Source: Dictyobacter arantiisoli
Lineage (GTDB): Bacteria > Chloroflexota > Ktedonobacteria > Ktedonobacterales > Ktedonobacteraceae
NCBI RefSeq assembly: GCF_008326305.1
Contig: NZ_BIXY01000013.1
Span: 1 to 64,000 of the forward strand
Direction of reading: 5' to 3'
DNA length: 64,000 bases
The position numbers were made by a program, and so were the translations under genes. This document shows, one piece after another, positions 1 to 64,000 of this stretch (the stretch's first letter is position 1; the number at the start of each line of letters is the position of its first letter). A model generated the notes under the pieces. It saw nothing but the letters and a program-made list of their open reading frames with translations, did no database searches and was not told where the DNA came from.

Positions 1-7
1 TGCTGTT

Positions 8-14
8 CCTCCTC
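8..14 (-). promoter_or_regulatory. Shine-Dalgarno site of an off-window minus-strand gene
   Basis: On the minus strand these bases read GAGGAGG, a near-perfect ribosome binding site, followed by AACAGCA up to the window edge. The start codon of a minus-strand gene should therefore lie immediately left of base 1. The coding part is not visible, so its product is unknown. Confidence 0.5.
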
Positions 15-118
15 GAGAGTCCAATCAGAAAACATCTTGTTCTCTCAAATATGGAGCAGCATCGATCATTTTGCAAGCGCATCTGTTGTTACAAGCCCTC
101 TCTATTTTGGACCAAACT

Positions 119-212
119 TAGGCGTCGGCGCCTGCCAGCAGGTGAGCAGCAAGATCTCGATGGGAGTAGGAATCAAACACTGTCTTACCTCGACTTTGTA
201 CATTTTCAACTA
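119..212. repeat. Interspersed repeat, copy A (partial)
   Basis: This stretch contains the core GCCTGCCAGCAGGTGAGCAG followed by CAAGATC and AATCAAACAC, then CGACTTTGTACATTTT. The same blocks occur at 539-670 (copy B) and, inverted, at 31771-32062 (copy C). The core can fold on itself (CCTG/CAGG). Copy A lacks the left inverted end present in copy B, so it looks partial. No protein-like reading frame is convincing here. Confidence 0.7.
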
Positions 213-538
213 AAAACAGGCAGCATAGAGAAGCCGATTGAGCACGGAACGTGGGAGCAATCCAACAGCAGGATCATGGGAGGAGGTTGTATTGCTCTGC
301 AGTTCCCAGATATGGCGTCGCACAGCAGCGAGAACATCATGGAAGGTTGCTGATAAGTAACGCCATCAATTTTCCCCATGCTGGAGCGGTAAACAATGGC
401 CGAAAGAGGGCCAAAACAGTTATAATGGTTTCAGGTAATGGCATGAAACGTCTCCTTGAAGAAAGATATGCTTTGGTTAGCTTTTATCTTACCTCAGCAG
501 AGGGTTCATGCCTTCTTTTTTGGAATGTATAGCAAAAA

Positions 539-670
539 TGTACAAAGTCGAGCTTAGCTCGTGTTTGATTCCCATGATCTTCGCCATCCTGGCGCATGAG
601 TTTTCGCACCGACGCGCCTGCCAGCAGGTGAGCAGCAAGATCCCGCTGGGAGTGGGAATCAAACACTTTG
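539..670. repeat. Interspersed repeat, copy B with terminal inverted repeats
   Basis: The segment 561-574 (GTGTTTGATTCCCA) is the exact reverse complement of 653-666, giving perfect 14-bp inverted ends around a roughly 78-bp interior with the shared core at about 609-645. Just outside the left end is TGTACAAAGTCGAG, also present in copy C and inverted in copy A. Compact size, inverted ends and several intergenic copies resemble a MITE or REP-like element; no transposase is visible. The copy ends about 35 bases before the GDSL hydrolase start and may affect its leader. Confidence 0.7.
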
Positions 671-702
671 TTAATTGTATGTACATGAAGGAGTGCCAGA
701 TA

Positions 703-1338
703 ATGCAACCACTATTTACCACCGGCGATGTGGTGTTATTTCAAGGGGATAGTATTACGGATTGGGGACGAGATCGTGAAGATCCTACGCATCTTGGTTC
801 GGGCTATGCTCTGATGGCGGCGGCATGGTTTCAGGCGTTATATCCAGAGCTTGAGGTCCAGTTTATCAATCGTGGCATTGGCGGCAACCGTGTGGTCGAT
901 CTTGAAGCACGCTGGCAGCAGGATTGTCTGGATTTGCATCCTGGTTGGGTCTCTTTGTTGATCGGTATCAATGATACCTGGAGACGCTATGATAACGCTG
1001 ACCCTACCAGTACTCAGCGTTATGAAGATGGATATCGTCGACTACTGGATCGCACTGTTCAGGCTACGCAGGCACGTTTGATTCTCTGTGAGCCTTTTGT
1101 GTTACCTTATCCTGCGGGCCGTGAGGTGTGGCGTGAGGATCTTGATCCTAAGATCGCTGTTGTACGTAAAATCGCTCGCGAATATAATGCTATTTATGTT
1201 CCCTTTGATGGCATCTTTGCCCAGGTGGCCACGCAACGGGCCCCTGAATTCTGGGCTGCTGACGGGGTCCATCCCACTCCGGCAGGCCATGCACTGATGG
1301 CGCAGGCCTGGCTGCGTGCCGTCAAAGCGCTCGCCTGA
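703..1338 (+). CDS. SGNH/GDSL-family hydrolase
   Basis: A 211-residue esterase or lipase-like hydrolase of the SGNH superfamily, probably acting on ester or acetyl groups of carbohydrates or lipids. All four family blocks are visible: GDS with catalytic Ser17, GIGGN at 58-62, GIND at 88-91 and the DGVH block with Asp187 and His190. There is no signal peptide, so the enzyme is predicted to be cytoplasmic. The ATG at 703 is preferred because AAGGAG lies nine bases upstream; in-frame ATGs at 679 and 685 lack such a site, and the open frame further upstream runs through repeat copy B. It is monocistronic, flanked by the repeat and a hairpin. The exact substrate cannot be read from sequence. Confidence 0.9.
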   Translation: MQPLFTTGDVVLFQGDSITDWGRDREDPTHLGSGYALMAAAWFQALYPELEVQFINRGIGGNRVVDLEARWQQDCLDLHPGWVSLLIGINDTWRRYDNADPTSTQRYEDGYRRLLDRTVQATQARLILCEPFVLPYPAGREVWREDLDPKIAVVRKIAREYNAIYVPFDGIFAQVATQRAPEFWAADGVHPTPAGHALMAQAWLRAVKALA

Positions 1339-1359
1339 TTCTATTTTGTATGATGTGTC

Positions 1360-1414
1360 AGGAAGAAGAAGTGAGATAAGAGCTTATAGAGAGCTCTTAT
1401 GCTTTCTTCTTCCT
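1360..1414 (+). terminator. Long hairpin after GDSL hydrolase
   Basis: Two nested inverted repeats are visible: AGGAAGAAGAA pairs with TTCTTCTTCCT on the outside, and ATAAGAGCT pairs with AGCTCTTAT inside. The hairpin lies 22 bases after the stop codon. No U-run follows it, so it may be a terminator or an mRNA-stabilising 3' structure. Confidence 0.5.
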
Positions 1415-1704
1415 GGTCCATCGTATTCGTAATTGTTGTAAAAATTCGTTTTCATTTTCCTCTCCTCCTCGTCTTACCCGTTACCTTTCTGTCTATCAAT
1501 CACTACCTTTTTGTTTTGTTGTTGCGCAACACTAAAGAATAGTCAAGCCGTACCGATATAAAATAACAGGCCAACGATCATATAATTCATGATTGGACCG
1601 GCTATGGTTTTTCTTATAGCGATAAACGGCTACCCCGTAACTATGGTTGTGCTTGTTTTTTTGTCACGTTTTATAACAGAGTGTTTGATGGAGGAATCTC
1701 TACA
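1415..1704 (+). other. Gap before the His-rich gene, possible promoter
   Basis: No gene is seen here. A TATAAT hexamer at 1581-1586 could be the -10 element of the downstream small gene, but no convincing -35 element lies 16-18 bases before it. Confidence 0.3.
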
Positions 1705-1914
1705 ATGGCAATTCGGAATATCACTAAAAAAGTAGCTGCTGTTGCTGCTGTTCTGGCTCTGACTGGTTTTCTCGCCTGTGTTCCGTCGCATACAGCACTT
1801 CATGCGAGTGCGTACGTACCGAGCGCCAGGACTGCGCCTGCGCCTGCACCTCATGGTGCGCATCATGGAGCGGCACATCATGGAGCGGCACATCACGGAG
1901 CGGCGCATCATTAA
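1705..1914 (+). CDS. Small exported protein with His-rich tail
   Basis: A 69-residue protein. Residues 1-8 are positively charged, followed by a hydrophobic stretch (about 9-25) ending in LAC, which could be a secretion signal or weak lipobox at Cys25, although Phe at -3 is atypical. The mature part is Ala/Pro-rich and ends in three repeats of HHGAA or close variants. The His pairs could bind metal ions such as Ni, Zn or Cu at the cell surface; this is inference, as no family is recognised. The ATG at 1705 has GGAGG ten bases upstream. The DNA behind the tail is a 15-bp tandem repeat, so copy number may vary between strains. Confidence 0.7.
   Translation: MAIRNITKKVAAVAAVLALTGFLACVPSHTALHASAYVPSARTAPAPAPHGAHHGAAHHGAAHHGAAHH
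1856..1911 (+). repeat. 15-bp tandem repeat encoding His-rich tail
   Basis: The unit CATCATGGAGCGGCA and close variants occur in tandem about 3.5 times inside the small gene. Each unit adds His-His-Gly-Ala-Ala. Copy-number change would lengthen or shorten the tail without a frameshift. Confidence 0.75.
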
Positions 1915-1970
1915 TCCTCTGGATGAGAGATTGTTTGTGAATCAGTAGGTAGCCGTACCTCTCCTGATAA

Positions 1971-2014
1971 AGAAAACGCTCTGAAGCTATTACTTATGCT
2001 TCAGAGCGTTTTCT
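1971..2014. terminator. Bidirectional terminator between His-rich gene and clpP
   Basis: A perfect 17-bp stem (AGAAAACGCTCTGAAGC with its complement at 1998-2014) encloses a 10-base loop. The stem ends are A/T-rich in both directions, and the hairpin separates two convergent genes. Confidence 0.85.
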
Positions 2015-2041
2015 TATTCGGTATGGGTTTTCTTGATGGCT

Positions 2042-2692
2042 TTATTCTTCGCCGCGGGTAAGAATTTCGTCAATCAATCCATACTCTACCGCTTGTTGTG
2101 CTGACAGATAGTAGTTGCGATCTGCATCTTTTTGAATGCGCTCAATGGGTTGTCCGGTATGCTTGGCAAGAATACCCAATAAGCTCTGACGTAGGCGGAT
2201 AATTTCGCGGGCTGTAATCTCAATATCTGATGCCTGACCTTCCGCACCACCCAGGGGCTGATGGATCAAGATGGTTGAGTTAGGTAGCGCAAACCGTTTG
2301 CCATGGGCGCCAACGGCCAGCAGTACCGCACCCATACTCATCGCCATGCCCATACAGACAGTTGACACGTCTGCTTTTAACGATTGCATAGCATCATAGA
2401 TGGCAAGTCCCGCATAGATGACGCCGCCCGGGCTATTGACATACATATTAATATCTTTGGTCGGATCTTCATTTTGCAGATAGAGCAATTGACCGACCAC
2501 GCTATTGGCTACCATATCATCAATTTGCGTCCCTACAAAAATGATACGATCTTGTAATAAGCGTGAGAAAAGATCGTGGCTTACGATGCCGCGTGGTGTT
2601 GTCTCGACCACATAAGGGATAATTCCCCTTGGTTCGAGATACTCACGTGACTCTTTGATCCATTTTGGATCGCGAGGATTAAATTTTGTCAT
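2042..2692 (-). CDS. clpP: ATP-dependent Clp protease proteolytic subunit
   Basis: A 216-residue serine peptidase that forms the tetradecameric chamber paired with ClpX or ClpC for cytosolic protein turnover. The nucleophile is Ser119 (in [10 protein letters not shown]) and the base is His144 (in ILIHQPLGG). The third triad position is Asn193 in [10 protein letters not shown], where most ClpPs have Asp; the spacings 119-144 and 144-193 equal those of the E. coli triad (25 and 49). An Asn triad is known in Listeria ClpP1, which depends on a partner ClpP. The start at 2692 has AGGAG a few bases upstream; a longer open frame extends to 2752 but is unlike ClpP N-termini. No clpX is adjacent. Confidence 0.95.
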
Positions 2693-2809
2693 ATCTTCTC
2701 CTGTTGTGGCGTGTGGCGTATTTTCCCTGTTCAAACAATACACGCCTCGCACTCCCTATCACTATGAAGCGCGTACGGATAGCAATTTCAATCGGTGAGA
2801 TCTGCCTTT

Positions 2810-2838
2810 ATGATACAAGATGGAAACCACATTGTCCA
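2810..2838 (-). promoter_or_regulatory. Predicted clpP promoter
   Basis: On the minus strand TGGACA (2838-2833) and TATCAT (2815-2810) are separated by exactly 17 bases; each matches the sigma-70 consensus at five of six positions. This implies a leader of a little over 100 bases before clpP. Confidence 0.65.
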
Positions 2839-3431
2839 AGAATGAGCGTGTTGTGACGGATTTTCGATGCATGCTCTTTTAAAAAGAGTAGGTACCTCTA
2901 TTGTATCACCTCAAGGCCCCATTCTAAAAGCTTTATTGCGTTACCAATAAGGTCAGGAGAGCAATGGAGAGAGAAGAATGAAAACAAGACGCGTTGAGTC
3001 TATCCAGGGTCTCTGTCCGAAGGCAGAGGAGTGATGCATCAATAGAAGACACAACGCATATCCATAGTATACAAAAGATTATTTGGAAGGCAAAATAGTG
3101 TTTGCGATTTATAAAATGTAACCAAAACAGACCAGTGGCTGTCGAGTGATCCAGTATTATCCACGCTTGTGTTATTAGATGTACATGTCATTTTGTATGG
3201 ACAATCTATACACTGCTTGACGGCAAAACTTACGGATCTCCTTCAAAAAGTGCGGATAAATGGGGGATGGTATTTTGTTAAATCGCAAAACATGATAAGC
3301 TAAGGGTATATAAATATACTGGCGGGGATGTTCTATGCTAGTATTAACCATATCTTAATGCTAATCGACTGGCCATGGTTCATTGGTGAACTGTTATTCT
3401 CTTAGATGAGTCTAGGGAGAAGTGAATTCTA
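2839..3431. other. Divergent gap between clpP and ndh
   Basis: No coding frame, tRNA or clear repeat was found in this stretch between divergent genes. AGGGAGA at 3414-3420 is the ribosome binding site that supports the TTG start of ndh at 3432. Confidence 0.5.
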
Positions 3432-4754
3432 TTGGATACTGTACATGTACAAAGTAGCCCGACAAAACGCCCCCAGGTCGTCATCGTTGGCGCTGGTTTC
3501 GCTGGCTTGAATGCCGCAAAAGCCTTAAAAGATGCGCCAGTTGATGTGACTGTCATTGATCGCAATAATCATCATCTTTTTCAGCCTTTGCTCTATCAGG
3601 TTGCTACTGCGGTGCTTTCTCCGGCAGACATTTCAGCGCCGATTCGCTCACTCTTGCGCAAGCAGAAAAATACGCGGGTCGTGCTGGCTGAGGTCACAGG
3701 TATTGACCGAGATCAGCAATGTGTATTGACTGCCGATGGTCGTGAATTCGCTTACGATTATATTGTCGTGGCGACCGGTGCCAGCCATAGCTATTTCGGC
3801 AACGATCAATGGGCCCCTTACGCTCCTGGCATGAAGACAATCGCCGACGCGACTGCGCTTCGCCGCAAGATCTTGCTGGCCTTTGAAGAGGCAGAGCATG
3901 AGACTGATCCCGAGCGCCAGCGTGCATTATTGACCTTTATCTTAATTGGCGCTGGCCCTACCGGTGTCGAGATGGCTGGTGCTGTGGCTGAATTGGCCCA
4001 TGTTGCCCTGGCTCAGGATTTCCGCAACATAGATCCTCGTTCGGCACGCATCATTCTGGTTGAGGCCCTGCCTCGTATTCTGCCAGTCTTTGATGAGGGT
4101 CTGGCAAAGAAGGCGCAAGAAGGTTTGCACAACCTGGGCGTTGAAGTGCGCACTGGCTCTGCGGTAGAAGAAGTTAATGAGCATGGTGTCGTGATTGCCG
4201 GAAAGCAGATCAACGCGACAACCGTAATCTGGACTGCTGGCGTTTCCGCCTCTCCTGCTGGTAAGTGGCTCGGCGCGGAGACTGATCGCGCGGGTCGTGC
4301 TAAAGTTGACCAGTATCTCAATCTGCCGGGTTATCCCAATATTTTCATTGTTGGTGATACCTGTGCTGCTTCACAGGATGGGAAGCCGATCCCCGGAATC
4401 GCCCCCGCTGCTATGCAGGGTGGATTGTATGCCGCCTCGGTGATTATTGAACGTGTGGCCGGTAAACCTGCCAGCCATCCTTTCCATTATCATAATCGTG
4501 GTAACCTGGCAACAGTTGGACGCTCATTCGGTATTGCCGATCTGGGGAAAATTAAATTTTCTGGTTTCCCGGCCTGGTTATTCTGGATTCTGGTCCATAT
4601 CATGTTCTTAGTCGGATTCCGTAATCGCTTCCTGGTTCTTTTCCAGTCTCTCTGGGGATATATTACCTTTCAGCGTGGTGCGCGTCTGATTACGCATGAT
4701 GGTAGTACTTCTGTACGTCAGAAACAAGAAACACCAGAACTTTTGATACGCTAG
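3432..4754 (+). CDS. ndh: Type II NADH dehydrogenase (NDH-2)
   Basis: A 440-residue FAD-dependent NADH:quinone oxidoreductase that feeds electrons to the quinone pool without pumping protons. The FAD-binding Rossmann motif GAGFAG lies at residues 20-25. The NADH-binding motif GAGPTGVEMAG lies near 170-180, and FIVGDTCA, which contacts FAD, lies near 305. The C-terminal part (FPAWLFWILVHIMFLVGF) is hydrophobic and amphipathic, as expected for peripheral membrane attachment. The start is a TTG with AGGGAGA eleven bases upstream; no in-frame ATG exists near it. A promoter for the next gene lies just after this stop codon, so the kinase is probably transcribed on its own. Confidence 0.92.
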   Translation: MDTVHVQSSPTKRPQVVIVGAGFAGLNAAKALKDAPVDVTVIDRNNHHLFQPLLYQVATAVLSPADISAPIRSLLRKQKNTRVVLAEVTGIDRDQQCVLTADGREFAYDYIVVATGASHSYFGNDQWAPYAPGMKTIADATALRRKILLAFEEAEHETDPERQRALLTFILIGAGPTGVEMAGAVAELAHVALAQDFRNIDPRSARIILVEALPRILPVFDEGLAKKAQEGLHNLGVEVRTGSAVEEVNEHGVVIAGKQINATTVIWTAGVSASPAGKWLGAETDRAGRAKVDQYLNLPGYPNIFIVGDTCAASQDGKPIPGIAPAAMQGGLYAASVIIERVAGKPASHPFHYHNRGNLATVGRSFGIADLGKIKFSGFPAWLFWILVHIMFLVGFRNRFLVLFQSLWGYITFQRGARLITHDGSTSVRQKQETPELLIR

Positions 4755-4757
4755 AGC

Positions 4758-4787
4758 TTGCCTCTGAACTCTATTTTCGCATATAAT
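4758..4787 (+). promoter_or_regulatory. Predicted promoter of Ser/Thr kinase 1
   Basis: TTGCCT (4758-4763) and a consensus TATAAT (4782-4787) are 18 bases apart. The predicted leader is about 30 bases to the ATG at 4824. Confidence 0.6.
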
Positions 4788-4823
4788 CACACAAAGCAAG
4801 TAATGTTGTCTTGAGGTGAAGGG

Positions 4824-6611
4824 ATGCGAGAGTTACCAGCAAAGCCCCCCAGGGGCAAGGTTGTCCGTGATCGTTATATTGTAGAGGAACTGTTAGGCCA
4901 GGGCGGCTTTGGTGCCGTTTATCGCGTGCGTGATCGCCGTGTAAAAGGCAATATTTTCGCGCTCAAAGAGGTTGACAGTCCTGAACGCCGTCAGCGGGAG
5001 AGCGTCCTTTTTGAAGGGGATGTTCTCCGCCGACTGGATCATCCAGCCTTGCCTCGCGTGTATCAGGTGTTTGAGGAGGTGAAGCCCAATCGTGTCTGTA
5101 TCCTGATGGATTATGTGGCTGGGCCTAATCTTGAGCGGTTGCGCCTCCAGCAGCCAGAGAAGCGTTTTCCTTTACCTCAAATTGTGCGTATGATGACCCC
5201 TATTGTCAGTGCGCTCACCTACCTTCATGCTCAACAACCGCCTATTATTCACCGCGATGTTAAGCCTTCAAATATCATTATTCCCACCTCTGGTGAAAGT
5301 GCGGTTCTGGTCGATTTTGGGATCGCGAAAGAATATGATCAGGACTCAACTACGACGGCAATTCGACATTGTTCGCCAGGCTATGGTGCACCAGAGCAGT
5401 ATGTCAGTGGCACGAATCCTCAAACCGATGTCTACGGCCTGGGCGCAACTATTTATACTTTATTGACCGGCACGGTACCGATTGATGCTCTCTACCGTAT
5501 TACGCGCATGAGTGTGCAGCGTACTGATCCCTTACAACCCCTGGAAGAATTAGAGCCTACTATTCCCACCCCTATCTCAGCTGCTGTCCTGCGGGCCCTG
5601 TCAGTCAATAGCAATGATCGTTTTGATACCGTTGAGGACTTCTGGCAGGTATTGTGTGCTGATCTGTCTGTTGATACAGATACTATGGCAGAAGCTAAAC
5701 CGTTGTCATCCTCTTCCAATCAAGCAGCTTTGCCATTTCCTGAGACTCCTCCTGCAACGCTGAGCGCTGCATCCGCGCTTACTATTGAAGATGTCGCTGA
5801 TGTGAGAGAGCCCGCGTATACAACCACCAGGGCTACAATAGCACCTGAAGTATCTACCACCTACGAGGAGCCGCAATTATTCTCGCCATCCCAGCCAGGG
5901 AAAGCGCAAACTTCGCGACGTTTCTTGCCTTTATTATTGTTTGTTTTACTGCTGCTCATTGGTGGAAGCGCCTTTGCCGTAGCTTCAGGCGTGTTTGCTC
6001 CTGCGCAGCCCAGAACTGTTGTGAATCCACCCATAAAGCATACCCCTGCTTCGGTTCAAACTCCCCTGGTTCGTATTACCAGCACTTCTGTTGCGCAGAA
6101 GACGCACACTGCAACTCCGGTTGTTACAACAACTTCCGCGCCTCCTCCATCAACTCCTACAACGCCTCCCGTGAGTATGCCGCAACTTGTCGGCGCATAT
6201 AGTGGAACAATTCATAACCAGCCAGCCAATGTGCAATCGGGTATTGCACTCTCCAGCATCAGGCAATCCCGGGGAACGATTAGTGGCTATCTCTCATTGG
6301 GAGCGGGGTTGTTGGGAAGTGGTAATTTTACTGGGAGTGTCGCTACTAATAAGCATATCCAGTTTCTCGTGGATGCCTATCCCACCCTGTTGCCCCTCTT
6401 CTTTGAAGGCACTATCCAATCTGATGGGAGCATCAGTGGTACCTATTGTAGTTATCGGAATGGGCAGTGCGATGAAAGCAATGGACATGGCTATGGCACC
6501 TGGAGCGTTACGCCTGCCTCTTCTGCATATAACGGTAATCCCATTGCTGCCTCGTTTGCCAGCATTGGTAGTGCCCAACCAGCATCCTTGTACCAGAATC
6601 ATAGTGCATAA
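4824..6611 (+). CDS. Membrane Ser/Thr protein kinase 1 with extracellular domain
   Basis: A 595-residue eukaryote-type kinase. The cytoplasmic kinase domain (about 15-280) has the glycine loop GQGGFGAV, Lys48, HRDVKPSN with Asp145, DFG at 164-166 and the APEQ motif. A Ser/Thr/Pro-rich linker leads to one transmembrane helix (about 367-390). Outside the membrane are a Thr/Pro-rich stalk and a C-terminal region of about 140 residues rich in Gly, Ser and short beta-like repeats (YSGTIHNQPANVQSGIALSS). No PASTA repeats are seen, so the sensed ligand is unknown. The ATG at 4824 follows GAGGTGAAGGG. A strong terminator lies downstream. The PP2C phosphatase at 42009-43007 is a plausible antagonist. 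Confidence 0.9.
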   Translation: MRELPAKPPRGKVVRDRYIVEELLGQGGFGAVYRVRDRRVKGNIFALKEVDSPERRQRESVLFEGDVLRRLDHPALPRVYQVFEEVKPNRVCILMDYVAGPNLERLRLQQPEKRFPLPQIVRMMTPIVSALTYLHAQQPPIIHRDVKPSNIIIPTSGESAVLVDFGIAKEYDQDSTTTAIRHCSPGYGAPEQYVSGTNPQTDVYGLGATIYTLLTGTVPIDALYRITRMSVQRTDPLQPLEELEPTIPTPISAAVLRALSVNSNDRFDTVEDFWQVLCADLSVDTDTMAEAKPLSSSSNQAALPFPETPPATLSAASALTIEDVADVREPAYTTTRATIAPEVSTTYEEPQLFSPSQPGKAQTSRRFLPLLLFVLLLLIGGSAFAVASGVFAPAQPRTVVNPPIKHTPASVQTPLVRITSTSVAQKTHTATPVVTTTSAPPPSTPTTPPVSMPQLVGAYSGTIHNQPANVQSGIALSSIRQSRGTISGYLSLGAGLLGSGNFTGSVATNKHIQFLVDAYPTLLPLFFEGTIQSDGSISGTYCSYRNGQCDESNGHGYGTWSVTPASSAYNGNPIAASFASIGSAQPASLYQNHSA

Positions 6612-6660
6612 CCATATCACCGGTTATGTTCAGCAGCAGCAGCAGCCTGACATATTGCAT

Positions 6661-6690
6661 CTGATTTGTTATTGAACAGATCAGTTTTTT
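6661..6690 (+). terminator. Intrinsic terminator of kinase 1
   Basis: CTGATTTGTT (6661-6670) pairs with AACAGATCAG (6675-6684) with one mismatch and a four-base loop, followed directly by six T residues. Confidence 0.85.
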
Positions 6691-6734
6691 CGTCTTTTAA
6701 ATGTGATGTTGTGCTATCAGTCCGGGCCAATTTG

Positions 6735-6743
6735 TGATATACT
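6735..6743 (+). promoter_or_regulatory. Extended -10 promoter of obgE
   Basis: TGATATACT fits the extended -10 form TGnTATAAT with one mismatch. No good -35 element lies 17 bases upstream. The predicted leader is about 48 bases. Confidence 0.5.
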
Positions 6744-6796
6744 CCACACGCCACAAAATTAGAAAATGTACGCATGCGCAACGTATTGGGGAGATT

Positions 6797-8113
6797 ATGT
6801 TTTACGATCATACTAGGATCTTTGTGAAAGCTGGAAATGGTGGCGATGGGTCTATTCACTTTCGTCGCGAGAAATTTGCTCCATTCGGCGGTCCCGATGG
6901 AGGCGATGGCGGGCGAGGTGGTAGTATCTACTTCGAAGCAACTAATGGCTTAAACACTTTAATTGACTATCGCTATAAACAGCAATTTAAAGCTGAATCA
7001 GGTGTGGAGGGCGTCCGCCAGAAGATGCATGGGGCAAAGGGTGAGGATATTATCTTGCGTGTGCCTTGTGGGACGGTTATTCGGGATGGCGAGGCAAACA
7101 CGTTGATTGCGGACTTAACCGAGCCAGGGCAGCGTGTCATGGTGGCCCGTGGTGGTCGCGGTGGTTTGGGTAATGTGCATTTTGCAACCTCAACCCATCA
7201 GACTCCTAAAGAATCTCAGCGTGGTGAACCGGGTGAGGAGCGTTGGCTAAACCTTGAACTGCGTGTGATTGCAGATGTTGGTCTGGTTGGCTATCCTAAT
7301 GCGGGCAAGTCCACCTTGCTTTCAGTGGTATCGGCAGCCCATCCGAAAATTGCGAATTATCCTTTTACGACTCTCGAGCCCAATCTGGGTTTTGTTGAGG
7401 TCGGTCAGCCACGTGGTGGCGATGGCTATGGGTTTGTGATGGCAGATATTCCGGGACTCATCGAAGGGGCAGCCCAGGGAGTTGGCCTGGGTCATGAGTT
7501 CTTGCGCCATTTGCGCCGTACGCGTATGCTAATCCACATGGTGGATGGTTCCGCTGTTGAGCGAGATCCCTGGCAGGATTTTGAGACGATCAATCACGAA
7601 TTGCACGAATATGATGCTCAGCTTGGAGCTCGTCCACAACTGGTGGTCCTGAATAAGATGGATGTACCTGAGGCGCAGGAGCGCTGGCCGGAGTTTAAGG
7701 CCAAAGTGGAAGCGGCTGGCTATGCAGTCTATGCTATCTCTGCCGCGGCCCATCAGGGTACAAATGAATTGATGGCCGAAGTTTCGCGCCGCTTGCTGGA
7801 AATGCAGCGCGATGAAGCCGAACGTGTGGCCGCCGCTGGTATGGTGACTGATCTGCGAGAGGGCGAGAGCCCTATCTTACGACCTCAGGCCGATGATGCC
7901 TTTACCGTCACCAAAGAGGCGGGTGTCTATGTTGTAAGTGGCAAGCGTATTGAACGTCTGGTAAATATGACCAACCAGGATAGTGAAGAGAGCATGGATC
8001 GCTTGCAGGTACAACTGTCGAAGCAGGGTGTGACAAAAGCTTTGGAAGAAGCTGGCGTTCAGGTGGGCGATACTGTCCGTTTCGGCAAAGTCGAACTCTT
8101 CTGGGGCGAGTAG
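6797..8113 (+). CDS. obgE: Obg/CgtA GTPase
   Basis: A 438-residue ribosome-assembly GTPase that binds the 50S subunit. The N-terminal glycine-rich Obg domain (1-160) begins MFYDHTRIFVKAGNGGDGS, the canonical start of the family. The G domain has GYPNAGKST (165-173), the switch motif FTTLEPN, DIPGLIEGA and NKMD. The C-terminal OCT domain (about 360-438) ends in VELFWGE. An upstream in-frame start at 6734 would add 21 residues foreign to the family, so the ATG at 6797, next to GGGGAG, is preferred. The gene has its own promoter and terminator. Confidence 0.95.
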   Translation: MFYDHTRIFVKAGNGGDGSIHFRREKFAPFGGPDGGDGGRGGSIYFEATNGLNTLIDYRYKQQFKAESGVEGVRQKMHGAKGEDIILRVPCGTVIRDGEANTLIADLTEPGQRVMVARGGRGGLGNVHFATSTHQTPKESQRGEPGEERWLNLELRVIADVGLVGYPNAGKSTLLSVVSAAHPKIANYPFTTLEPNLGFVEVGQPRGGDGYGFVMADIPGLIEGAAQGVGLGHEFLRHLRRTRMLIHMVDGSAVERDPWQDFETINHELHEYDAQLGARPQLVVLNKMDVPEAQERWPEFKAKVEAAGYAVYAISAAAHQGTNELMAEVSRRLLEMQRDEAERVAAAGMVTDLREGESPILRPQADDAFTVTKEAGVYVVSGKRIERLVNMTNQDSEESMDRLQVQLSKQGVTKALEEAGVQVGDTVRFGKVELFWGE

Positions 8114-8135
8114 CAAAAAAAAACATGTGACCATG

Positions 8136-8163
8136 AAGCGCCATTGTTAAGATGGCGCTTTTT
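8136..8163 (+). terminator. Intrinsic terminator of obgE
   Basis: AAGCGCCAT (8136-8144) pairs perfectly with ATGGCGCTT (8152-8160) around a seven-base loop, followed by further T residues. Confidence 0.85.
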
Positions 8164-8190
8164 ATGCATGCTCTTTTTGCTGCACAGGTA

Positions 8191-8199
8191 TGTTATACT
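8191..8199 (+). promoter_or_regulatory. Extended -10 promoter of the CHAT protein gene
   Basis: TGTTATACT fits TGnTATAAT with one mismatch and lies just after the obgE terminator. The implied leader to the ATG at 8284 is about 80 bases. Confidence 0.5.
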
Positions 8200-8283
8200 A
8201 GCAGATGAAGACGGATATATTTGGCATCTTTTCAGCGTGCAAAAAAATGCGCAAAAGCAACGGAATGTGAGAATACTCAGCTC

Positions 8284-11200
8284 ATGGGAGAAACACTCAG
8301 CTTATTGTTTCGTACGCATGAGGATAACTCATACGAGGTGCAGATAAGGGAGAGCTGGTCAGGGCATACCGTACGAGGTACATTTGTTCCTCCTTATACA
8401 CCTAAACAGACAAATGTGTTACAAAAAAAGCTTAATAGCTTGCAGACGAGCGATGACGACTTACGCCAGATTGGGCGACGACTCTTTGATGCTGTGGCAG
8501 TTGCAGAACCAGTAAGAGAGCAGTGGCCCCTTTCTGTTCCAGCAGAGTCCTCGGTCCAAAGCGTTTTTCAAAATGTCATCTTGCGCACCCTTAAACGTCG
8601 TGGCACTGTGGCGTTAACCCTGATCTTTACCCCAGGATGCGATGAATTTATTCGCTATCCCTGGGAACTTCTCCACAATGGGAATTATTTTTTGATTGCT
8701 GCTGGCGTTTTTACCCTCAGCCGTTCCCTCTTGCGTCCCGATGCTCCTGGCGGCTGTGAATTGCCGGTGCATCCACCATTTCGCATACTTTATATCAGTG
8801 CCTCGCCAGCTGATTTCGCGCCCTTAGAAACCGAGCGCAGCTTTCAGGCTATGCAAGAGGCGCTGGCTCCCTTGATTGATACTGGCCAGGTTTTTCTTGA
8901 TCGCCTGGAGCCACCGACATTTGGACAGTTCGTGCGCTACTTTAACTCTTATGGTGGTACCGCTACCTTTGATGATAGCGATACGACGTTGCCTTGCTAT
9001 GTCGTGCATTTTGATGGGCATGGATCATATGGCAAGCTTTGCCCTCAGGATGATTGTGAGACGATCAATAATCCTGAAGCTCGTAAGTGTTCTGTATGCG
9101 GAACTACGTTGAGCCGGATACAGCCTCAGACCTATCTGAGCTTTTGTAATGAAGAAGGCAATAATAGTTTTATTAGTACCCAGGCTCTGCGTGGGATATT
9201 GGTAAGTAGCGACGTACGGATGGCAGTTTTCTCTGCTTGCGAAACGGCTACCGTTTCCGATGAGCGTCATGATCCCGATGCATTAGAAGCGACGCAACAA
9301 TTGACCGCTGTGGATGCAACGCTGGCAACCTCATTGGTGACAGCCCAGGTGCCCGCAGTTGTGGCGATGCCTTTCTCTTTGCAGGATGATCTTAGCCCGA
9401 CCTTTATGTATCATTTTTATGAGGCTCTAGCAGATGGCCGAACTATCGAGGAAGCTTTGTCGCGAGCTCGCCAGGCGTTATCTTCAATGCAACAACGAAG
9501 CTGGTTTATTCCTGTACTATATCGCCACGTGGTTGAAGGTGAGGAGGCTCCTGTAGCCCTTCTGATCAAAGCTGACGCCCATGATAGTCATGCCCATCCC
9601 TTGTTGCATCTTGGTCCAGCGCCCTCATTTGTTGGACGGGAACAGGAACTACACGATCTAGAACAATTATTGATTGCTGCGACGACTTCACTGCCAGCGT
9701 CAAATGGACGGAACAAGAAAGGGGGGCGTCCCGGTTATCGTCATATTGCTTTGACGGGGGCCCCGGGTATTGGCAAGAGTGCCCTGGCACTGGAAGCGAT
9801 TCGCCTCAATCGCGATAAATTCATGGGCGGTATCATTGGCATCTCTTTAGAGGATGGTAAATCTCTCCATGATGCCTTGCTTGAAATCGTCCATGCCCTG
9901 CCGGTTCCCACACGCAATACTGCCACGATGGATACCGAGCAGCTCATACGCTTAGTTCATGGGACGCTACGTTCGCTCTCCAATCGTGAACTGCAGTGTA
10001 TGCTGTTGTTGGATAGCTTTGAAGAAGTCAAGGAGCGTAGTGAACTGGATGCCTGGCTACGTTTTCTGGATCTCCTGCCATCTGAGGTTGTGGTTCTGGT
10101 GACTTCGCATTCCAATCCTGAAAACATGCTGGTGCTTGAGGGAATATCGTCTCGCTGGTATGAGTATCGCGTCATAAAAATGACTAACCAGGACCTCCTG
10201 ACTCTCTTCATCGATCTTGCGGAGAGTAGTGGTTTGTATCATCGTATCCGCTTACAAGATCATCAACAACAAGAGATTCTGCGTGAAATTTGTACCCTGT
10301 TGGATGGCTATCCATTGGGGGCTGAATTGATTTTTGGAACCGCCCGCTCGATTGGTGGACAAGTTTTTACGCCAGAGGCTGCGACGCGTTCACTGGAAGA
10401 GGTCCGTGATGAGCTGTATGATACTCCGTTAGCAGGTATTTATGCCGTGCTTGAGGTCTCTTATCAACGCCTGTCCCCGCCTGCGCGGCTGTTAGTATCC
10501 TATCTTGCCGCATTCCGCCTGCCTTTTAATCGTGAGCAGATTGCAATGCTAATCTCGCCAGATACTCTGGTGGCATCCCATGAACCTACGTTGTCGCTGG
10601 ATGCCCATGCATTTACACCACATGAAACGCTGGCAAGTGATCTGTTGCGACGTTGGCATGCAGCCCGGGATGAATTAGTACAGGCTTCATTCTTAACATT
10701 CGATGGACATTTTTATTCGATTCATTCGCAGATTCGACATTTTGCCCTCTCACGTTTGCCGCTAGAGGAGCGTCGCCGCGTGCATCGCGTCGTCGCTGCT
10801 TATTACTATTGTCTCGCTCAGCCCGATGCGGACGAGTGGTTGGAAGCCTTTACACATCTGGAAGCTGCAGGAGAAGTCCAGGATTTTCGAGAGGCTGTAC
10901 GTATCATCTTGCGTGCTGCTGATACCATGGAAGGCGCTGGTCACTACCAGAGCTTGCAAGGATTGTTGCGACGTGCAATCGGTTACGCAACGCGCCTGGG
11001 TGATCATACCGAACTGAGACAGCTCCAATATCGGCTTGGTCGTTTGTTGCGTCAATTGGGACACTATGCTGAGGCGGGAGCTTGTTTAAGGAGTAGTTTG
11101 CTGTTACATCAACAGTATCCTGAAGAGGGAATGTATATCGGATTGGTCCTTTGTGAACTGGCTCTCCTCTTTTACGATGAAGGGGATTTTTCCCAGGCTC

Positions 11201-12177
11201 GGCTACATATCCAGCGTGTTGAGGAATACTCGAAAGAGACGAGAAATGCTCAGGTTTGTTATATCCTTGGCATGATTCATTATGGACAAGCCCACTATTC
11301 AGAGGCCCTGATGCAATTTGAAGAGGCGATGACAGCTTTCTCTCAGGAGGGTGATATCCCTGGTCGTGCGCGTGCGACTCATCAGCGTGCGAATGTCGAA
11401 TTGTGCCTGGGACATTATTCACGGGCTCTGCGGGATTGTGAGGAGGCTTTCCGTCTCTTTCATGAATTGAAACGTCCAACTGATCAAGCATGGGTGCAAC
11501 TCACGAAATGCTCGCTTCAGGTGCAGCAGGGCAAACTGGGGCAGGCTGAAAAAGCTGGTCTGGAACTCCTGACACGTTTTCGTGACTATCAGCTTCCGCG
11601 CGGGGTAGCAGTTGTCTTACGCCTGCTTGGAGATATTGCTGCCCGCAAGCAAGACACTATCCATGCACACACATATTATAACGAAGCGCAAACACTATTG
11701 ACACCGCTGGGCTGTCGGATTGATCAAGCCCTTACCTGTAATGCCAACGGGAAGCTTTCTCTTGCTGAGGGAACCTATCTGGATGCCAGAGAATACTACG
11801 AGCAAGCTCAATCCATCGCTGAGATATGCGATACGCAGCATATCAATGCCATGGCCTGTTATGGACTGGCAGAAGTTGCGCGTAACATGCGCCAATGTGA
11901 GGATGCACGCTGCTATTATCTGGAAGCCGACCACATCCTGCAAGAATTGCATATAGACAGAGGGCGACGTCAAATCCTCTATGGATTGGGATTGCTCTAT
12001 GAGGCTGAACAAAAATATGCTACAGCGCTTTCCGCCTGGTTACAAGCTCAAGCGTTTGCAGAAGATGGTGAGGCTCCCACACAGGAGCAATTGCAGGAGC
12101 GTATCACCACATTGAATATGCAGCATGATCTTGGAGTTGAACAAAGTCAGTTGCATAGACATTCTCGCTCTTCATAA
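8284..12177 (+). CDS. CHAT protease - P-loop STAND - TPR protein
   Basis: A 1297-residue multidomain protein. The N-terminal CHAT (caspase-like) domain covers about residues 1-425, with HFDGHG (catalytic His246) and VFSACETA (catalytic Cys319). Between them sits a probable zinc ribbon: Cys253, Cys258, Cys269, Cys272. FVGREQEL near 449 opens a STAND-type ATPase with P-loop GAPGIGKS (about 492-499) and Walker B-like LLLDSFEEV (about 575). From about 820 to the end the protein is helical with many TPR-like repeats. The design (protease effector, NTPase switch, repeat sensor) matches bacterial death- or defence-type STAND proteins; that role is inferred. The ATG at 8284 is chosen because homologous-looking sequence begins there; an in-frame TTG at 8221 is the alternative. 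The gene stands alone. Confidence 0.88.
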   Translation: MGETLSLLFRTHEDNSYEVQIRESWSGHTVRGTFVPPYTPKQTNVLQKKLNSLQTSDDDLRQIGRRLFDAVAVAEPVREQWPLSVPAESSVQSVFQNVILRTLKRRGTVALTLIFTPGCDEFIRYPWELLHNGNYFLIAAGVFTLSRSLLRPDAPGGCELPVHPPFRILYISASPADFAPLETERSFQAMQEALAPLIDTGQVFLDRLEPPTFGQFVRYFNSYGGTATFDDSDTTLPCYVVHFDGHGSYGKLCPQDDCETINNPEARKCSVCGTTLSRIQPQTYLSFCNEEGNNSFISTQALRGILVSSDVRMAVFSACETATVSDERHDPDALEATQQLTAVDATLATSLVTAQVPAVVAMPFSLQDDLSPTFMYHFYEALADGRTIEEALSRARQALSSMQQRSWFIPVLYRHVVEGEEAPVALLIKADAHDSHAHPLLHLGPAPSFVGREQELHDLEQLLIAATTSLPASNGRNKKGGRPGYRHIALTGAPGIGKSALALEAIRLNRDKFMGGIIGISLEDGKSLHDALLEIVHALPVPTRNTATMDTEQLIRLVHGTLRSLSNRELQCMLLLDSFEEVKERSELDAWLRFLDLLPSEVVVLVTSHSNPENMLVLEGISSRWYEYRVIKMTNQDLLTLFIDLAESSGLYHRIRLQDHQQQEILREICTLLDGYPLGAELIFGTARSIGGQVFTPEAATRSLEEVRDELYDTPLAGIYAVLEVSYQRLSPPARLLVSYLAAFRLPFNREQIAMLISPDTLVASHEPTLSLDAHAFTPHETLASDLLRRWHAARDELVQASFLTFDGHFYSIHSQIRHFALSRLPLEERRRVHRVVAAYYYCLAQPDADEWLEAFTHLEAAGEVQDFREAVRIILRAADTMEGAGHYQSLQGLLRRAIGYATRLGDHTELRQLQYRLGRLLRQLGHYAEAGACLRSSLLLHQQYPEEGMYIGLVLCELALLFYDEGDFSQARLHIQRVEEYSKETRNAQVCYILGMIHYGQAHYSEALMQFEEAMTAFSQEGDIPGRARATHQRANVELCLGHYSRALRDCEEAFRLFHELKRPTDQAWVQLTKCSLQVQQGKLGQAEKAGLELLTRFRDYQLPRGVAVVLRLLGDIAARKQDTIHAHTYYNEAQTLLTPLGCRIDQALTCNANGKLSLAEGTYLDAREYYEQAQSIAEICDTQHINAMACYGLAEVARNMRQCEDARCYYLEADHILQELHIDRGRRQILYGLGLLYEAEQKYATALSAWLQAQAFAEDGEAPTQEQLQERITTLNMQHDLGVEQSQLHRHSRSS

Positions 12178-12194
12178 TGCCATCTCATGCGTTG

Positions 12195-12220
12195 ATAGAA
12201 TATGATAAAATTCTATTTTT
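12195..12220. terminator. Weak hairpin between convergent genes
   Basis: ATAGAAT (12195-12201) pairs with ATTCTAT (12210-12216), followed by T residues. The stem is short and A/T-rich; it sits between the convergent CHAT and MFS genes. Confidence 0.4.
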
Positions 12221-12224
12221 GGAT

Positions 12225-13544
12225 TTAAATTCTGTGGATACTGGGACGAGCGAGTAGCAGAAAAAGCGTATAGCCCCCAACCAGACTGGCACTGGCAATG
12301 ACGGTTAGAGGACCCCCAATGGCGGTAATAGCGGCGCTGGCGGGGAAGTCTCCTAGCGGTCGCACACCCATAATACAGAGTGTATTCAGGCTCATGACGC
12401 GTCCACGCATCTGTGGTGGAACACGCGTTTGCATCAGTGTGATGGTTGTGGCGCCAATGCCATTCTGTCCAATTCCCAGACAGGTAAGTGCCACGCAAGA
12501 GAGCCAGAAATTCTTGCTGATGGCGAATATCAGTAATGAGATTGACCAGACAAAAAATGAGATCAGCAACAGCCATCCTTTCTGTTGAAAGTTCCCTAAT
12601 GATGCAACCAGTAAAGCCCCCAGAATCACGCCCAATCCCGAGGCTGAGAAGAGAATACCTAACTGTGCATCCTGGATATGGAGTATCCCGGTTGCGAAAA
12701 CAGGTAAGATTAATGAGGTTGATGGGCCAAAGAAGAGCATTGCAGCATAGCCTGATAAGATCCATGGAAGGGCTGCATCTTTAGAGATCACACCCAGCGA
12801 GGCACGAATCGACTCAAGCATTGGTCCACGTTTTGTACTTGCCTGCTCAAGTAATGCTTCCGGCACATGGAGCGAATAGAGGACAAAGAGGACGCCAAAG
12901 AAGCTGATAGCGTTAAGAAAGAAATTGCCCGCATAGCCAATCAAAGGATAGTGGAGGTGGAGGGTATTTCCCCAGTTAGCAAAGATACCAATCATACTCC
13001 CGGCCAGAGCTGGACCGATAAAGGCCGATCCATTGAAGACAACTGATTGAAGCGAAATGGCATTCATCAAATCTTCCTTTGGTACCAGAAGCGGCACCAG
13101 TGATGAGCGCGTTGGCTGATCAAAGCTCAAAACCGTGCCTGAGCAGAAGGCCAGTAGCACAATCATCCAGACTTGAATCAAGCCTGTAATCGTCAAGATG
13201 CCAAGGATGAGCGCCAGCAACATGGATAGACTTTGGGTGACTAACAAAAACTTGCGTTTATCGATTTTGTCGGCTACGCTACCGCCGATCAGAGCGAACA
13301 AAAAGAATGAGCTTGCTTGCGCGAGCGAGACAGCTCCCAGGGATAGAGGTGATCTTGTTAAACGTAGAACAAGTAAGCTCTGCGCGATAATTTGCATCCA
13401 GGTACCTACCGAGGAAACAATCAGGCTAATCCAGAGCAAGCGGTAATCACGATTCTGGAGGGCTTTAAAGGTCTGGAAACGTGGTATGCGTCGTGTTGGT
13501 TCATGTCGTTGCTCAAGTTGTGTTGCAGTCATCCGCTTGGACAT
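12225..13544 (-). CDS. MFS exporter, EntS-like (MFS_3) family
   Basis: A 439-residue membrane transporter with about twelve hydrophobic segments. The N-terminal pattern NRDYRLLWISLIVSSVGTWM and the DRPTR-like segment FDQPTRSSLVPLLV near loop 4-5 are typical of drug- or siderophore-exporting MFS_3 proteins. The substrate cannot be assigned. The ATG at 13544 is chosen since the transporter similarity begins shortly after it; the frame stays open to 13664 but that extension is unlike the family, and an ATG at 13532 is also possible. A paralogue lies at 36657-38015. The long hairpin at 13699-13765 separates it from the mraY-like gene, so it is probably transcribed separately. Confidence 0.85.
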   Translation of the reverse strand: MSKRMTATQLEQRHEPTRRIPRFQTFKALQNRDYRLLWISLIVSSVGTWMQIIAQSLLVLRLTRSPLSLGAVSLAQASSFFLFALIGGSVADKIDKRKFLLVTQSLSMLLALILGILTITGLIQVWMIVLLAFCSGTVLSFDQPTRSSLVPLLVPKEDLMNAISLQSVVFNGSAFIGPALAGSMIGIFANWGNTLHLHYPLIGYAGNFFLNAISFFGVLFVLYSLHVPEALLEQASTKRGPMLESIRASLGVISKDAALPWILSGYAAMLFFGPSTSLILPVFATGILHIQDAQLGILFSASGLGVILGALLVASLGNFQQKGWLLLISFFVWSISLLIFAISKNFWLSCVALTCLGIGQNGIGATTITLMQTRVPPQMRGRVMSLNTLCIMGVRPLGDFPASAAITAIGGPLTVIASASLVGGYTLFLLLARPSIHRI

Positions 13545-13698
13545 CCCATCTACTGAATAATTTATGAGACTATAATATACGCAAAAGCATGTGCATAGCA
13601 TAGAGAAATGAACTTCTTTATCGTAACTATCCCATAGACGGCTGAAATTTGCAAGATGGGGCAAAGTATGTGGAGCTTTCTCTGGTTATCTCATTTCA

Positions 13699-13765
13699 AC
13701 TGGCATGATAAAAAGAGGAAAAGCCCATCAATAAAATGGGCTTTTCCTCTTTTTATCATGCCAGT
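13699..13765 (-). terminator. Perfect 30-bp hairpin after the mraY-like gene
   Basis: Bases 13699-13728 are the exact reverse complement of 13736-13765, with a seven-base loop CAATAAA. The inner stem has GGGCTTTTCCTCTTTTT, which places T-rich sequence on the 3' side in both directions. It lies 17 bases after the mraY-like stop codon on the minus strand. The stem is much longer than a minimal terminator needs. Confidence 0.8.
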
Positions 13766-13782
13766 GAACCTGGTGGCGAGAT

Positions 13783-15756
13783 TTATTTGTCCTGCGCGTG
13801 ATGTAGCACAGGTCCGGCTTCCTCTGTAGGCTTATCATCAGTTGTTGTGTCAGCTACCTGTTCTATCGTTGTTTGACGTTTCTTCTGGCTGACTGAATCA
13901 TTTCCCGTGTTTTCACGCTTTTTGGAAGAGACATTCACCTCTTCGTCATTGCTTTCAATAGGATAGTTTTGGGAGTGCGACGTCCAGACGATATTCGGAC
14001 CGTTGCGTGTTTCTTCCTGGCTGACCGGCTCATAAGGATTAGGCAGATCGGCAGGCGGTAAATTCCCTTCCAGAATTGGTTCTTGTGTTTGCCGGAGAAT
14101 ATCCTGTCGACGTAAGGGCTGGGTGGCTTGATTTTCTAGTGTTAACTGGTTATCCACTTCGTTGAGCAAATGGACAATCTCAGGGCGTAACACGCGGTTT
14201 CGTTCTGGAATACGGGTCCATTGTGCTAGCGCTGCAGGATAGTAGCCAGCACGATAGCAGTAGAGTCCCAGCATTGCGCGGGCATCGAAGATTGTCATGC
14301 GTTGCCAGAGGGCCAACTCTTCCGCTGGCGTCTCAATGACATCCTCACTGGCTTCTGTAACCTCAACCATATGGTAGAGTTTAATTCTCATAATAGCGAA
14401 TGGATAGCCATAATAGAGCGCCAGGCGCTGGCGTCGTGTTCGACCATCTGAATGCTTGCCAACAAAATAATTCTTTGACCATGAGCCACTTGACCAGATG
14501 AGAATTGCCAGTAAGAGAATTAAAAAACGACCAATATAACGCTGCCAGGAGAAGGGAACCAGGCTGACGACAATACCTAATGCCGCAAAACAGGCTCCCA
14601 GAGCCCAGGCTGCATAGACCAGCCTCCGCCGATCCCAGCCCAGTAGATCAAAGTGATGATGCAGTGGGGTTGCTAGAAAGGGAAGCGGGAACTCGGTATG
14701 CGGGACGAACTTGTTGGTATTTGCGAAACGTAAGATCGTGAGATAGCGGCGGAAGAAACGGGTTAGCAGACGAGCTGAGATTAATGCTGAAAGACCTTCC
14801 AGCACGAAGGCGCCACCGATCATCAGCAAGAGGGTCTCGTTACGTGAGAAGATTGCAATCATCGATAGCAGACCACCCATACCCAGGGCACCGCTATCTC
14901 CCATGATAATCTTTGCACGGCGTGTTGCGTGTCCACGGCGTGCCGACCAGGCGGAGGGCCAGTTGAGTGGGAGATACCCGAGTACACCACCGGCACCCAG
15001 CAAAGCCAGCACTTCGAGTACCACACCGTTTGGTTGTGTACCGACCAGACCGGTTACCACAATGCCAATACCCAGTGAGGCGCTAAAGACCAGTCCACCA
15101 GCCAGTCCATCCAGGCCATCGCTAAAGTCCACCGAAATTGAAGTCAGACTGCCCACTACACCCGTCATGAGCATCAAGAAAATTAACCAGCCATAGTAGG
15201 AGACTGGATTGCCAGCTACCGAGCAGATTTCACTGTGACCAGGAATCGGCCTTGGACAGAGAAAAGTATTCAGGATGGGAAGATCTTTCCAGAGGCTGTA
15301 TGATATCTGTCCGCTCTGGGGGAGTAAGAAGAAATAAAGGGCTGCGGCCACCGCTCCTACGAGAAAGACGGCAGAGAATTTAAAGATTTCTGAAATACCC
15401 TCATTGCGATAGACTTTACGCCAATCATCGATAAAGCCAACCAGCATATAGCCGAGCATTGCACCCAATGCGATCAGTAGCAAGATCCATTGATCAGTGG
15501 AAAAATGGAGAAGATAGCCAGCGCCAATACCGATGCCAATAATGGCGATGGTAAAGGCTGGTCCACCTACCAGGGGGAGCTCAACTGTTCTTATCTCGCG
15601 TTTCCCGGTTGGCATATCAGCACGATGAGTACCTGGTTTATGCTCACCACTCCGGAACTTGGGAAAGAGTATCCGTGCAGCCTGGCAGAGCAAGAGGCTA
15701 ACGAACGCACAGACGATAAATACGAGTAGTAATATCCACGGTGAATTTTGATTCAT
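13783..15756 (-). CDS. mraY: MraY-like phospho-MurNAc-pentapeptide transferase with long C-terminal extension
   Basis: A 657-residue membrane enzyme that by family makes lipid I from UDP-MurNAc-pentapeptide and undecaprenyl phosphate. The first ~425 residues hold about ten membrane helices and the MraY signatures: GFIDDWRKV (about 107), DFSDGLDGLAGG (about 210), MGDSGALGMGG (about 285) and the His motif LHHHFDLLGWD (about 365). The family is normally 320-360 residues. An extra cytoplasmic tail (about 430-657) has a short TPR-like helical piece (YRAGYYPAALAQWTRIP) and then a Glu/Thr/Ser-rich, apparently disordered end. The ATG at 15756 follows GGGAG. It lies 133 bases after murE, supporting a peptidoglycan role. 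Confidence 0.85.
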   Translation of the reverse strand: MNQNSPWILLLVFIVCAFVSLLLCQAARILFPKFRSGEHKPGTHRADMPTGKREIRTVELPLVGGPAFTIAIIGIGIGAGYLLHFSTDQWILLLIALGAMLGYMLVGFIDDWRKVYRNEGISEIFKFSAVFLVGAVAAALYFFLLPQSGQISYSLWKDLPILNTFLCPRPIPGHSEICSVAGNPVSYYGWLIFLMLMTGVVGSLTSISVDFSDGLDGLAGGLVFSASLGIGIVVTGLVGTQPNGVVLEVLALLGAGGVLGYLPLNWPSAWSARRGHATRRAKIIMGDSGALGMGGLLSMIAIFSRNETLLLMIGGAFVLEGLSALISARLLTRFFRRYLTILRFANTNKFVPHTEFPLPFLATPLHHHFDLLGWDRRRLVYAAWALGACFAALGIVVSLVPFSWQRYIGRFLILLLAILIWSSGSWSKNYFVGKHSDGRTRRQRLALYYGYPFAIMRIKLYHMVEVTEASEDVIETPAEELALWQRMTIFDARAMLGLYCYRAGYYPAALAQWTRIPERNRVLRPEIVHLLNEVDNQLTLENQATQPLRRQDILRQTQEPILEGNLPPADLPNPYEPVSQEETRNGPNIVWTSHSQNYPIESNDEEVNVSSKKRENTGNDSVSQKKRQTTIEQVADTTTDDKPTEEAGPVLHHAQDK

Positions 15757-15889
15757 AAATACTCCCAAGACGAAATGATGGCTCTGGCATTGTCCAGAGA
15801 GGGAATGCACTCGCTATCGCAACATTGGTCATAGCTGAGACCGGGAAAGAGTTGTGGTGAGTGTACGATGAAAAGGTGGTGTTGATATC

Positions 15890-17425
15890 TCACGCGTGCT
15901 CACCTTGCTTCCGCAGTTGTTCACGGGCCACACGACGGTCGTCCCAGGGGATTTTCTCACGACCCATGATGATGCTCTGCTCATGCCCTTTGCCCGCGAG
16001 TAAAACAGTATCACCTGCTTGCGCACGTGCGAATGTTGCGGCAATAGCCTGTGTGCGATCTGCTATACACAGAAAATCCTGCCCCTCGTGTTTGCCGACT
16101 GACTCTGCTCCTGCCGCGATCTCATGCAAGATCTTTTCTCGATCTTCATCGCGTGGATCTTCATCCGTGATGACAAAGAAGTCGGCCTGTTCAGCAGCGA
16201 TATGTCCCATAATCGGACGTTTTTGTAGGTCGCGCTCACCCGCGGAGCCAAAGACCACCATCAGCTTGCCCGTTGTCAGGGGGCGTAGGGTCTGAAGCAC
16301 TTTCGTCAGACTATCCGGCGTGTGAGTATAATCTACAATCACCGCGTAGGGTTGTCCTTCGTTGATACTCTCCATGCGGCCTGTGACGCCTGGGACGCTT
16401 GCCATACCACGCTCGATATCCGCAATCGAGATGCCCTGACTGTAAGCTGTTGCAATCGCAGCCAGGCTATTGCTCACATTGAACTTGCCAACCAGACGCG
16501 TCTCGATATTGGCTTCACCCTCTGGTAGAATGACACGGAAACGGGTGCTATGAGCCTGTAATTGCAGATCTACCGCTCGCACTGCGGCTTCTGGTGAATC
16601 AATCCCATAATCGAGGATAGGTACCTGGCAGTATGGTTTGAGTACCTCATAGCTCACATCATCCCGGTTTAAGATCGCTACTGGATGGCTGCCAAGTCCT
16701 TTATCACGTTGAGGATCAAGCATCTCAAACAGGCGAGCCTTGGCACGTCGGTACGCATCGATGGTTTTATGAAAGTCCAGATGCTCATGGGTAATATTTG
16801 TTACGACCCCGACATCGAAATTGCAGCCATGGACCCGACCAAGTTCCAGACCATGTGAGGTTGCTTCTACAATTGCATAAGGAACCTCGGATATACGGAG
16901 TCGCTGTAAGAACTCCTGGATTTCCAGGGCCTCTAACGTGCTTTGCCGTGTCGTGTTCTCCCATTCCTCTCCATCTAACTTAAAGTTTGCTGTCGTCATC
17001 AAGCCGTTGCGACGTCCCGCTACCTGAAAGAGTGTACTGATCAGATTGCTGGTTGTCGTTTTTCCATCTGTTCCTGTAACGCCGATTGTGCACAGATGAT
17101 CGGCGGGATAGTCATAGAAGGTACAGGCTAGATTTGCCAGGGCGATACGTACATCGGGTACTTCAAGATAAGGGAGGGGTAAGTCCTGAGTTCCCACTGG
17201 CAGTTTTTCCCCAATAGCCAGCAGTGCTCCTCGAGCAGCAGCATCGGCTAAGAAACGCCGACCATCCGTATGTGTACCAGGAACCGCCACGAAGAGACCA
17301 TTAGTCGTCACCTTGCGCGAGTCGTAGGCGATAGATGTCACGTCGCTCGTATCAGCAAGCGTTGGTGTTGTGTGTGCGCTCCATGAAGTGTCTTCAAGCG
17401 CAGCCAGTAAAGTATGTAATTGCAT
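15890..17425 (-). CDS. murE: UDP-N-acetylmuramyl tripeptide synthase
   Basis: A 511-residue ATP-dependent amino-acid ligase that adds the third residue to UDP-MurNAc-L-Ala-D-Glu in the cytoplasm. The ATP loop GTDGKTTT is at residues 118-125, followed by the family blocks TNITHEHLDFHKT and VDYTHTPDSL. The specificity motif, DNPR in diaminopimelate-adding enzymes, reads DEDPR here: Arg is kept but Asn is Asp. The third amino acid is therefore uncertain (diaminopimelate, ornithine or other). The start at 17425 is an ATG with only a weak upstream GGTAAAAG. The gene lies between qng1 (58 bases upstream) and the mraY-like gene, probably one transcript. Confidence 0.93.
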   Translation of the reverse strand: MQLHTLLAALEDTSWSAHTTPTLADTSDVTSIAYDSRKVTTNGLFVAVPGTHTDGRRFLADAAARGALLAIGEKLPVGTQDLPLPYLEVPDVRIALANLACTFYDYPADHLCTIGVTGTDGKTTTSNLISTLFQVAGRRNGLMTTANFKLDGEEWENTTRQSTLEALEIQEFLQRLRISEVPYAIVEATSHGLELGRVHGCNFDVGVVTNITHEHLDFHKTIDAYRRAKARLFEMLDPQRDKGLGSHPVAILNRDDVSYEVLKPYCQVPILDYGIDSPEAAVRAVDLQLQAHSTRFRVILPEGEANIETRLVGKFNVSNSLAAIATAYSQGISIADIERGMASVPGVTGRMESINEGQPYAVIVDYTHTPDSLTKVLQTLRPLTTGKLMVVFGSAGERDLQKRPIMGHIAAEQADFFVITDEDPRDEDREKILHEIAAGAESVGKHEGQDFLCIADRTQAIAATFARAQAGDTVLLAGKGHEQSIIMGREKIPWDDRRVAREQLRKQGEHA

Positions 17426-17483
17426 AAGTATCTTTTACCATCAATATATTTTTAAGTATGGGAAACCCGCCTCTGGCGGGAAC

Positions 17484-18527
17484 TTAGTAATAAATCGTTC
17501 GTGTACGGTGATAAGGATGCATTGCATCGGATTGTTGTCCGAGCAACCAGAGTCGCATATCAATCTCAGCCGCCGTCACCCGTCGGCCTTGTTGTTGAAG
17601 AGCCCGGCGAAGCAATTCGCAGGCCCAGATGGTGCAGGCGCGTATCTCAACCTCTTCCTCGCTTCCAGCCGGAATGAGTTCTTGATTGTCGACACGTTGG
17701 GCGAGCTCTGTCTGGTATTCAAGTACATTATAATCGCGCAGCACCTGTGGGAGTTTATAATCGGCAAAAATGGTTAATTGGTCCTGATTTGTAATGGCTC
17801 CCCATCCTTTTCCATGAAACGAGCCGCTGATATCTGCTATCGTAATCTGAGCTCGTTTAAGAAAACGTACTGCACTCCCGCGATAGATCGCCACATCCCG
17901 AAAGGATGGAAAATAGCGCTCGAGTAAAAGAACGAGTTGGATAGCGTTTCTACCGGATTGCGCGATAGCTTGCGTAAATTGTCCCGCGTAGCGTTCCAGT
18001 AAGACTCGTCCAACTTCTCGTGCGTGTTGTACGCGTTGTTCAAAGAGAGGAATCGTCCCTGTGCCGCGAAAGATGTGCGCGACAGTGGCTTCTGAAATTG
18101 TACTTAAATAGTTAGCATCCCAGAGAGGAAGTTCCTCTTCTACCGCCCGTTTGAGAGCCGCTGCCTCCGCCCAATAACCATTAAGCGTCTGACCCTGGTA
18201 CTCGATCGTCCAGCGATCCTGCCCCTTTTCTGCCCAGAAACAGAAATTCAGTGCGTCCAATACTAACAACCAGTTTACCGTACGCGCCGTGCCATCTGAG
18301 AAGTGGTAACGTTCATCCCATAAAGAAGCCGCACTTTGGCGTGCAGGAGCATTATCCTGAAGCCATAGTTGACTGAGATGGTCGATAGGTGCTGGATTGA
18401 TTTTTACGTGCGCACTTCGTTCAACCACCTTGTGGACGCTGCTTAAGATGCCTAATGGATCTGTCATGGATAACATGTAACGCTCATTTTCTGCAGCATC
18501 GTTATGCGAACTACTATACTCTGCCAT
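17484..18527 (-). CDS. qng1: Queuosine 5'-phosphate N-glycosylase (DUF2419, Qng1 family)
   Basis: A 347-residue member of the Q_salvage family, which releases queuine from queuosine monophosphate so it can be reused for tRNA modification. Conserved blocks of the family are clear: DALNFCFW (91-98), the GYW block near 117, FPSFRD (206-211), KRAQITIADI (224-233), TIFADYKLPQVL (252-263), EVEIRA (292-297) and a C-terminal HPYHRTRTIYY. The length equals that of the family. The ATG at 18527 has AGAGG seven bases upstream, and a promoter lies about 30 bases away. It heads a run with murE and the mraY-like gene, with no other queuosine gene in view. Confidence 0.85.
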   Translation of the reverse strand: MAEYSSSHNDAAENERYMLSMTDPLGILSSVHKVVERSAHVKINPAPIDHLSQLWLQDNAPARQSAASLWDERYHFSDGTARTVNWLLVLDALNFCFWAEKGQDRWTIEYQGQTLNGYWAEAAALKRAVEEELPLWDANYLSTISEATVAHIFRGTGTIPLFEQRVQHAREVGRVLLERYAGQFTQAIAQSGRNAIQLVLLLERYFPSFRDVAIYRGSAVRFLKRAQITIADISGSFHGKGWGAITNQDQLTIFADYKLPQVLRDYNVLEYQTELAQRVDNQELIPAGSEEEVEIRACTIWACELLRRALQQQGRRVTAAEIDMRLWLLGQQSDAMHPYHRTRTIYY

Positions 18528-18556
18528 CGCCACACCTCTCTACAATTTCCGCTTCG

Positions 18557-18585
18557 ATTCTACAAACAAACTGCGGTTTCGTCAA
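18557..18585 (-). promoter_or_regulatory. Predicted promoter of the qng1-murE-mraY run
   Basis: On the minus strand TTGACG (18585-18580) and TAGAAT (18562-18557) are 17 bases apart, each five of six to consensus. The leader to the qng1 ATG would be only about 23 bases. A second TTGA-type direct repeat, TTGATTGACC, lies just upstream. Confidence 0.7.
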
Positions 18586-19172
18586 TCATGGGTCAATCAA
18601 TCAATAGGTGATATAGGTAATATCGGTTGATTTGGGCGTTTCTTTTATAGCTGCGTGATGGCCTGCGAGCTTTTATTTCAGGTATTTGAAGTGTTATTTG
18701 TTCTGGCTGACTGGATTTTAAACCAGGACTTATGGTTTGAAACACCTTGAACTTGACAATAAGCGATGCACTCTCTATCATTTAAAATAAGCTGAAGAAA
18801 AAGAGAAGCATGCTCTGCCGTTCAAGCATATGGGTGACGCCTGCTGTGCGTATGTGACGTTTTTTGCAAGATACAACAATAAAGGCATCAATATACTTGA
18901 TTAGAAATAGACAGAACTTATTTTATCCATAGATGAATGCTTCTTTGATACCATTCTTTTCTCTATGTCTATGACCAGTTCAGGACTCCTCGATGCCTGT
19001 AACGTCATGCTCTTTTGCGCCTGTAGCGTGATTTTGTGTTCGTATCTCTTGTGGTGTGCGTATAAACAGGGAAGGGTTGTGTCTTGCTGTGTTTCTGAAG
19101 GATCTCTTATCTTAATGCTGCTTTTTGGTCAAACGTAGGAATATTTTTTGCTGCTTTTCGAGAGGAATTGGC
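18586..19172. other. Divergent gap between qng1 and sensor kinase 1
   Basis: No gene or RNA was recognised. A weak promoter for the sensor kinase may be TTGCTG (19084-19089), 18 bases, TATCTT (19108-19113). AGAGGA at 19161-19166 is the kinase ribosome binding site. Confidence 0.35.
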
Positions 19173-22040
19173 ATGCAATCTAACTATACAATGCTAATGA
19201 AACCTCAGCGTATACTGCTTCTGCTGCTTGCTATCTTTATTTTTTGCTGTGTCTTTCTGCTCGATGGGCTATCTATTCGCCTTCCTTCTATTCATGATCA
19301 AACTGAAGCAATTGTGTTATGGACTTCATTTGGATTTTCCCTTCTGACCGCACTGATCTTCTTACTGGTTTGCCAGAATGTTTTATTCTATGCGCGCAAT
19401 CGAAGTGTGGTACTCCGTTTTTTGGGTTTTAGTCTTTCTATGCTTGCCACCTTTGGAACCCTGAATTACATTTGTACAAGCCCCTGGCTGAGCTTGTTAA
19501 ATATTTTTAGCCTGATCAGCGCGCTGATCTTTCTCTCCAATCTTTTCTTTTCTTTTCCTGACCCTCCATCTTTGTTGGCTCCTGCGCGTGGATCTTCTTC
19601 GCGTGTTGCTGGAAAACCTCTCTTTGTAAGAGTGCTTATCCGTAGTTATCTCTGGTTGCTCAGTATAAGTGGTACTGGTCTCAGTGTGTTTGCGATTGGA
19701 GTGACCTTTCGATTTGACTCGTTGATGTATTGGTTGCAAGTAGGTAAATGGAGCTATTGTTTATTTGGCCTGACTGGTTCTCTCTTGATTTTTATGGTTG
19801 CCTATCGCCAGTCAGCGCATGAGCGTGCACGCCAGCAGCTTTTATTGTTAGGTTGCGGCTTGCTTGTTACCCTGATGCCATTTCTCTTTTTTTCAGTTGC
19901 ACCCCACCTGCTGGGCTTGCATGGCTTTTCTGATAAATTGGCTCTCATTTCACTTTGCCTTTTTCCGTTATTGAGCAGCTGTGCTATTTTGCGCTATCAG
20001 CTGTGCATGTTTGATACCCTTCTCCTCAAAATATTGGCGCTCTTCTTTCGATTGGCATTTCTTGATATCCTGATGTATCTGGTGGTTGGGATTGGTCGTT
20101 TTCTGTTCCCCGTCTATGCAGTTGAACATAATTATATCTATGTTTTCTGTATTATCTGTAGCATTACGGTATTTTCGCCGTTTGTTTGGTGGGCAGGGAT
20201 GGTATTTACGCGAAGGTGTTTTTTCTCTGAAATAGTACAGGCTCGTCGCTTGCTAGATGAACCAGGCTTGCTCACTGATGATGTGAACAGCATTGATAAG
20301 GCTGTTGACGCGATTGCCTCTGCCGCAACGCGTATATTACAGTCCACACAGTTATGCATCTTTGTTTATGATGAGATATCTGGACAGTTTGAGCTGTATC
20401 CTGAGTTGGTCCAATGGATAGAGGGCCCTTCGCGTTACACCTTGTTAGCAACAGTGGCAGAGGCATTTCACATACCGATTGCTACTGCCCACCGCCTGGA
20501 TAGTCATTTGTTCGCCTTGCAGCGTTTAGTGCAAGTGAAGCGTCCTCTGTTGTTGAGTGAAATCCCGCCTGATCAAGCGTCTGGGCACCATCCACTGGCC
20601 CGCTTTTTTATTCAATCTTCTCCGTTGAGCTCCAAAGATTGTTTGCTGACGGCTATTCGTGCCCAGGGTAAGATGATTGGTTTATTGGTACTTGGTCCGC
20701 GCGTAAATGGCTTGCCCTATGCTGGTGCTGATCTGGAAATTGCGCATCTTTTAGTCGAACGCTTTTCAATGGTGTTAGAAACAGCGCGTTTGTACGCTCG
20801 GGTTGTCCAGCATACCTCATTGTTGAATAGCCTGTACAACATGAGTATTATTCCGGATTCGGCTTTCAAAACGGTTAAGGAGGCCGCTATGACCTATGCA
20901 ATGGCTGTGGCTGTCTCAACATCATCCGCTGCTGAAATCTGGCTTTATGACAAGCAGCAGAAGGAATTATGCTTGGAGGCGACTATTGGTTATGGTCCCC
21001 GTTTGTTACCGTTGACGCGGCTTACAAATCTTCAGGCTGCTGACTGGAGAAGCCATTTTTATGCCGGTACCACCGTTGCGCTCAATGGAAATGGCTCACA
21101 TCCATCTTCATCTCTTCCCCTCTGTTTGCCAGTGGTGCCTGCTTGTCCCTTCGCGTGGTTACCACTCCATAAAAGTGAGCAATATACTGGTGTGCTGGTG
21201 ATTACCTATGCACATTCGCATGTATTTTTTGATGAGGAGACGCGGGTACTGGAGATGTTTGCCAGCCAATGTCTCTCGACGCTGGATAATGTGCAGATGA
21301 CTATGGAGTTGCGCGCTGCCTATAAGCGACAAAAAGAACTGGATCAGTTGAAAGATCAATTTATTACAACCGCCTCGCATGAGTTGCGTACTCCGCTCAC
21401 AACCGTGGTTGGTTACATTGAACTGCTGGATCAATATCACGAGAAACTTGAAGCCTCATCCCGATCTGAATTTATTGAAAAAGCACGCCGTGGTTGTGAT
21501 GAGCTAAACCTCCTCATGAGCAATATTCTCGATGCCAGCCTTGTGAATCTGGACGTTGAAGCAGTGTATTTGCGTCCTATCGCTCTGCACACCACTGTCT
21601 CGTATGTACTGGAGATCATGGATGCTATTTTGGCGAGAGAGCAGCGTCCCGTCTCAGTGCGTATCGCTGATGATTTGTTTGTTGATGCTGACGATGCGCG
21701 GTTACAACAAATTCTCCTGAATCTCCTCAGCAATGCGTTGAAATATTCAGCCGCCGGCTCACCTATTGAGATCTTTGCTACCTCTTTGCAAGATCAAGTG
21801 ATTGTGAATATTAAGGATTATGGTTTGGGTGTGCCCCCTGAAGAGCAGCAGCGCCTATTTGAGCGTTTTGTGCGCCTGGAGCGAGATATTAACAGCCCTG
21901 TTCGTGGCGCTGGCCTGGGGCTCTTTATATGTCGTTGTTTATTAGAAGCTATGGGTGGGCGCATTTGGATCGAAAGCAGCGGTGTCGTTGGGGATGGTAG
22001 TCTCGTCTCATTTGCGTTGCAATTGGCTCCTCGAATCTAG
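19173..22040 (+). CDS. Membrane sensor histidine kinase with GAF domains
   Basis: A 955-residue sensor kinase. The first ~340 residues contain about eight hydrophobic membrane segments. Two GAF-like regions follow (about 370-535 and 545-700). The HisKA domain has the phospho-acceptor in SHELRTP (His736). The HATPase domain has NLLSNALKYS (N box), DYGLGVPPEEQ (G1), FERFVR (F box) and GAGLGLFICR (G2). The ATG at 19173 has AGAGGA six bases upstream; an in-frame TTG at 19125 is less likely. No response regulator is adjacent; the next gene is a small winged-helix protein 170 bases on, so the partner is unknown. Confidence 0.9.
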   Translation: MQSNYTMLMKPQRILLLLLAIFIFCCVFLLDGLSIRLPSIHDQTEAIVLWTSFGFSLLTALIFLLVCQNVLFYARNRSVVLRFLGFSLSMLATFGTLNYICTSPWLSLLNIFSLISALIFLSNLFFSFPDPPSLLAPARGSSSRVAGKPLFVRVLIRSYLWLLSISGTGLSVFAIGVTFRFDSLMYWLQVGKWSYCLFGLTGSLLIFMVAYRQSAHERARQQLLLLGCGLLVTLMPFLFFSVAPHLLGLHGFSDKLALISLCLFPLLSSCAILRYQLCMFDTLLLKILALFFRLAFLDILMYLVVGIGRFLFPVYAVEHNYIYVFCIICSITVFSPFVWWAGMVFTRRCFFSEIVQARRLLDEPGLLTDDVNSIDKAVDAIASAATRILQSTQLCIFVYDEISGQFELYPELVQWIEGPSRYTLLATVAEAFHIPIATAHRLDSHLFALQRLVQVKRPLLLSEIPPDQASGHHPLARFFIQSSPLSSKDCLLTAIRAQGKMIGLLVLGPRVNGLPYAGADLEIAHLLVERFSMVLETARLYARVVQHTSLLNSLYNMSIIPDSAFKTVKEAAMTYAMAVAVSTSSAAEIWLYDKQQKELCLEATIGYGPRLLPLTRLTNLQAADWRSHFYAGTTVALNGNGSHPSSSLPLCLPVVPACPFAWLPLHKSEQYTGVLVITYAHSHVFFDEETRVLEMFASQCLSTLDNVQMTMELRAAYKRQKELDQLKDQFITTASHELRTPLTTVVGYIELLDQYHEKLEASSRSEFIEKARRGCDELNLLMSNILDASLVNLDVEAVYLRPIALHTTVSYVLEIMDAILAREQRPVSVRIADDLFVDADDARLQQILLNLLSNALKYSAAGSPIEIFATSLQDQVIVNIKDYGLGVPPEEQQRLFERFVRLERDINSPVRGAGLGLFICRCLLEAMGGRIWIESSGVVGDGSLVSFALQLAPRI

Positions 22041-22152
22041 CATGCAGGGACTGTGAGCATGCAATTTCCCGCATGAAAATCTCCCCGAATCGATTCTGGA
22101 CTTGAAAAGAACGGTACCCACTTTACGTGTGCACAACGTCAATTTCATGAAC

Positions 22153-22170
22153 GCATATAAGGGTATATGC
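22153..22170. promoter_or_regulatory. Palindromic operator-like site before the winged-helix regulator
   Basis: GCATATA and TATATGC form a perfect 7+7 palindrome around AGGG, 42 bases before the regulator start. The size suits a MarR-type dimer, so autoregulation is a reasonable inference. Confidence 0.45.
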
Positions 22171-22211
22171 AAATCAAATTTCACAAATTTCATAGGTAGG
22201 AGAAATTGCGT

Positions 22212-22478
22212 ATGACTATGATGCGCCGGAGCTCTACCAGCATTACCTCGCGTCAACTTGAAGTTCTGGCTTTTCTTGCGCGGCGTGAACATTGGCTTGT
22301 GGGTGAAGTTGCATCCGCGTTGGGTGTTAGCTCAGCGGCTGCGACCAAAGCGATTGCACGTTTAGAGCGGAAAGGCCTGGTAAGCCGCTCAGTAGATGTG
22401 ATGGATCGACGTTGCGTAAATGTGCGTATTACGCGCGCAGGCAGCGATGCCGTGCGTCAGGTGGCGAAATCTGTTTGA
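22212..22478 (+). CDS. Small MarR-like winged-helix regulator
   Basis: An 88-residue protein that is almost entirely one winged helix-turn-helix. TSRQLEVLAFLARREHWLVGEVASALGVSSAAATKAIARLERKGL gives helices 1-3 and the recognition helix, and SRSVDVMDRRCVNVRITRAG gives the wing with a DRR motif as in MarR proteins. It lacks the long dimerisation helices of full MarR (about 140-150 residues), so it may dimerise differently or be a stand-alone DNA-binding domain. The ATG at 22212 has AGGAGA eight bases upstream. The palindrome at 22153-22170 is a candidate self-operator. Confidence 0.8.
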   Translation: MTMMRRSSTSITSRQLEVLAFLARREHWLVGEVASALGVSSAAATKAIARLERKGLVSRSVDVMDRRCVNVRITRAGSDAVRQVAKSV

Positions 22479-22569
22479 TTCCCTCCATGCCGTAAATTTT
22501 CAGACAAGTGCCTGGGCTGGTGGTTATGACAGCGCGGAAGATCTCGCGCCAACCGTATAGATTGGAGTG

Positions 22570-23250
22570 CTAAGATGCTTCCGTTCTGACATATCCTCGA
22601 TCTTTCGCATATTGCCATAGCGACTTTTGCAACTGACGCCGGGCACGGGAGATACGACTCATAACAGTCCCAATGGGAATTTGTAAGGCTTCCGCAATTT
22701 CTTTATAGGATAATCCTTCTATATCTGCCAGAATAATTGCCATTCTGAAGTTTGGAGGAAGATCATTTAACGCTTTATACACATCTTCATCCAGGTACTG
22801 GCTCAAGACCTCTTCTTCAGCCCCTTGATTGATTTCTTGCCCACTCAGATCGCGAATCTGATTGTAAAGATAGAACTCTTCACCATCAGGCAAGGCTACT
22901 GGCGTCGGATGGGTCGCTATTTTTCGATAGCGATTGATGGCAGATGTGTTAAGAATGCGAAAGAGCCATGCGCGTAAATTGGTACCTGGTTGATAGGTAT
23001 GAGAGAAACGGATGGCTTTCAGCATTGTTTCCTGCACAAGATCCTCGGCCTCTTGCGGATTATTTGTCATACGTAACGCTGTACGGTACAGGCTATCCAA
23101 TTGAGCAAGAATCCCCGCCTCAAAATCTTCACCGGGAGGCTCTTTTTGCGTTGTGGTACTGATCTCTCTACTCTCTCCTTCTTCTATTGTATCAGTTGGT
23201 TCCGTTGATTCTTCCGTAAACAGGTTCTCGAAATTTGACTTTTCGTGCAT
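22570..23250 (-). CDS. ECF sigma factor, SigR-like
   Basis: A 226-residue group-4 sigma factor. Region 2 is visible at about 50-120 (LDSLYRTALRMTNNPQEAEDLVQETMLKAI, then NLRAWLFRILNTSAINRYRK). Region 4 is at about 160-215 (LPPNFRMAIILADIEGLSYKEIAEALQIPIGTVMSRISRARRQL). The sequence resembles Actinobacterial SigR, the thiol-oxidative-stress sigma, and a zinc anti-sigma gene lies divergently next to it. The start at 23250 has GAGGAG seven bases upstream; the open frame runs 42 bases further without such a site. The N-terminal ~45 residues are acidic and unlike other ECF factors. Confidence 0.9.
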   Translation of the reverse strand: MHEKSNFENLFTEESTEPTDTIEEGESREISTTTQKEPPGEDFEAGILAQLDSLYRTALRMTNNPQEAEDLVQETMLKAIRFSHTYQPGTNLRAWLFRILNTSAINRYRKIATHPTPVALPDGEEFYLYNQIRDLSGQEINQGAEEEVLSQYLDEDVYKALNDLPPNFRMAIILADIEGLSYKEIAEALQIPIGTVMSRISRARRQLQKSLWQYAKDRGYVRTEAS

Positions 23251-23333
23251 TAAATACTCCTCTGACCAGGGACTCTCCACGAGTTCTCCCACTTTCTTTT
23301 TCGAAAGTATTATCAGTATATCTTATAGGCCGT

Positions 23334-23361
23334 GGGAATGAAAGGCCTATCGTATTATGTT
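23334..23361 (+). promoter_or_regulatory. SigR-type promoter of the anti-sigma gene
   Basis: GGGAAT (23334-23339), then 19 bases, then GTT (23359-23361) matches the known SigR consensus GGAAT-N18/19-GTT. It points toward the anti-sigma gene and lies beside the SigR-like sigma gene, suggesting the sigma factor drives its own inhibitor. Confidence 0.65.
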
Positions 23362-23407
23362 AAAATGAACAGATAGAGTGGCGAGCTAGACTAGGAGAAT
23401 TTTTATT

Positions 23408-23713
23408 ATGGAATGTTTAGATTGTGTTGAGGCGACGGCGCGTTTGCATCTTTATATTGATCGTGAATTGACGGCTGAGGAAGTTGAGATCGTGCAACAG
23501 CATCTTGAAGGTTGCCCGAATTGTGATTGCCGATTTCATTTTGATTTGCAACTCAAGCGCTTAATTCATGAGCGTTGTACTATTGAGCATGCTCCTGTCC
23601 ATTTACGCGAGGCGGTGATGCGTCTGGCTCAAGGTGAACGCAGTAAGATTGATGCTGACCTGGCGCGCGAGATTAAAAAAGAGATGAAAGCGGATCTTGA
23701 AGGTTGGCGTTAA
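23408..23713 (+). CDS. Zinc-binding anti-sigma factor (RsrA/ZAS-like)
   Basis: A 101-residue cytoplasmic protein of the zinc-associated anti-sigma type. The core HLEGCPNC gives the HxxxCxxC zinc motif (His47, Cys51, Cys54), and further cysteines lie at 3, 6 and about 71. In RsrA, oxidation of these thiols releases zinc and frees the sigma factor. The ATG at 23408 has AGGAG about ten bases upstream. It is divergent from, not downstream of, the sigma gene, which is less usual. The C-terminal 30 residues are charged and lack a membrane helix, so the protein is soluble. Confidence 0.85.
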   Translation: MECLDCVEATARLHLYIDRELTAEEVEIVQQHLEGCPNCDCRFHFDLQLKRLIHERCTIEHAPVHLREAVMRLAQGERSKIDADLAREIKKEMKADLEGWR

Positions 23714-23980
23714 GAACCGAGCCAGCATTTCATGGAATCCGACTCTGAATTACCATCTTTATTTTGTAGCATTGCAGAGAAGATGGTATGTGCTCTGTTG
23801 AAGCAACCGTTTCTATGTTGCATGTGCTCGTCCACGCTCTCAGGGATGCTCCAGCTTGTATCATGGCGAGCAACCCTTACTGGCTGCTTTGCTCCACAAC
23901 GTAGAATGGTTGCATATTTCTTTCTCCATTCTATCAATAGCTGTTTGTGTTATAAGCAGAATACTTGTTACTTATAAATA
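23714..23980. other. Gap between convergent anti-sigma and ccdA genes
   Basis: No coding frame or hairpin with a T-run was found. Confidence 0.4.
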
Positions 23981-24706
23981 TTACAGTGCCACATTGAGTG
24001 AGAAGAGGGAATTGAGATAGGTCAAGACGTTAAAAAAGATCATTGCTCCCACGACTATCATGAGAATACCTGTACCAATTTCAATTTTACCCAGATGTGG
24101 CCTGCACCATTTCAAGGCGCGACTAACTTGATTGACCCCCAGGCCCAGTAATAGAAAGGGAACGCCTAATCCCAATGAATAGATGAGCAGCAACCAGACG
24201 CCCTGTTGGAGGGTGGTAGCGTTGGCTGCCAGCACCAAAATGCCTGCGAGAATTGGAGTCAGGCATGGTGACCAGGCAATGCCAAAGATTAACCCCATCA
24301 GCAACGAGGCGGGATAGCTTGATTTTTCCGGTACAAAGGTGAAGCGTTTTTGCTGGTAGAGCAGAGGGATATGCAAGATGCCGGTGAGATGGAGGCCAAA
24401 GATCACAATGATTACTCCCCCAACCTGTCGTAAGATTGTGAGATGATCGTGTAAAAAACTGCCCAGTGTGCTAGCTGTCGCACCTAATGCGATAAAGGCG
24501 AACGTAAAGCCGAGCACGAACATCGTGGCATGGCGTAAGGTTATCAGGCGAGTTGCCAGACTCTTATGCTGCTCTGTCGCTTGCGCGACGCTCGGTCCAA
24601 CCAGTTGTGCCAGATAGATCGGCACCAGTGGAAGGACACAGGGAGACAGAAATGAGGCCAATCCGGCGATAAAAGCAATACCAAAGCTGATCTGTGTGGG
24701 ATACAT
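23981..24706 (-). CDS. ccdA: CcdA-type thiol-disulfide transmembrane protein
   Basis: A 241-residue membrane protein with six hydrophobic segments. It carries the two conserved cysteines of the CcdA/DsbD family, in SFLSPCVLPLVP (first helix) and AWSPCLTPIL (fourth helix), which pass electrons from cytoplasmic thioredoxin to extracytoplasmic thiol proteins or apocytochrome c. The ATG at 24706 follows GAGGAG by five to six bases. It starts 48 bases after the HEAT-repeat gene on the same strand, so the two may be co-transcribed. No resA or ccs genes are near, leaving the downstream partner open. Confidence 0.88.
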   Translation of the reverse strand: MYPTQISFGIAFIAGLASFLSPCVLPLVPIYLAQLVGPSVAQATEQHKSLATRLITLRHATMFVLGFTFAFIALGATASTLGSFLHDHLTILRQVGGVIIVIFGLHLTGILHIPLLYQQKRFTFVPEKSSYPASLLMGLIFGIAWSPCLTPILAGILVLAANATTLQQGVWLLLIYSLGLGVPFLLLGLGVNQVSRALKWCRPHLGKIEIGTGILMIVVGAMIFFNVLTYLNSLFSLNVAL

Positions 24707-24754
24707 GCCTGCTCCTCAGAAGCTATTATTTTTGTTGTTTCATAGTATAGATGC

Positions 24755-26446
24755 TTAATGGAAACTGTGCAACGTTTTATATACCTCATCCTTATCTGCT
24801 CGTTGCCAGTGTTTGAGTGCCGTGCGTGCCGCGCGAGCCAGATGTGATGCGGCCTGATTCTCCTCACCTTGTAGACGGGTAAGCTCATGGAGCGCATAGA
24901 CAACAATGCAGTCGCCGGGCGTCGCTATGGTAGTTAATGCTTGTAGGGCGGTATGTGCGACATGTTCATCAGGATCTGAGAGGGCCTGGAGTAGAGCAGG
25001 GATGGCCCAGCGTGATTTCGTCTGTCCACACACATAGGCGGCACATGCCCGCACTCCACTATCACTCGCGTTCAATAATAATTGTTGGCAGAGCCAATGA
25101 ATTTCATTGGCTGTGACAAGATAGTCGCCCAATGCGGCCAGTAATTCCAATACGCGCTGTTGTAATAAGGGATTTTGTGCCTGTTGTAACAGTTGCGGTG
25201 GTTTGCCGAGCCCGATAATTTCCTGCCTTATCTCTTGCCATGCTTGCTGTTTCCCACTGTGATGTGCTTGCCATAAAAGATGCGTTAAGGAATCGAGTGC
25301 CGTTACCTGTATTTCTTCTTGCTGGCTTGTCAGTACGCAAAGCAGCCAACGCGTGACATTACTGCGGAATGGTGTTCGTAAGACTCCATGGAAAAAGCGC
25401 AGACATTCTACAGCTTCTCCCTGTCCAGGATGGTCTTTATTCATCACGATAGTGCCCAGCACGGCCGCTCCATATTCTCCCCCGCACGAGGCCAGCGTAT
25501 AGCAGGCTTGACGGCGTAGATCGGGATTTGTGGAGTGTAGCAGTGGCAGGATACGCATGATGAGTTTATGCTGGCGCATCCGGTGCCGTAGCTTTTTATT
25601 ATAATGGGTGATTTCTTCTAGAACAGTCAAAACAATGAGTTGAACTGCTTCATTGGCATTCTCCAGACAACTATAGAGCGTAGCTAATAGTTCTGGTTGT
25701 GCAATCTTACTGAGTGCATGGGCTGCATGCTGCGCGATTTCTGGATCTTCATCGTACAATAGCGGCAAAAAGTCCAGGGAGAGTTGCTGCTGTTGTTCTG
25801 ATGTGAGCTGAAGAGGTAGTTCAGATGCCAGAATAAAGATCGCTGCTTTGCGCACTTCGGTTGGTATATCGTTTTGAAGGCAGGCAAGGAGCGTTTGCAG
25901 GCTTTCATAATCATTACTCTGTAAGAGGCCATAGGCACAAGTAAGACGAACCGGGAATGTTTCATGCGCTTCTTGATGGTGCTTCATTACCTCGATTGTT
26001 GTGGGATGCAGTTGGGTTGTACGGGCGCGTGTTGCCAATGCCATCGCCGCTGCATAGCGTACACTGGTCCAGGCTGTATGCAATCCTCGACAGAGCAGTT
26101 GTTCGTGATCGATGTGTGGTGATTGTCCTGCCGCCTCCATTAAACTGGTCCATAGGACTGGTCCCGGGACATCTTCAAGACCAGGATGTTGCAACATTTC
26201 TTCCAGATTGATGTGTGCGTGTTGACTTAATTGCAGTAGCAAGCGACTGGTATGTTCATATTGGGGCGGCCACCAGGGCCACGCGGGCGTGGTGATCTCA
26301 GGATAATGGCTCAGGGTTGCCAATACCAGTGGCAGAATTGTCGGGCCCTGTTTCGCTAACCGGCGCGTTGCGCGGATACGGGCTTGATATTCAGTTTCCG
26401 GACCTAAAAGCATTGCTAATGCTGCCTGGATACTTTCTCGCTGCAT
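24755..26446 (-). CDS. HEAT-repeat protein
   Basis: A 563-residue protein built almost wholly of helical HEAT/armadillo-type repeats. Examples are PEIAQHAAHALSKIAQPELL, NPDLRRQACYTLASCGGEYG and DEHVAHTALQALTTIATPGD. There is no signal peptide, membrane helix or catalytic motif, so it is probably a cytoplasmic scaffold or adaptor. The ATG at 26446 is chosen because repeats begin soon after; there is no strong ribosome binding site, and the open frame extends to 26665 with unlikely composition. Two palindromic operator-like sites lie upstream. Its neighbour upstream is Ser/Thr kinase 2, which could be a partner. Confidence 0.8.
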   Translation of the reverse strand: MQRESIQAALAMLLGPETEYQARIRATRRLAKQGPTILPLVLATLSHYPEITTPAWPWWPPQYEHTSRLLLQLSQHAHINLEEMLQHPGLEDVPGPVLWTSLMEAAGQSPHIDHEQLLCRGLHTAWTSVRYAAAMALATRARTTQLHPTTIEVMKHHQEAHETFPVRLTCAYGLLQSNDYESLQTLLACLQNDIPTEVRKAAIFILASELPLQLTSEQQQQLSLDFLPLLYDEDPEIAQHAAHALSKIAQPELLATLYSCLENANEAVQLIVLTVLEEITHYNKKLRHRMRQHKLIMRILPLLHSTNPDLRRQACYTLASCGGEYGAAVLGTIVMNKDHPGQGEAVECLRFFHGVLRTPFRSNVTRWLLCVLTSQQEEIQVTALDSLTHLLWQAHHSGKQQAWQEIRQEIIGLGKPPQLLQQAQNPLLQQRVLELLAALGDYLVTANEIHWLCQQLLLNASDSGVRACAAYVCGQTKSRWAIPALLQALSDPDEHVAHTALQALTTIATPGDCIVVYALHELTRLQGEENQAASHLARAARTALKHWQRADKDEVYKTLHSFH

Positions 26447-26505
26447 AGGCCACACACATGCTTTCTTACTACAATCTTTTTTGCGTGTCTGGTTTGTGCT
26501 ATCGG

Positions 26506-26559
26506 CTGTGTAGCATACACAGGTAGTGTGCAATGAGTATAAGGGCCTGTGTATACACA
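26506..26559. promoter_or_regulatory. Paired TGTGTA/TACACA palindromes before the HEAT gene
   Basis: The first site is CTGTGTA-GCA-TACACAG (26506-26522). The second is TGTGTATACACA (26548-26559), the same half-sites without the spacer. They lie about 60 and 102 bases before the HEAT gene start, a position that suits a repressor or activator. No matching regulator is identified. Confidence 0.45.
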
Positions 26560-26687
26560 TGTTGCTGCCGTCGTGCAACAGCATCTGGCTCAGTGTAACA
26601 GGCATGCCAAAACAGGTTGCTCTTATCTGCACAGTTGATCCAGTAGTTGGCTCTGTCGAAGTCAATTACTGGCTACGCTTTGCATGC

Positions 26688-27896
26688 TCAGGTATTTTTG
26701 AAGAGCTTGTGAAGCTGATCCCAGATATTTGGTTGTTGATTCAATGGTGATTTCTCATTATGTGACGAATGAGGGTGTTCTGGATTATTTTGGTGTTGCT
26801 GCTGTGCCTCTTGTTGTCCCTTTTGTATCAATGGAGAGAATGGCGGCAACCTGGGGGTGACTGGTACACCACCCGTTGTTTGTGAGTGAGGAGGCTGTTG
26901 TGGCGATTGTCGCGCATCACTTTGAGATCTATTAAGAGAGGACGCTTGTTTTTTCTCCTGTTCTTGTGTTGTAAGATAGCGCGGCAGCGGTGCTTGCGGC
27001 CTCTTAGGAAGATAAGGGGCGTTCTTGCCCGGTTGTACAGGGCGCAGTGGGGCAGTAGTGGATGAAGGCGGTGGTAGATGCAAGCCACGGAGAGCCTCGG
27101 CCATCTGGCTGGCGTCCTCATAGCGCTGATTACGATCTTGTGCGAGTGCCGTGAAGATCACCTGCTCGAGCGACTGTGGAATAGCCGGATTATGCATGCT
27201 GAGGGGACGTATATGTCCCTGGAGAATGGCCTGTGTGACTTCTGGTACTGTGCGGCCCATAAAAGGGCGTGTTCCGCTTACCATTTCATAGAGCACGACA
27301 CCCAGGGCATAGATATCGCTGCGATTATCAAGGACATGACCCCAGATCTGTTCGGGTGAGGCGTAGTAGATGCTGCCGACCAGTGTGCGGGCTACCGTAA
27401 TCACCTGGAGACCGGCAGCACGCGCCAGCCCAAAATCCATGACTTTAATTTTGCCCCATCGGCTCAACATTAAATTTTCTGGTTTAATGTCGCGATGAAT
27501 GACGTTGCGCTCCCGGTAAGCAGCGTCAAGAGCATCTGCAATCTGTGCTGCATATTCAGCAGCGAAATAGGGAGCGATAGTACCATCGAGATACAACAAA
27601 TTGGCGAGAGTTGGGCCCTGCACAAATTCCATTGCGAAATAGAGAAGTTTTTGTTGCTCGCCTGCATCGTAAATCTGCACAATATTTGGATGATTCAGGC
27701 CCGCAATAATATGCGCTTCGCGGGTAAAGCGAGCGACATACGATGCATCACGTGCCAATCCTTGAGGAAGCACTTTCACGGCGACCTCGCGTCCCAGTGT
27801 CAATTGCCTGGCTCGATAGACAACTCCCATTGCACCCCGACCCACTTCTTCTTCCAGATAATATCCACCGAGATTGTGCCCTGCCAGTTCATTCAT
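26688..27896 (-). CDS. Ser/Thr protein kinase 2 (soluble)
   Basis: A 402-residue eukaryote-type kinase. The kinase domain (about 10-275) has GRGAMGVV, Lys41, HRDIKPEN (134-141), DFG (154-156) and the ASPEQ motif. From about 280 on the protein is rich in Pro, Gln and Ser and seems disordered; it ends in a short helix (NIWDQLHKLFKNT). No transmembrane helix is seen, unlike kinases 1 and 3. The ATG at 27896 begins just before the domain but has no clear ribosome binding site; a TTG at 27923 is an alternative. The gene precedes the HEAT-repeat gene by about 240 bases. Confidence 0.88.
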   Translation of the reverse strand: MNELAGHNLGGYYLEEEVGRGAMGVVYRARQLTLGREVAVKVLPQGLARDASYVARFTREAHIIAGLNHPNIVQIYDAGEQQKLLYFAMEFVQGPTLANLLYLDGTIAPYFAAEYAAQIADALDAAYRERNVIHRDIKPENLMLSRWGKIKVMDFGLARAAGLQVITVARTLVGSIYYASPEQIWGHVLDNRSDIYALGVVLYEMVSGTRPFMGRTVPEVTQAILQGHIRPLSMHNPAIPQSLEQVIFTALAQDRNQRYEDASQMAEALRGLHLPPPSSTTAPLRPVQPGKNAPYLPKRPQAPLPRYLTTQEQEKKQASSLNRSQSDARQSPQQPPHSQTTGGVPVTPRLPPFSPLIQKGQQEAQQQHQNNPEHPHSSHNEKSPLNQQPNIWDQLHKLFKNT

Positions 27897-27970
27897 GGTT
27901 GTTGCGGCAAACGGAATAACCAACCTACATGTTGTAAGGAATGCCGCTCTCCTTTCTGGTATGAAGCATC

Positions 27971-27990
27971 ATCTATCTACAGGGATAGAT
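27971..27990. promoter_or_regulatory. Inverted repeat upstream of kinase 2
   Basis: ATCTATC (27971-27977) and GATAGAT (27984-27990) form a 7+7 inverted repeat with a six-base spacer, about 75 bases before the kinase 2 start. A perfect 12-bp palindrome, CTACTATAGTAG, lies further up at 28045-28056. Both are operator-like only by shape. The rest of 27991-28293 shows no gene. Confidence 0.3.
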
Positions 27991-28293
27991 AACAGCATGA
28001 TTGCTGTAGTTGTATCCCTGTTTCCTACAGAGGATGTGAAGTCACTACTATAGTAGACGGATACTTGCTACGTTGCGAGTATGCATATCCAAAAGTACTT
28101 GTTCTGCTATGATTTTGGTTTTGCACATTTTTGTGTGCGAAGAAGGCTCAGTGCTTGTTCTGTATCCTGCGAAAAAGCTATCTCAATGTGCTAATGCAGG
28201 TCTGATAGGCGTTATTTTATAACGTATCACAAACTACGTCTAGAGTTGGTCTCGAAATAGCAAGTGCTCCAATTTGGAAAGAAGGCAAAAAAG

Positions 28294-28328
28294 GAGTGCA
28301 AGGACAGAGATTGGTACGCCTTGCACTC
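28294..28328 (-). terminator. Terminator of the primary-type sigma gene
   Basis: GAGTGCAAGG (28294-28303) is the reverse complement of 28319-28328. On the minus strand the stem is followed by CTTTTTTG, giving a typical intrinsic terminator. Confidence 0.8.
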
Positions 28329-28354
28329 TTTTCAGGGAATTGAACTCTTACTAT

Positions 28355-29257
28355 TTAATCGAGATAGTCTTTCAAGATTCTGCTGGCCTGTGGATGGCGC
28401 AACTTGCGAATTGCGCGTTCCTCAATCTGTCGTACACGTTCACGGGTGACTTTTAATTTTTTGCCAACTTCCTCAAGCGTGTGATCATGGTCATCGAGAA
28501 GGCCAAAGCGCAACTCAATAACTTGCCGTTCTCGGACCGTTAATTGTCCCAGAACTTTACGAATCTCTTCACGTAACAACTGTTGATCGGTAATCTCAGA
28601 AGGTCCTCGATCATGGATGTCTTCAATAATATCGCCGAGGGTATTCTCCTCTTCTTCTGAGAGTGGGGCATCAAGCGAGAAGACCTTTTCGGCCCAGATA
28701 AGCAATTCGCTGACGCGTTCTGGTGTCATACCGAGACGTTCACCAATATTATCGGGGGTTGGTTCTCGTCCTGTTTCCTGATACAACTGGCGTGTGGTGC
28801 GTTTGACACGCATCACCTCTTCCATGATGTAGACAGGGAGTCGTACAACACGTGTACCCTCGAGGATGGCCCGTGTGATTGCCTGTTTGATCCACCATGT
28901 GGCATAGGTGGAGAAACGGAAACCCTTGCGATAATCAAATTTGGTAACAGCCCTGATGAGGCCAATATTGCCCTCACCGATCAGATCTTCCAGGGAAAGC
29001 CCCTGTCCGACATATTTCTTGGCAATGCTGACAACCAGACGTAAATTCGCTTCGATGAGATGATTTCGTGCATCCTTGTCACCCCCCTCAGCCCTCTCTG
29101 CAATGCGAGATTCGCTTGCTGCGGAGAGCAGAGGAATACGTGAGATCTCACGAAGATAGAGACGTAAGCTGTCACTTTGTGCCAGGCTACTCAGATCGGT
29201 ATCTGGTACATTTTCGCGTTCAGCCGCTTTATCACGGTTGCGTTCTGCGTTAAACAT
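28355..29257 (-). CDS. RNA polymerase sigma-70 factor (group 1/2)
   Basis: A 300-residue sigma factor without region 1.1. Region 1.2 is [17 protein letters not shown], region 2 holds [38 protein letters not shown] and [13 protein letters not shown], region 3 follows, and region 4.2 is [24 protein letters not shown]. The -10 and -35 reading residues appear intact, so it should read TATAAT-type promoters like those in this window. The ATG at 29257 is chosen; a TTG at 29272 preceded by AGAGAG is an alternative and adds five residues. A promoter and a terminator frame the gene. Whether it is the main sigma or a paralogue cannot be decided here. Confidence 0.92.
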
Positions 29258-29326
29258 CACATTTCGTTCCAAGTGCTTGCTCTCTTCTCCTGCAACATGT
29301 ACGTAGATCAGTTCAGTCCATGACTT

Positions 29327-29354
29327 ATTGTATCATACGTATGGGGTATTGCAA
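29327..29354 (-). promoter_or_regulatory. Predicted promoter of the sigma gene
   Basis: On the minus strand TTGCAA (29354-29349) and TACAAT (29332-29327) are 16 bases apart, about 65 bases before the start codon. Confidence 0.45.
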
Positions 29355-29922
29355 GCAACATCTCCCCACTGTTCAGTCATCATACCTCACGTTGTTTCGT
29401 TTTGTGTTTGTGTCGACGAACGCATATGCGTACCAGATCCGGACACCATGTAGGACGTGAGGTTTTCTTTTTCTTTTTGCCAAGTATATTCTTGAGAACA
29501 GTAAACAATAGGGTTCTTATTCCTGTTTTGCTAGTAAATTTCCGAAACTATGTTGCTTTTGACGCTTGATTATGCTATTGCTGATAAAAAGATATTTTTC
29601 CCTATCATATAGAAGCACTCTTGAGATGAAATGCGTCTGTTTTGGAATGTGCTCTACCTATTATGTTGGATGACGGGAAGAATGGCTACTACTTTTTTTA
29701 ATTGAGACAGAATATGCTATGATAACGGCTGAGTCGAGTGCATGGAAGAAAGCGTGACTGCATAAGGAAATATCGCACTATGATTACAGGAGTTTGGCTC
29801 AGCTTTACCCTACGAGAAATTCTCAGGCTGTAACCGCTCTGGTCATTGCTTCGTAAATATAACGCAACGCGCAAACGTTAAAGAAACTACCATGTGTTGA
29901 AAGTAGAGGGATTAGCTCTGCT
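29355..29922 (+). other. Gap before kinase 3 with a possible extended -10
   Basis: No gene is seen. TGCTATGAT at 29715-29723 fits TGnTATAAT with one mismatch and could start a roughly 200-base leader for kinase 3. No known riboswitch was recognised in that leader. Confidence 0.35.
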
Positions 29923-31749
29923 ATGAGCTTACCAGCAGCATTAGCACCAGGAACTGTTATTGGGGGTCATTATATTATTGGGACCTTGATCAATCAAGGT
30001 GGTTTTGGTGCGGTCTATCGTGGCACTGATACCAGTGAGAACAACCGTCCCTGCGCGATTAAGGAAACCTATGACGTTACACCAGCGGCGCGTCGTCAGG
30101 CCTTGATGGAAGCCAGTGTGTTGCTTACTGTGCGTAGCCCTCATTTGCCTGAAGTCTATGATACTCTGGAGGCAAATGGGCGTTTCTATCTCATCATGCA
30201 ACTGATAGAGGGACAAAATCTGTTGCAACTGTTGCGTTCTCGTGTGCCTAATGGGCAGGTCGGCGTTCGGGTTCCGGGACAACTGAGCAAGAGTCCCTGT
30301 AGTGAACAAGAGGTGTTAAGCTGGCTGTTACCATTGATGGATGCATTGCAAGAGCTTCATAGTCGGCGCCCAGCAGTGATGCATCGTGACATCAAACCTG
30401 GCAATATTGTATTGACCCCGACTGGCACCGCCGTACTGCTGGATTTTGGTCTTACCAAGCTCTATGATCCCAATTCCAGTACGCAGACATTGGGACGAGC
30501 TGTCACCGAGGGTTTTAGCCCGCTTGAACAATACGTTGGCAAAACCTCGCCTCAATCAGATATCTACTCCATGGCGGCTACCATGTACATTTTGCTTACA
30601 AACCGGCTCCCTCCTGCTGCGACCAGCCGCGGTGTACGTGATGAACTTGTCGCACCGCGTCTGCTTGATCCCTCCTTATCACCAAAGCTGGAATGGGTAT
30701 TGCTGAAAGCATTGGCTTTGCATGCCGATCAGCGTTTCACCAGCATAGGAGAAATGGCCAGAATATTACGTGAGCCTACCTTTAACGATTATGACGAGCC
30801 GACTGTATCTGTTCCATATAATCCACCGTCCCCGATAGTAGCTGGCAATAGTGGCGCTGCATCTACGCCCTATAACGATCCCACCATTGCAGTCCCCTAC
30901 AATCCAGCAGCGACATTTCAGGGATCAGGAAATGCACCATCAACAGTGCAGGCTCCATTGCATATCAAACCCAATCCCAGTCCTATCAGTGCTTCCTATC
31001 CCTTTCTTCCCGGGACGGTTGGACAAGCAGGAGCATATTCACCCATTTCTCCGCAACAATCTTCTGGCTATACCCCTGGAGGAGCAGGTCAGCAGCAAAT
31101 GGGTTATCCCGGAATGAGTGGTCCACAAGGATACGGTGGATATTCCGCTCCTCAGACTCCTGTTCCGGGATATGGCATATCTCAACCCGTTCTCCCTTTG
31201 ACTCCAGCCCAGCAAAAAAAGCGAGCGCGTGCTCAGGCGGCTGCCAATCGTCCTTTGCCAGTTCCCGCAGATCAAGGTTGTCTCTGGGGTGTGCTACAGG
31301 GATTGGTTGCAGCGGCTCTGGTGCTCTTCTTTAAAGAGCAAGTAGACTTTTATCTGGCGATGATAATTGGATTTCTCTTCTATGTCGGTGCCGGTTTTAT
31401 GACCTCACGTCGTGGCGGAAGTCCGGTGCGTGGTGCCTGGGCAGGATATTGGACCGGTATCTTTGGCACCATTACATTTTGGATTGTCCTGGGTATTGGC
31501 CTGCTGGTGAGTGCTCTGCAGCGTTTCCAGATTCTCACTCGTTACAACACAGGTGTGAATCCTGGTTCCCTCTTCTCGCAAGCCTGGAATACCATCCAAC
31601 CTCAATGGCCTGCTATACCTGCATTGCTTGCAAATCAGCCGCCCTTCGTCAATTATCTTGTCTTTATGCTCATTGGGTTACTTATCGCCTGGACTGCTGG
31701 CGGTATTGGTGGTTTCTGGTCCCGTGCGCAACGTGTGACTCGTCGTTAA
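29923..31749 (+). CDS. Ser/Thr protein kinase 3 with C-terminal membrane region
   Basis: A 608-residue kinase. The catalytic domain (about 15-285) has NQGGFGAV, an invariant Lys in CAIKE (47), HRDIKPGN (154-161), DFG (174-176) and SPLEQ in place of APE. A Pro/Gly/Gln-rich middle part (about 290-440) contains a repeated PYNPP/PYNDPT motif and YGGYSAPQ-like segments. The C-terminus (about 450-605) has four hydrophobic segments with short loops, so the kinase is anchored at its end rather than by one helix, with little outside the membrane. The ATG at 29923 has GAGGGA some 12 bases upstream. Repeat copy C follows the stop. Confidence 0.88.
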   Translation: MSLPAALAPGTVIGGHYIIGTLINQGGFGAVYRGTDTSENNRPCAIKETYDVTPAARRQALMEASVLLTVRSPHLPEVYDTLEANGRFYLIMQLIEGQNLLQLLRSRVPNGQVGVRVPGQLSKSPCSEQEVLSWLLPLMDALQELHSRRPAVMHRDIKPGNIVLTPTGTAVLLDFGLTKLYDPNSSTQTLGRAVTEGFSPLEQYVGKTSPQSDIYSMAATMYILLTNRLPPAATSRGVRDELVAPRLLDPSLSPKLEWVLLKALALHADQRFTSIGEMARILREPTFNDYDEPTVSVPYNPPSPIVAGNSGAASTPYNDPTIAVPYNPAATFQGSGNAPSTVQAPLHIKPNPSPISASYPFLPGTVGQAGAYSPISPQQSSGYTPGGAGQQQMGYPGMSGPQGYGGYSAPQTPVPGYGISQPVLPLTPAQQKKRARAQAAANRPLPVPADQGCLWGVLQGLVAAALVLFFKEQVDFYLAMIIGFLFYVGAGFMTSRRGGSPVRGAWAGYWTGIFGTITFWIVLGIGLLVSALQRFQILTRYNTGVNPGSLFSQAWNTIQPQWPAIPALLANQPPFVNYLVFMLIGLLIAWTAGGIGGFWSRAQRVTRR

Positions 31750-31770
31750 AGGCTGCTACCCGGATACCTC

Positions 31771-32062
31771 TATCAAACACTTTGTATGCTCGACTTTGTA
31801 CAATTTTGAAAACGTGAGCTCGAAAATGCGTCGCACTCGCCCTTTTTCTCAGGCTCAAAAGCCTAAAAACGTACAAAGTCGAGGTATGAGAGTGTCAGCC
31901 TCCCAGTACCATTGGGATCTTGCTGCTCACTTGCTGGCAGGCGCCGACGCGCCTGCACCCTTTTTAGTGTATGTTGCTGTAAATGTACATAGCACATTTA
32001 CAGCAACATACACTAAAAAGTGGTTTGAGCACCGTAGGTGCGAAAACTCATGCACACATTAG
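31771..32062. repeat. Interspersed repeat, copy C (inverted, composite)
   Basis: The copy shares CGACTTTGTACAATTTTGAA-like ends with copies A and B; GTACAAAGTCG occurs here in both orientations (near 31790 and 31871). The core CTGCTCAC-TTGCTGGCAGGCG at about 31920-31945 is the reverse complement of the core in A and B. CGAAAACTCATGC at 32040-32052 matches the reverse complement of 595-610 in copy B. Between these blocks copy C carries an extra hairpin absent from B. The copy fills the gap between kinase 3 and tex. Confidence 0.7.
31960..32020. repeat. Perfect 27-bp hairpin nested in repeat copy C
   Basis: Bases 31960-31986 are the exact reverse complement of 31994-32020, with a seven-base loop. 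The arms begin CTTTTTAGTG and end CACTAAAAAG. Compared with copy B the hairpin and a few flanking bases interrupt the repeat, which suggests a nested insertion. It could also act as a terminator for kinase 3. Confidence 0.85.
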
Positions 32063-32100
32063 CTACAGCTTCAGATATAGTAGAAGCGGCTACGTGGAAG

Positions 32101-32109
32101 TGTTATACT
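32101..32109 (+). promoter_or_regulatory. Extended -10 promoter of tex
   Basis: TGTTATACT fits TGnTATAAT with one mismatch and is identical to the site before the CHAT gene. TAGAAG 17 bases upstream is a poor -35. Confidence 0.5.
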
Positions 32110-32176
32110 TGAGGGACAGCTCTCCTCGCGTGAAGACTGCAATCCTCAATTTGGTGAAGGAAGGTAGGCTATACTA

Positions 32177-34516
32177 TTGGCGACTCAAGAATCAACCACA
32201 CAGACTGCTGCGACAACGGAGCATGCACCTGCGGCTATCTTGTCTGTTGAAGATATTGCACGTATTTTGAGTGTTGAATTAAAGCTTGGCCGTGGGCAAA
32301 TTGTCCGTACGATAGTTTTGATCGATGAAGGCAATACGACGCCTTTTATTGCTCGTTATCGGAAAGAGGTAACCGAGAGCCTGGATGAGGTTCAGATTCA
32401 AGCTATTGCTGATCGGGCCCTGGCATTGCGTGCGTTGTTTGAACGCAAACAGGATGTACATAGGCTGATTGAGGCACAGGGCAAGTTGACGCTGGAACTA
32501 GCGAGCGCTCTTGAAGCGGCAAAGACATTGCAAGATGTAGAGGATCTTTATTTACCCTATCGCCCGAAACGGAAGACGCGTGCGAGTGTTGCCCGTGAAA
32601 AAGGCTTAACCCCTCTGGCAGAATTGATCATCCAGCAGCCTGCAACGGTTGGTGATAGAGAGTCCTTGTTAGAGCAGCATGCCCAACCATTTTTGAACGC
32701 TGATAAGGGTGTTGAAAGCAGCCAGGAGGCGTATGCTGGTGCCTGTGATATCGTAGCAGAGATGATTGTCGAGGATGCAGCGGTTCGTAAAAATGTACGC
32801 ACCACTTTTTTTCAGCGATCGGCGTTAGGTTCACGCGTAGTAGCCGATGCAGAGAAGGTCGCCGAAAAAGATCCCACGGGTGTCTATCGCCTGTACTATG
32901 AGTTTGATGAAAATGTAACCAGTTTGGTGCCACATCGTGTTCTGGCGCTGAATCGTGGTGAGCGCGAGGGAGTATTACGCGTCAATATCTCTCTGCCATA
33001 TGAGCAGGTACAGCGCGATATCACCACCCACTATCCTGTGAAGGCGACCTCCCCTTTTGCTTCATTGCTTGTCGATGCCATGGAGGATGGCTATAAACGC
33101 CTGTTGGCACCTGCTATTGAGCGTGAGGCGCGTCTGGAGTTGACGACGAAAGCCGAGGAACATGCGATCAACGTTTTTGCGACCAACCTGCGCAATCTGT
33201 TGCTCCAGCCGCCTTTACGCGGCAAAAAGGTCCTGGGGATTGATCCTGGCTTTCGCACCGGCTGTAAACTGACGGTGGTGGACGAAAATGGAAAATACAT
33301 TACATCAGATACCATGTATTTATATCAGGCTGATAAGGCGCGCCAGCAGTTGCGACAAATGCTGGCTGATTATGAGATTAGCGTGATTGCGATTGGCAAT
33401 GGGACAGCCTCACGCGAAACTGAGCAACTGGTCGCGGATTTGCTGCGCGAACTTGGTGAACAGCATCCAGGACAGGAAGCGCCCGGTTATATGATTGTGA
33501 ATGAGGCGGGTGCTTCAGTTTATTCAGCCTCAGAGGCAGCGCGTGAAGAGTTTCCCACGCTGGATGCGACGCAGCGTGGCACGATTTCAATTGCACGCCG
33601 GTTACAAGATCCATTGGCAGAACTGGTCAAGATTGATCCTAAAGCGGTAGGGGTTGGCTTGTATCAGCATGATGTGGATCAAAAAGCGCTGGCGGCAATG
33701 CTGGATCGGGTGGTGGAATCGTGCGTAAATTTTGCTGGCGTTGAGGTCAATTCAGCTTCAGCAGCGCTGCTCAAGCGGGTTTCCGGTATTAATAGCAGGG
33801 TGGCTAATGCGATTGTGAAGTATCGCGAAGCTCATGGGCCTTTTAAAGCGCGTAAGGATTTGCTGAAAGTGTCTGGCCTGGGACCTGCGACCTTTGTACA
33901 GGCGGCGGGCTTCTTAAAGATCGCCAATGGCGTAGAGCCACTCGATAATACGTTTATCCATCCTGAGAGCTATGATGCGGCGCGTAAACTGCTGGAACTG
34001 TTGCCTGCTGGTGATGATAAGCAGGTGAAATCTGCCGAACGTGTGGTGCAATTTCGACAAATGATCAAATTGCAACAGAGTCTGGGACGTTCGCAGCGCA
34101 ATCGTAGCCAGGGCAATACTGATGGGGGTGAGAATGCTACCTGGATGGAGATTGCCAGGAACGTTGGTGTTGGTTTGCCAACCCTCAATGATATCCTGGA
34201 AAACCTTGAGAAGCCAGGATTAGACCCACGCGACGCCTTGCCTCCCCCTATCCTGCGCCATGATGTGTTGAAAATGGAAGATCTGCAGCCAGGTATGGTG
34301 TTACAGGGGACAGTACGCAATGTGGTCGATTTCGGTGCTTTTGTAGATATTGGTGTTAAGCATGATGGACTGGTGCATGTCTCAGAGATGGCTGATCGCT
34401 TTGTACGAGATCCTTTAACCATCGTCGCAGTGGGACAGGTGGTCCGGGTTCAAGTGTTGGATATTGATATCAAACGTAATCGTATCCAGTTGAGTATGCG
34501 TAACATAAAGGCCTAG
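32177..34516 (+). CDS. tex: Tex-family transcription accessory / RNA-binding protein
   Basis: A 779-residue Tex protein, a nucleic-acid-binding factor linked to transcription and RNA turnover. The N-terminal helical Tex domain (about 30-200) is followed by the RNase H-like YqgF domain starting VLGIDPGFRTGCKLTVVD (near 350), a helix-hairpin-helix pair (SRVANAIVKYREAHGPF and LLKVSGLGPATFVQAAGF, near 540-580) and a C-terminal S1 domain (LQPGMVLQGTVRNVVDFGAF onward). The start is TTG with GGAAGGTAGG upstream; no ATG occurs before the conserved part. The S9 peptidase starts 25 bases after its stop, probably on the same transcript. Confidence 0.93.
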   Translation: MATQESTTQTAATTEHAPAAILSVEDIARILSVELKLGRGQIVRTIVLIDEGNTTPFIARYRKEVTESLDEVQIQAIADRALALRALFERKQDVHRLIEAQGKLTLELASALEAAKTLQDVEDLYLPYRPKRKTRASVAREKGLTPLAELIIQQPATVGDRESLLEQHAQPFLNADKGVESSQEAYAGACDIVAEMIVEDAAVRKNVRTTFFQRSALGSRVVADAEKVAEKDPTGVYRLYYEFDENVTSLVPHRVLALNRGEREGVLRVNISLPYEQVQRDITTHYPVKATSPFASLLVDAMEDGYKRLLAPAIEREARLELTTKAEEHAINVFATNLRNLLLQPPLRGKKVLGIDPGFRTGCKLTVVDENGKYITSDTMYLYQADKARQQLRQMLADYEISVIAIGNGTASRETEQLVADLLRELGEQHPGQEAPGYMIVNEAGASVYSASEAAREEFPTLDATQRGTISIARRLQDPLAELVKIDPKAVGVGLYQHDVDQKALAAMLDRVVESCVNFAGVEVNSASAALLKRVSGINSRVANAIVKYREAHGPFKARKDLLKVSGLGPATFVQAAGFLKIANGVEPLDNTFIHPESYDAARKLLELLPAGDDKQVKSAERVVQFRQMIKLQQSLGRSQRNRSQGNTDGGENATWMEIARNVGVGLPTLNDILENLEKPGLDPRDALPPPILRHDVLKMEDLQPGMVLQGTVRNVVDFGAFVDIGVKHDGLVHVSEMADRFVRDPLTIVAVGQVVRVQVLDIDIKRNRIQLSMRNIKA

Positions 34517-34541
34517 CAGTTATGTGTGAGAGGGATGTGTA

Positions 34542-36383
34542 ATGGCACAACGAAGCTATGAGTTTGAGCGTTATTTAAATGTACGTACAGCCTTTGGTCC
34601 GAGTTTTGCTCCCGATGGCAAGCGTCTTAGTTTTCTAACCAATATCACCGGTGTGGCTGAGGTTTGGAGCGTTCCCTTTGATCCACAACAACTGACTCCA
34701 GCATGGCCGGAACAGTTAACATTTCGGGGAGAGCGTGTGGCGGGCGCAATTTATTCTCCTGTCGCTGATATGTTATTAGTGATTGGGGATCTGGGCGGCA
34801 ATGAATCAATGCAATTTTTCTTGCTGAATGCCGATGGTTCAGAATGGACGGCTCTCACAGATCGCCTGGATGTAATGCACATCTTTGGTGGTTGGTCGCC
34901 TGATGGAACGCGTATTGCGTATAGTAGCAATGCTCGTGATCCTCACTACTTTGATGTCTATGAGCATGATATCGCTACTGGTGAAGTGCGCCGGGTCTTA
35001 CAGCAGGATGGCACAAATTATACCGTGGGATATTCTCCTGATGGTCAACAGATCCTGGTTACTCGCCGTATTTCTAACACACGCGCCCAACTCTTACTCG
35101 TTGATTTGCCTACTGGACAAATTCGAGCTTTGACTCCTGATCCTACAGTGGGAGAACGTGGTGCTGAATATTCCAATGCCGCATGGGCAGCAGATGGGCA
35201 AGGACTCTATGTATTAAGCAATAGGGATCGTCAATTCCGTGCGCTGGCCTATTTGGACCTGGCTACGCTTGAATTGCGTTATCTAATGGAGGTGAACTGG
35301 GATGCTGAGCATTTAGCACTTACCACCGATGGTTCCTTCCTGGCGCTATCTACGAATGAAGATGGCTATTCCAAATTAGAACTTTTCGATGTCTCCCAGG
35401 GTTGGGAGCAGCGCCAGTTACTTAATGGGCTAGGCTTACCTGCTGGTGTAATCTACGATCTCTGCTGGTCTCAGGATGGTGTTCGTCTGGCCCTCTCCTA
35501 CACAGCCCCCGATGATGCAATGGATATTTATGTCTGGGATCGCCTTGCAGGTGTGATCACGCGTGCGACACAGAGTGCACGAGGGGGCATTCCTCGCTCC
35601 GCATTTGTTCATCCGCAATTGGTCCGCTATCCTACCTTCGATGGGCGAGAGATTCCCGCTTTTTTGTATCTGCCCCAGCAGGCACAACAGAATATCCCGG
35701 TGGTTATTAATGTCCACGGTGGACCCGAGGGACAATCACGTCCTTTGTTTGATCCCGTGACACAGTATTTTGTCTCTCTTGGCTATGCAGTCCTGGCACC
35801 CAATGTGCGTGGTAGTGTTGGGTATGGTTATGACTATCAGAGTCTGGACGATGTTCGTTTACGTATGGATTCGGTGGCTGACTTGCGAGCTGCAGCTTTA
35901 TGGTTGCGTGAACGTAGTATTGCTGCAGCTGATAAGATTGTTGTTATGGGGGGTAGCTATGGCGGATTTATGGTACTCTCTGCCATTACCACGTATCCCG
36001 ATCTCTGGGCGGCGGCTGTAGATATTGTGGGTATTGCAAACTTTGTCTCATTCCTGGAAAATACAGGACCATATCGACGCAAGTTGCGCGAGGCTGAATA
36101 TGGTAGCCTTGAGCATGACCGCGAGTTTTTGGAACAGATTTCGCCGATACGCTCTGTTGATCAGATTACGGCCCCTTTGTTTGTGGTGCATGGAGCCAAC
36201 GATCCTCGCGTTCCGGTTGGCGAGGCCGAACAGATTGTTGCAGCCTTACGCGAGCGTCAGGTTCCCGTGGAATATTTACGTTTTGAAGATGAAGGTCATG
36301 GATTGATCAAGCGTAGTAATCGCTTGATTGCCTACCCCGCTATCGCACGCTTCTTGCAGCAATATCTGCGGCTTGATCAATAA
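34542..36383 (+). CDS. S9-family serine peptidase (acylaminoacyl/prolyl oligopeptidase type)
   Basis: A 613-residue cytoplasmic peptidase. The first ~350 residues form a beta-propeller with repeated blade motifs such as FAPDGKRLSFLTN, WSPDGTRIAYSSN and YSPDGQQILVTRR. The C-terminal alpha/beta hydrolase domain has the oxyanion-hole motif HGGPEGQ, the nucleophile in GGSYGGFM (about Ser470), the acid in HGANDPRVP and the His in DEGHGL. It probably trims short or N-acylated peptides. The ATG at 34542 has GAGAGGG upstream. It follows tex by 25 bases. No signal peptide is seen. Confidence 0.9.
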   Translation: MAQRSYEFERYLNVRTAFGPSFAPDGKRLSFLTNITGVAEVWSVPFDPQQLTPAWPEQLTFRGERVAGAIYSPVADMLLVIGDLGGNESMQFFLLNADGSEWTALTDRLDVMHIFGGWSPDGTRIAYSSNARDPHYFDVYEHDIATGEVRRVLQQDGTNYTVGYSPDGQQILVTRRISNTRAQLLLVDLPTGQIRALTPDPTVGERGAEYSNAAWAADGQGLYVLSNRDRQFRALAYLDLATLELRYLMEVNWDAEHLALTTDGSFLALSTNEDGYSKLELFDVSQGWEQRQLLNGLGLPAGVIYDLCWSQDGVRLALSYTAPDDAMDIYVWDRLAGVITRATQSARGGIPRSAFVHPQLVRYPTFDGREIPAFLYLPQQAQQNIPVVINVHGGPEGQSRPLFDPVTQYFVSLGYAVLAPNVRGSVGYGYDYQSLDDVRLRMDSVADLRAAALWLRERSIAAADKIVVMGGSYGGFMVLSAITTYPDLWAAAVDIVGIANFVSFLENTGPYRRKLREAEYGSLEHDREFLEQISPIRSVDQITAPLFVVHGANDPRVPVGEAEQIVAALRERQVPVEYLRFEDEGHGLIKRSNRLIAYPAIARFLQQYLRLDQ

Positions 36384-36603
36384 TCCTGCTTGCTCACTGG
36401 ATAAAAAAACGGAAATGCAGCCTGTCTGATCAAAGGATGGGCTGTTTGAAGTGCTCTCACACAAGCGAAGGTGTTTTTTATATAAATAGTATAATTTGCT
36501 TTGCAGTTAATTCTCGCAAAGTCACTTCTTCTCGTTTTTATTATATCATAAACATCCACTTATCGGCAACGTCCTTTTGGACAATGTTTTTTTTGCTTGC
36601 TCT

Positions 36604-36612
36604 TGCTATACT
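36604..36612 (+). promoter_or_regulatory. Extended -10 promoter of MFS exporter 2
   Basis: TGCTATACT fits TGnTATAAT with one mismatch, about 40 bases before the MFS start codon. No -35 was recognised at the usual distance. Confidence 0.5.
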
Positions 36613-36656
36613 TGCCAACTGATCTGTTTTAAAGAGCAAAAAGGAAAAGGGAGCCG

Positions 36657-38015
36657 ATGATGGGGGAAAACGCATCTTTATCTACTAACCAGGACTCTGG
36701 AAGAGAGTCTGTTCCAGAGAAAAGTCAGCAAAGAGAAAGGCTGGCGTCAACTACATCCAGAAACTCTGAGAAGGTGCAGGTACGGACATTTTCTTCATTG
36801 CGTCAGCACAATTTTCGCCTTTTCTGGTCTGGTCAATTGCTCTCGCTGATGGGATCTTCAATACAAAGCATTGGGCAAATCTGGCTGGTACTGAACCTGA
36901 CCCATAGTGGCTGGCAGCTCGGCGTGGTGGGTGCGTTACAAGCTCTGCCTGTGCTACTCTTCACACTTTTTGGAGGCGTCTTTGCCGACCGTTGGTCCAA
37001 ACGACGCATCTTGCTCCTGACGCAATCCGCAGCCATGGTGCAGGCTTTTTTGTTTTGGCTATTGCTCATAACCAGCAGTGTTCAGCTCTGGCATATCTAT
37101 GTGCTGGCGCTTCTCCTGGGATTTACCAATAGTCTGGATAGGCCAACGCGCCAGGCGTTTGTCGTTGAACTGGTTGGACGTACGGATCTGACCAATGCAA
37201 TTGGTCTGAACTCCTCAATCGCAAACCTGGCGCGCATTATGGGTCCTGCACTTGGGGGGCTTATCATAGCTGTTACCGGGATCACCACACTCTTTCTACT
37301 CAACGCGCTTAGCTTTCTACCGGTGCTGGTAAGTTTGGCATTGATCAGGCGGCATGAACTACACGCCCAAACGTTTCAGCATCTCAATATCCGGCAAAAC
37401 GCCTGGCAGAGCCTGCGCGAGGGTATGGCGTATGTATGGAATACGCCTGCTGTCATGCTGGTGATCGTCGTGGTGGGCCTGGGATTGCTCTTTGGCTCGA
37501 ACTTTGGTGTTGTCCTGCCGCTCTTTGCCACTGATTTATTGCATGTAGGATCAGCAGGCTTTGGCTTGCTCTCAGCCGCGCTCGGCATCGGCTCGTTGCT
37601 TTCGGCATTCTGGCTGGCATGGGGCAATCAGCAGCCTACGATGCGTCGCCTGTTGATGAGTATGTTGCTCTTTTGCGTTTTGGAAGTAATCTTTGCAGCC
37701 ACGCGGATCTATCTTTTGTCATTTGTGCTCATCGCAGGTGTTGGCTTCACGGAAACGGCTTTTGCCGAGCTAGCTTTCACCGTGCTTCAAATGGTCGCTC
37801 CAGACCATCTGCGCGGGCGCGTTATAAGCGTGTGTATCGTCTCCTTCGATGGAAGCTTGCCCCTGGGCTATCTGCTGCTTGGCTGGCTCTCAGAACATTA
37901 TGGACCCTCTCTTGCCCTGTTTATTGGTGCCTTGCTCACTTTACTAATAGTTGGTATTGGGTGGATATGGCGCATATCTGCGGAGAAGAATATGGTGGAT
38001 TCAACGCACTTTTAA
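36657..38015 (+). CDS. MFS exporter 2, EntS-like family
   Basis: A 452-residue transporter with about twelve hydrophobic segments and a hydrophilic N-terminal tail of about 45 residues. NFRLFWSGQLLSLMGSSIQS and the loop FADRWSKRRILL are typical of MFS_3 exporters, and DRPTRQAFVVELVG matches the same place in the paralogue at 12225-13544. The substrate is unknown. Two adjacent ATGs exist (36657 and 36660); GGGAG is better spaced for the second. It has its own promoter and lies apart from the tex-peptidase pair. Confidence 0.88.
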   Translation: MMGENASLSTNQDSGRESVPEKSQQRERLASTTSRNSEKVQVRTFSSLRQHNFRLFWSGQLLSLMGSSIQSIGQIWLVLNLTHSGWQLGVVGALQALPVLLFTLFGGVFADRWSKRRILLLTQSAAMVQAFLFWLLLITSSVQLWHIYVLALLLGFTNSLDRPTRQAFVVELVGRTDLTNAIGLNSSIANLARIMGPALGGLIIAVTGITTLFLLNALSFLPVLVSLALIRRHELHAQTFQHLNIRQNAWQSLREGMAYVWNTPAVMLVIVVVGLGLLFGSNFGVVLPLFATDLLHVGSAGFGLLSAALGIGSLLSAFWLAWGNQQPTMRRLLMSMLLFCVLEVIFAATRIYLLSFVLIAGVGFTETAFAELAFTVLQMVAPDHLRGRVISVCIVSFDGSLPLGYLLLGWLSEHYGPSLALFIGALLTLLIVGIGWIWRISAEKNMVDSTHF

Positions 38016-38180
38016 AGAGTCTTAATTTGTATTGTGTGAATTGTTTTGATACACATTGATGCATTTTGCAATGAGAAGAAAGTACCGAGAAACATTCATG
38101 CCTCATTGAAAAGCTGTACACTAGAGCTAGTTTTAAAAAGATGGGTATTAGCCTGATCGTTTTTGCCGCAGTGATAGTGG

Positions 38181-38209
38181 TTTGTACCTTAGCTGTGTGA
38201 TGATATAAC
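38181..38209 (+). promoter_or_regulatory. Predicted promoter of the ftsH-like gene
   Basis: TTTGTA (38181-38186) and TATAAC (38204-38209) are 17 bases apart, and the -10 is preceded by TGA to give the extended form. The predicted leader is about 90 bases. Confidence 0.4.
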
Positions 38210-38304
38210 TTTTTAACACACCACCATGCTGGATGCAGCACGCAAACGACCAGTTGGCTATAGAAAGTCTGCTAGACGGAAATTGTTTCAGGCGAGGTAA
38301 AGAT

Positions 38305-40608
38305 ATGGATGATAAGGCTCGTCGTCGCATCAATGCAATGAACAAGAAGCGGCGCCCTCAACGCACTGTGAGCTCTACTTTACGTATGTGGTGGAAATTT
38401 TTGCAGGATTATCGTAGTGCAGTTTTGACGTGTCTCTTGCTGACCATCGGATGCGCCCTGTTATTTGGGATTGCCGTACGTCTTCCTATCCCCTCTGATG
38501 ATTCTGCTCCGATTAGCGGGATACAGACAGCTGACTATACAACGTTTCTTCATCTGGTGCACGATGGTAATATCGAAGCGGTAGAAATCCAGGGCAACAA
38601 TGTTTATGGATTGGTAAAGTACTCTACGCAAGTAAAAGCAACTGCATCGACATATAAAAATATCCTGATTTCTCATTCGGCTGCCGATGTAGCAAAATGG
38701 CAAAATTTCATCAAGGGAAATGCCACTTTAACATTTAATGCTGATAGCACATCTCCTGACGTGTTTCATTCACTCTATATGCACATGCCCTCGGATGGTC
38801 AGAATGCCCTGGTTGCGCAAATCGATGCCTCACATGTGCCAATAGAAGTTATTTCAACACCAAATTCGTTCAGCGGTCTGCCTGCTCTCCTTCATTATTT
38901 GCCGCTGATAATTGTCGTGCTGATTTTTATCATCTTCTTGCTGTATTTACGCAAGCAGAATCCGATGAATTCTATGGACGACAGCATTACCCAGATGGGA
39001 AAGAGCCGGGCGCGTCGCTTTAAGCGTGTGCAAGAGAGATCAACTTCCCCAACTTCACAGGAGTCTGGGGCTCAAGGTAAGTCTGCTGCTCGAACAGGCA
39101 TTGCCGTCGCCAGACCAGTCTCTGCTCCCATTGCAACTGTACCGCCGGTCACGTTTGCTGATGTGGCGGGTATTGATGAGGTGCGGAATGAGTTAAGCGA
39201 GATTGTCCAATTCTTGCAGAGTCCTGAGAAATTTAATCGCCTGGGTGCCCATATTCCATGTGGTGCCCTGTTAGTTGGCGAGCCAGGTACAGGCAAAACG
39301 TTGCTGGCAAAGGCAGTGGCAGGAGAAGCTAAGGTTCCTTTCTTTAGTATGAGTGCCTCAGAATTTGTGGAGATGTATGTTGGTGTTGGTGCCAGCCGTG
39401 TCCGCGATCTTTTCCAGCAAGCACGCCTTGCGTCTCCTTGTGTCGTTTTTATTGATGAGATTGATGCCGTAGCTCGGAAGCGTTCAATGCGTGCCTCCAA
39501 TAATGACGAACGTGATCAGACGCTTAATCAACTGTTAGTTGAGCTGGATGGGTTTGATGCTCGGCAAGCAGTGGTTGTCTTAGCCGCTACGAACCGGGTT
39601 GATATTCTGGATCAAGCTGTGTTACGCCCCGGTCGTTTTGATCGTCGCATTACCATATCAGCACCGGATCGTGCTGGTCGTGAGGCTATCCTGCGTGTGC
39701 ATGCGAAAGAGACGCCTTTAGCCACAGATGTATCGCTTGATCGTTTGGCGCGCCTGACGACTGGCATGACCGGAGCTGACCTGGCAAATCTTGTTAATGA
39801 GGCGGCGTTGACGGCCGCTCGCCGCAATCTAGAGTGTCTTGATCATGAATGTTTTGAGGATGCTCTGGCTCGTGTTCAATTGGGGGCGTTACGTCCATTA
39901 CTTATGAGCGAGGCTGATCGGCGCGTGATTGCTTTCCACGAGGGGGGGCATGCACTTGTTGCATATCACCTGCCCGAAGCTGATACGGTTAATCGGGTGA
40001 CGATCTTGCCACGCGGTCAAAGTCTGGGGGTTACCCAGTTTACCGCCGAGGTTGATCGCTATAATTATAACCGTGAAGCATTGGTAGCACGTATCGCGGT
40101 GGGGCTGGGTGGTCGCATGGCGGAAGAACTTACTTTTGGCGCGAAGCGTATCACGACTGGCGCGGAAAACGATTTTCAAGTTGTGACAGGGCTGGCCCAC
40201 AAAATGGTGACGCGTTGGGGCATGAGTGAGCGAATTGGAACACTCTATGTCGACTATCGTCCTGAAGAATCCTATGCTCTCAACTTGCGGTGTCTGGACC
40301 CTGCTGAATTACCAATTCAGACACAGAGTCTTATCGCTGATGCGCAAGGTAATCTGAGATTTGATGGATCACAGACCGTACCGACTCGTCATTACGTTAC
40401 GCGCCCCTCAGCAACGCGGTCATCCGGTGGTGCAACAATGAGCGCATTGGTGGATAAGGAAGTGCAGCATATTATTGCCGAAGGCAGTGCAGTGGCACGT
40501 GAGATCCTTACCCGGCATAAAGATCAGCTTACATTGCTTGCCGATGCCTTGCTCGAACATGAGCAACTGGATCGCAGTCAATTCGAAGCACTCTTATCAC
40601 AAGCTTGA
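38305..40608 (+). CDS. ftsH: FtsH-like membrane AAA+ metalloprotease
   Basis: A 767-residue membrane protease. Two transmembrane helices (about 39-61 and 193-216) enclose an extracytoplasmic domain. The AAA module has Walker A GEPGTGKT (325-332), Walker B VFIDEID and the second region of homology ([20 protein letters not shown]). The zinc site is HEGGH (545-549) instead of the usual HEAGH, still HExxH, with a third ligand in AENDF (Asp623). After GMSERIGTL there is an insert of about 50-70 residues compared with typical FtsH. The ATG at 38305 has GAGG seven bases upstream; an ATG at 38233 is also in frame but lacks this. It may be a paralogue rather than the only FtsH. Confidence 0.9.
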
Positions 40609-40636
40609 TAGATTGATAGATTGATAGATTGATAGA
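40605..40636 (+). repeat. TTGATAGA tandem repeat at the ftsH stop
   Basis: Four exact copies of the 8-bp unit TTGATAGA in a row. The ftsH stop codon TGA lies inside the first copy. Copy-number change would leave the protein unaltered. Confidence 0.9.
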
Positions 40637-40697
40637 GGAGTCCTCCAGAAAATAGTGTGCATCCTTGCATTGAAAATGTGGTTATCCTGCACGTACA

Positions 40698-41468
40698 TTA
40701 CTGGAGGACATTTTCTTTCTGTTCCTCTTCCTCCTCATATTCCTCCTCAGAAGGATCGGGAGTTTGATCTTTGCGCCCACGGACATATTCGATTAAAGGA
40801 CCTCCCAGGGCTGTAATTGCCAGTTGCGCATAGGTTACTAGCTCGCGGCGGCTGTTGCGTTGATAAAACGCTTCTACTGCGTCGATCCATTGTTGTGCGA
40901 CTTGAGGATCATAGTCATACAGAGCGCGCAATTGCCATTTACCGCTGCCTGTCCAACGGCGCTGGGCAGCGAGCAGTGCATCGGTTGCTCCGGTTGCCAG
41001 ATAACTTGCAAAGACGAAGCTTTCCTCGCGACTGCGTGAAGATGAGAAGTCATCGGCCAGATTCGTTAAATCGTGCCGCCAGCGATCCATTGCATCCTGC
41101 TGGAGAGGATCTGGACCGTATTCAAAGACCTGGTTGGCCTCATGCTGGATTTGCTGGGCCAGTCCGTCTGTGTCTTTGAGGATAAGTCCCTTTGCACACA
41201 TATGTGTTATCACTGGCCGATGGTTTTTCATATCCGATTTGAAAAACTTACGGCATGTTTCATGCGAGTTAAATATGACGTCGATAGTTCGTCCAAACGC
41301 TTGCAACGTTTCCTCATAAGGATAGAGCGCTTTTTCATCAATTACGACGATGTCTAGATCGGACGTAGTGGTTTCCTCATTACGAGAGGAACTGCCAGCC
41401 AGGATCGCCGCATCACAATTAGGAAAGTTCTGATCAAGAAATGCTCGTGCAGTCTCCACACTATTCAT
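40698..41468 (-). CDS. Nucleotidyltransferase-domain protein
   Basis: A 256-residue protein of the DNA polymerase beta-like nucleotidyltransferase fold. GSSSRNEETTTSDLDIVVI gives the GS...DxD active-site signature, and a third acidic residue is in GRTIDVIF. A helical C-terminal half (about 115-230) resembles the kanamycin nucleotidyltransferase arrangement, which is compatible with adenylylation of a small molecule or protein. The end is very acidic (EEEYEEEEEQKE). The ATG at 41468 has AAGGAG about six bases upstream. There is no neighbour antitoxin gene, so toxin-antitoxin is not indicated. Its substrate is unknown. Confidence 0.82.
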   Translation of the reverse strand: MNSVETARAFLDQNFPNCDAAILAGSSSRNEETTTSDLDIVVIDEKALYPYEETLQAFGRTIDVIFNSHETCRKFFKSDMKNHRPVITHMCAKGLILKDTDGLAQQIQHEANQVFEYGPDPLQQDAMDRWRHDLTNLADDFSSSRSREESFVFASYLATGATDALLAAQRRWTGSGKWQLRALYDYDPQVAQQWIDAVEAFYQRNSRRELVTYAQLAITALGGPLIEYVRGRKDQTPDPSEEEYEEEEEQKENVLQ

Positions 41469-42008
41469 CAGTATCTCCTTGTGCAATCATGATAACTATC
41501 AGTAGTATTATGTATCGGAAGAATTGCATAGAAGTTTATGGATAAAGAATTGCCTTGACCAAAATAGCGAGAAAGGTATCATTCTTCTTTCTATAAGAGG
41601 TGCAGAGAAGAACGTTAGCTTTCAATTATACCTTTAGATTCTTCTACCTGACTGGCGTCGTTTGGTTGTTGCGGAAAAAAGAGCGAGGGAAGAGAGGCGC
41701 ATGATCATACGTACGTATTTGTCCGTATGCTCTGAACATAGGCGCTGCCTGATCTGCATTATTCCATTCACTGCATAGAGAGATAGAACAGGTGTCAGGG
41801 GATGATACTGGGATCCAGGTATGAAAAAGGAGTGGAATATAAACTGCTTGAATGCTAGAGGCATGGGGCCGAAATTCTGTAAAACGACCCCTATTCATCT
41901 CTGGGTGTTGCCAGTTGATGGTCACAGTCATCAACTGTAAGGCTGCTACTCTAGCTATGCATACTCACTGAGTAGTTTAAGACACAAGCCATGAGAGATA
42001 AAAACGGA
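41469..42008. other. Gap between nucleotidyltransferase and PP2C genes
   Basis: A minus-strand open frame of 96 codons lies at 41644-41931 but lacks a ribosome binding site and a recognisable family. No RNA gene or repeat was identified. Confidence 0.35.
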
Positions 42009-43007
42009 CTAAAAACGACAGGTCATCACAATAGCGCTCATATCATCGGGCTTAGAGCGTATTGTCTGGCTGCGGTCTTCATGTGAGCGTTCACGAGCGC
42101 TCTCAACCAGAACGCGGGCAGCAGATGATCGTGGATTAGTACGAATTACGTGTTCAATCTCTTCGTCAGTCAAATTATCATGAATGCCATCGGTACATAA
42201 AAGGATGCGGTCACCTGGATAAACGCTGATTTTATTGGTATGTATCGTTGGTGGAATAGGGCCACCCAATGCCTGGGTGATACCGCCGCGCAGGCGAAAG
42301 TAGTTGTATTCGACATCAGAAAGCTGGTCTGCCCGCATTGCCTGGTCAATACGAAAAGCATGATACTCATTGACAATCTGATTTTCAATCAGCTTGCTGA
42401 GTAGTCCATCATCATGAGTCAGACGTTGAATGCGCTCTTCTCCCCGTAAGAGGTAGATACGGCTATCTCCGACATGAGCATAGACCATCGTATAGTCATG
42501 GATGTCGGGTTGGCGACAGAAGGCTGCCAGAGCTACTGTGGTTGCCAGATCATCGGTATGTGCTCGAGTGGCACCATTGGTTCGTACCTGTTCATCAGCT
42601 TCCAGAATCAAATCTTCCAATACTTTGCAGAGGTCATGTTGGTTACAGTCTTCTAGAAAGGTATAAATTTTTCTTCTATTGCGCTCTTTGGTAAGGATAC
42701 GTTTCCAGGCACGGCGAGTAGAATGAGAAGCCGTTTGTGATGCAATTTCTGCCGCAGCACTTCCACCAACACCATCGAAGACAGCAAAAAGGCCGCCGAG
42801 TTCATCAATAATGATGTTATCTTCATTCCGGGTAGGGTGCCGCTCGTTAGCGATACTGCGACCTGAAGTAGTGAAAGGTGACCGCTGATGAAGATGATAA
42901 AGTTTTGTCCGTTTCTTATGTTGTGTATTATGTGGCATCTTCGTCGATTGCTGCCTTTCGAATAAATTGACTAGAGATTTTGCACTGTTTGTCGCTTGAT
43001 AATTCAT
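42009..43007 (-). CDS. PP2C-family Ser/Thr phosphatase
   Basis: A 332-residue metal-dependent phosphatase. Family motifs in order are RNEDN (about 60-64), VFDGVGG with metal-binding Asp (about 76), HVGDSRIY (about 175), GGITQALGG (about 243) and LCTDGIHDNLTD with further metal-binding Asp (about 272). No membrane helix is present. It likely reverses the phosphorylation made by the three Ser/Thr kinases in the window; this is inference. The ATG at 43007 has no good ribosome binding site; an ATG at 42938 (MPHNTQHKK) is possible and still keeps the whole domain. Confidence 0.88.
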   Translation of the reverse strand: MNYQATNSAKSLVNLFERQQSTKMPHNTQHKKRTKLYHLHQRSPFTTSGRSIANERHPTRNEDNIIIDELGGLFAVFDGVGGSAAAEIASQTASHSTRRAWKRILTKERNRRKIYTFLEDCNQHDLCKVLEDLILEADEQVRTNGATRAHTDDLATTVALAAFCRQPDIHDYTMVYAHVGDSRIYLLRGEERIQRLTHDDGLLSKLIENQIVNEYHAFRIDQAMRADQLSDVEYNYFRLRGGITQALGGPIPPTIHTNKISVYPGDRILLCTDGIHDNLTDEEIEHVIRTNPRSSAARVLVESARERSHEDRSQTIRSKPDDMSAIVMTCRF

Positions 43008-43246
43008 GTGTATACCATTTACATTAGAACAGACCGCAAGGTCCAGAAATACCTTTAACGTTGCTTAGCGGTTTATACTTATGTTAACTCGCCCCAATCC
43101 AATGTTCTCTGTCATATACATTATTGATGCGATGGATTGCCGTTGCTTGTGAACTCCATCGTCCTGGTCGCATAAACTATTGAGTGCAAGTATAGCAGAT
43201 CGAAGGATGAAAAGAAAAGGGTCAGGCAATCCTGCGCATCATTGTT

Positions 43247-43963
43247 TCAATAAAGTAGTTTACATATTCTTAAGAAATTTTCGAATACTAATTTGGTATG
43301 GTATTGGTATTGTGGAAAGTCAGTTTCGCGCTGATGCTCAACCACTATGTAACCAGGTAGCCCGATTGCATTTATGATACTCTCTTTCAAAGACGGATGA
43401 TACAGCCAGGTATTAAGCGCATCGTGATCAAGTTCGATATGATATTGCAGGCCATATGCATATTTACCATAGCGGAAAGCCTGATTCTGAGTATTGTTGT
43501 TGGATGCAAGCAGAACGGCTCCTGCGGGTAAATCAAAGGTATCTTCGTGCCAATGAAAGACTTTTTGATATTGTGGCAAGCCTGCGAATAAAGGATCATC
43601 TTGCCCCTGCAGCGTTAATGGAATATCAAAAAAGCCAATCTCAGTCATTGTATGAGGATGAACCAGACCCCCCATGGCATCAGCGAGTAATTGGCTGCCC
43701 AGGCAGACGCCTAGATAGGGAATTTCCTCCGCTACAATCTGTTGCAGCCAGGCCTCTTCTGGTAAGAGATAGGGGTAGTCACGTTTGGCATAGATGTGTT
43801 GTGAACCACCCAGAGCCACGATCCCCGCATATTGTGTTGGATCTGGTAATTTATCTGTTTCTATATTGATGATATCATGCGCGATACCATGTTCATCTAA
43901 CAAGTTTCCCAGGTAGCCATACGGGTTCAGCCATTCATGCTGTAAGATTAAGATCCTTCCCAC
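43247..43963 (-). CDS. Class I glutamine amidotransferase-like protein
   Basis: A 238-residue stand-alone amidotransferase domain, of the type annotated as GMP synthase-like. The nucleophile elbow is GVCLGSQ (Cys near 92) and the other triad members are in LQYHIELD (His and Glu near 176-178). Such proteins release ammonia from glutamine or hydrolyse gamma-glutamyl compounds; no synthetase partner is adjacent. The start is GTG, with AAGGA about eleven bases upstream. The upstream region holds CTATAAATTTTATAG, a 15-bp A/T-rich palindrome at 44014-44028 that may be an operator. Confidence 0.85.
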   Translation of the reverse strand: MGRILILQHEWLNPYGYLGNLLDEHGIAHDIINIETDKLPDPTQYAGIVALGGSQHIYAKRDYPYLLPEEAWLQQIVAEEIPYLGVCLGSQLLADAMGGLVHPHTMTEIGFFDIPLTLQGQDDPLFAGLPQYQKVFHWHEDTFDLPAGAVLLASNNNTQNQAFRYGKYAYGLQYHIELDHDALNTWLYHPSLKESIINAIGLPGYIVVEHQRETDFPQYQYHTKLVFENFLRICKLLY

Positions 43964-44181
43964 GTACGAGTGGTTCCTTTCTCTCTACACGATAATCAAT
44001 TATTATCTCAACACTATAAATTTTATAGGTAAAATAGATGGTAACGCAAGGCTTGTTTTCTGCCTCGATTAAAGTTAGGAACAAAGCCAGTTGAACCAAC
44101 CATTTATATACATTACAACATTATCTTGATAGCTCCTGTTCCATCAGGCCTGTATAGACAATAATCAGTAGGAAATTTAGC

Positions 44182-46386
44182 CTAGTGTGGAATACGCCCT
44201 TGTATCGTCATCTCGACCTCCCAGACTTGACCGCCCTCCAGCAGGAGGGGCCAGAGGAAGGTGAAATTACTTCCCTGATGGGTACGTTCAAAGCCTGCTT
44301 CTGAGCCGGTTACGGTGTCAATAGAGAAGTGCCAGAGTGTAGCAGGAACGCTGAGCACGAAGCCAATATCCTGTTGTAGCCAACTATTGCCGACGTGGAT
44401 AGCTTGTGCCTCATGATGTTCTCCCGTGCTATCAAAATATTGTGATTCCTCTTCTTGTCCTTCAATAGTCATGTAAGCCTGAGGATTGTTTCCACCTCCG
44501 AGCAAATTGAGATTCCATTCGGTTGCGAAGTTGGTTTGTAACCGTGCCTGCCCCTGGTTTTCAATTCGGTAGCGAACGATCAGTTTTTCCTCTCCCAACG
44601 GTATCTGGATAGTCTTGCTCAGATGTACCATTAGAGGATTTAGCGCCCCTGGACGTTTTACTTCGCCTATACGATCAAATAGGACAGTTATATCGCTGGC
44701 TCCTTGCGTGACGTGGGCGGCATAAGGTTGATTGGCAAACGTTCCCTGTTCCTCATAGCGCATCTGAGCATAGCTCTCAAGTGGTAGACCCGAGGGAAGG
44801 AAATGATCGATGAGACTGCTGCGGCGATAGGGATCGATGACCAGATACTGGTCAAGATCGCTTTCTTTGGTACGTATGGTGCTATGTGGATTGTCTGGTT
44901 GGTCAGTATCACTCTGGGGGATGGGCGCATTCGTGATCGCGGTGCGTCGTCGTTCCTGTTCATAGATACGCAACGTCTGATGATAGCTTTCTTGCCGGCG
45001 CGTCATTACACAGAGTAAGTTGTGGGCGCTACGCCGTAAATCCCATTCAAAGAGGCTCCCTCCATGCTCAGGATCGAAATAGAGGTTTTGTTGATCGCTC
45101 TCAATAAGTAGCTGTTGACGAGTATTGCGCTCAAAATCGGTCAGAGTATAGTGTTGCCAGGATCGGTTACCGTGTGTTAGCATTGCAGCGGCATTCTCTG
45201 CCTTGATCAGATGATGATAAATAGCTGAGCGCACATGTGCCATGTAAATGCCACCAAAGAGGCCATGCCAGTATGTATCGTTGGCCTGCGCTTTTAAAAG
45301 ATGTGTGAGACCGGCTTCATCGTTTGCGCCTGCAGCATAGACGAGGTCGTGGACATGAAGCATCTTTTTATGTTGATTGTTGATTTCAGCGTATCGTACC
45401 AGGAAACTGCGCCAGAAGCCGCCACGCATGAATTGAAGAATATCGGGGCGGTGCTCTTTTTCTAGTTGGTGTAAGAGTTGTCCAAACTGATAGGATTTCT
45501 TTGGTGGGAGCGCCCACTCGGTCATCTCAATATAGGATGCAGTTGGCAGATAGGCACGTCCGAGGGCGGCATGCTGATTGGCATAGGTCCCTAATGCTAT
45601 GGTATGGAGCCAGTCGCTATTCTCTTCCAGAGCCGTGAAAAACTGTTCTACCCAGCCGGAACGTTCCTTGGTACCCCAGCAATACGTTTGCGTATCAGGC
45701 CAGGCACCAAATTTCTCTCCATCGTCGCCCATCACCACAATACGTTGACCATCCAGCGTCGCTAGCTTGTGCAGAGTTTTGATGGTCTCCTCGGGCGGAC
45801 GCCAGGGAATTGTATAGCGCAATGCCTGGCTGGTTGCGTACACTTTCACAATCCCTGTCTGGTCTTCTGTGGCATAATAGCCATAGAGGTCGTGATCCTC
45901 AAGTCCAACATTTTTGAAGTGGATATCATCGAGAATGGTCCATTGTATGTCTGCCGCACTGAGTGCGCGTGGTAAACTCGGCTCCCAGACGCGCTCAGCC
46001 AACCACATACCAGTTGGCTTTTGTCCGAAATGACTCTCGATACGTTCAGATAAGCGTTGGATTTGTGCGAGCTTATCCCCATCGGGAATTGCTGGCAGAA
46101 TTGGTTCGTAGTAGCCTCCACCCACCATTTCAATCTGTTGGCACGCTACCAGTCGGGCGACCCGCTGTAGAAATTCTGGCTGAGATTCTTCCAACCAATC
46201 AATTAATGAGCCCGTATAATGGAGTGAAAGGTGTACACCGGGATGTCGTTCTAGCGCTTCAATCAAAGGGAGATATGAGGATTCGTAAACCTGCTGAAAT
46301 ACCCAGGGAAAATTTCCAACTGGTTGATGATTGTGCAGCAGTAATCCGAGATGGATGCTACGTTGGGTATGCGGCTTTGTTGTCAT
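44182..46386 (-). CDS. GH57 glycoside hydrolase, 4-alpha-glucanotransferase type
   Basis: A 734-residue glucan enzyme acting on alpha-1,4-glucans. GH57 motifs are HNHQP (18-22), the GGGYYEP block (about 89-95), WLAERVWEP with nucleophile Glu131 and GDDGEKFGAWP with the acid Asp at 221-222, then TASYIEMTEW. The C-terminal half (about 400-734) is the beta-rich DUF1925/1926-like region of Thermococcus-type glucanotransferases. No signal peptide is present, so it likely remodels internal glycogen or maltodextrins. The ATG at 46386 has GGAAG a few bases upstream. No glycogen gene cluster is next to it. Confidence 0.9.
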   Translation of the reverse strand: MTTKPHTQRSIHLGLLLHNHQPVGNFPWVFQQVYESSYLPLIEALERHPGVHLSLHYTGSLIDWLEESQPEFLQRVARLVACQQIEMVGGGYYEPILPAIPDGDKLAQIQRLSERIESHFGQKPTGMWLAERVWEPSLPRALSAADIQWTILDDIHFKNVGLEDHDLYGYYATEDQTGIVKVYATSQALRYTIPWRPPEETIKTLHKLATLDGQRIVVMGDDGEKFGAWPDTQTYCWGTKERSGWVEQFFTALEENSDWLHTIALGTYANQHAALGRAYLPTASYIEMTEWALPPKKSYQFGQLLHQLEKEHRPDILQFMRGGFWRSFLVRYAEINNQHKKMLHVHDLVYAAGANDEAGLTHLLKAQANDTYWHGLFGGIYMAHVRSAIYHHLIKAENAAAMLTHGNRSWQHYTLTDFERNTRQQLLIESDQQNLYFDPEHGGSLFEWDLRRSAHNLLCVMTRRQESYHQTLRIYEQERRRTAITNAPIPQSDTDQPDNPHSTIRTKESDLDQYLVIDPYRRSSLIDHFLPSGLPLESYAQMRYEEQGTFANQPYAAHVTQGASDITVLFDRIGEVKRPGALNPLMVHLSKTIQIPLGEEKLIVRYRIENQGQARLQTNFATEWNLNLLGGGNNPQAYMTIEGQEEESQYFDSTGEHHEAQAIHVGNSWLQQDIGFVLSVPATLWHFSIDTVTGSEAGFERTHQGSNFTFLWPLLLEGGQVWEVEMTIQGRIPH

Positions 46387-46835
46387 ACTCTTCCAACCTT
46401 TATTATTTCAGCCTCAACCATTCAAAGTTTTTTCGTGTACGTGACACGTTATTTTCCAGCGTATAGGCTAGAATCTCTTTATCAAAGGTTTACCGTTCAG
46501 GCTTCTCTGATAAATATACCATACACGCTGCTATAAAATGAAATCTATTATGGCAATAGAAGACATTATGAGCTATCGTTTGCGACTGAATAAAAGTCTT
46601 CAGGTACATAAATGAATGGTGTATATGCTCTGTGTGCAGGTTTGGATGGTTGCGGAGGCTACCTTCTTGAGCTAATAATTGCTATACTTTTGCAGGTGGG
46701 AGCATGCGTTGGTCGCAAGGTTGATTTTTAGTATGAATAAGCATCTTCTGGTACCTGTGTTGTGCGATAATAATAGAAAAAAAGTATCAAAAAAACGTCG
46801 ATGGATGCATCGAATAGAGTTGCCAGGGTAGAATA
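46387..46835 (+). other. Divergent gap between GH57 and the response regulator
   Basis: No gene was found. The extended -10 site TGCTATACT at 46680-46688 is annotated separately. No terminator or repeat was seen. Confidence 0.4.
46680..46688 (+). promoter_or_regulatory. Extended -10 promoter of the two-component operon
   Basis: TGCTATACT fits TGnTATAAT with one mismatch and equals the site before MFS exporter 2. It implies a leader of about 140 bases before the response regulator. Confidence 0.45.
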
Positions 46836-47603
46836 ATGGGAATACTCAAACTATTGCTTGTCGATGACCATGGTCCGTTGCGTAGAGCGCTTTATGAGGG
46901 CCTGGAGGCAACCCGTGCGGTGCAGGTGATAGGGGAAGCGGCGACTGGCCGTGAGGCGGTAGCACGAGCCTTGGAATTAGATATGGATGTTATTCTGATG
47001 GATGTGCAGTTGCGCGATCCAGAGGAAGGTCGCCGGGCTTTGAGTGGTGTGGGGGCCGCAGTGGCGATTCGCCGCGAGCGTCCACGTATGCCAGTGGTAT
47101 TTTATTCGATTCAGGATGATGATGAATATTATCGTGAGTTCCGCGCTTCTGGTATCCTGACCCATTATGCATATGTGCGAAAAAGCAATTATTTATTGCC
47201 CAGTATGCTTGTGCCGTTACTACGTGATGCTGTGAGTGGGCGTAGTCTGGTTGATCCCGAAATAGAAGATCGTGTTCAGGAAGTGCGTGATCTGGATGAG
47301 CAGTCCCCGCGTGCTCTGCTGGAGCCGAATGAGTTGCGCGTTGTGGAGTTAATGGCGCAAGGGATGACGAATGAGCAAATTGCCGCACGTCTGAGCCTGC
47401 ACGATAAGCGAGCAGTGAGTCGTACCAATGGACGTATCTATGCTGCCTGGGGCCTGAGCGAGAATGCAGTCGATGATAAGGTTGCACGCGCACGTGCGAC
47501 GTTGATCTATATGCTAAACCGTATGGTAATGTGGGATGAATCCGGTGTGGCCCTGGTTCAGGATCGTCGCGGCGAATGGATGCCCTTATATAAAGAAGAG
47601 TAA
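46836..47603 (+). CDS. Response regulator with atypical LuxR-like output domain
   Basis: A 255-residue regulator. The receiver domain (1-130) has the acidic pair Asp10-Asp11, the phosphorylation site Asp56 (VILMDVQLRD) and a Lys near 129. After VRDLDEQSPRALLEPNELRVVELMAQGMTNEQIAARLSLHDKRAVSR there is a GerE/LuxR-like helix-turn-helix, but the recognition helix region carries RAVSRTNGRIYAAWGL instead of the usual TVKNHVSNIL-type sequence. The ATG at 46836 has only AGGG upstream. The sensor kinase gene starts 15 bases after the stop, so they form one operon and probably one signalling pair. Confidence 0.87.
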   Translation: MGILKLLLVDDHGPLRRALYEGLEATRAVQVIGEAATGREAVARALELDMDVILMDVQLRDPEEGRRALSGVGAAVAIRRERPRMPVVFYSIQDDDEYYREFRASGILTHYAYVRKSNYLLPSMLVPLLRDAVSGRSLVDPEIEDRVQEVRDLDEQSPRALLEPNELRVVELMAQGMTNEQIAARLSLHDKRAVSRTNGRIYAAWGLSENAVDDKVARARATLIYMLNRMVMWDESGVALVQDRRGEWMPLYKEE

Positions 47604-47617
47604 AGAAGAGTTGCCCT

Positions 47618-49996
47618 ATGCCTGTCCTGTTTTTTCATACACCGACCTTTTTCTTACAGGTCGTTACCCTGGCGCTTTCAACGTTCAATTTTATTGCTTT
47701 TCTCTGGTTGGCCTGTACTGTCTGGCTCAATGGGGACCGACGCAGTATGATTGCGCGGGTTGGTGTGGTTGGTTTGAGCTTGACGGCGCTCTTCTTCTTT
47801 CTGCATGCTTTGCTGATGTCTGGTTCGCTGTCAAAGACGACCGGGCCAGTCTCGACAGATTTTCTCTGGCGACTGATCTGGTTTCCAGCCCTGGGTGTAC
47901 CCTATATCTGGTTCGTAATTGGGCTTCATTATGCCTCATTTCTCAATAATAAATGGCGTCGCCGGCGTCCTTTTTTGTTAATCTGTAGTGCCATCCTGGG
48001 TTGCAGTGCCCTATTGATATTATTGTTCAATCAGTCGACTTTTACTTTTAAAGAGACCTTGCTGTTATTGGCCTATAGCAGTGATGTGGATGGATCGATG
48101 CATATAGGGCTGTTTTCGCCCTTGATTTTGCTGTCGATCATCTTTTTGCTCTATGTGACCTTTTGTGCCATTGGACCCTGGTTTACGCCAGCGCGCATTG
48201 GACGGGTACTGGCAACGCTGTGGCGCTTTTTCCTGCTTCGTAAGCATATGGGATCTTTGCGTAGAGCCCTGGTAGAGGCTTTTTGGAAGGATCAGATTAC
48301 GGCTGAACAGCTTGAAGAGCCCATGCTATCCTGGCATCTGGCACGCCCCGTGCTCTTACTGGCTGCAGTGTTGATGACATGTCTGACGGCAAGTCTCGGC
48401 TTTCTGGGCGTCTGGACGATGGTGAAATGGCTTCATCTCCAAACGATTGATAACATTTCAGCTTTGACTTCATCCGAATTGAACACTATTCCGACCAGTT
48501 TGTTGATTTTAGATGTTTATGCCACCGGTTGCGTGGCTGTAATGGTTTTGCTGATTGGATATTCGATTGTGCGTCATGGGATCTTAATTGAACGGCCTCT
48601 GGCCCGTCGTGGTTTCTTTGAGCAGTGGCGTGGTATTGTACTGATGGCGACTACCATCTCCTTGTTGGTGGCTCTCTTACTTTTGCTTACACGTAGTTCA
48701 TTGGGTGGTTTGTTGTTGATTACAGCGATTGCTACCGGCACCTATGCTCTGTTTACCTGGAGTAGCTATACCGCACATGATCGCTATGTTTCGCTCCTGG
48801 GTCCTTTCTTACATAACACGAGCATGCGCCACTGGCTTAATACGGATTTGCAGAAGACCGAGCAGAATATGGAAGAACTTTTCTTCCATCTTTGTAAAGA
48901 AATTCTCGAAGTGCGTTGTGCCCGCCTGGTGGTATTGTCAGGGCCTTTTCGGAGTAGTTTTGCCTATCGCTGGTCACTGGTTGATCCACCAGAGCGTACT
49001 GAGAACATGGATCAGGAGCAGGTGTTGGGTCGTAGCGCGCAGCATCAAAACTTGCGTTCGGATTTCAATGCGTATCGTATTCGTGTGACGATCCAGGGCT
49101 TCCCTGTCATCTGTTGGGTGCTCCCAATCTATGATGAATTAGGTCTGGTTGCCAAACTCTATCTTGGACCACGTGAGGACCGAGGTGCGTTTACTAACGA
49201 GGATATGGATCTGGCACAGGCCTGTGGACAGCGTATTCTGGATACCTTGCGTGATCATGAGGCGATGCTGGCGGTGGCGGCCTTACTACGACGACGTATT
49301 GTTGATGTCAAGTTACTAGGGGCTCAACAGCGCCGTGTCCTGCACGATGAGACATTGCCGATGCTGCATCTGGCACTCCTACGCTTAGAAACAGCCCGTT
49401 CTTTACGCACTCCGGAGGATGCTAGCGATGATGTACGAGAAGTCCCTTTTGAGCGGGCTGAGCAGGCATTGGATGAGGCGATTGACTCCATTAGTGCTGC
49501 CCATCGTCAGCTCGCATCAATGATGCGTGCCATGTCAACTGGGGCTCCTCATCGTCTGGAGCGTGACGGGATGATAACAGCTATTCATGCTATGTTGGAG
49601 CAAGATTTTCAGCAAGCCTTTGATGCGGTGGTGTGGGATGTCTCGGAGAAGACTGCTCAACTTATTGATGATCTGGTGCCGCCAGCTATTGCTGAGATTA
49701 TCTTTGCGGCTGTACAGGAGGCTTTACGTAATGCTGCCCGACACGCCCGCGGAACTGATATTCATCGTCCCCTGCGTCTCACTGTCTCCGCTTCCTGCGA
49801 TCCCGATTTACAGGTGCTGGTCGTTGATGACGGTATTGGCATTGTATCTACCAGCAGCGCCACCAGTGGTACAGGTGGTGGTCTGCTGACACATAGTGCT
49901 CTCTTAAACATTGCTGGTGGTAACGTTACTGTCAAAACCGCTCCGGGAGCAGGAGTCTGTGTCCGTATCTTTATGCCCATTGTCGCCCTGCGTTAA
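47618..49996 (+). CDS. Sensor histidine kinase, NarX/HisKA_3-like
   Basis: A 792-residue membrane kinase. About nine hydrophobic segments occupy residues 1-390. A GAF-like region follows (about 420-555). The dimerisation helix has RRVLHDETLPMLH with the likely phospho-acceptor His576. The HATPase part has EALRNAARHARG (N box), VDDGIGI (G1) and GTGGGLLTH (G2). An insertion of Asp/Glu-rich sequence occurs between the two HisKA_3 helices. It follows the response regulator gene by 15 bases. The wide membrane part suggests sensing of a membrane-soluble or envelope signal, which is not known. Confidence 0.86.
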   Translation: MPVLFFHTPTFFLQVVTLALSTFNFIAFLWLACTVWLNGDRRSMIARVGVVGLSLTALFFFLHALLMSGSLSKTTGPVSTDFLWRLIWFPALGVPYIWFVIGLHYASFLNNKWRRRRPFLLICSAILGCSALLILLFNQSTFTFKETLLLLAYSSDVDGSMHIGLFSPLILLSIIFLLYVTFCAIGPWFTPARIGRVLATLWRFFLLRKHMGSLRRALVEAFWKDQITAEQLEEPMLSWHLARPVLLLAAVLMTCLTASLGFLGVWTMVKWLHLQTIDNISALTSSELNTIPTSLLILDVYATGCVAVMVLLIGYSIVRHGILIERPLARRGFFEQWRGIVLMATTISLLVALLLLLTRSSLGGLLLITAIATGTYALFTWSSYTAHDRYVSLLGPFLHNTSMRHWLNTDLQKTEQNMEELFFHLCKEILEVRCARLVVLSGPFRSSFAYRWSLVDPPERTENMDQEQVLGRSAQHQNLRSDFNAYRIRVTIQGFPVICWVLPIYDELGLVAKLYLGPREDRGAFTNEDMDLAQACGQRILDTLRDHEAMLAVAALLRRRIVDVKLLGAQQRRVLHDETLPMLHLALLRLETARSLRTPEDASDDVREVPFERAEQALDEAIDSISAAHRQLASMMRAMSTGAPHRLERDGMITAIHAMLEQDFQQAFDAVVWDVSEKTAQLIDDLVPPAIAEIIFAAVQEALRNAARHARGTDIHRPLRLTVSASCDPDLQVLVVDDGIGIVSTSSATSGTGGGLLTHSALLNIAGGNVTVKTAPGAGVCVRIFMPIVALR

Positions 49997-50218
49997 ATGC
50001 ATCTCGGATAGTGTTTTAAAACGCATTGTATCTTTTTTTCCTGTTGGCTCCTGAAAAAATTCATGTGTGTATCCCCTGGCAGGCAGGTGTGTGCTTTCTT
50101 ATACTCATCTATGGATAGGTATACACATGGTCTGTTCACTAAATGCTACCTGATGCGTGTCTAATCGGCATCTCTAGCATGAGGTAGCGAAATTATTTCT
50201 ATCGGAGGGACATTTATC

Positions 50219-51118
50219 ATGATATTAATTACCGGAGCAACCGGTTTTATTGGTCGACAATTGGTTTATCGTCTGGTCGCTCAGGGGGAGCATCCGCGTT
50301 GCCTGGTGCGTAACATTCAGCAGGCAAGTGCTATTCTACCAGCGGATAAGGTAGAGCTTGTGCAGGGAGCGACGACCCGGGCTGTCTCTCTGGGAGCAGC
50401 TGTAGATGGTGTTGATACAATTGTACATGCCGCTTTTATGACAGCTGATCGTAAGCAATCTGCTGATAACCATTATGAAGCGACCAATGTAGGAGGAACC
50501 GCTAACTTGCTGCTAGCTGCGAAAGCGGCAAGTGTGAAGCGTGTGATTGAGATCAGTGGCCTGGGAACGAAACCTGATAGACCCGGTAGTTATATGCAAG
50601 GTCGCTATCTTGCAGAGGAAATGTTAGTGGATAGCGGATTGGACTGGACTATCATTCGCCCCTCAGTTCTCTTTGGAAAAGGAGCGCCATTTATTACGGG
50701 ACTGGTTAATCTGTTGCAAACTTCTCCGGTTGTTCCATTAATTGGTGGTGGGAAAATACTCTTTCAGCCGATTTATGTGGAGGATGTGGTGACGGTAATT
50801 ATGCAAGTACTGGCTGAGCCTGAGCGCACGAATAAACAAATTTATACCATTGGTGGACCCGACTATTACTCTTTTCGCCAGATATTCGATGTATTATTGC
50901 AGGCCACTCATAAGAGGCGTCCCAGGCTCTATGCTCCTCTGCCACTGGTACATATAGGCGCAGCTGTTATGGAGGCTGTCCTTCCCAAACCGCCTTTAAC
51001 AAAGGCCGCAATGGCTTTGTTCTCATTCGATAATATTACTGATTTGAATAGTGTTGAGCGTGATTTTGGCTTTAAGCCTCAATCCTTAAAGACCTACCTT
51101 GAGAAGCAGGGCGTGTAG
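50219..51118 (+). CDS. NAD(P)-binding epimerase/dehydratase-like protein
   Basis: A 299-residue atypical short-chain dehydrogenase/reductase. The cofactor motif GATGFIGRQL is at residues 6-15 (TGxxGxxG type). The usual YxxxK catalytic pair is not obvious; the corresponding region reads SYMQGRYLAEEM, which places Tyr and no Lys. This is typical of NDUFA9-like and SDR_a5-type members that act as assembly or binding factors. The ATG at 50219 has GGAGGG about ten bases upstream. It is flanked by independent promoters. The substrate is unknown. Confidence 0.82.
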   Translation: MILITGATGFIGRQLVYRLVAQGEHPRCLVRNIQQASAILPADKVELVQGATTRAVSLGAAVDGVDTIVHAAFMTADRKQSADNHYEATNVGGTANLLLAAKAASVKRVIEISGLGTKPDRPGSYMQGRYLAEEMLVDSGLDWTIIRPSVLFGKGAPFITGLVNLLQTSPVVPLIGGGKILFQPIYVEDVVTVIMQVLAEPERTNKQIYTIGGPDYYSFRQIFDVLLQATHKRRPRLYAPLPLVHIGAAVMEAVLPKPPLTKAAMALFSFDNITDLNSVERDFGFKPQSLKTYLEKQGV

Positions 51119-51148
51119 CGTACAAGAAGTACAAGCAAATTGTTACTA

Positions 51149-51157
51149 TGCTATAAT
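51149..51157 (+). promoter_or_regulatory. Extended -10 promoter of the cyclase gene
   Basis: TGCTATAAT is a perfect extended -10 element, about 160 bases before the GTG start. No -35 element was recognised at 17 bases. Confidence 0.55.
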
Positions 51158-51317
51158 TAGTGGGCATATTCGTTGATTGTTTGACGAATATATCCACAAT
51201 TCTTTTTGGGCAGCATAGCTGTGCCACGAAGGCTTTTATGGCGATAGGCGTCGCCTCTCTCTATTCATATGATATCGGATAGTCACTTCTATCCAAATGG
51301 CCTTAAGGGAGGATTGC

Positions 51318-53231
51318 GTGGTCTCTGCTGATTTGTCAGGAAAAACTGGTGATGACTTACGCGCTATCAGCGAGGCGGTGATACGCATGTCGCGCCTTAT
51401 GCACGAGCATGCGCAAAAATTGGAAATCTCGGTAGAAGGACGCTATGCTAATGAGGTCGGTGATCCTCGTATCCGACTTTTGAGCGATGCACTTCAGGTG
51501 AGTCGCGTTGCCGATCTAGAACTTGGGCGCATTTATCAAGCCATACAGCGAACGGTAAAGGCCGCTCAAACACTGCCAGATCTTCCTTCTCCTCGGGTGA
51601 CTTTTGACCGTGAACGTGAAGTTCTTACCACCAGTATTTCGAATCTGAAGCAAGAGCGCAATGAATTAGAGACCCTGTCAGAAATTGCTCGTACCTTGAA
51701 TTCAACTCTGGAATTTGACAAGGTCCTCTCACTGGTTATGGACTGTGTGATCGATTTTGTGAAAGCTGAACGTGGTGTGTTGATGCTTGTACACCCTGGC
51801 ACGGGTGAATTGGAATTTTCGATTGCGCGCGATAAAAACGCCAATTCTATTCCCGAAAGTGCCTTTGCGACCGCTCAGATTAGCCGCAATACAATTCGAC
51901 GGGTAATTCGTACCCGTGAGCCGATGTTGACTGATGATGCTCAGGCTGATGATGCCTTAAAGATTCAAGAAAGCATTATGGCATTTGGCATTCGCTCGAT
52001 TATGTGTGCGCCATTGATCGTACGCGATAATTGTATTGGTGCTGTCTATGTTGACAGCCGTTTCAACACGCGGCTCTTCCATTCCAAACATCTTGAATTA
52101 TTGCTGGCATTCTGTAATCAAGCAGCAATTGCCATTGATAATGCGCGTCTCTTTGCTGATCTTAATGCCGCTATCCGCACGGTACGCGAAGATAAGCAGT
52201 ATATGGATAATATTTTTGGTTCTATCGCCAATGGCGTTGTCACTACGAATGCAGCTGGAATCATCACCACCTTCAATGCGGCTGCCAGCATGATTTTACA
52301 TGTCCATCCTGATCTGGTGATGGGGAAACACTATCGGGAGGCTTTTACGATGTTGCCGCCTGAAGTGAGCCTGATCAATATGTTATCCAATGCGCAAAAC
52401 CACCATGAGCATGGAACTCTGGTGAAACAGGCCATTAATTGTCGTATTCCTGGTCGTGAACAAGATGATATTGTGAGCTTGAATTATTATGTCAGTGCCT
52501 TACTAGATGTGCAGGGTAGCTATATTGGTATGGCATTAGTGATCGATGATCAGACTGAGCTGAAACGTTCAGAGGCGCGTGCCCGGCAGGTACGTCAAAT
52601 CTTTGAGCGGTATGTTCATCCCAGCGTCGTAGAGCAGCTTATTCGCGATCCTATGGCGCTCAAGCTGGGCGGGGAAACAAAAGATATTTCCGTCGTCTTT
52701 GCCGACATTCGTGGGTATACACGCCTTAGTGAGAGTATGCCACCTGAAGAGGTGATGCATCTGATCAATCGCTATCTTAAAATTATGTGTGAAGCGATCT
52801 GGGAAGAATCAGGGACGTTGACGGCTTTTCAGGGAGATGCCTTGATGGCTATTTTCAATGCCCCATTGGCGCAGCCTGACCATGCTTTGCGTGCGGTGCG
52901 TGCGGCCTGGAAAATGCGTATGGCTGTGCTGGAATATCAGCGTTCACAGCCTCAGGAAACGCAGGTTTCCTTTGGTATTGGTGTGAATACGGGACCTGCC
53001 ACCGTCGGCAATGTAGGTGCTCAAGAGCGTTTACAGAACTATACTGCCATTGGGGATGCGGTTAATGTGGCTTCACGGCTACAAAACAATGTGACGGACA
53101 ATAATATCCTCGTCAATGACTCAACCTTCCAGCAAGTACAATCCTGGGTGCAGACCGGCAAGCAATTTGCCCTTTCTGTGAAGAACAAGAGCTTACCGCT
53201 GACGGTTCGTTATCTGATGGGAGTGCGCTGA
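51318..53231 (+). CDS. GAF-PAS class III nucleotide cyclase
   Basis: A 637-residue signalling enzyme. A helical N-terminal part (1-125) precedes a GAF domain (about 130-285), a PAS-like domain (about 300-425) and a class III cyclase domain (about 450-637). The cyclase has VFADIRGYT with metal Asp463, AFQGDALMAIF with the second metal Asp507, and IGDAVNVASRL with the transition-state Asn and Arg. The residue that is Lys in adenylyl cyclases (before FxGD) is Ala503 here. It may make cAMP, cGMP or another product. The GTG at 51318 has AAGGGAGG five bases upstream; an ATG at 51297 is the alternative. Confidence 0.87.
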   Translation: MVSADLSGKTGDDLRAISEAVIRMSRLMHEHAQKLEISVEGRYANEVGDPRIRLLSDALQVSRVADLELGRIYQAIQRTVKAAQTLPDLPSPRVTFDREREVLTTSISNLKQERNELETLSEIARTLNSTLEFDKVLSLVMDCVIDFVKAERGVLMLVHPGTGELEFSIARDKNANSIPESAFATAQISRNTIRRVIRTREPMLTDDAQADDALKIQESIMAFGIRSIMCAPLIVRDNCIGAVYVDSRFNTRLFHSKHLELLLAFCNQAAIAIDNARLFADLNAAIRTVREDKQYMDNIFGSIANGVVTTNAAGIITTFNAAASMILHVHPDLVMGKHYREAFTMLPPEVSLINMLSNAQNHHEHGTLVKQAINCRIPGREQDDIVSLNYYVSALLDVQGSYIGMALVIDDQTELKRSEARARQVRQIFERYVHPSVVEQLIRDPMALKLGGETKDISVVFADIRGYTRLSESMPPEEVMHLINRYLKIMCEAIWEESGTLTAFQGDALMAIFNAPLAQPDHALRAVRAAWKMRMAVLEYQRSQPQETQVSFGIGVNTGPATVGNVGAQERLQNYTAIGDAVNVASRLQNNVTDNNILVNDSTFQQVQSWVQTGKQFALSVKNKSLPLTVRYLMGVR

Positions 53232-53258
53232 TGATTTTAGTCTTCTCTGATTAGAATG

Positions 53259-54140
53259 CTAAAGTGTCTTGCGTAACACAAAGCCTTTTTGTTGCAGGCG
53301 AATAAAGCCGAACCACTCATAAAGTTGGTGGGCGTGATAGTTATCTTCCTGGGTATTGAGCATGATGCGCGAGACGCGGGCCTGCTCGAAGAAGCGCACA
53401 GCTTCCGCCATTAAGCGCACGCCAATCCCTTTATGGGTTGCTGATGGATGTACCGCAATACGGACGAGATAGCCATATTCGTCGTCGAGTGCATTGAATT
53501 GATAGCCTACGACCTGTCCATTCAGCTCCACTACCTTAAAATAGGGATGGGTAGCCTCGATATCATGAAAAGAAATAGCATCGTAACGCCAGATTTCTTC
53601 AAAGCAGGCCATTTCAATATCGAGTAAAGCAGGAAGATCGCGTGTCAGATCGACTGGTCGTAAGATAACGTTTTGGTTGCCCTGTGATGGACTCTTATAG
53701 TCAAACTTATCATATGAGTAGAGAGTTTGATAGGGAATAAAGCTCCGTGCCAGCAGCAAGGTACGCAGCCAATCACTGCTAGAGTCGTTTCCTGAATAGT
53801 TGAAGTACTGTACTCCCCTGGCGAGCAGATGACCATAGAGCTCATCCAGAAGGGCCGCGAGAATCGATACATACTCTTTGCTGTTACTCCAACTGACCCC
53901 GAAGCCACTAAACCAGGCAAAGGGAGTTTTGATGATTTGTGAAAGCAGAAAGCCATGCAGGGTTGAGCCGTTCCACAGGCCTACAGCAGGATAATGCTTG
54001 ATGAGCAGTGGTAGCTCACTCAAGGTAAAACGTTGGTAGATATATTCAGATGTACGTAACAGACGTTCAATGGCGGGAATGTCCTCGCTGCTCAATAAAC
54101 GCACATCTTTCCGATTATTCGCTATGTAACCTCTGCTCAT
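53259..54140 (-). CDS. Tandem-GNAT acetyltransferase
   Basis: A 293-residue protein with two GNAT-like halves. The N-terminal half (about 10-150) seems degenerate: it keeps the fold pattern but no clear acetyl-CoA loop. The C-terminal half (about 160-293) has VRIAVHPSATHKGIGVRLM, matching the acetyl-CoA pyrophosphate loop, followed by LNTQEDNYHAHQLYEWFGF. The substrate may be a protein lysine or a small amine. The ATG at 54140 has AGGGG upstream; the open frame reaches 54269 without a better start. It lies 130 bases after the HDAC-like gene on the same strand, which resembles the acetylase/deacetylase pairing of acuA and acuC in Bacillus. Confidence 0.82.
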   Translation of the reverse strand: MSRGYIANNRKDVRLLSSEDIPAIERLLRTSEYIYQRFTLSELPLLIKHYPAVGLWNGSTLHGFLLSQIIKTPFAWFSGFGVSWSNSKEYVSILAALLDELYGHLLARGVQYFNYSGNDSSSDWLRTLLLARSFIPYQTLYSYDKFDYKSPSQGNQNVILRPVDLTRDLPALLDIEMACFEEIWRYDAISFHDIEATHPYFKVVELNGQVVGYQFNALDDEYGYLVRIAVHPSATHKGIGVRLMAEAVRFFEQARVSRIMLNTQEDNYHAHQLYEWFGFIRLQQKGFVLRKTL

Positions 54141-54270
54141 CAAAATACATCCCCTGTAAGATAGATCTCCTACTATTGAACAGGCTGCCTCTAGCACCCG
54201 ATACTCTGTGTAGTGTATACCTTCACATGCCAGGACGTCAACATGCTGTAGAGGCAACCTGTGCGTCAAA

Positions 54271-55509
54271 TTATGCTTTATCCTGTTCTTGTTGACAAGA
54301 TGTTATTTCTTCTTGCGCAGGTTCAGCAGGCGTTTTTGTGATGGTTGGTCCTTTGATCTCGCGTCTCAGCTGTTCAATATCGGGCTTTGGACGATTGCGC
54401 ATACGATAACCCGTGAGATGATGAATACGGCGTAATTCGCCAATCAAGACATCAGTGTTGATCTGATAGGTGATATCGGGGGCAGGCCCATAACTATCTA
54501 CCGCCTCCTCCCCACCTAAAAGCTGATTGAGGCTGGTAGAGGCACCTGAGGCAACAACGTCCAGATCATAGCCACCTTCCTGGACCATGATCAACCTGCC
54601 GTCACATTGTTCATCAGCGATCTTGAGGATAATTTCATTGAGTTTCGCGAAGCCTGCGTTTGAGATACGCATACCTGGTAGTTCCAGCCCTGTATCGCTT
54701 TGTGCTTCTTTCCAGTGGGCGTCGTAGCCTGCTGAAACGAGAATTAATTGTGGATGAAAGCGGTCGGCTGCTGGTGCGAGTATCTGGCGGAAGATGGGCT
54801 CATAAATTTCAAAGCCTGCACCTGCCGGGAGCGGGACATTGATGGTAGTGCCTTCTGCTGCTCCTGTACCGCGCTCGTGGGCGTGGCCGGTACTTGGGAA
54901 AAATGGAGCTCCTTGATGTACTGAGAAGTAGAGAACGCGTGGATCATCATAGAACATTTCCTGGGTACCGTTACCATGATGCACATCATAATCAATGATC
55001 AGTACGCGTTCCAGACCATAGTGATCGATGGCGTAGCGAGCAGCGACTGCTACATTATTAAAGATGCAAAAGCCGAAGGCGGCTTCAGCCACGGCATGAT
55101 GTCCTGGAGGGCGTACCAGACAATAGGCATTTTTAATCTGACCTTTCATCATGGCGTCAATGGCGGTCAGAGGAGCTCCGGCTGCTTTGAGAGCTGCTTC
55201 ATAGCTTTTGGCTGAAACGTAGGTATCAGTACCAACCTGGACAATTTGTTGAGTCGTGGTGCCAGCGGAGGCGGCTGCGGCTTCCTGGCTGGCGGCCTCA
55301 ACTTCCTGAATATAGGCGCGGTCATGGACAGTTGCGAGTTCATCGATACTGGCAGCGCGCGGAGCAAGCTGAACAAGTCCTTCCCGTTCGAGCCAGTTCA
55401 ATGCTTTGATATAACCGATCGACATCTCCATACGCTGTGGACGTTCTGGATGTCCTTTGGGCACAAGATGTTCAAGAAAAATTGGATCATAAACGAGGGC
55501 CGTAGTCAT
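54271..55509 (-). CDS. HDAC/AcuC-family deacetylase
   Basis: A 412-residue zinc-dependent amidohydrolase of the class II histone deacetylase-like group. RPPGHHAVAEAAFGFCIFNN gives the tandem His137-His138 proton-relay pair. Zinc ligands are Asp175 and His177 in DYDVHHGNGT and a later Asp in SAGYDAH. Family members remove acetyl groups from lysine (AcuC) or from polyamines. A charged, Pro-rich tail of about 60 residues follows the domain. The ATG at 55509 follows AAGGT. It lies between sucD and the GNAT gene, both on the same strand, so a role in lysine acetylation of metabolic enzymes is plausible but unproven. Confidence 0.87.
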   Translation of the reverse strand: MTTALVYDPIFLEHLVPKGHPERPQRMEMSIGYIKALNWLEREGLVQLAPRAASIDELATVHDRAYIQEVEAASQEAAAASAGTTTQQIVQVGTDTYVSAKSYEAALKAAGAPLTAIDAMMKGQIKNAYCLVRPPGHHAVAEAAFGFCIFNNVAVAARYAIDHYGLERVLIIDYDVHHGNGTQEMFYDDPRVLYFSVHQGAPFFPSTGHAHERGTGAAEGTTINVPLPAGAGFEIYEPIFRQILAPAADRFHPQLILVSAGYDAHWKEAQSDTGLELPGMRISNAGFAKLNEIILKIADEQCDGRLIMVQEGGYDLDVVASGASTSLNQLLGGEEAVDSYGPAPDITYQINTDVLIGELRRIHHLTGYRMRNRPKPDIEQLRREIKGPTITKTPAEPAQEEITSCQQEQDKA

Positions 55510-55562
55510 TCTTTTACCTTGAGGCAGGTCACCTGTTCGGGGCCTGCGGATGTGCTAGCGTG

Positions 55563-55595
55563 AGTATCCCCACCCTTAAACAGCGCAGGGATACT
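55563..55595 (-). terminator. Hairpin between sucD and the deacetylase gene
   Basis: AGTATCCC (55563-55570) pairs with GGGATACT (55588-55595). It lies 20 bases after the sucD stop on the minus strand. No clear T-run follows, so read-through into the deacetylase gene is possible. Confidence 0.35.
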
Positions 55596-55614
55596 ATGAC
55601 AAAAATTTAGGTAG

Positions 55615-56481
55615 CTACCCGAGAACTTTTTTTACCAGTTCAGGAATATCAAAAATGGTGTCGGCAACAGGAACATTAGCGGCCTGGAGTGCGGCCACTT
55701 TTCCCTGCGCGGTCCCTGTATTGCCAGAGATAATCGCGCCAGCATGTCCCATGCGTTTGCCGGCTGGCGCTGTGCGACCAGAGATAAAGGCCACCACCGG
55801 CTTGCTCATCGTCTTGATGAACTCCGCGGCATCTTCCTCATCACTCCCGCCGATCTCTCCACACATCACAACCACTTTGGTTTGTGGATCGTTCTCAAAT
55901 AATTTGAGATAGCCCACAAAGGTTGTGCCGATGATGGGATCACCGCCAATACCAATGCAGGTGGATTGTCCTATGCCGGCGTTGGTCAGCAGTGAGACAA
56001 CTTCATAGGTCAGCGTGCCAGAGCGTGAGATAAAGCCTACCGGACCGGGATTAAAGATCTGATAAGGGATAATACCGATTTTACCAAAGCCAGGGGTACA
56101 CATGCCAGGACAGTTGGGGCCGATCAGGGTGGCCCCTTTTTCTTTGACTACCAGCATCGCACGGGTCATATCGATGACGGGAATACCTTCTGTGATGCAG
56201 ACAATCAATTGGATACCAGCGCTGGCAGCCTCCATAATCGCATCGGCAGCCCCTGCGGGTGGGACAAAAATACAACTGGCCGTGGCGTTGGTTGCTTCAC
56301 GGGCCTGAAATACGGTATCAAAGACCGGCACGCCCTCAACGGTTTGTCCACCTTTCGAAGGAGTCACGCCGCCGACAATCTGAGTACCAGCTGCAATCAT
56401 ATTACGCGTATGATATTGTCCTTCGCGCCCGGTGATACCCTGAACAATGACACGTGTGGTGTTATCTAATAGAATACTCAT
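55615..56481 (-). CDS. sucD: Succinyl-CoA synthetase alpha subunit
   Basis: A 288-residue TCA-cycle subunit that binds CoA and carries the phosphohistidine intermediate. [16 protein letters not shown] is the N-terminal CoA-binding signature, and the active-site His lies in GHAGAIISG near residue 246. IIGPNCPG-type sequence ([11 protein letters not shown]) near 123 is also conserved. The ATG at 56481 lies six bases after the sucC stop, so the two subunits are translated from one message. With sucC it converts succinyl-CoA, ADP or GDP and phosphate to succinate, ATP or GTP and CoA. Confidence 0.96.
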
Positions 56482-56487
56482 GATCGT

Positions 56488-57636
56488 TTACAGTCCTTTT
56501 CCCGTACGAGCTATCGCGGCTACAATCTTCTCTGACGCGTCGCGCATATCTTTTCCCCAGTCAAGTCCTGCATCTTTCAGCAAGGCACGTCCCTCTTCTG
56601 CTCCTGTACCGGAGAGACGAACAACGATTGGCATTCCTTTGGGTAGTTCTTCCTGAGCCATAATGACGCCGCGCGCTACCTCTTCGCCACGGGTAATACC
56701 ACCAAAGATATTGACCAGGATGCCTTTGACCTGAGGATCACGAGCCACAAATATCAGCGATTTATACATCACCTCGGCCTTCGCGCCACCGCCAATATCC
56801 AGGAAGTTTGCTGGTTTGCCGCCGGAACGAGCGACCATATCCAGCGTCGTCATTACCAGACCCGCGCCATTGCCAATAATTCCCACATCTCCATCGAGCT
56901 TTACATAGGTCAGACCAGCCTGTTTGGCCTCAAACTCCAATGGATTAGCCTCTTCCGTTTCTGCCCAGGTTGCATATTCTTTCTGGCGATACAGACCATT
57001 ATCATCGACGACAATCTTGCCATCGGCAGCCATTACTTTGCCATCAGTCGTATAGGCAAGGGGATTAATCTCAGCCAGACTGGCGTCACTTTCAATAAAG
57101 GCTTTGGCTAACGCTACCAGGATAGCAGCAGATTGGCGTAGCACGTGGGATGGGAAACCAGCACGGGATACAATATCCAATGCCTCGAAGGGCCGTAAAC
57201 CCCAACGCATATCGATGGCCTGGTGAATAATTTTTTCAGGTGTTTTTTCGGCTACCTCTTCAATATCGATACCACCAGCTGTAGAAACCATCACCACGGG
57301 AGCCTGTGTCTTGCGGTCAAGCACGATACCCAGATAATATTCTTCTTTGATATCAATTTTTGAGGTTACCAGAACCTTTTCGACGGTCAAGCCTTTAATA
57401 TCCATGCCAATGACGCGTGTGGCAGCTTCACGGGCCTGCTCGGGCGTATCTCCAAATTGGATACCACCTGCTTTTCCGCGTCCACCCACATAGACCTGCG
57501 CCTTAATGACAACGGGCTCACCCAGTTCCTGTGCTATGGCTTCAGCCTCTTCAGGGGTATATGCCACCTTTCCTGGTTGGACTGGAATGCCATACTTTGC
57601 CAGAATATTCTTGGCCTGGTATTCATGGATTTTCAA
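56488..57636 (-). CDS. sucC: Succinyl-CoA synthetase beta subunit
   Basis: A 382-residue ATP-grasp subunit that binds the nucleotide and succinate. KIHEYQAKNILAKYGIPVQPG is the standard N-terminus, and GGRGKAGGI near residue 52 and FLDIGGGAK near 268 are family motifs. NIFGGITRGEEVARG lies near 315. The start codon is TTG, not ATG: AAGGAG sits seven bases upstream and the family N-terminus begins exactly there. A strong promoter lies about 116 bases upstream. Co-transcribed with sucD and possibly with the deacetylase and GNAT genes. Confidence 0.95.
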   Translation of the reverse strand: MKIHEYQAKNILAKYGIPVQPGKVAYTPEEAEAIAQELGEPVVIKAQVYVGGRGKAGGIQFGDTPEQAREAATRVIGMDIKGLTVEKVLVTSKIDIKEEYYLGIVLDRKTQAPVVMVSTAGGIDIEEVAEKTPEKIIHQAIDMRWGLRPFEALDIVSRAGFPSHVLRQSAAILVALAKAFIESDASLAEINPLAYTTDGKVMAADGKIVVDDNGLYRQKEYATWAETEEANPLEFEAKQAGLTYVKLDGDVGIIGNGAGLVMTTLDMVARSGGKPANFLDIGGGAKAEVMYKSLIFVARDPQVKGILVNIFGGITRGEEVARGVIMAQEELPKGMPIVVRLSGTGAEEGRALLKDAGLDWGKDMRDASEKIVAAIARTGKGL

Positions 57637-57751
57637 AATAGTTCTCCTTGTGATACATGTCGTACATCCTTGTACGCCTCACTATTATAAAGAACCGGTG
57701 CAACACACCACTCTTTTGGCATGGGAATGTTTTGATGCGTCGACCGCTGTC

Positions 57752-57780
57752 ATTATATGACTCGGTTAATAACCAGTCAA
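57752..57780 (-). promoter_or_regulatory. Strong sucCD promoter
   Basis: On the minus strand TTGACT (57780-57775), 17 bases, TATAAT (57757-57752): five of six and six of six to consensus, the best promoter in the window. Confidence 0.8.
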
Positions 57781-57813
57781 TGAAGGGATGCATCTCTTTG
57801 ATGATGTTGCATG

Positions 57814-57872
57814 AAAAAAGAAATCTGAAAACACGTTTTGTGATTTCGTAACGGCTTTCAGATTTCTTTTTT
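57814..57872 (-). terminator. Terminator of the phosphohexomutase gene
   Basis: AAAAAAGAAATCTGAAA (57814-57830) is the exact reverse complement of 57856-57872, a 17-bp stem with a 25-base loop and T-runs at both ends. It separates the phosphohexomutase gene from the sucCD promoter. Confidence 0.75.
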
Positions 57873-57900
57873 GGGATATAAACAAGGACACTAATTGAGA

Positions 57901-59262
57901 CTAGCTACGAATGAAGTTCAGGACCTCATCACGTTTCTGCTCCAGCAATTCCTGGGTTTTGGCCTCGGCGTTCAGGCGCAGCAGTGGCTCGGTGTTGGAT
58001 GAGCGTACATTAAACCACCAGTCGCCATAGTCGAAGGTCAGACCGTCCAGATCATCCACTGATTTCGCGGTCTTCCCGAAGTGCTCCTGTAGCGATTTTA
58101 GCTTGCTCTGTGCGTCGCTGACCGTGCTATTAATCTCTCCACTACGTACCCAGTGATCGAGTGGCTTGATAATCTCGGAGAGAGGCTTGTCTTCAATTGA
58201 GACCAGTTCCAGCAAGATCAGCAGAGCGATCAGACCAGAGTCGGCGAACCAGTTGTCACGGAAATAGAAGTGACCGGAATGTTCACCACCGAAGATGCCA
58301 TTGGCCTTGCGCATATCGGCTTTGATAAAGGAGTGACCGACGCGGGTACGCAGCCCTTTACCGCCTAATTCCTCGATCAATTCTGGTACGCTCTTAGAAA
58401 CGATTAGGTTGTAGAGAATAGTTGAGCCTGGCTGTTTGCGGAGGAGGCTGTTTGCAACCATTGCCGTAACCATTGAGCCATCGACCAGATCTCCATGCTC
58501 ATCAACCGGGAACATACGATCAGCATCGCCATCAAAGGCTGCTCCCAGGTCTGCTCCTACTTCACGCACTTTCTTCTGCACATCAACCATATTCTCTGGT
58601 TCAATCGGGCTGGCGGGATGATGGGGGAAGGTGCCATCCAGTTCAAAGTAGAGGGGCACCAATTCGCAGGGCAGGTGTTTGAAGACACGTGGCATGATCA
58701 AGCCAGCCATACCGTTGCCTGCATCTACCACAACCTTCAAGGGTTTAATCTTTGTGACATCGATAAAGGAAAGGGCATGCTGGACATAATCATCGATCAC
58801 ATCTTGCTGCGTGACCGTCCCTTTTTTGGCGGGCTCGGTAATGTTTCCACTGACCGCCAGATCCCGAATATCTCCCAGACCCGTATCCAGGCTGATTGGA
58901 CGAGCTTCGGCACGGCAGAATTTGATACCGTTATATTTTCCGGGATTGTGTGAAGCAGTCACCATGGCTCCCGCAGGATACGAGAATTTGCCAACCGCGA
59001 AATAAAGGCCGTCCGTAGTAATCTGACCCAGTTCGATTACATTGACACCCTGGTCGCTGATACCTTTGATCAAGGATGCTGCAATCTGAGGGGAAGAGAC
59101 ACGCATATCGCGACCAACCGCAATCTCAGGTACATTGAGGTACTGAGCAGCGGCGCGCCCGATGAGATAAGCCGTCTCTTCATTCAACGTTTCTCCATAA
59201 ACCCCACGTACATCATACGCTTTGAAGATAGAGGGATCAACTGTGGCATGAGAAGTACTCAT
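57901..59262 (-). CDS. Phosphomannomutase/phosphoglucomutase
   Basis: A 453-residue alpha-D-phosphohexomutase that interconverts hexose 1- and 6-phosphates for polysaccharide precursors. The phosphoserine loop is VTASHNPGKYNGIKF (about Ser103), the metal loop FDGDADRMF (about 240-248), the sugar-binding loop GEHSGHFYFRDN (about 320) and the phosphate-binding loop RSSNTEPLLRL near 425. The sugar loop GEHSGH is typical of PMM/PGM enzymes with dual use. The ATG at 59262 is chosen because the family N-terminus (FKAYDVRG) begins soon after; an ATG at 59322 is preceded by AAGGAG but with no spacing. Confidence 0.92.
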   Translation of the reverse strand: MSTSHATVDPSIFKAYDVRGVYGETLNEETAYLIGRAAAQYLNVPEIAVGRDMRVSSPQIAASLIKGISDQGVNVIELGQITTDGLYFAVGKFSYPAGAMVTASHNPGKYNGIKFCRAEARPISLDTGLGDIRDLAVSGNITEPAKKGTVTQQDVIDDYVQHALSFIDVTKIKPLKVVVDAGNGMAGLIMPRVFKHLPCELVPLYFELDGTFPHHPASPIEPENMVDVQKKVREVGADLGAAFDGDADRMFPVDEHGDLVDGSMVTAMVANSLLRKQPGSTILYNLIVSKSVPELIEELGGKGLRTRVGHSFIKADMRKANGIFGGEHSGHFYFRDNWFADSGLIALLILLELVSIEDKPLSEIIKPLDHWVRSGEINSTVSDAQSKLKSLQEHFGKTAKSVDDLDGLTFDYGDWWFNVRSSNTEPLLRLNAEAKTQELLEQKRDEVLNFIRS

Positions 59263-59389
59263 GATTATGTGTGATTCTTCGCTGACTCTCTGTGGAATAC
59301 ACAGAGATGGGCGAAGAGTCATCTCCTTTCTTGACAGAACGCTATGTGAATGTAGCCAGAAATCCTGTATGGTTCTGAACTAACGCTTC

Positions 59390-59956
59390 TCACAGAGTAA
59401 GTGTTTTCCATATTTCAAGCAGCACCCATAGTTCGCCTGTGCTGCGGGGATCGTATATTTGTCCCACTTCGCTGAAGCCTACCTTTTGGAAGGCCCTGCG
59501 CGATGGATGATTTGCCAGCGCCGTCTCCGCGTACACGCGCCGTATGCCTGGCAAGGTGAAGAGATAGCGCACTAGCGTCCGAATCGCCTCTGGTCCATAT
59601 CCCTGGCCCCATTTGTCTTTATTACCCAGACCCAGGCCGACTTCAACCTGTCCCAGCCGATTATCGACATTGAAATAGGTAATAGTGCCGATAGGGGTGC
59701 GTTGTTCATCTTCAATAATAAACCAGAATTGACGTCCATTGCCACGGACATAGTTGCGTTCAAAGGTTGGCAAAAACTCAATCATCGATCTCGAATAAGG
59801 ACGATGCATATCGTAGCGCCAGACTTCGTCATCGCGCTCCCAGTGAAAGACGGTATTCGCATCCTTCAAGGCGGGGCGGCGCAAATGGATGCGTTCACCC
59901 TGTAAGAGCTGTTCCTGACCTGATCCTGTCGTTTTATCGCTTTGTAGCTCTGTCAT
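59390..59956 (-). CDS. GNAT acetyltransferase, RimJ/RimL-like
   Basis: A 188-residue N-acetyltransferase of the Acetyltransf_3 type. LRRPALKDANTVFHWERDDEV is the N-terminal part, VGLGLGNKDKWGQGYGPEAI the acetyl-CoA loop and ALANHPSRRAFQKVGFSEVG the C-terminal motif. Substrates of such proteins are N-terminal amines of ribosomal proteins or small molecules. Its ATG overlaps the deoB stop (ATGA, four bases), so it is translationally coupled to deoB and is the last gene of the pfk-deoB operon. Why an acetyltransferase is coupled to a pentose mutase is unclear. Confidence 0.88.
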   Translation of the reverse strand: MTELQSDKTTGSGQEQLLQGERIHLRRPALKDANTVFHWERDDEVWRYDMHRPYSRSMIEFLPTFERNYVRGNGRQFWFIIEDEQRTPIGTITYFNVDNRLGQVEVGLGLGNKDKWGQGYGPEAIRTLVRYLFTLPGIRRVYAETALANHPSRRAFQKVGFSEVGQIYDPRSTGELWVLLEIWKTLTL

Positions 59957-61134
59957 AACAACCCCAGCGTACTTGCAAAACTCGTTCCTGCGGTCAAGGC
60001 TTCGACCCTAAATGCCTCTGCCACTGTCTGCCCAAGGTCCGCGAAAGTAGGGAGCACTCCCAGATTTACCCCTGACCGCACTGGCTCTCCGTAGGCCAGC
60101 AGGGGCACACATTCGCGTGTATGATCGGTACCGCGATACGTAGGGTCAACGCCATGATCCGCAGTAAAGAACAATGCATCGTCTGGACGCATACGTTTTT
60201 GTACCAGTGGAAGCCATTGATCCACCTCGCGTAAAGCCTGGGCGTAGCCCTGACTATCCCGGCGATGTCCCCACAACATATCAAATTCTACCAGATTCAC
60301 GAAAAGGAGGCCAGTGAAGTCTTGCTCCAGGAACTTGAGTGTTGAGGCCATGCCTTCACGATTGGTTTCAGTATGATCACATTGGGTGATACTGCGTCCT
60401 GCGAAGAGGTCCTCAATCTTGCCCAGGCCAATCACATCTTTGCCTGCTGCCGCTAAGCGATCCAAGAGCGTAATGCCTGTGGGGGCCAGCGAGAAGTCGC
60501 GGCGATGTTCTGTGCGTTTGAAGGTGCCGGGCTTGCCAATAAACGGACGGGCAATCACTCGTCCGACCGCATGATTACCGGTAAGCATAGCACGTGCAAT
60601 CTCACAGATATGATACAACTCAGCGAGCGGGATGATATCCTGGTGAGCAGCGATCTGGAAGACGCTGTCGGCCGATGTGTAGAGAATAGGCGATCCTGTG
60701 CGCATATGTTCTTCACCCAGCTCTCTAATGATCTCAGTGCCGGATGAGACCTTGTTCCCAATGACTTTGTGCCCGATCTTTTGCTCAAACTCTGCAACGA
60801 TAGCGGCGGGGAAGCCATCGGGATAGGTTGGCAGGGCCTTGGAGAGGACTACCCCTGTCATTTCCCAGTGTCCGGTCGTGCTATCTTTGCCTGCCGCGGC
60901 CGAGGCCATACGTCCATAGGCACCTGCCACATCTGCCCGTGGGGGGGTCCCCAGGATGGGTGTGATATTGCCAAGTCCAAGACGACCCAGATTGGGGAGT
61001 TCCAGGCCACCGATTGCCTGCGCGCAGTGTTCAAGCGAACTGGCTCCTTCATCTCCATATGCTCGTGCATCGGGATTTTCGCCAGCTCCTACGCCATCCA
61101 GCACGATAACAATTGCTCGCTTTAGTTGTGTCAT
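59953..61134 (-). CDS. deoB: Phosphopentomutase
   Basis: A 393-residue alkaline-phosphatase-superfamily enzyme that converts ribose or deoxyribose 1-phosphate to the 5-phosphate. VLDGVGAGENPDA gives the first metal Asp, GKDSTTGHWEM holds the phosphorylated Thr, and FTADHGVDPTYRGTDHTRE the second metal site. It links nucleoside breakdown to the pentose phosphate pathway. It starts one base after the phosphofructokinase stop, with AAGG inside the end of that gene, and overlaps the GNAT gene. The nucleoside hydrolase gene lies divergently nearby and can supply ribose upstream of this pathway. Confidence 0.95.
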   Translation of the reverse strand: MTQLKRAIVIVLDGVGAGENPDARAYGDEGASSLEHCAQAIGGLELPNLGRLGLGNITPILGTPPRADVAGAYGRMASAAAGKDSTTGHWEMTGVVLSKALPTYPDGFPAAIVAEFEQKIGHKVIGNKVSSGTEIIRELGEEHMRTGSPILYTSADSVFQIAAHQDIIPLAELYHICEIARAMLTGNHAVGRVIARPFIGKPGTFKRTEHRRDFSLAPTGITLLDRLAAAGKDVIGLGKIEDLFAGRSITQCDHTETNREGMASTLKFLEQDFTGLLFVNLVEFDMLWGHRRDSQGYAQALREVDQWLPLVQKRMRPDDALFFTADHGVDPTYRGTDHTRECVPLLAYGEPVRSGVNLGVLPTFADLGQTVAEAFRVEALTAGTSFASTLGLL

Positions 61135-61135
61135 A

Positions 61136-62341
61136 TTACTGTATCCTTGTCATTTCCAGTTTGCTAGCGGGGATCAGTGGTGCACCAATCAATGGTAACG
61201 CATAGTTATAAAAGGCCTGCGTGACCATAGTTTTATCTGCATTTAAGTAATGGTCTGGTATCAACCGTTGGACGTTCGCGACCGTATCAAGATCAGCCAG
61301 TCCAGTGGTGCAATGATAGTCTGGTTCGGTGTGTCGCACCAACGTTATCATCTTATCACTTTCGCCAGCCAGTAGGGCTTGTACACCCATCTTGCCGACG
61401 AGATAAGCCTCCTCCTGGTCCGGTTTGGAGATGCTGGTGGATGACATCCGTTGGAGATCCCCTGGTTTGTCGAAGCGGGCGCGGATCTTTAGTTCGCGTT
61501 TGACCAGTTCGACAAGATATTGGGCTGCTCCACTGAGCAAAGGATGCTGAAAAGCATCCAGGCCAGCCTGTCCGGCTGTTCCTAATGCCTGTCCTTTATC
61601 GTCACGCATCGCTTCGGCTACGACAATAATCACGTAGCCCAGACGTCGATAGATATCCTCAACCTGGGTCAGGAATGTCTGTTCGCGGAAAGGTTGTTCG
61701 GGTAAGAGCAAAATATGGGGTGCGTCTGTTTCGCTGCGCTTGCCCAATGCTGCAGATGCTGTGAGCCAACCTGCATCACGTCCCATTGTTTCGATAACCT
61801 TCACTGGATAATGCCAGGGAATTGAGAGCGTGTTCAGCGTGGAGTCTTGCGTCGCCTGGGCGATAAAGCGGGCCGCGCTTCCATAACCGGGGCAGTGATC
61901 GGTAAACGGCAGGTCGTTATCAATTGTTTTGGGAATACTGAGTATGTAGAGCTCATAATTGGCCTGACGGGCCGCCTGCGCGATTTGATGTGCGGTATCA
62001 GCCGAGTCGTTGCCACCAATGTAGAGCAGATAGCGGATGTCATAGCGTTTCAGGATCTCGATGGTGCGCTCCAGATCGTGGGGTTGCAATTTATAACGGC
62101 ACGAACCCAGGGCGGCGGATGGCGTGTGTACCAGTTGAGGCCAGATAGAGCTCGGCTGCTGGCGTAGATCGATAATATCTTCTTTAAGCAGACCCTCAAT
62201 GCCGTGATGCATGCCATAGATACCGTTGATGCGTTGACTGGTCAGAGCTGCCTCAACCGCGCCAACCAGGCTGGCATTAATGACCGCGGTGGCACCGCCG
62301 GATTGCCCAATGATCAAGTTTCCAGAATGTATAGATGACAA
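61136..62341 (-). CDS. 6-phosphofructokinase, PPi-type residues
   Basis: A 401-residue glycolytic kinase for fructose 6-phosphate. The N-terminal motif GQSGGATAVINASL binds phosphate. The donor-site motifs are GGNDS (109-113), with Asp where ATP enzymes have Gly, and PKTIDND (137-143), with Lys where ATP enzymes have Gly. In the family Asp plus Lys is the signature of pyrophosphate-dependent enzymes. GYGSAARFIAQ and MGRDAGWLTA follow. The start is TTG at 62341 with GAGGA eight bases upstream. First gene of an operon with deoB and a GNAT gene; the promoter is at 62393-62421. Confidence 0.92.
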   Translation of the reverse strand: MSSIHSGNLIIGQSGGATAVINASLVGAVEAALTSQRINGIYGMHHGIEGLLKEDIIDLRQQPSSIWPQLVHTPSAALGSCRYKLQPHDLERTIEILKRYDIRYLLYIGGNDSADTAHQIAQAARQANYELYILSIPKTIDNDLPFTDHCPGYGSAARFIAQATQDSTLNTLSIPWHYPVKVIETMGRDAGWLTASAALGKRSETDAPHILLLPEQPFREQTFLTQVEDIYRRLGYVIIVVAEAMRDDKGQALGTAGQAGLDAFQHPLLSGAAQYLVELVKRELKIRARFDKPGDLQRMSSTSISKPDQEEAYLVGKMGVQALLAGESDKMITLVRHTEPDYHCTTGLADLDTVANVQRLIPDHYLNADKTMVTQAFYNYALPLIGAPLIPASKLEMTRIQ

Positions 62342-62392
62342 AGTAGTATCCTCTTCGTTTACTAGCTGTCGCAGCTATGATTTACCAACGTT

Positions 62393-62421
62393 ATTATAAC
62401 AATGCCACTGCTATGCGTCGA
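62393..62421 (-). promoter_or_regulatory. Predicted promoter of the pfk-deoB-GNAT operon
   Basis: On the minus strand TCGACG (62421-62416), 17 bases, then TATAAT (62398-62393). The -10 is perfect and preceded by TGT, giving an extended form. Confidence 0.65.
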
Positions 62422-62571
62422 GTATTTATGGGAGCTTATCAGGAATTTCAGCATAATCGGCTGTGCGACTGTAAATATACTTCTATGCTCTGGTGCATGA
62501 AGCTACTCATCTTTTCATTCATCGAGCATCTTACACATTGGCGATAGTTCTGCCAGGGAGTGAGTTGGTAT

Positions 62572-63504
62572 ATGAGACAAAAAATTATCCTTGACTGTGA
62601 TCCCGGCCATGATGATGCGATTGCTTTATTGTTGGCGGCCCGCCATCCAGCACTGGAACTGCTGGCCGTGACAACTGTAGCCGGGAATCAGTCGGTAGAG
62701 AAAACCTCTCTGAATGCGTTAAAGATCTGTTCGCTGGCTCATATTGAGCAGGTCCCTATTTCAAAAGGGATGAATCAGCCCTTGATTCGCCGGGCCAGGC
62801 ATGCTGCCGATATCCATGGCGACTCTGGTCTGGATGGACCTGCTCTTCCCACGCCTTATCTTTCATTGACTTCCCAACATGCGGTCGATGTGCTGATTGA
62901 TCTGCTCTTACAATCGGATGGAGATATTATTCTGATACCAACCGGACCCCTGACTAACATCGCTACTGCCATGCGACGCGCACCAGCAATTATCCCTAAA
63001 ATCAAAGCCATCTCGCTGATGGGGGGGGCGATCAGTGTGGGGAATGTCACGGCCAGCGCGGAGTTTAATATCTGGGCTGATCCTGAGGCGGCAGCGCTTG
63101 TCTTCGCGTGTGGTCGACCAATCACAATGGTTCCCTTAGAGGTGACCCATCAGGCATTGGCAACGGAAGCAATCATGCAGCGTTTACAGGCTATGCATCA
63201 AGCGGTGCCAGATTTTGTCATAGATCTCATGCGCTACTTTGGTGAATCCTATCGGCAGGTTTTTGGCTTTGCTGCTCCTCCCCTGCACGATCCTTGCGCT
63301 GTTGCAGCGGTTATTGATCCTGATATCATAGTTTCTAAAGATATGCATGTAGATATTGAAACGCGTGGAGAGTGGACAGAAGGACGTACGGTCTGTGATC
63401 TCTATGGCAAGACTGGACTGCCTCCAAATGTACAGGTAGGCTATGCCTTGCACGTTGAACGTTTCTGGGATCTCTTGCTGGAGACGTTGGCACTTTATGC
63501 CTGA
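62572..63504 (+). CDS. Nucleoside hydrolase (inosine-uridine preferring type)
   Basis: A 310-residue hydrolase that splits ribonucleosides to free base and ribose. The N-terminal signature DCDPGHDDAIALL (residues 8-20) supplies the calcium-binding Asp cluster. SLMGGAISVGNVTASAEFNIWADPEAA binds the ribose, and the PPLHDPCAV motif near 235 gives the catalytic or base-contacting His and the last calcium Asp. The length fits the family. The ATG at 62572 has GGGAG eleven bases upstream; a GTG at 62560 lies inside that site. It is divergent from the pfk-deoB operon, with which it shares ribose salvage. Confidence 0.93.
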   Translation: MRQKIILDCDPGHDDAIALLLAARHPALELLAVTTVAGNQSVEKTSLNALKICSLAHIEQVPISKGMNQPLIRRARHAADIHGDSGLDGPALPTPYLSLTSQHAVDVLIDLLLQSDGDIILIPTGPLTNIATAMRRAPAIIPKIKAISLMGGAISVGNVTASAEFNIWADPEAAALVFACGRPITMVPLEVTHQALATEAIMQRLQAMHQAVPDFVIDLMRYFGESYRQVFGFAAPPLHDPCAVAAVIDPDIIVSKDMHVDIETRGEWTEGRTVCDLYGKTGLPPNVQVGYALHVERFWDLLLETLALYA

Positions 63505-63608
63505 ATGGAAACGCTGTTTGCGGTTAATATTTGTAGGATAGAGAGGCCCCAACCATGAGAGGAAGGGGCTGCCATTGCGACTCCAGGATGCAAAAGACAA
63601 GATCTTAT
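63505..63608. other. Gap between convergent nucleoside hydrolase and cysE genes
   Basis: A short GC-rich inverted repeat (GGCCCC at 63545-63550 and GGGGCT at 63565-63570) is the only structure seen. It may be a weak shared terminator. Confidence 0.3.
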
Positions 63609-64000
63609 TTAAATTTGATAATCCATTTCCCAGGGATCTTTGCCATTCCAGCCTTGCGTGAGTTCCTGGTGCTTTTCGAGCGTTTCACCGCCTTTGACGA
63701 GAAGTTCCGCTGGTTTGGAGACGACAACCGAGTTGGGGGGCACTGATTCCAGTACGAGCGTCATGCCACCGATTTTGCTGCCTTTGCCAATGGTGATAGG
63801 ACCGAGGATAGCAGCTCCCACCCCAATCGTGACATCATCTTCAATGGTTGGATGGCGTTTGGGCTTGCGGAATGGGCTGGGTCGCCACCAACCTGTTGCT
63901 CCCAGCGTAACCTGATGGTAAAGCATGACGTTATCACCGATAACTGCCGTTTCGCCGATCACGACACCTGCTCCGTGGTCAATAAAGAAGCGTTTCCCAA
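63609..64000 (-). CDS. cysE: Serine O-acetyltransferase, partial (C-terminal part)
   Basis: The visible 130 residues are the left-handed beta-helix acetyltransferase domain. Reading from the window edge gives [20 protein letters not shown], the hallmark of CysE, with the active-site His in DHGAG. The hexapeptide repeats [20 protein letters not shown] and [20 protein letters not shown] follow. The N-terminal helical domain lies beyond base 64000, so this is a 5'-truncated view, not a broken gene. An internal ATG at 63962 is not a real start because the conserved frame continues upstream. The product makes O-acetylserine for cysteine synthesis. Confidence 0.9.

Follow-up and report, generated by a model that had tools for sequence, protein, structure and literature searches.

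The window, the whole 64,000-nucleotide stretch of DNA that we analysed, lies on contig C13 of a 7.2 Mb assembly from a soil-type, non-actinobacterial host, a Dictyobacter-like member of the Ktedonobacteria (Chloroflexota). Two genes diverge within it: on the minus strand, a SigR/SigH-like ECF sigma factor (22570–23250; 226 aa from the ATG at 23250, which is closely preceded by GAGGAG, with an alternative GTG that extends the gene to 23292), and, on the plus strand, an RsrA-like zinc-binding anti-sigma factor (23408–23713; 101 aa, ATG start). The intergenic region contains GGGAATGAAAGGCCTATCGTATTATGTT at positions 23334–23361 of the plus strand, which has the layout of a SigR-type promoter of the anti-sigma gene, with a −35 element GGGAAT (23334–23339), a spacer of 19 nucleotides (N19) and a −10 element GTT (23359–23361). 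The anti-sigma ATG follows 46 bp further on. A CcdA/DsbD-like membrane thiol-transfer gene (23981–24706, minus strand) lies downstream of the anti-sigma gene, a position that it occupies in 26 of 27 loci.

When 84,980 species genomes were searched with the sigma factor, the top 23 loci all belonged to Ktedonobacteria. The protein is 95% identical to the sigma factor of Dictyobacter aurantiacus over 190 aligned columns, which bears out an earlier interpretation of the letters alone (the sequence-only reading) that this is probably a Chloroflexota genome. None of the plasmid records matched the sigma/anti-sigma pair. The sigma gene of Ktedonospora formicarum is apparently split across two frames, by either a frameshift or an assembly error.

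The sigma and anti-sigma proteins

The best NCBIfam match of the sigma factor is SigH_actino (TIGR02947) at 179.9 bits, and because this score does not reach the curated cut-off of 251.55, we classify the protein only as SigR-like and not as a strict member of that family. Its group label in the ECF classification is presumably ECF12. The closest solved relative is M. tuberculosis SigH (148.8 bits), with which the protein has the recognition-helix segment PIGTVMSR in common, and its N terminus carries a variable acidic extension of about 40 aa.

The anti-sigma factor scores 59.1 bits against the RsrA model TIGR03988 (antisig_RsrA), for which the curated cut-off is 62.5; this cut-off is passed in 8 of the 29 genomes of the host's family. 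Five residues, Cys6, His32, Cys36, Cys39 and Cys57, are invariant in all 16 aligned orthologs. The first four align with Cys11, His37, position 41 (a serine in the mutant whose structure was solved) and Cys44 of RsrA, which passages of PMC4960319 identify as zinc and redox residues. The window protein has the CHCC zinc motif together with the N-terminal cysteine that is redox-essential in RsrA. An AlphaFold model computed from a 16-row alignment was poor (mean pLDDT 53.6).

Conservation of the SigR-type site and its predicted regulon

A chance match lacking promoter function would be in line with the raw counts, which are near expectation in both the window and the genome. GGGAAT-N17..20-GTT occurs three times in the window against 1.57 expected, and three or more matches arose in 19 of 100 shuffles. 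The exact GGGAAT-N18/19-GTT pattern is found at 101 places genome-wide and its mirrored form at 44; a tally by spacer over 1.54 Mb suggests that 101 is roughly what other spacers yield, and for this reason we do not treat raw motif abundance as evidence. It is position and conservation, not sequence alone, that place the site above chance. Orthologs of the anti-sigma gene are present in 27 of 29 family genomes, spanning 13 genera (two draft genomes, G005 and G006, lack one), and exactly one GGGAAT-N18/19-GTT lies within 200 bp before the gene in all 27 loci, which come from relatives and are not independent samples. The spacer is N19 in 19 of these sites and N18 in eight, and the conserved form is GGGAATGAAA in every one, with TG preceding TT. 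Sixteen other spacers (10 to 27) gave three sites in total in the 450 bp upstream of the anti-sigma genes, and dinucleotide-shuffled upstreams, scored for the looser GGAAT-N18/19-GTT, gave a mean of 0.45 and a maximum of 3 of 27. Given this conservation at one position and spacer, as well as the recurrence of the motif before unrelated orthologous genes (see below), we rejected the chance match as extremely improbable.

Two further features of the region deserve mention. The inverted repeat ATAGGCC...GGCCTAT around the −35 element does not occur in those upstream sequences of relatives that we compared, and we treat it as incidental. Just past the −10 element, where transcription of the anti-sigma gene is predicted to start, a GAACAG-like stretch (23367–23375) is conserved; its terminal CA is identically positioned in all 27 loci, and GAACA occurs in 19 of them. 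The two draft genomes in which we found no RsrA-like ortholog retain a SigR-type site at their mycoredoxin genes. The sequence-only reading had regarded the motif as surprising outside Actinobacteria. The motif is indeed present here, but its occurrence is less odd than implied: RsrA-family matches exceed the curated cut-off in 45 of 400 Chloroflexota genomes.

To survey possible targets, we took 33 intergenic upstream candidates from 1.54 Mb of the 7.2 Mb genome, a portion selected to cover the surroundings of 96 of the 101 motif matches. Because the sampled regions were centred on motif places, the totals of GGGAAT sites at spacers 18/19 are ascertained, and our statistics use only the upstream fraction of GGGAAT sites and the unascertained HGGAAT sites. 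Upstream-intergenic positions accounted for 21 of 96 GGGAAT sites, whereas at 16 other spacers they accounted for 19 of 200 (p 0.004), and 12 unascertained HGGAAT sites of the host genome at spacers 18/19 were upstream-intergenic versus 3.75 expected. A matrix scan of the 1.54 Mb at moderate thresholds exceeded control spacers only roughly twofold. The own-genome upstream matches include SufU-like and lipoamide dehydrogenase genes.

Five candidate families, along with TrxB, which was included on principle, were then checked in the relatives for GGAAT-N18/19-GTT in the 450 bp upstream. Mycoredoxin-type glutaredoxin genes have the site in 27 of 30 loci, with no sites at the 16 other spacers; with 98.8 bits, the glutaredoxin-like target exceeds the cut-off of the curated mycoredoxin model TIGR02200 (89.5). 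ClpC-like genes, which encode an N-terminal CxxC motif, have it in 26 of 30 loci (43 sites, compared with five at the 16 other spacers), and the misses include one locus with 6 nt of upstream sequence (L223) and two other Clp paralogs (L224 and L225). In shuffled upstreams, at most three loci of any gene set had a site. The remaining thiol-redox families gave a different result. TrxB-family upstreams have the site in just 2 of 30 loci, and the own-genome sites of the MsrB gene (1 of 18 loci) and the DsbA/FrnE-like gene (1 of 21 loci) are unconserved, and we rejected all three as regulon members. The enrichment at thiol-redox genes proposed in the sequence-only reading therefore appears at mycoredoxin and ClpC-like genes and not at TrxB, MsrB or DsbA-like genes, while its identification of a SigR-type promoter accords with both the conservation at the anti-sigma gene and the sharing of the motif with these two families. 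Because mycoredoxin and ClpC-like genes carry the site and TrxB, MsrB and DsbA-like genes do not, the predicted regulon is a small SigR-type one, with a core of anti-sigma, mycoredoxin and ClpC-like genes, and not the whole actinobacterial set.

The window contains another candidate SigR-type site, a GGAAT-N19-GTT at 29497–29523 of the minus strand, which lies upstream of a gene for an RpoD/SigA-like sigma factor (28355–29254, minus strand; 299 aa), a possible downstream target. Seven of the 30 orthologous loci have the site, namely all five of genus g1 and 2 of the 25 others, at a distance of about 240 bp from the gene; the other spacers give four sites. This RpoD-like sigma factor is a possible regulon member at the level of the genus, and a sigma cascade like SigH to SigB may exist there.

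Other observations concern the target genes and their thiol. Two tandem ClpC-like genes (locus L084, 9045–11825, which corresponds to about 90.9–93.7 kb of contig C13) each have at least two SigR-type promoters 69–70 bp apart, a spacing that recurs in relatives. A search with the MshC model gave matches in 29 of 29 family genomes, none of them (0 of 29) over the cut-off, and the best match in the host scores higher on CysS (393.7 versus 366.3 bits). A short CysS/MshC-like ligase of 387 aa with these two scores (L418, 2001–3161; G000:C7:98786–99946) has relatives across the family and might provide a mycothiol-like thiol to accompany mycoredoxin. Upstream of 20 CysS/MshC-like loci, one of which (L437) comes without upstream sequence, we found no SigR-type site.

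These promoters could be real and still be read mainly by another ECF sigma factor with a similar GGAAT/GTT preference. The host genome encodes at least 32 ECF-like matches to the SigH_actino model, and one such sigma factor, on contig C121, adjoins an RsrA-model match of 51.1 bits. The adjacent sigma factor nevertheless outscores every other SigH_actino match of the genome by a wide margin (the next-best reaches 101.1 bits), its recognition-helix segment is the one found in M. tuberculosis SigH, and the site accompanies the anti-sigma gene of this very sigma factor in all 27 loci. We therefore consider a different reader unlikely and favor the divergently encoded SigR/SigH-like protein as the probable reader.

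The sigma side of the intergenic region

The sigma gene lacks a comparable site. An exact search for the SigR-type site upstream of sigma found it in 0 of 25 loci, the GGAA[TC] variant in 0 of 23, and a relaxed matrix built from the conserved sites placed 0 of 25 sigma upstreams above the 95th percentile of shuffles. With this matrix, sigma upstreams scored −1.3 on average, compared with 0.3 for shuffled sequences and 20.7 for the upstreams of rsrA. The earlier suggestion that the sigma factor would induce its inhibitor and not obviously itself agrees with these searches.

The divergent arrangement is equally consistent within the clade. In all 23 Ktedonobacteria loci, the sigma and anti-sigma genes point away from each other, whereas among the 57 other loci of the sigma search they are co-directional in all 47 with a recognised anti-sigma gene (none was recognised in the other ten). 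Among Chloroflexota outside the family, the pair is co-directional in 30 of 30 loci (L337–L366), which are the best-scoring RsrA-model matches and not a random sample. GGAAT-N18/19-GTT precedes sigma in 11 of these 30 best-scoring loci, with none at other spacers, and GGAA[TC]-N18/19-GTT precedes it in 19 of the 57 other loci of the search. In a sigma tree from a quick search (82 rows, including 29 of the 57 other-phylum loci, and with long branches), a branch with SH-aLRT 100 sets the Ktedonobacteria sequences apart from the rest. Among the loci examined, the divergent layout is thus limited to Ktedonobacteria. These comparisons suggest that inhibitor-only feedback arose by rearrangement of an ancestral operon that induced itself, a direction that follows from the outgroups and not from a rooted reconstruction.

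The conserved sequence around the SigR-type site extends beyond what that promoter comprises. A consensus scan identified a housekeeping-like promoter interleaved with it on the plus strand (23338–23366), consisting of ATGAAA (23338–23343), a 17-bp spacer and a TG-extended TAAAAT (23361–23366). ATGAAA and TG are present in 27 of 27 orthologous anti-sigma sites and TA[AG]AAT in 25 of 27, at spacings of 16–17 bp; the same 9-of-12 housekeeping match occurs at 0 of 21 distinct mycoredoxin sites and 3 of 34 distinct ClpC-like sites. We infer that, in 25 of the 27 loci, the SigR-type promoter and an extended-TG housekeeping promoter of the anti-sigma gene interleave.

A −10-like TATACT (23315–23320) faces outward on the minus strand, separated by 20 bp from the SigR-type −35 element. 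Of the 17 loci with a nearby sigma gene, 15 have TATACT on the sigma strand at a distance of 20 bp (14 loci) or 21 bp (one locus) from GGGAAT; of the remaining two, one has it at 39 bp and the other lacks it. The 20–21 bp placement had a frequency of 0.8% under mononucleotide shuffling, which is a weak null for related loci. The ten loci in which sigma is distant or not in the locus have no TATACT within 45 bp and still keep GGGAATGAAA. Because loci without TATACT retain this form, GAAA appears to be kept for the anti-sigma side. TATACT is a candidate housekeeping promoter element of the sigma gene.

Together, these elements raise the prospect of composite control, which would extend, and not replace, the explanation that we favor. 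The anti-sigma promoter would be read by both SigR-like and housekeeping sigma factors, the −35 region of a housekeeping promoter of the sigma gene would overlap the SigR-type −35 element, and a SigR-type polymerase bound there would block sigma transcription. The near-invariance of ATGAAA, TG and TA[AG]AAT in rsrA-like sites, their rarity at mycoredoxin and ClpC-like genes, and the fixed placement of TATACT point this way. On the other hand, the minus-strand −35 element (CTTTCA or TTTCAT) would be a poor match to TTGACA, a stock scan favoured a different minus-strand −10 element (GATAAT), and the extra conservation could serve the mRNA leader or initiation. We put this proposal forward tentatively, at somewhat below even chances. 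More speculative still is a fully self-limiting divergent promoter, derived from a self-inducing operon, in which sigma would be driven solely by housekeeping polymerase from a −35 element coincident with the SigR-type one, and freed sigma would induce its inhibitor and at the same time block its own gene. If true, this arrangement would amount to two-fold negative feedback without self-induction in Ktedonobacteria.

Proposed inhibitor-only feedback compared with known systems

Taking the evidence as a whole, we consider it very probable that the site functions as a real promoter and that the SigR/SigH-like ECF sigma factor encoded in the opposite direction recognises it, in an inhibitor-only feedback loop. 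Under reducing conditions, the RsrA-like protein, with zinc on Cys6, His32, Cys36 and Cys39, would hold the sigma factor. Thiol oxidation would generate a disulfide involving Cys6, expel the zinc and free the sigma factor, which would direct RNA polymerase to GGAAT-N18/19-GTT at the anti-sigma, mycoredoxin-type and ClpC-like genes and probably a few more. Newly made inhibitor would end the response once conditions became reducing again. The divergent orientation of the pair would leave sigma itself uninduced, and the loop would comprise negative feedback through the inhibitor only. Many ECF sigma factors induce themselves along with their inhibitor; a clade with the same sigma factor and motif and inhibitor-only induction would be a natural experiment on the value of self-induction. 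The analysis also predicts a small thiol-stress regulon for Ktedonobacteria, consisting of mycoredoxin, ClpC-like and possibly RpoD-like sigma genes.

We found no report of SigR–RsrA in Chloroflexi, or of such systems in Ktedonobacteria, among open-access papers surveyed partly by title and abstract. Of the features that define SigR–RsrA systems, the Ktedonobacteria have GGAAT-N18/19-GTT at their own locus and at thiol and proteolysis genes, and they lack the co-directional pair and a TrxB-family gene under the promoter. The likeness to Streptomyces SigR–RsrA, as far as passages of PMC5472188 and PMC4960319 describe it, includes a homologous sigma factor, a CHCC zinc anti-sigma factor with a redox-essential N-terminal cysteine, the same motif, and Clp and mycoredoxin targets. 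The Streptomyces genes, by contrast, form a sigR–rsrA operon with the autoinduced sigRp2 before sigR, a promoter that the Ktedonobacteria sigma gene lacks, and trxBA is a key target there (PMC5472188, PMC4960319). Sections of PMC5472188 further describe, alongside the self-induced operon, a distinct promoter for rsrA, a long SigR isoform that can be degraded, and targets that include Clp.

The SigH–RshA pair of M. tuberculosis includes the closest solved relative of our sigma factor, and the SigH consensus given in part of PMC4803200, GGAAYR-N17/18-GTT, with a match at clpC1, equals the Ktedonobacteria motif. It differs in its co-directional layout and in the autoregulation of sigH by SigH, as stated in an excerpt of PMC3489674. 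The nearest parallel in circuit logic is C. glutamicum, in which, according to portions of PMC3489674, rshA has its own SigH-dependent promoter (TGGAAGA / TGTTAAA), sigH is transcribed from housekeeping promoters, and fast shut-off has been proposed. There, however, sigH and rshA form a co-directional operon in which rshA is also co-transcribed with sigH, whereas the Ktedonobacteria genes diverge and our searches of the locus turned up no SigR-type promoter besides that of the inhibitor. Closer in lineage, the operon-type pairs of other Chloroflexota have anti-sigma factors over the RsrA cut-off and, in part, the site before sigma, and they are co-directional where Ktedonobacteria are divergent. 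Set against these systems, the proteins themselves are ordinary, and what is new is the divergent layout, the absence of a sigma-side promoter across a whole clade and the apparently overlapping promoters.
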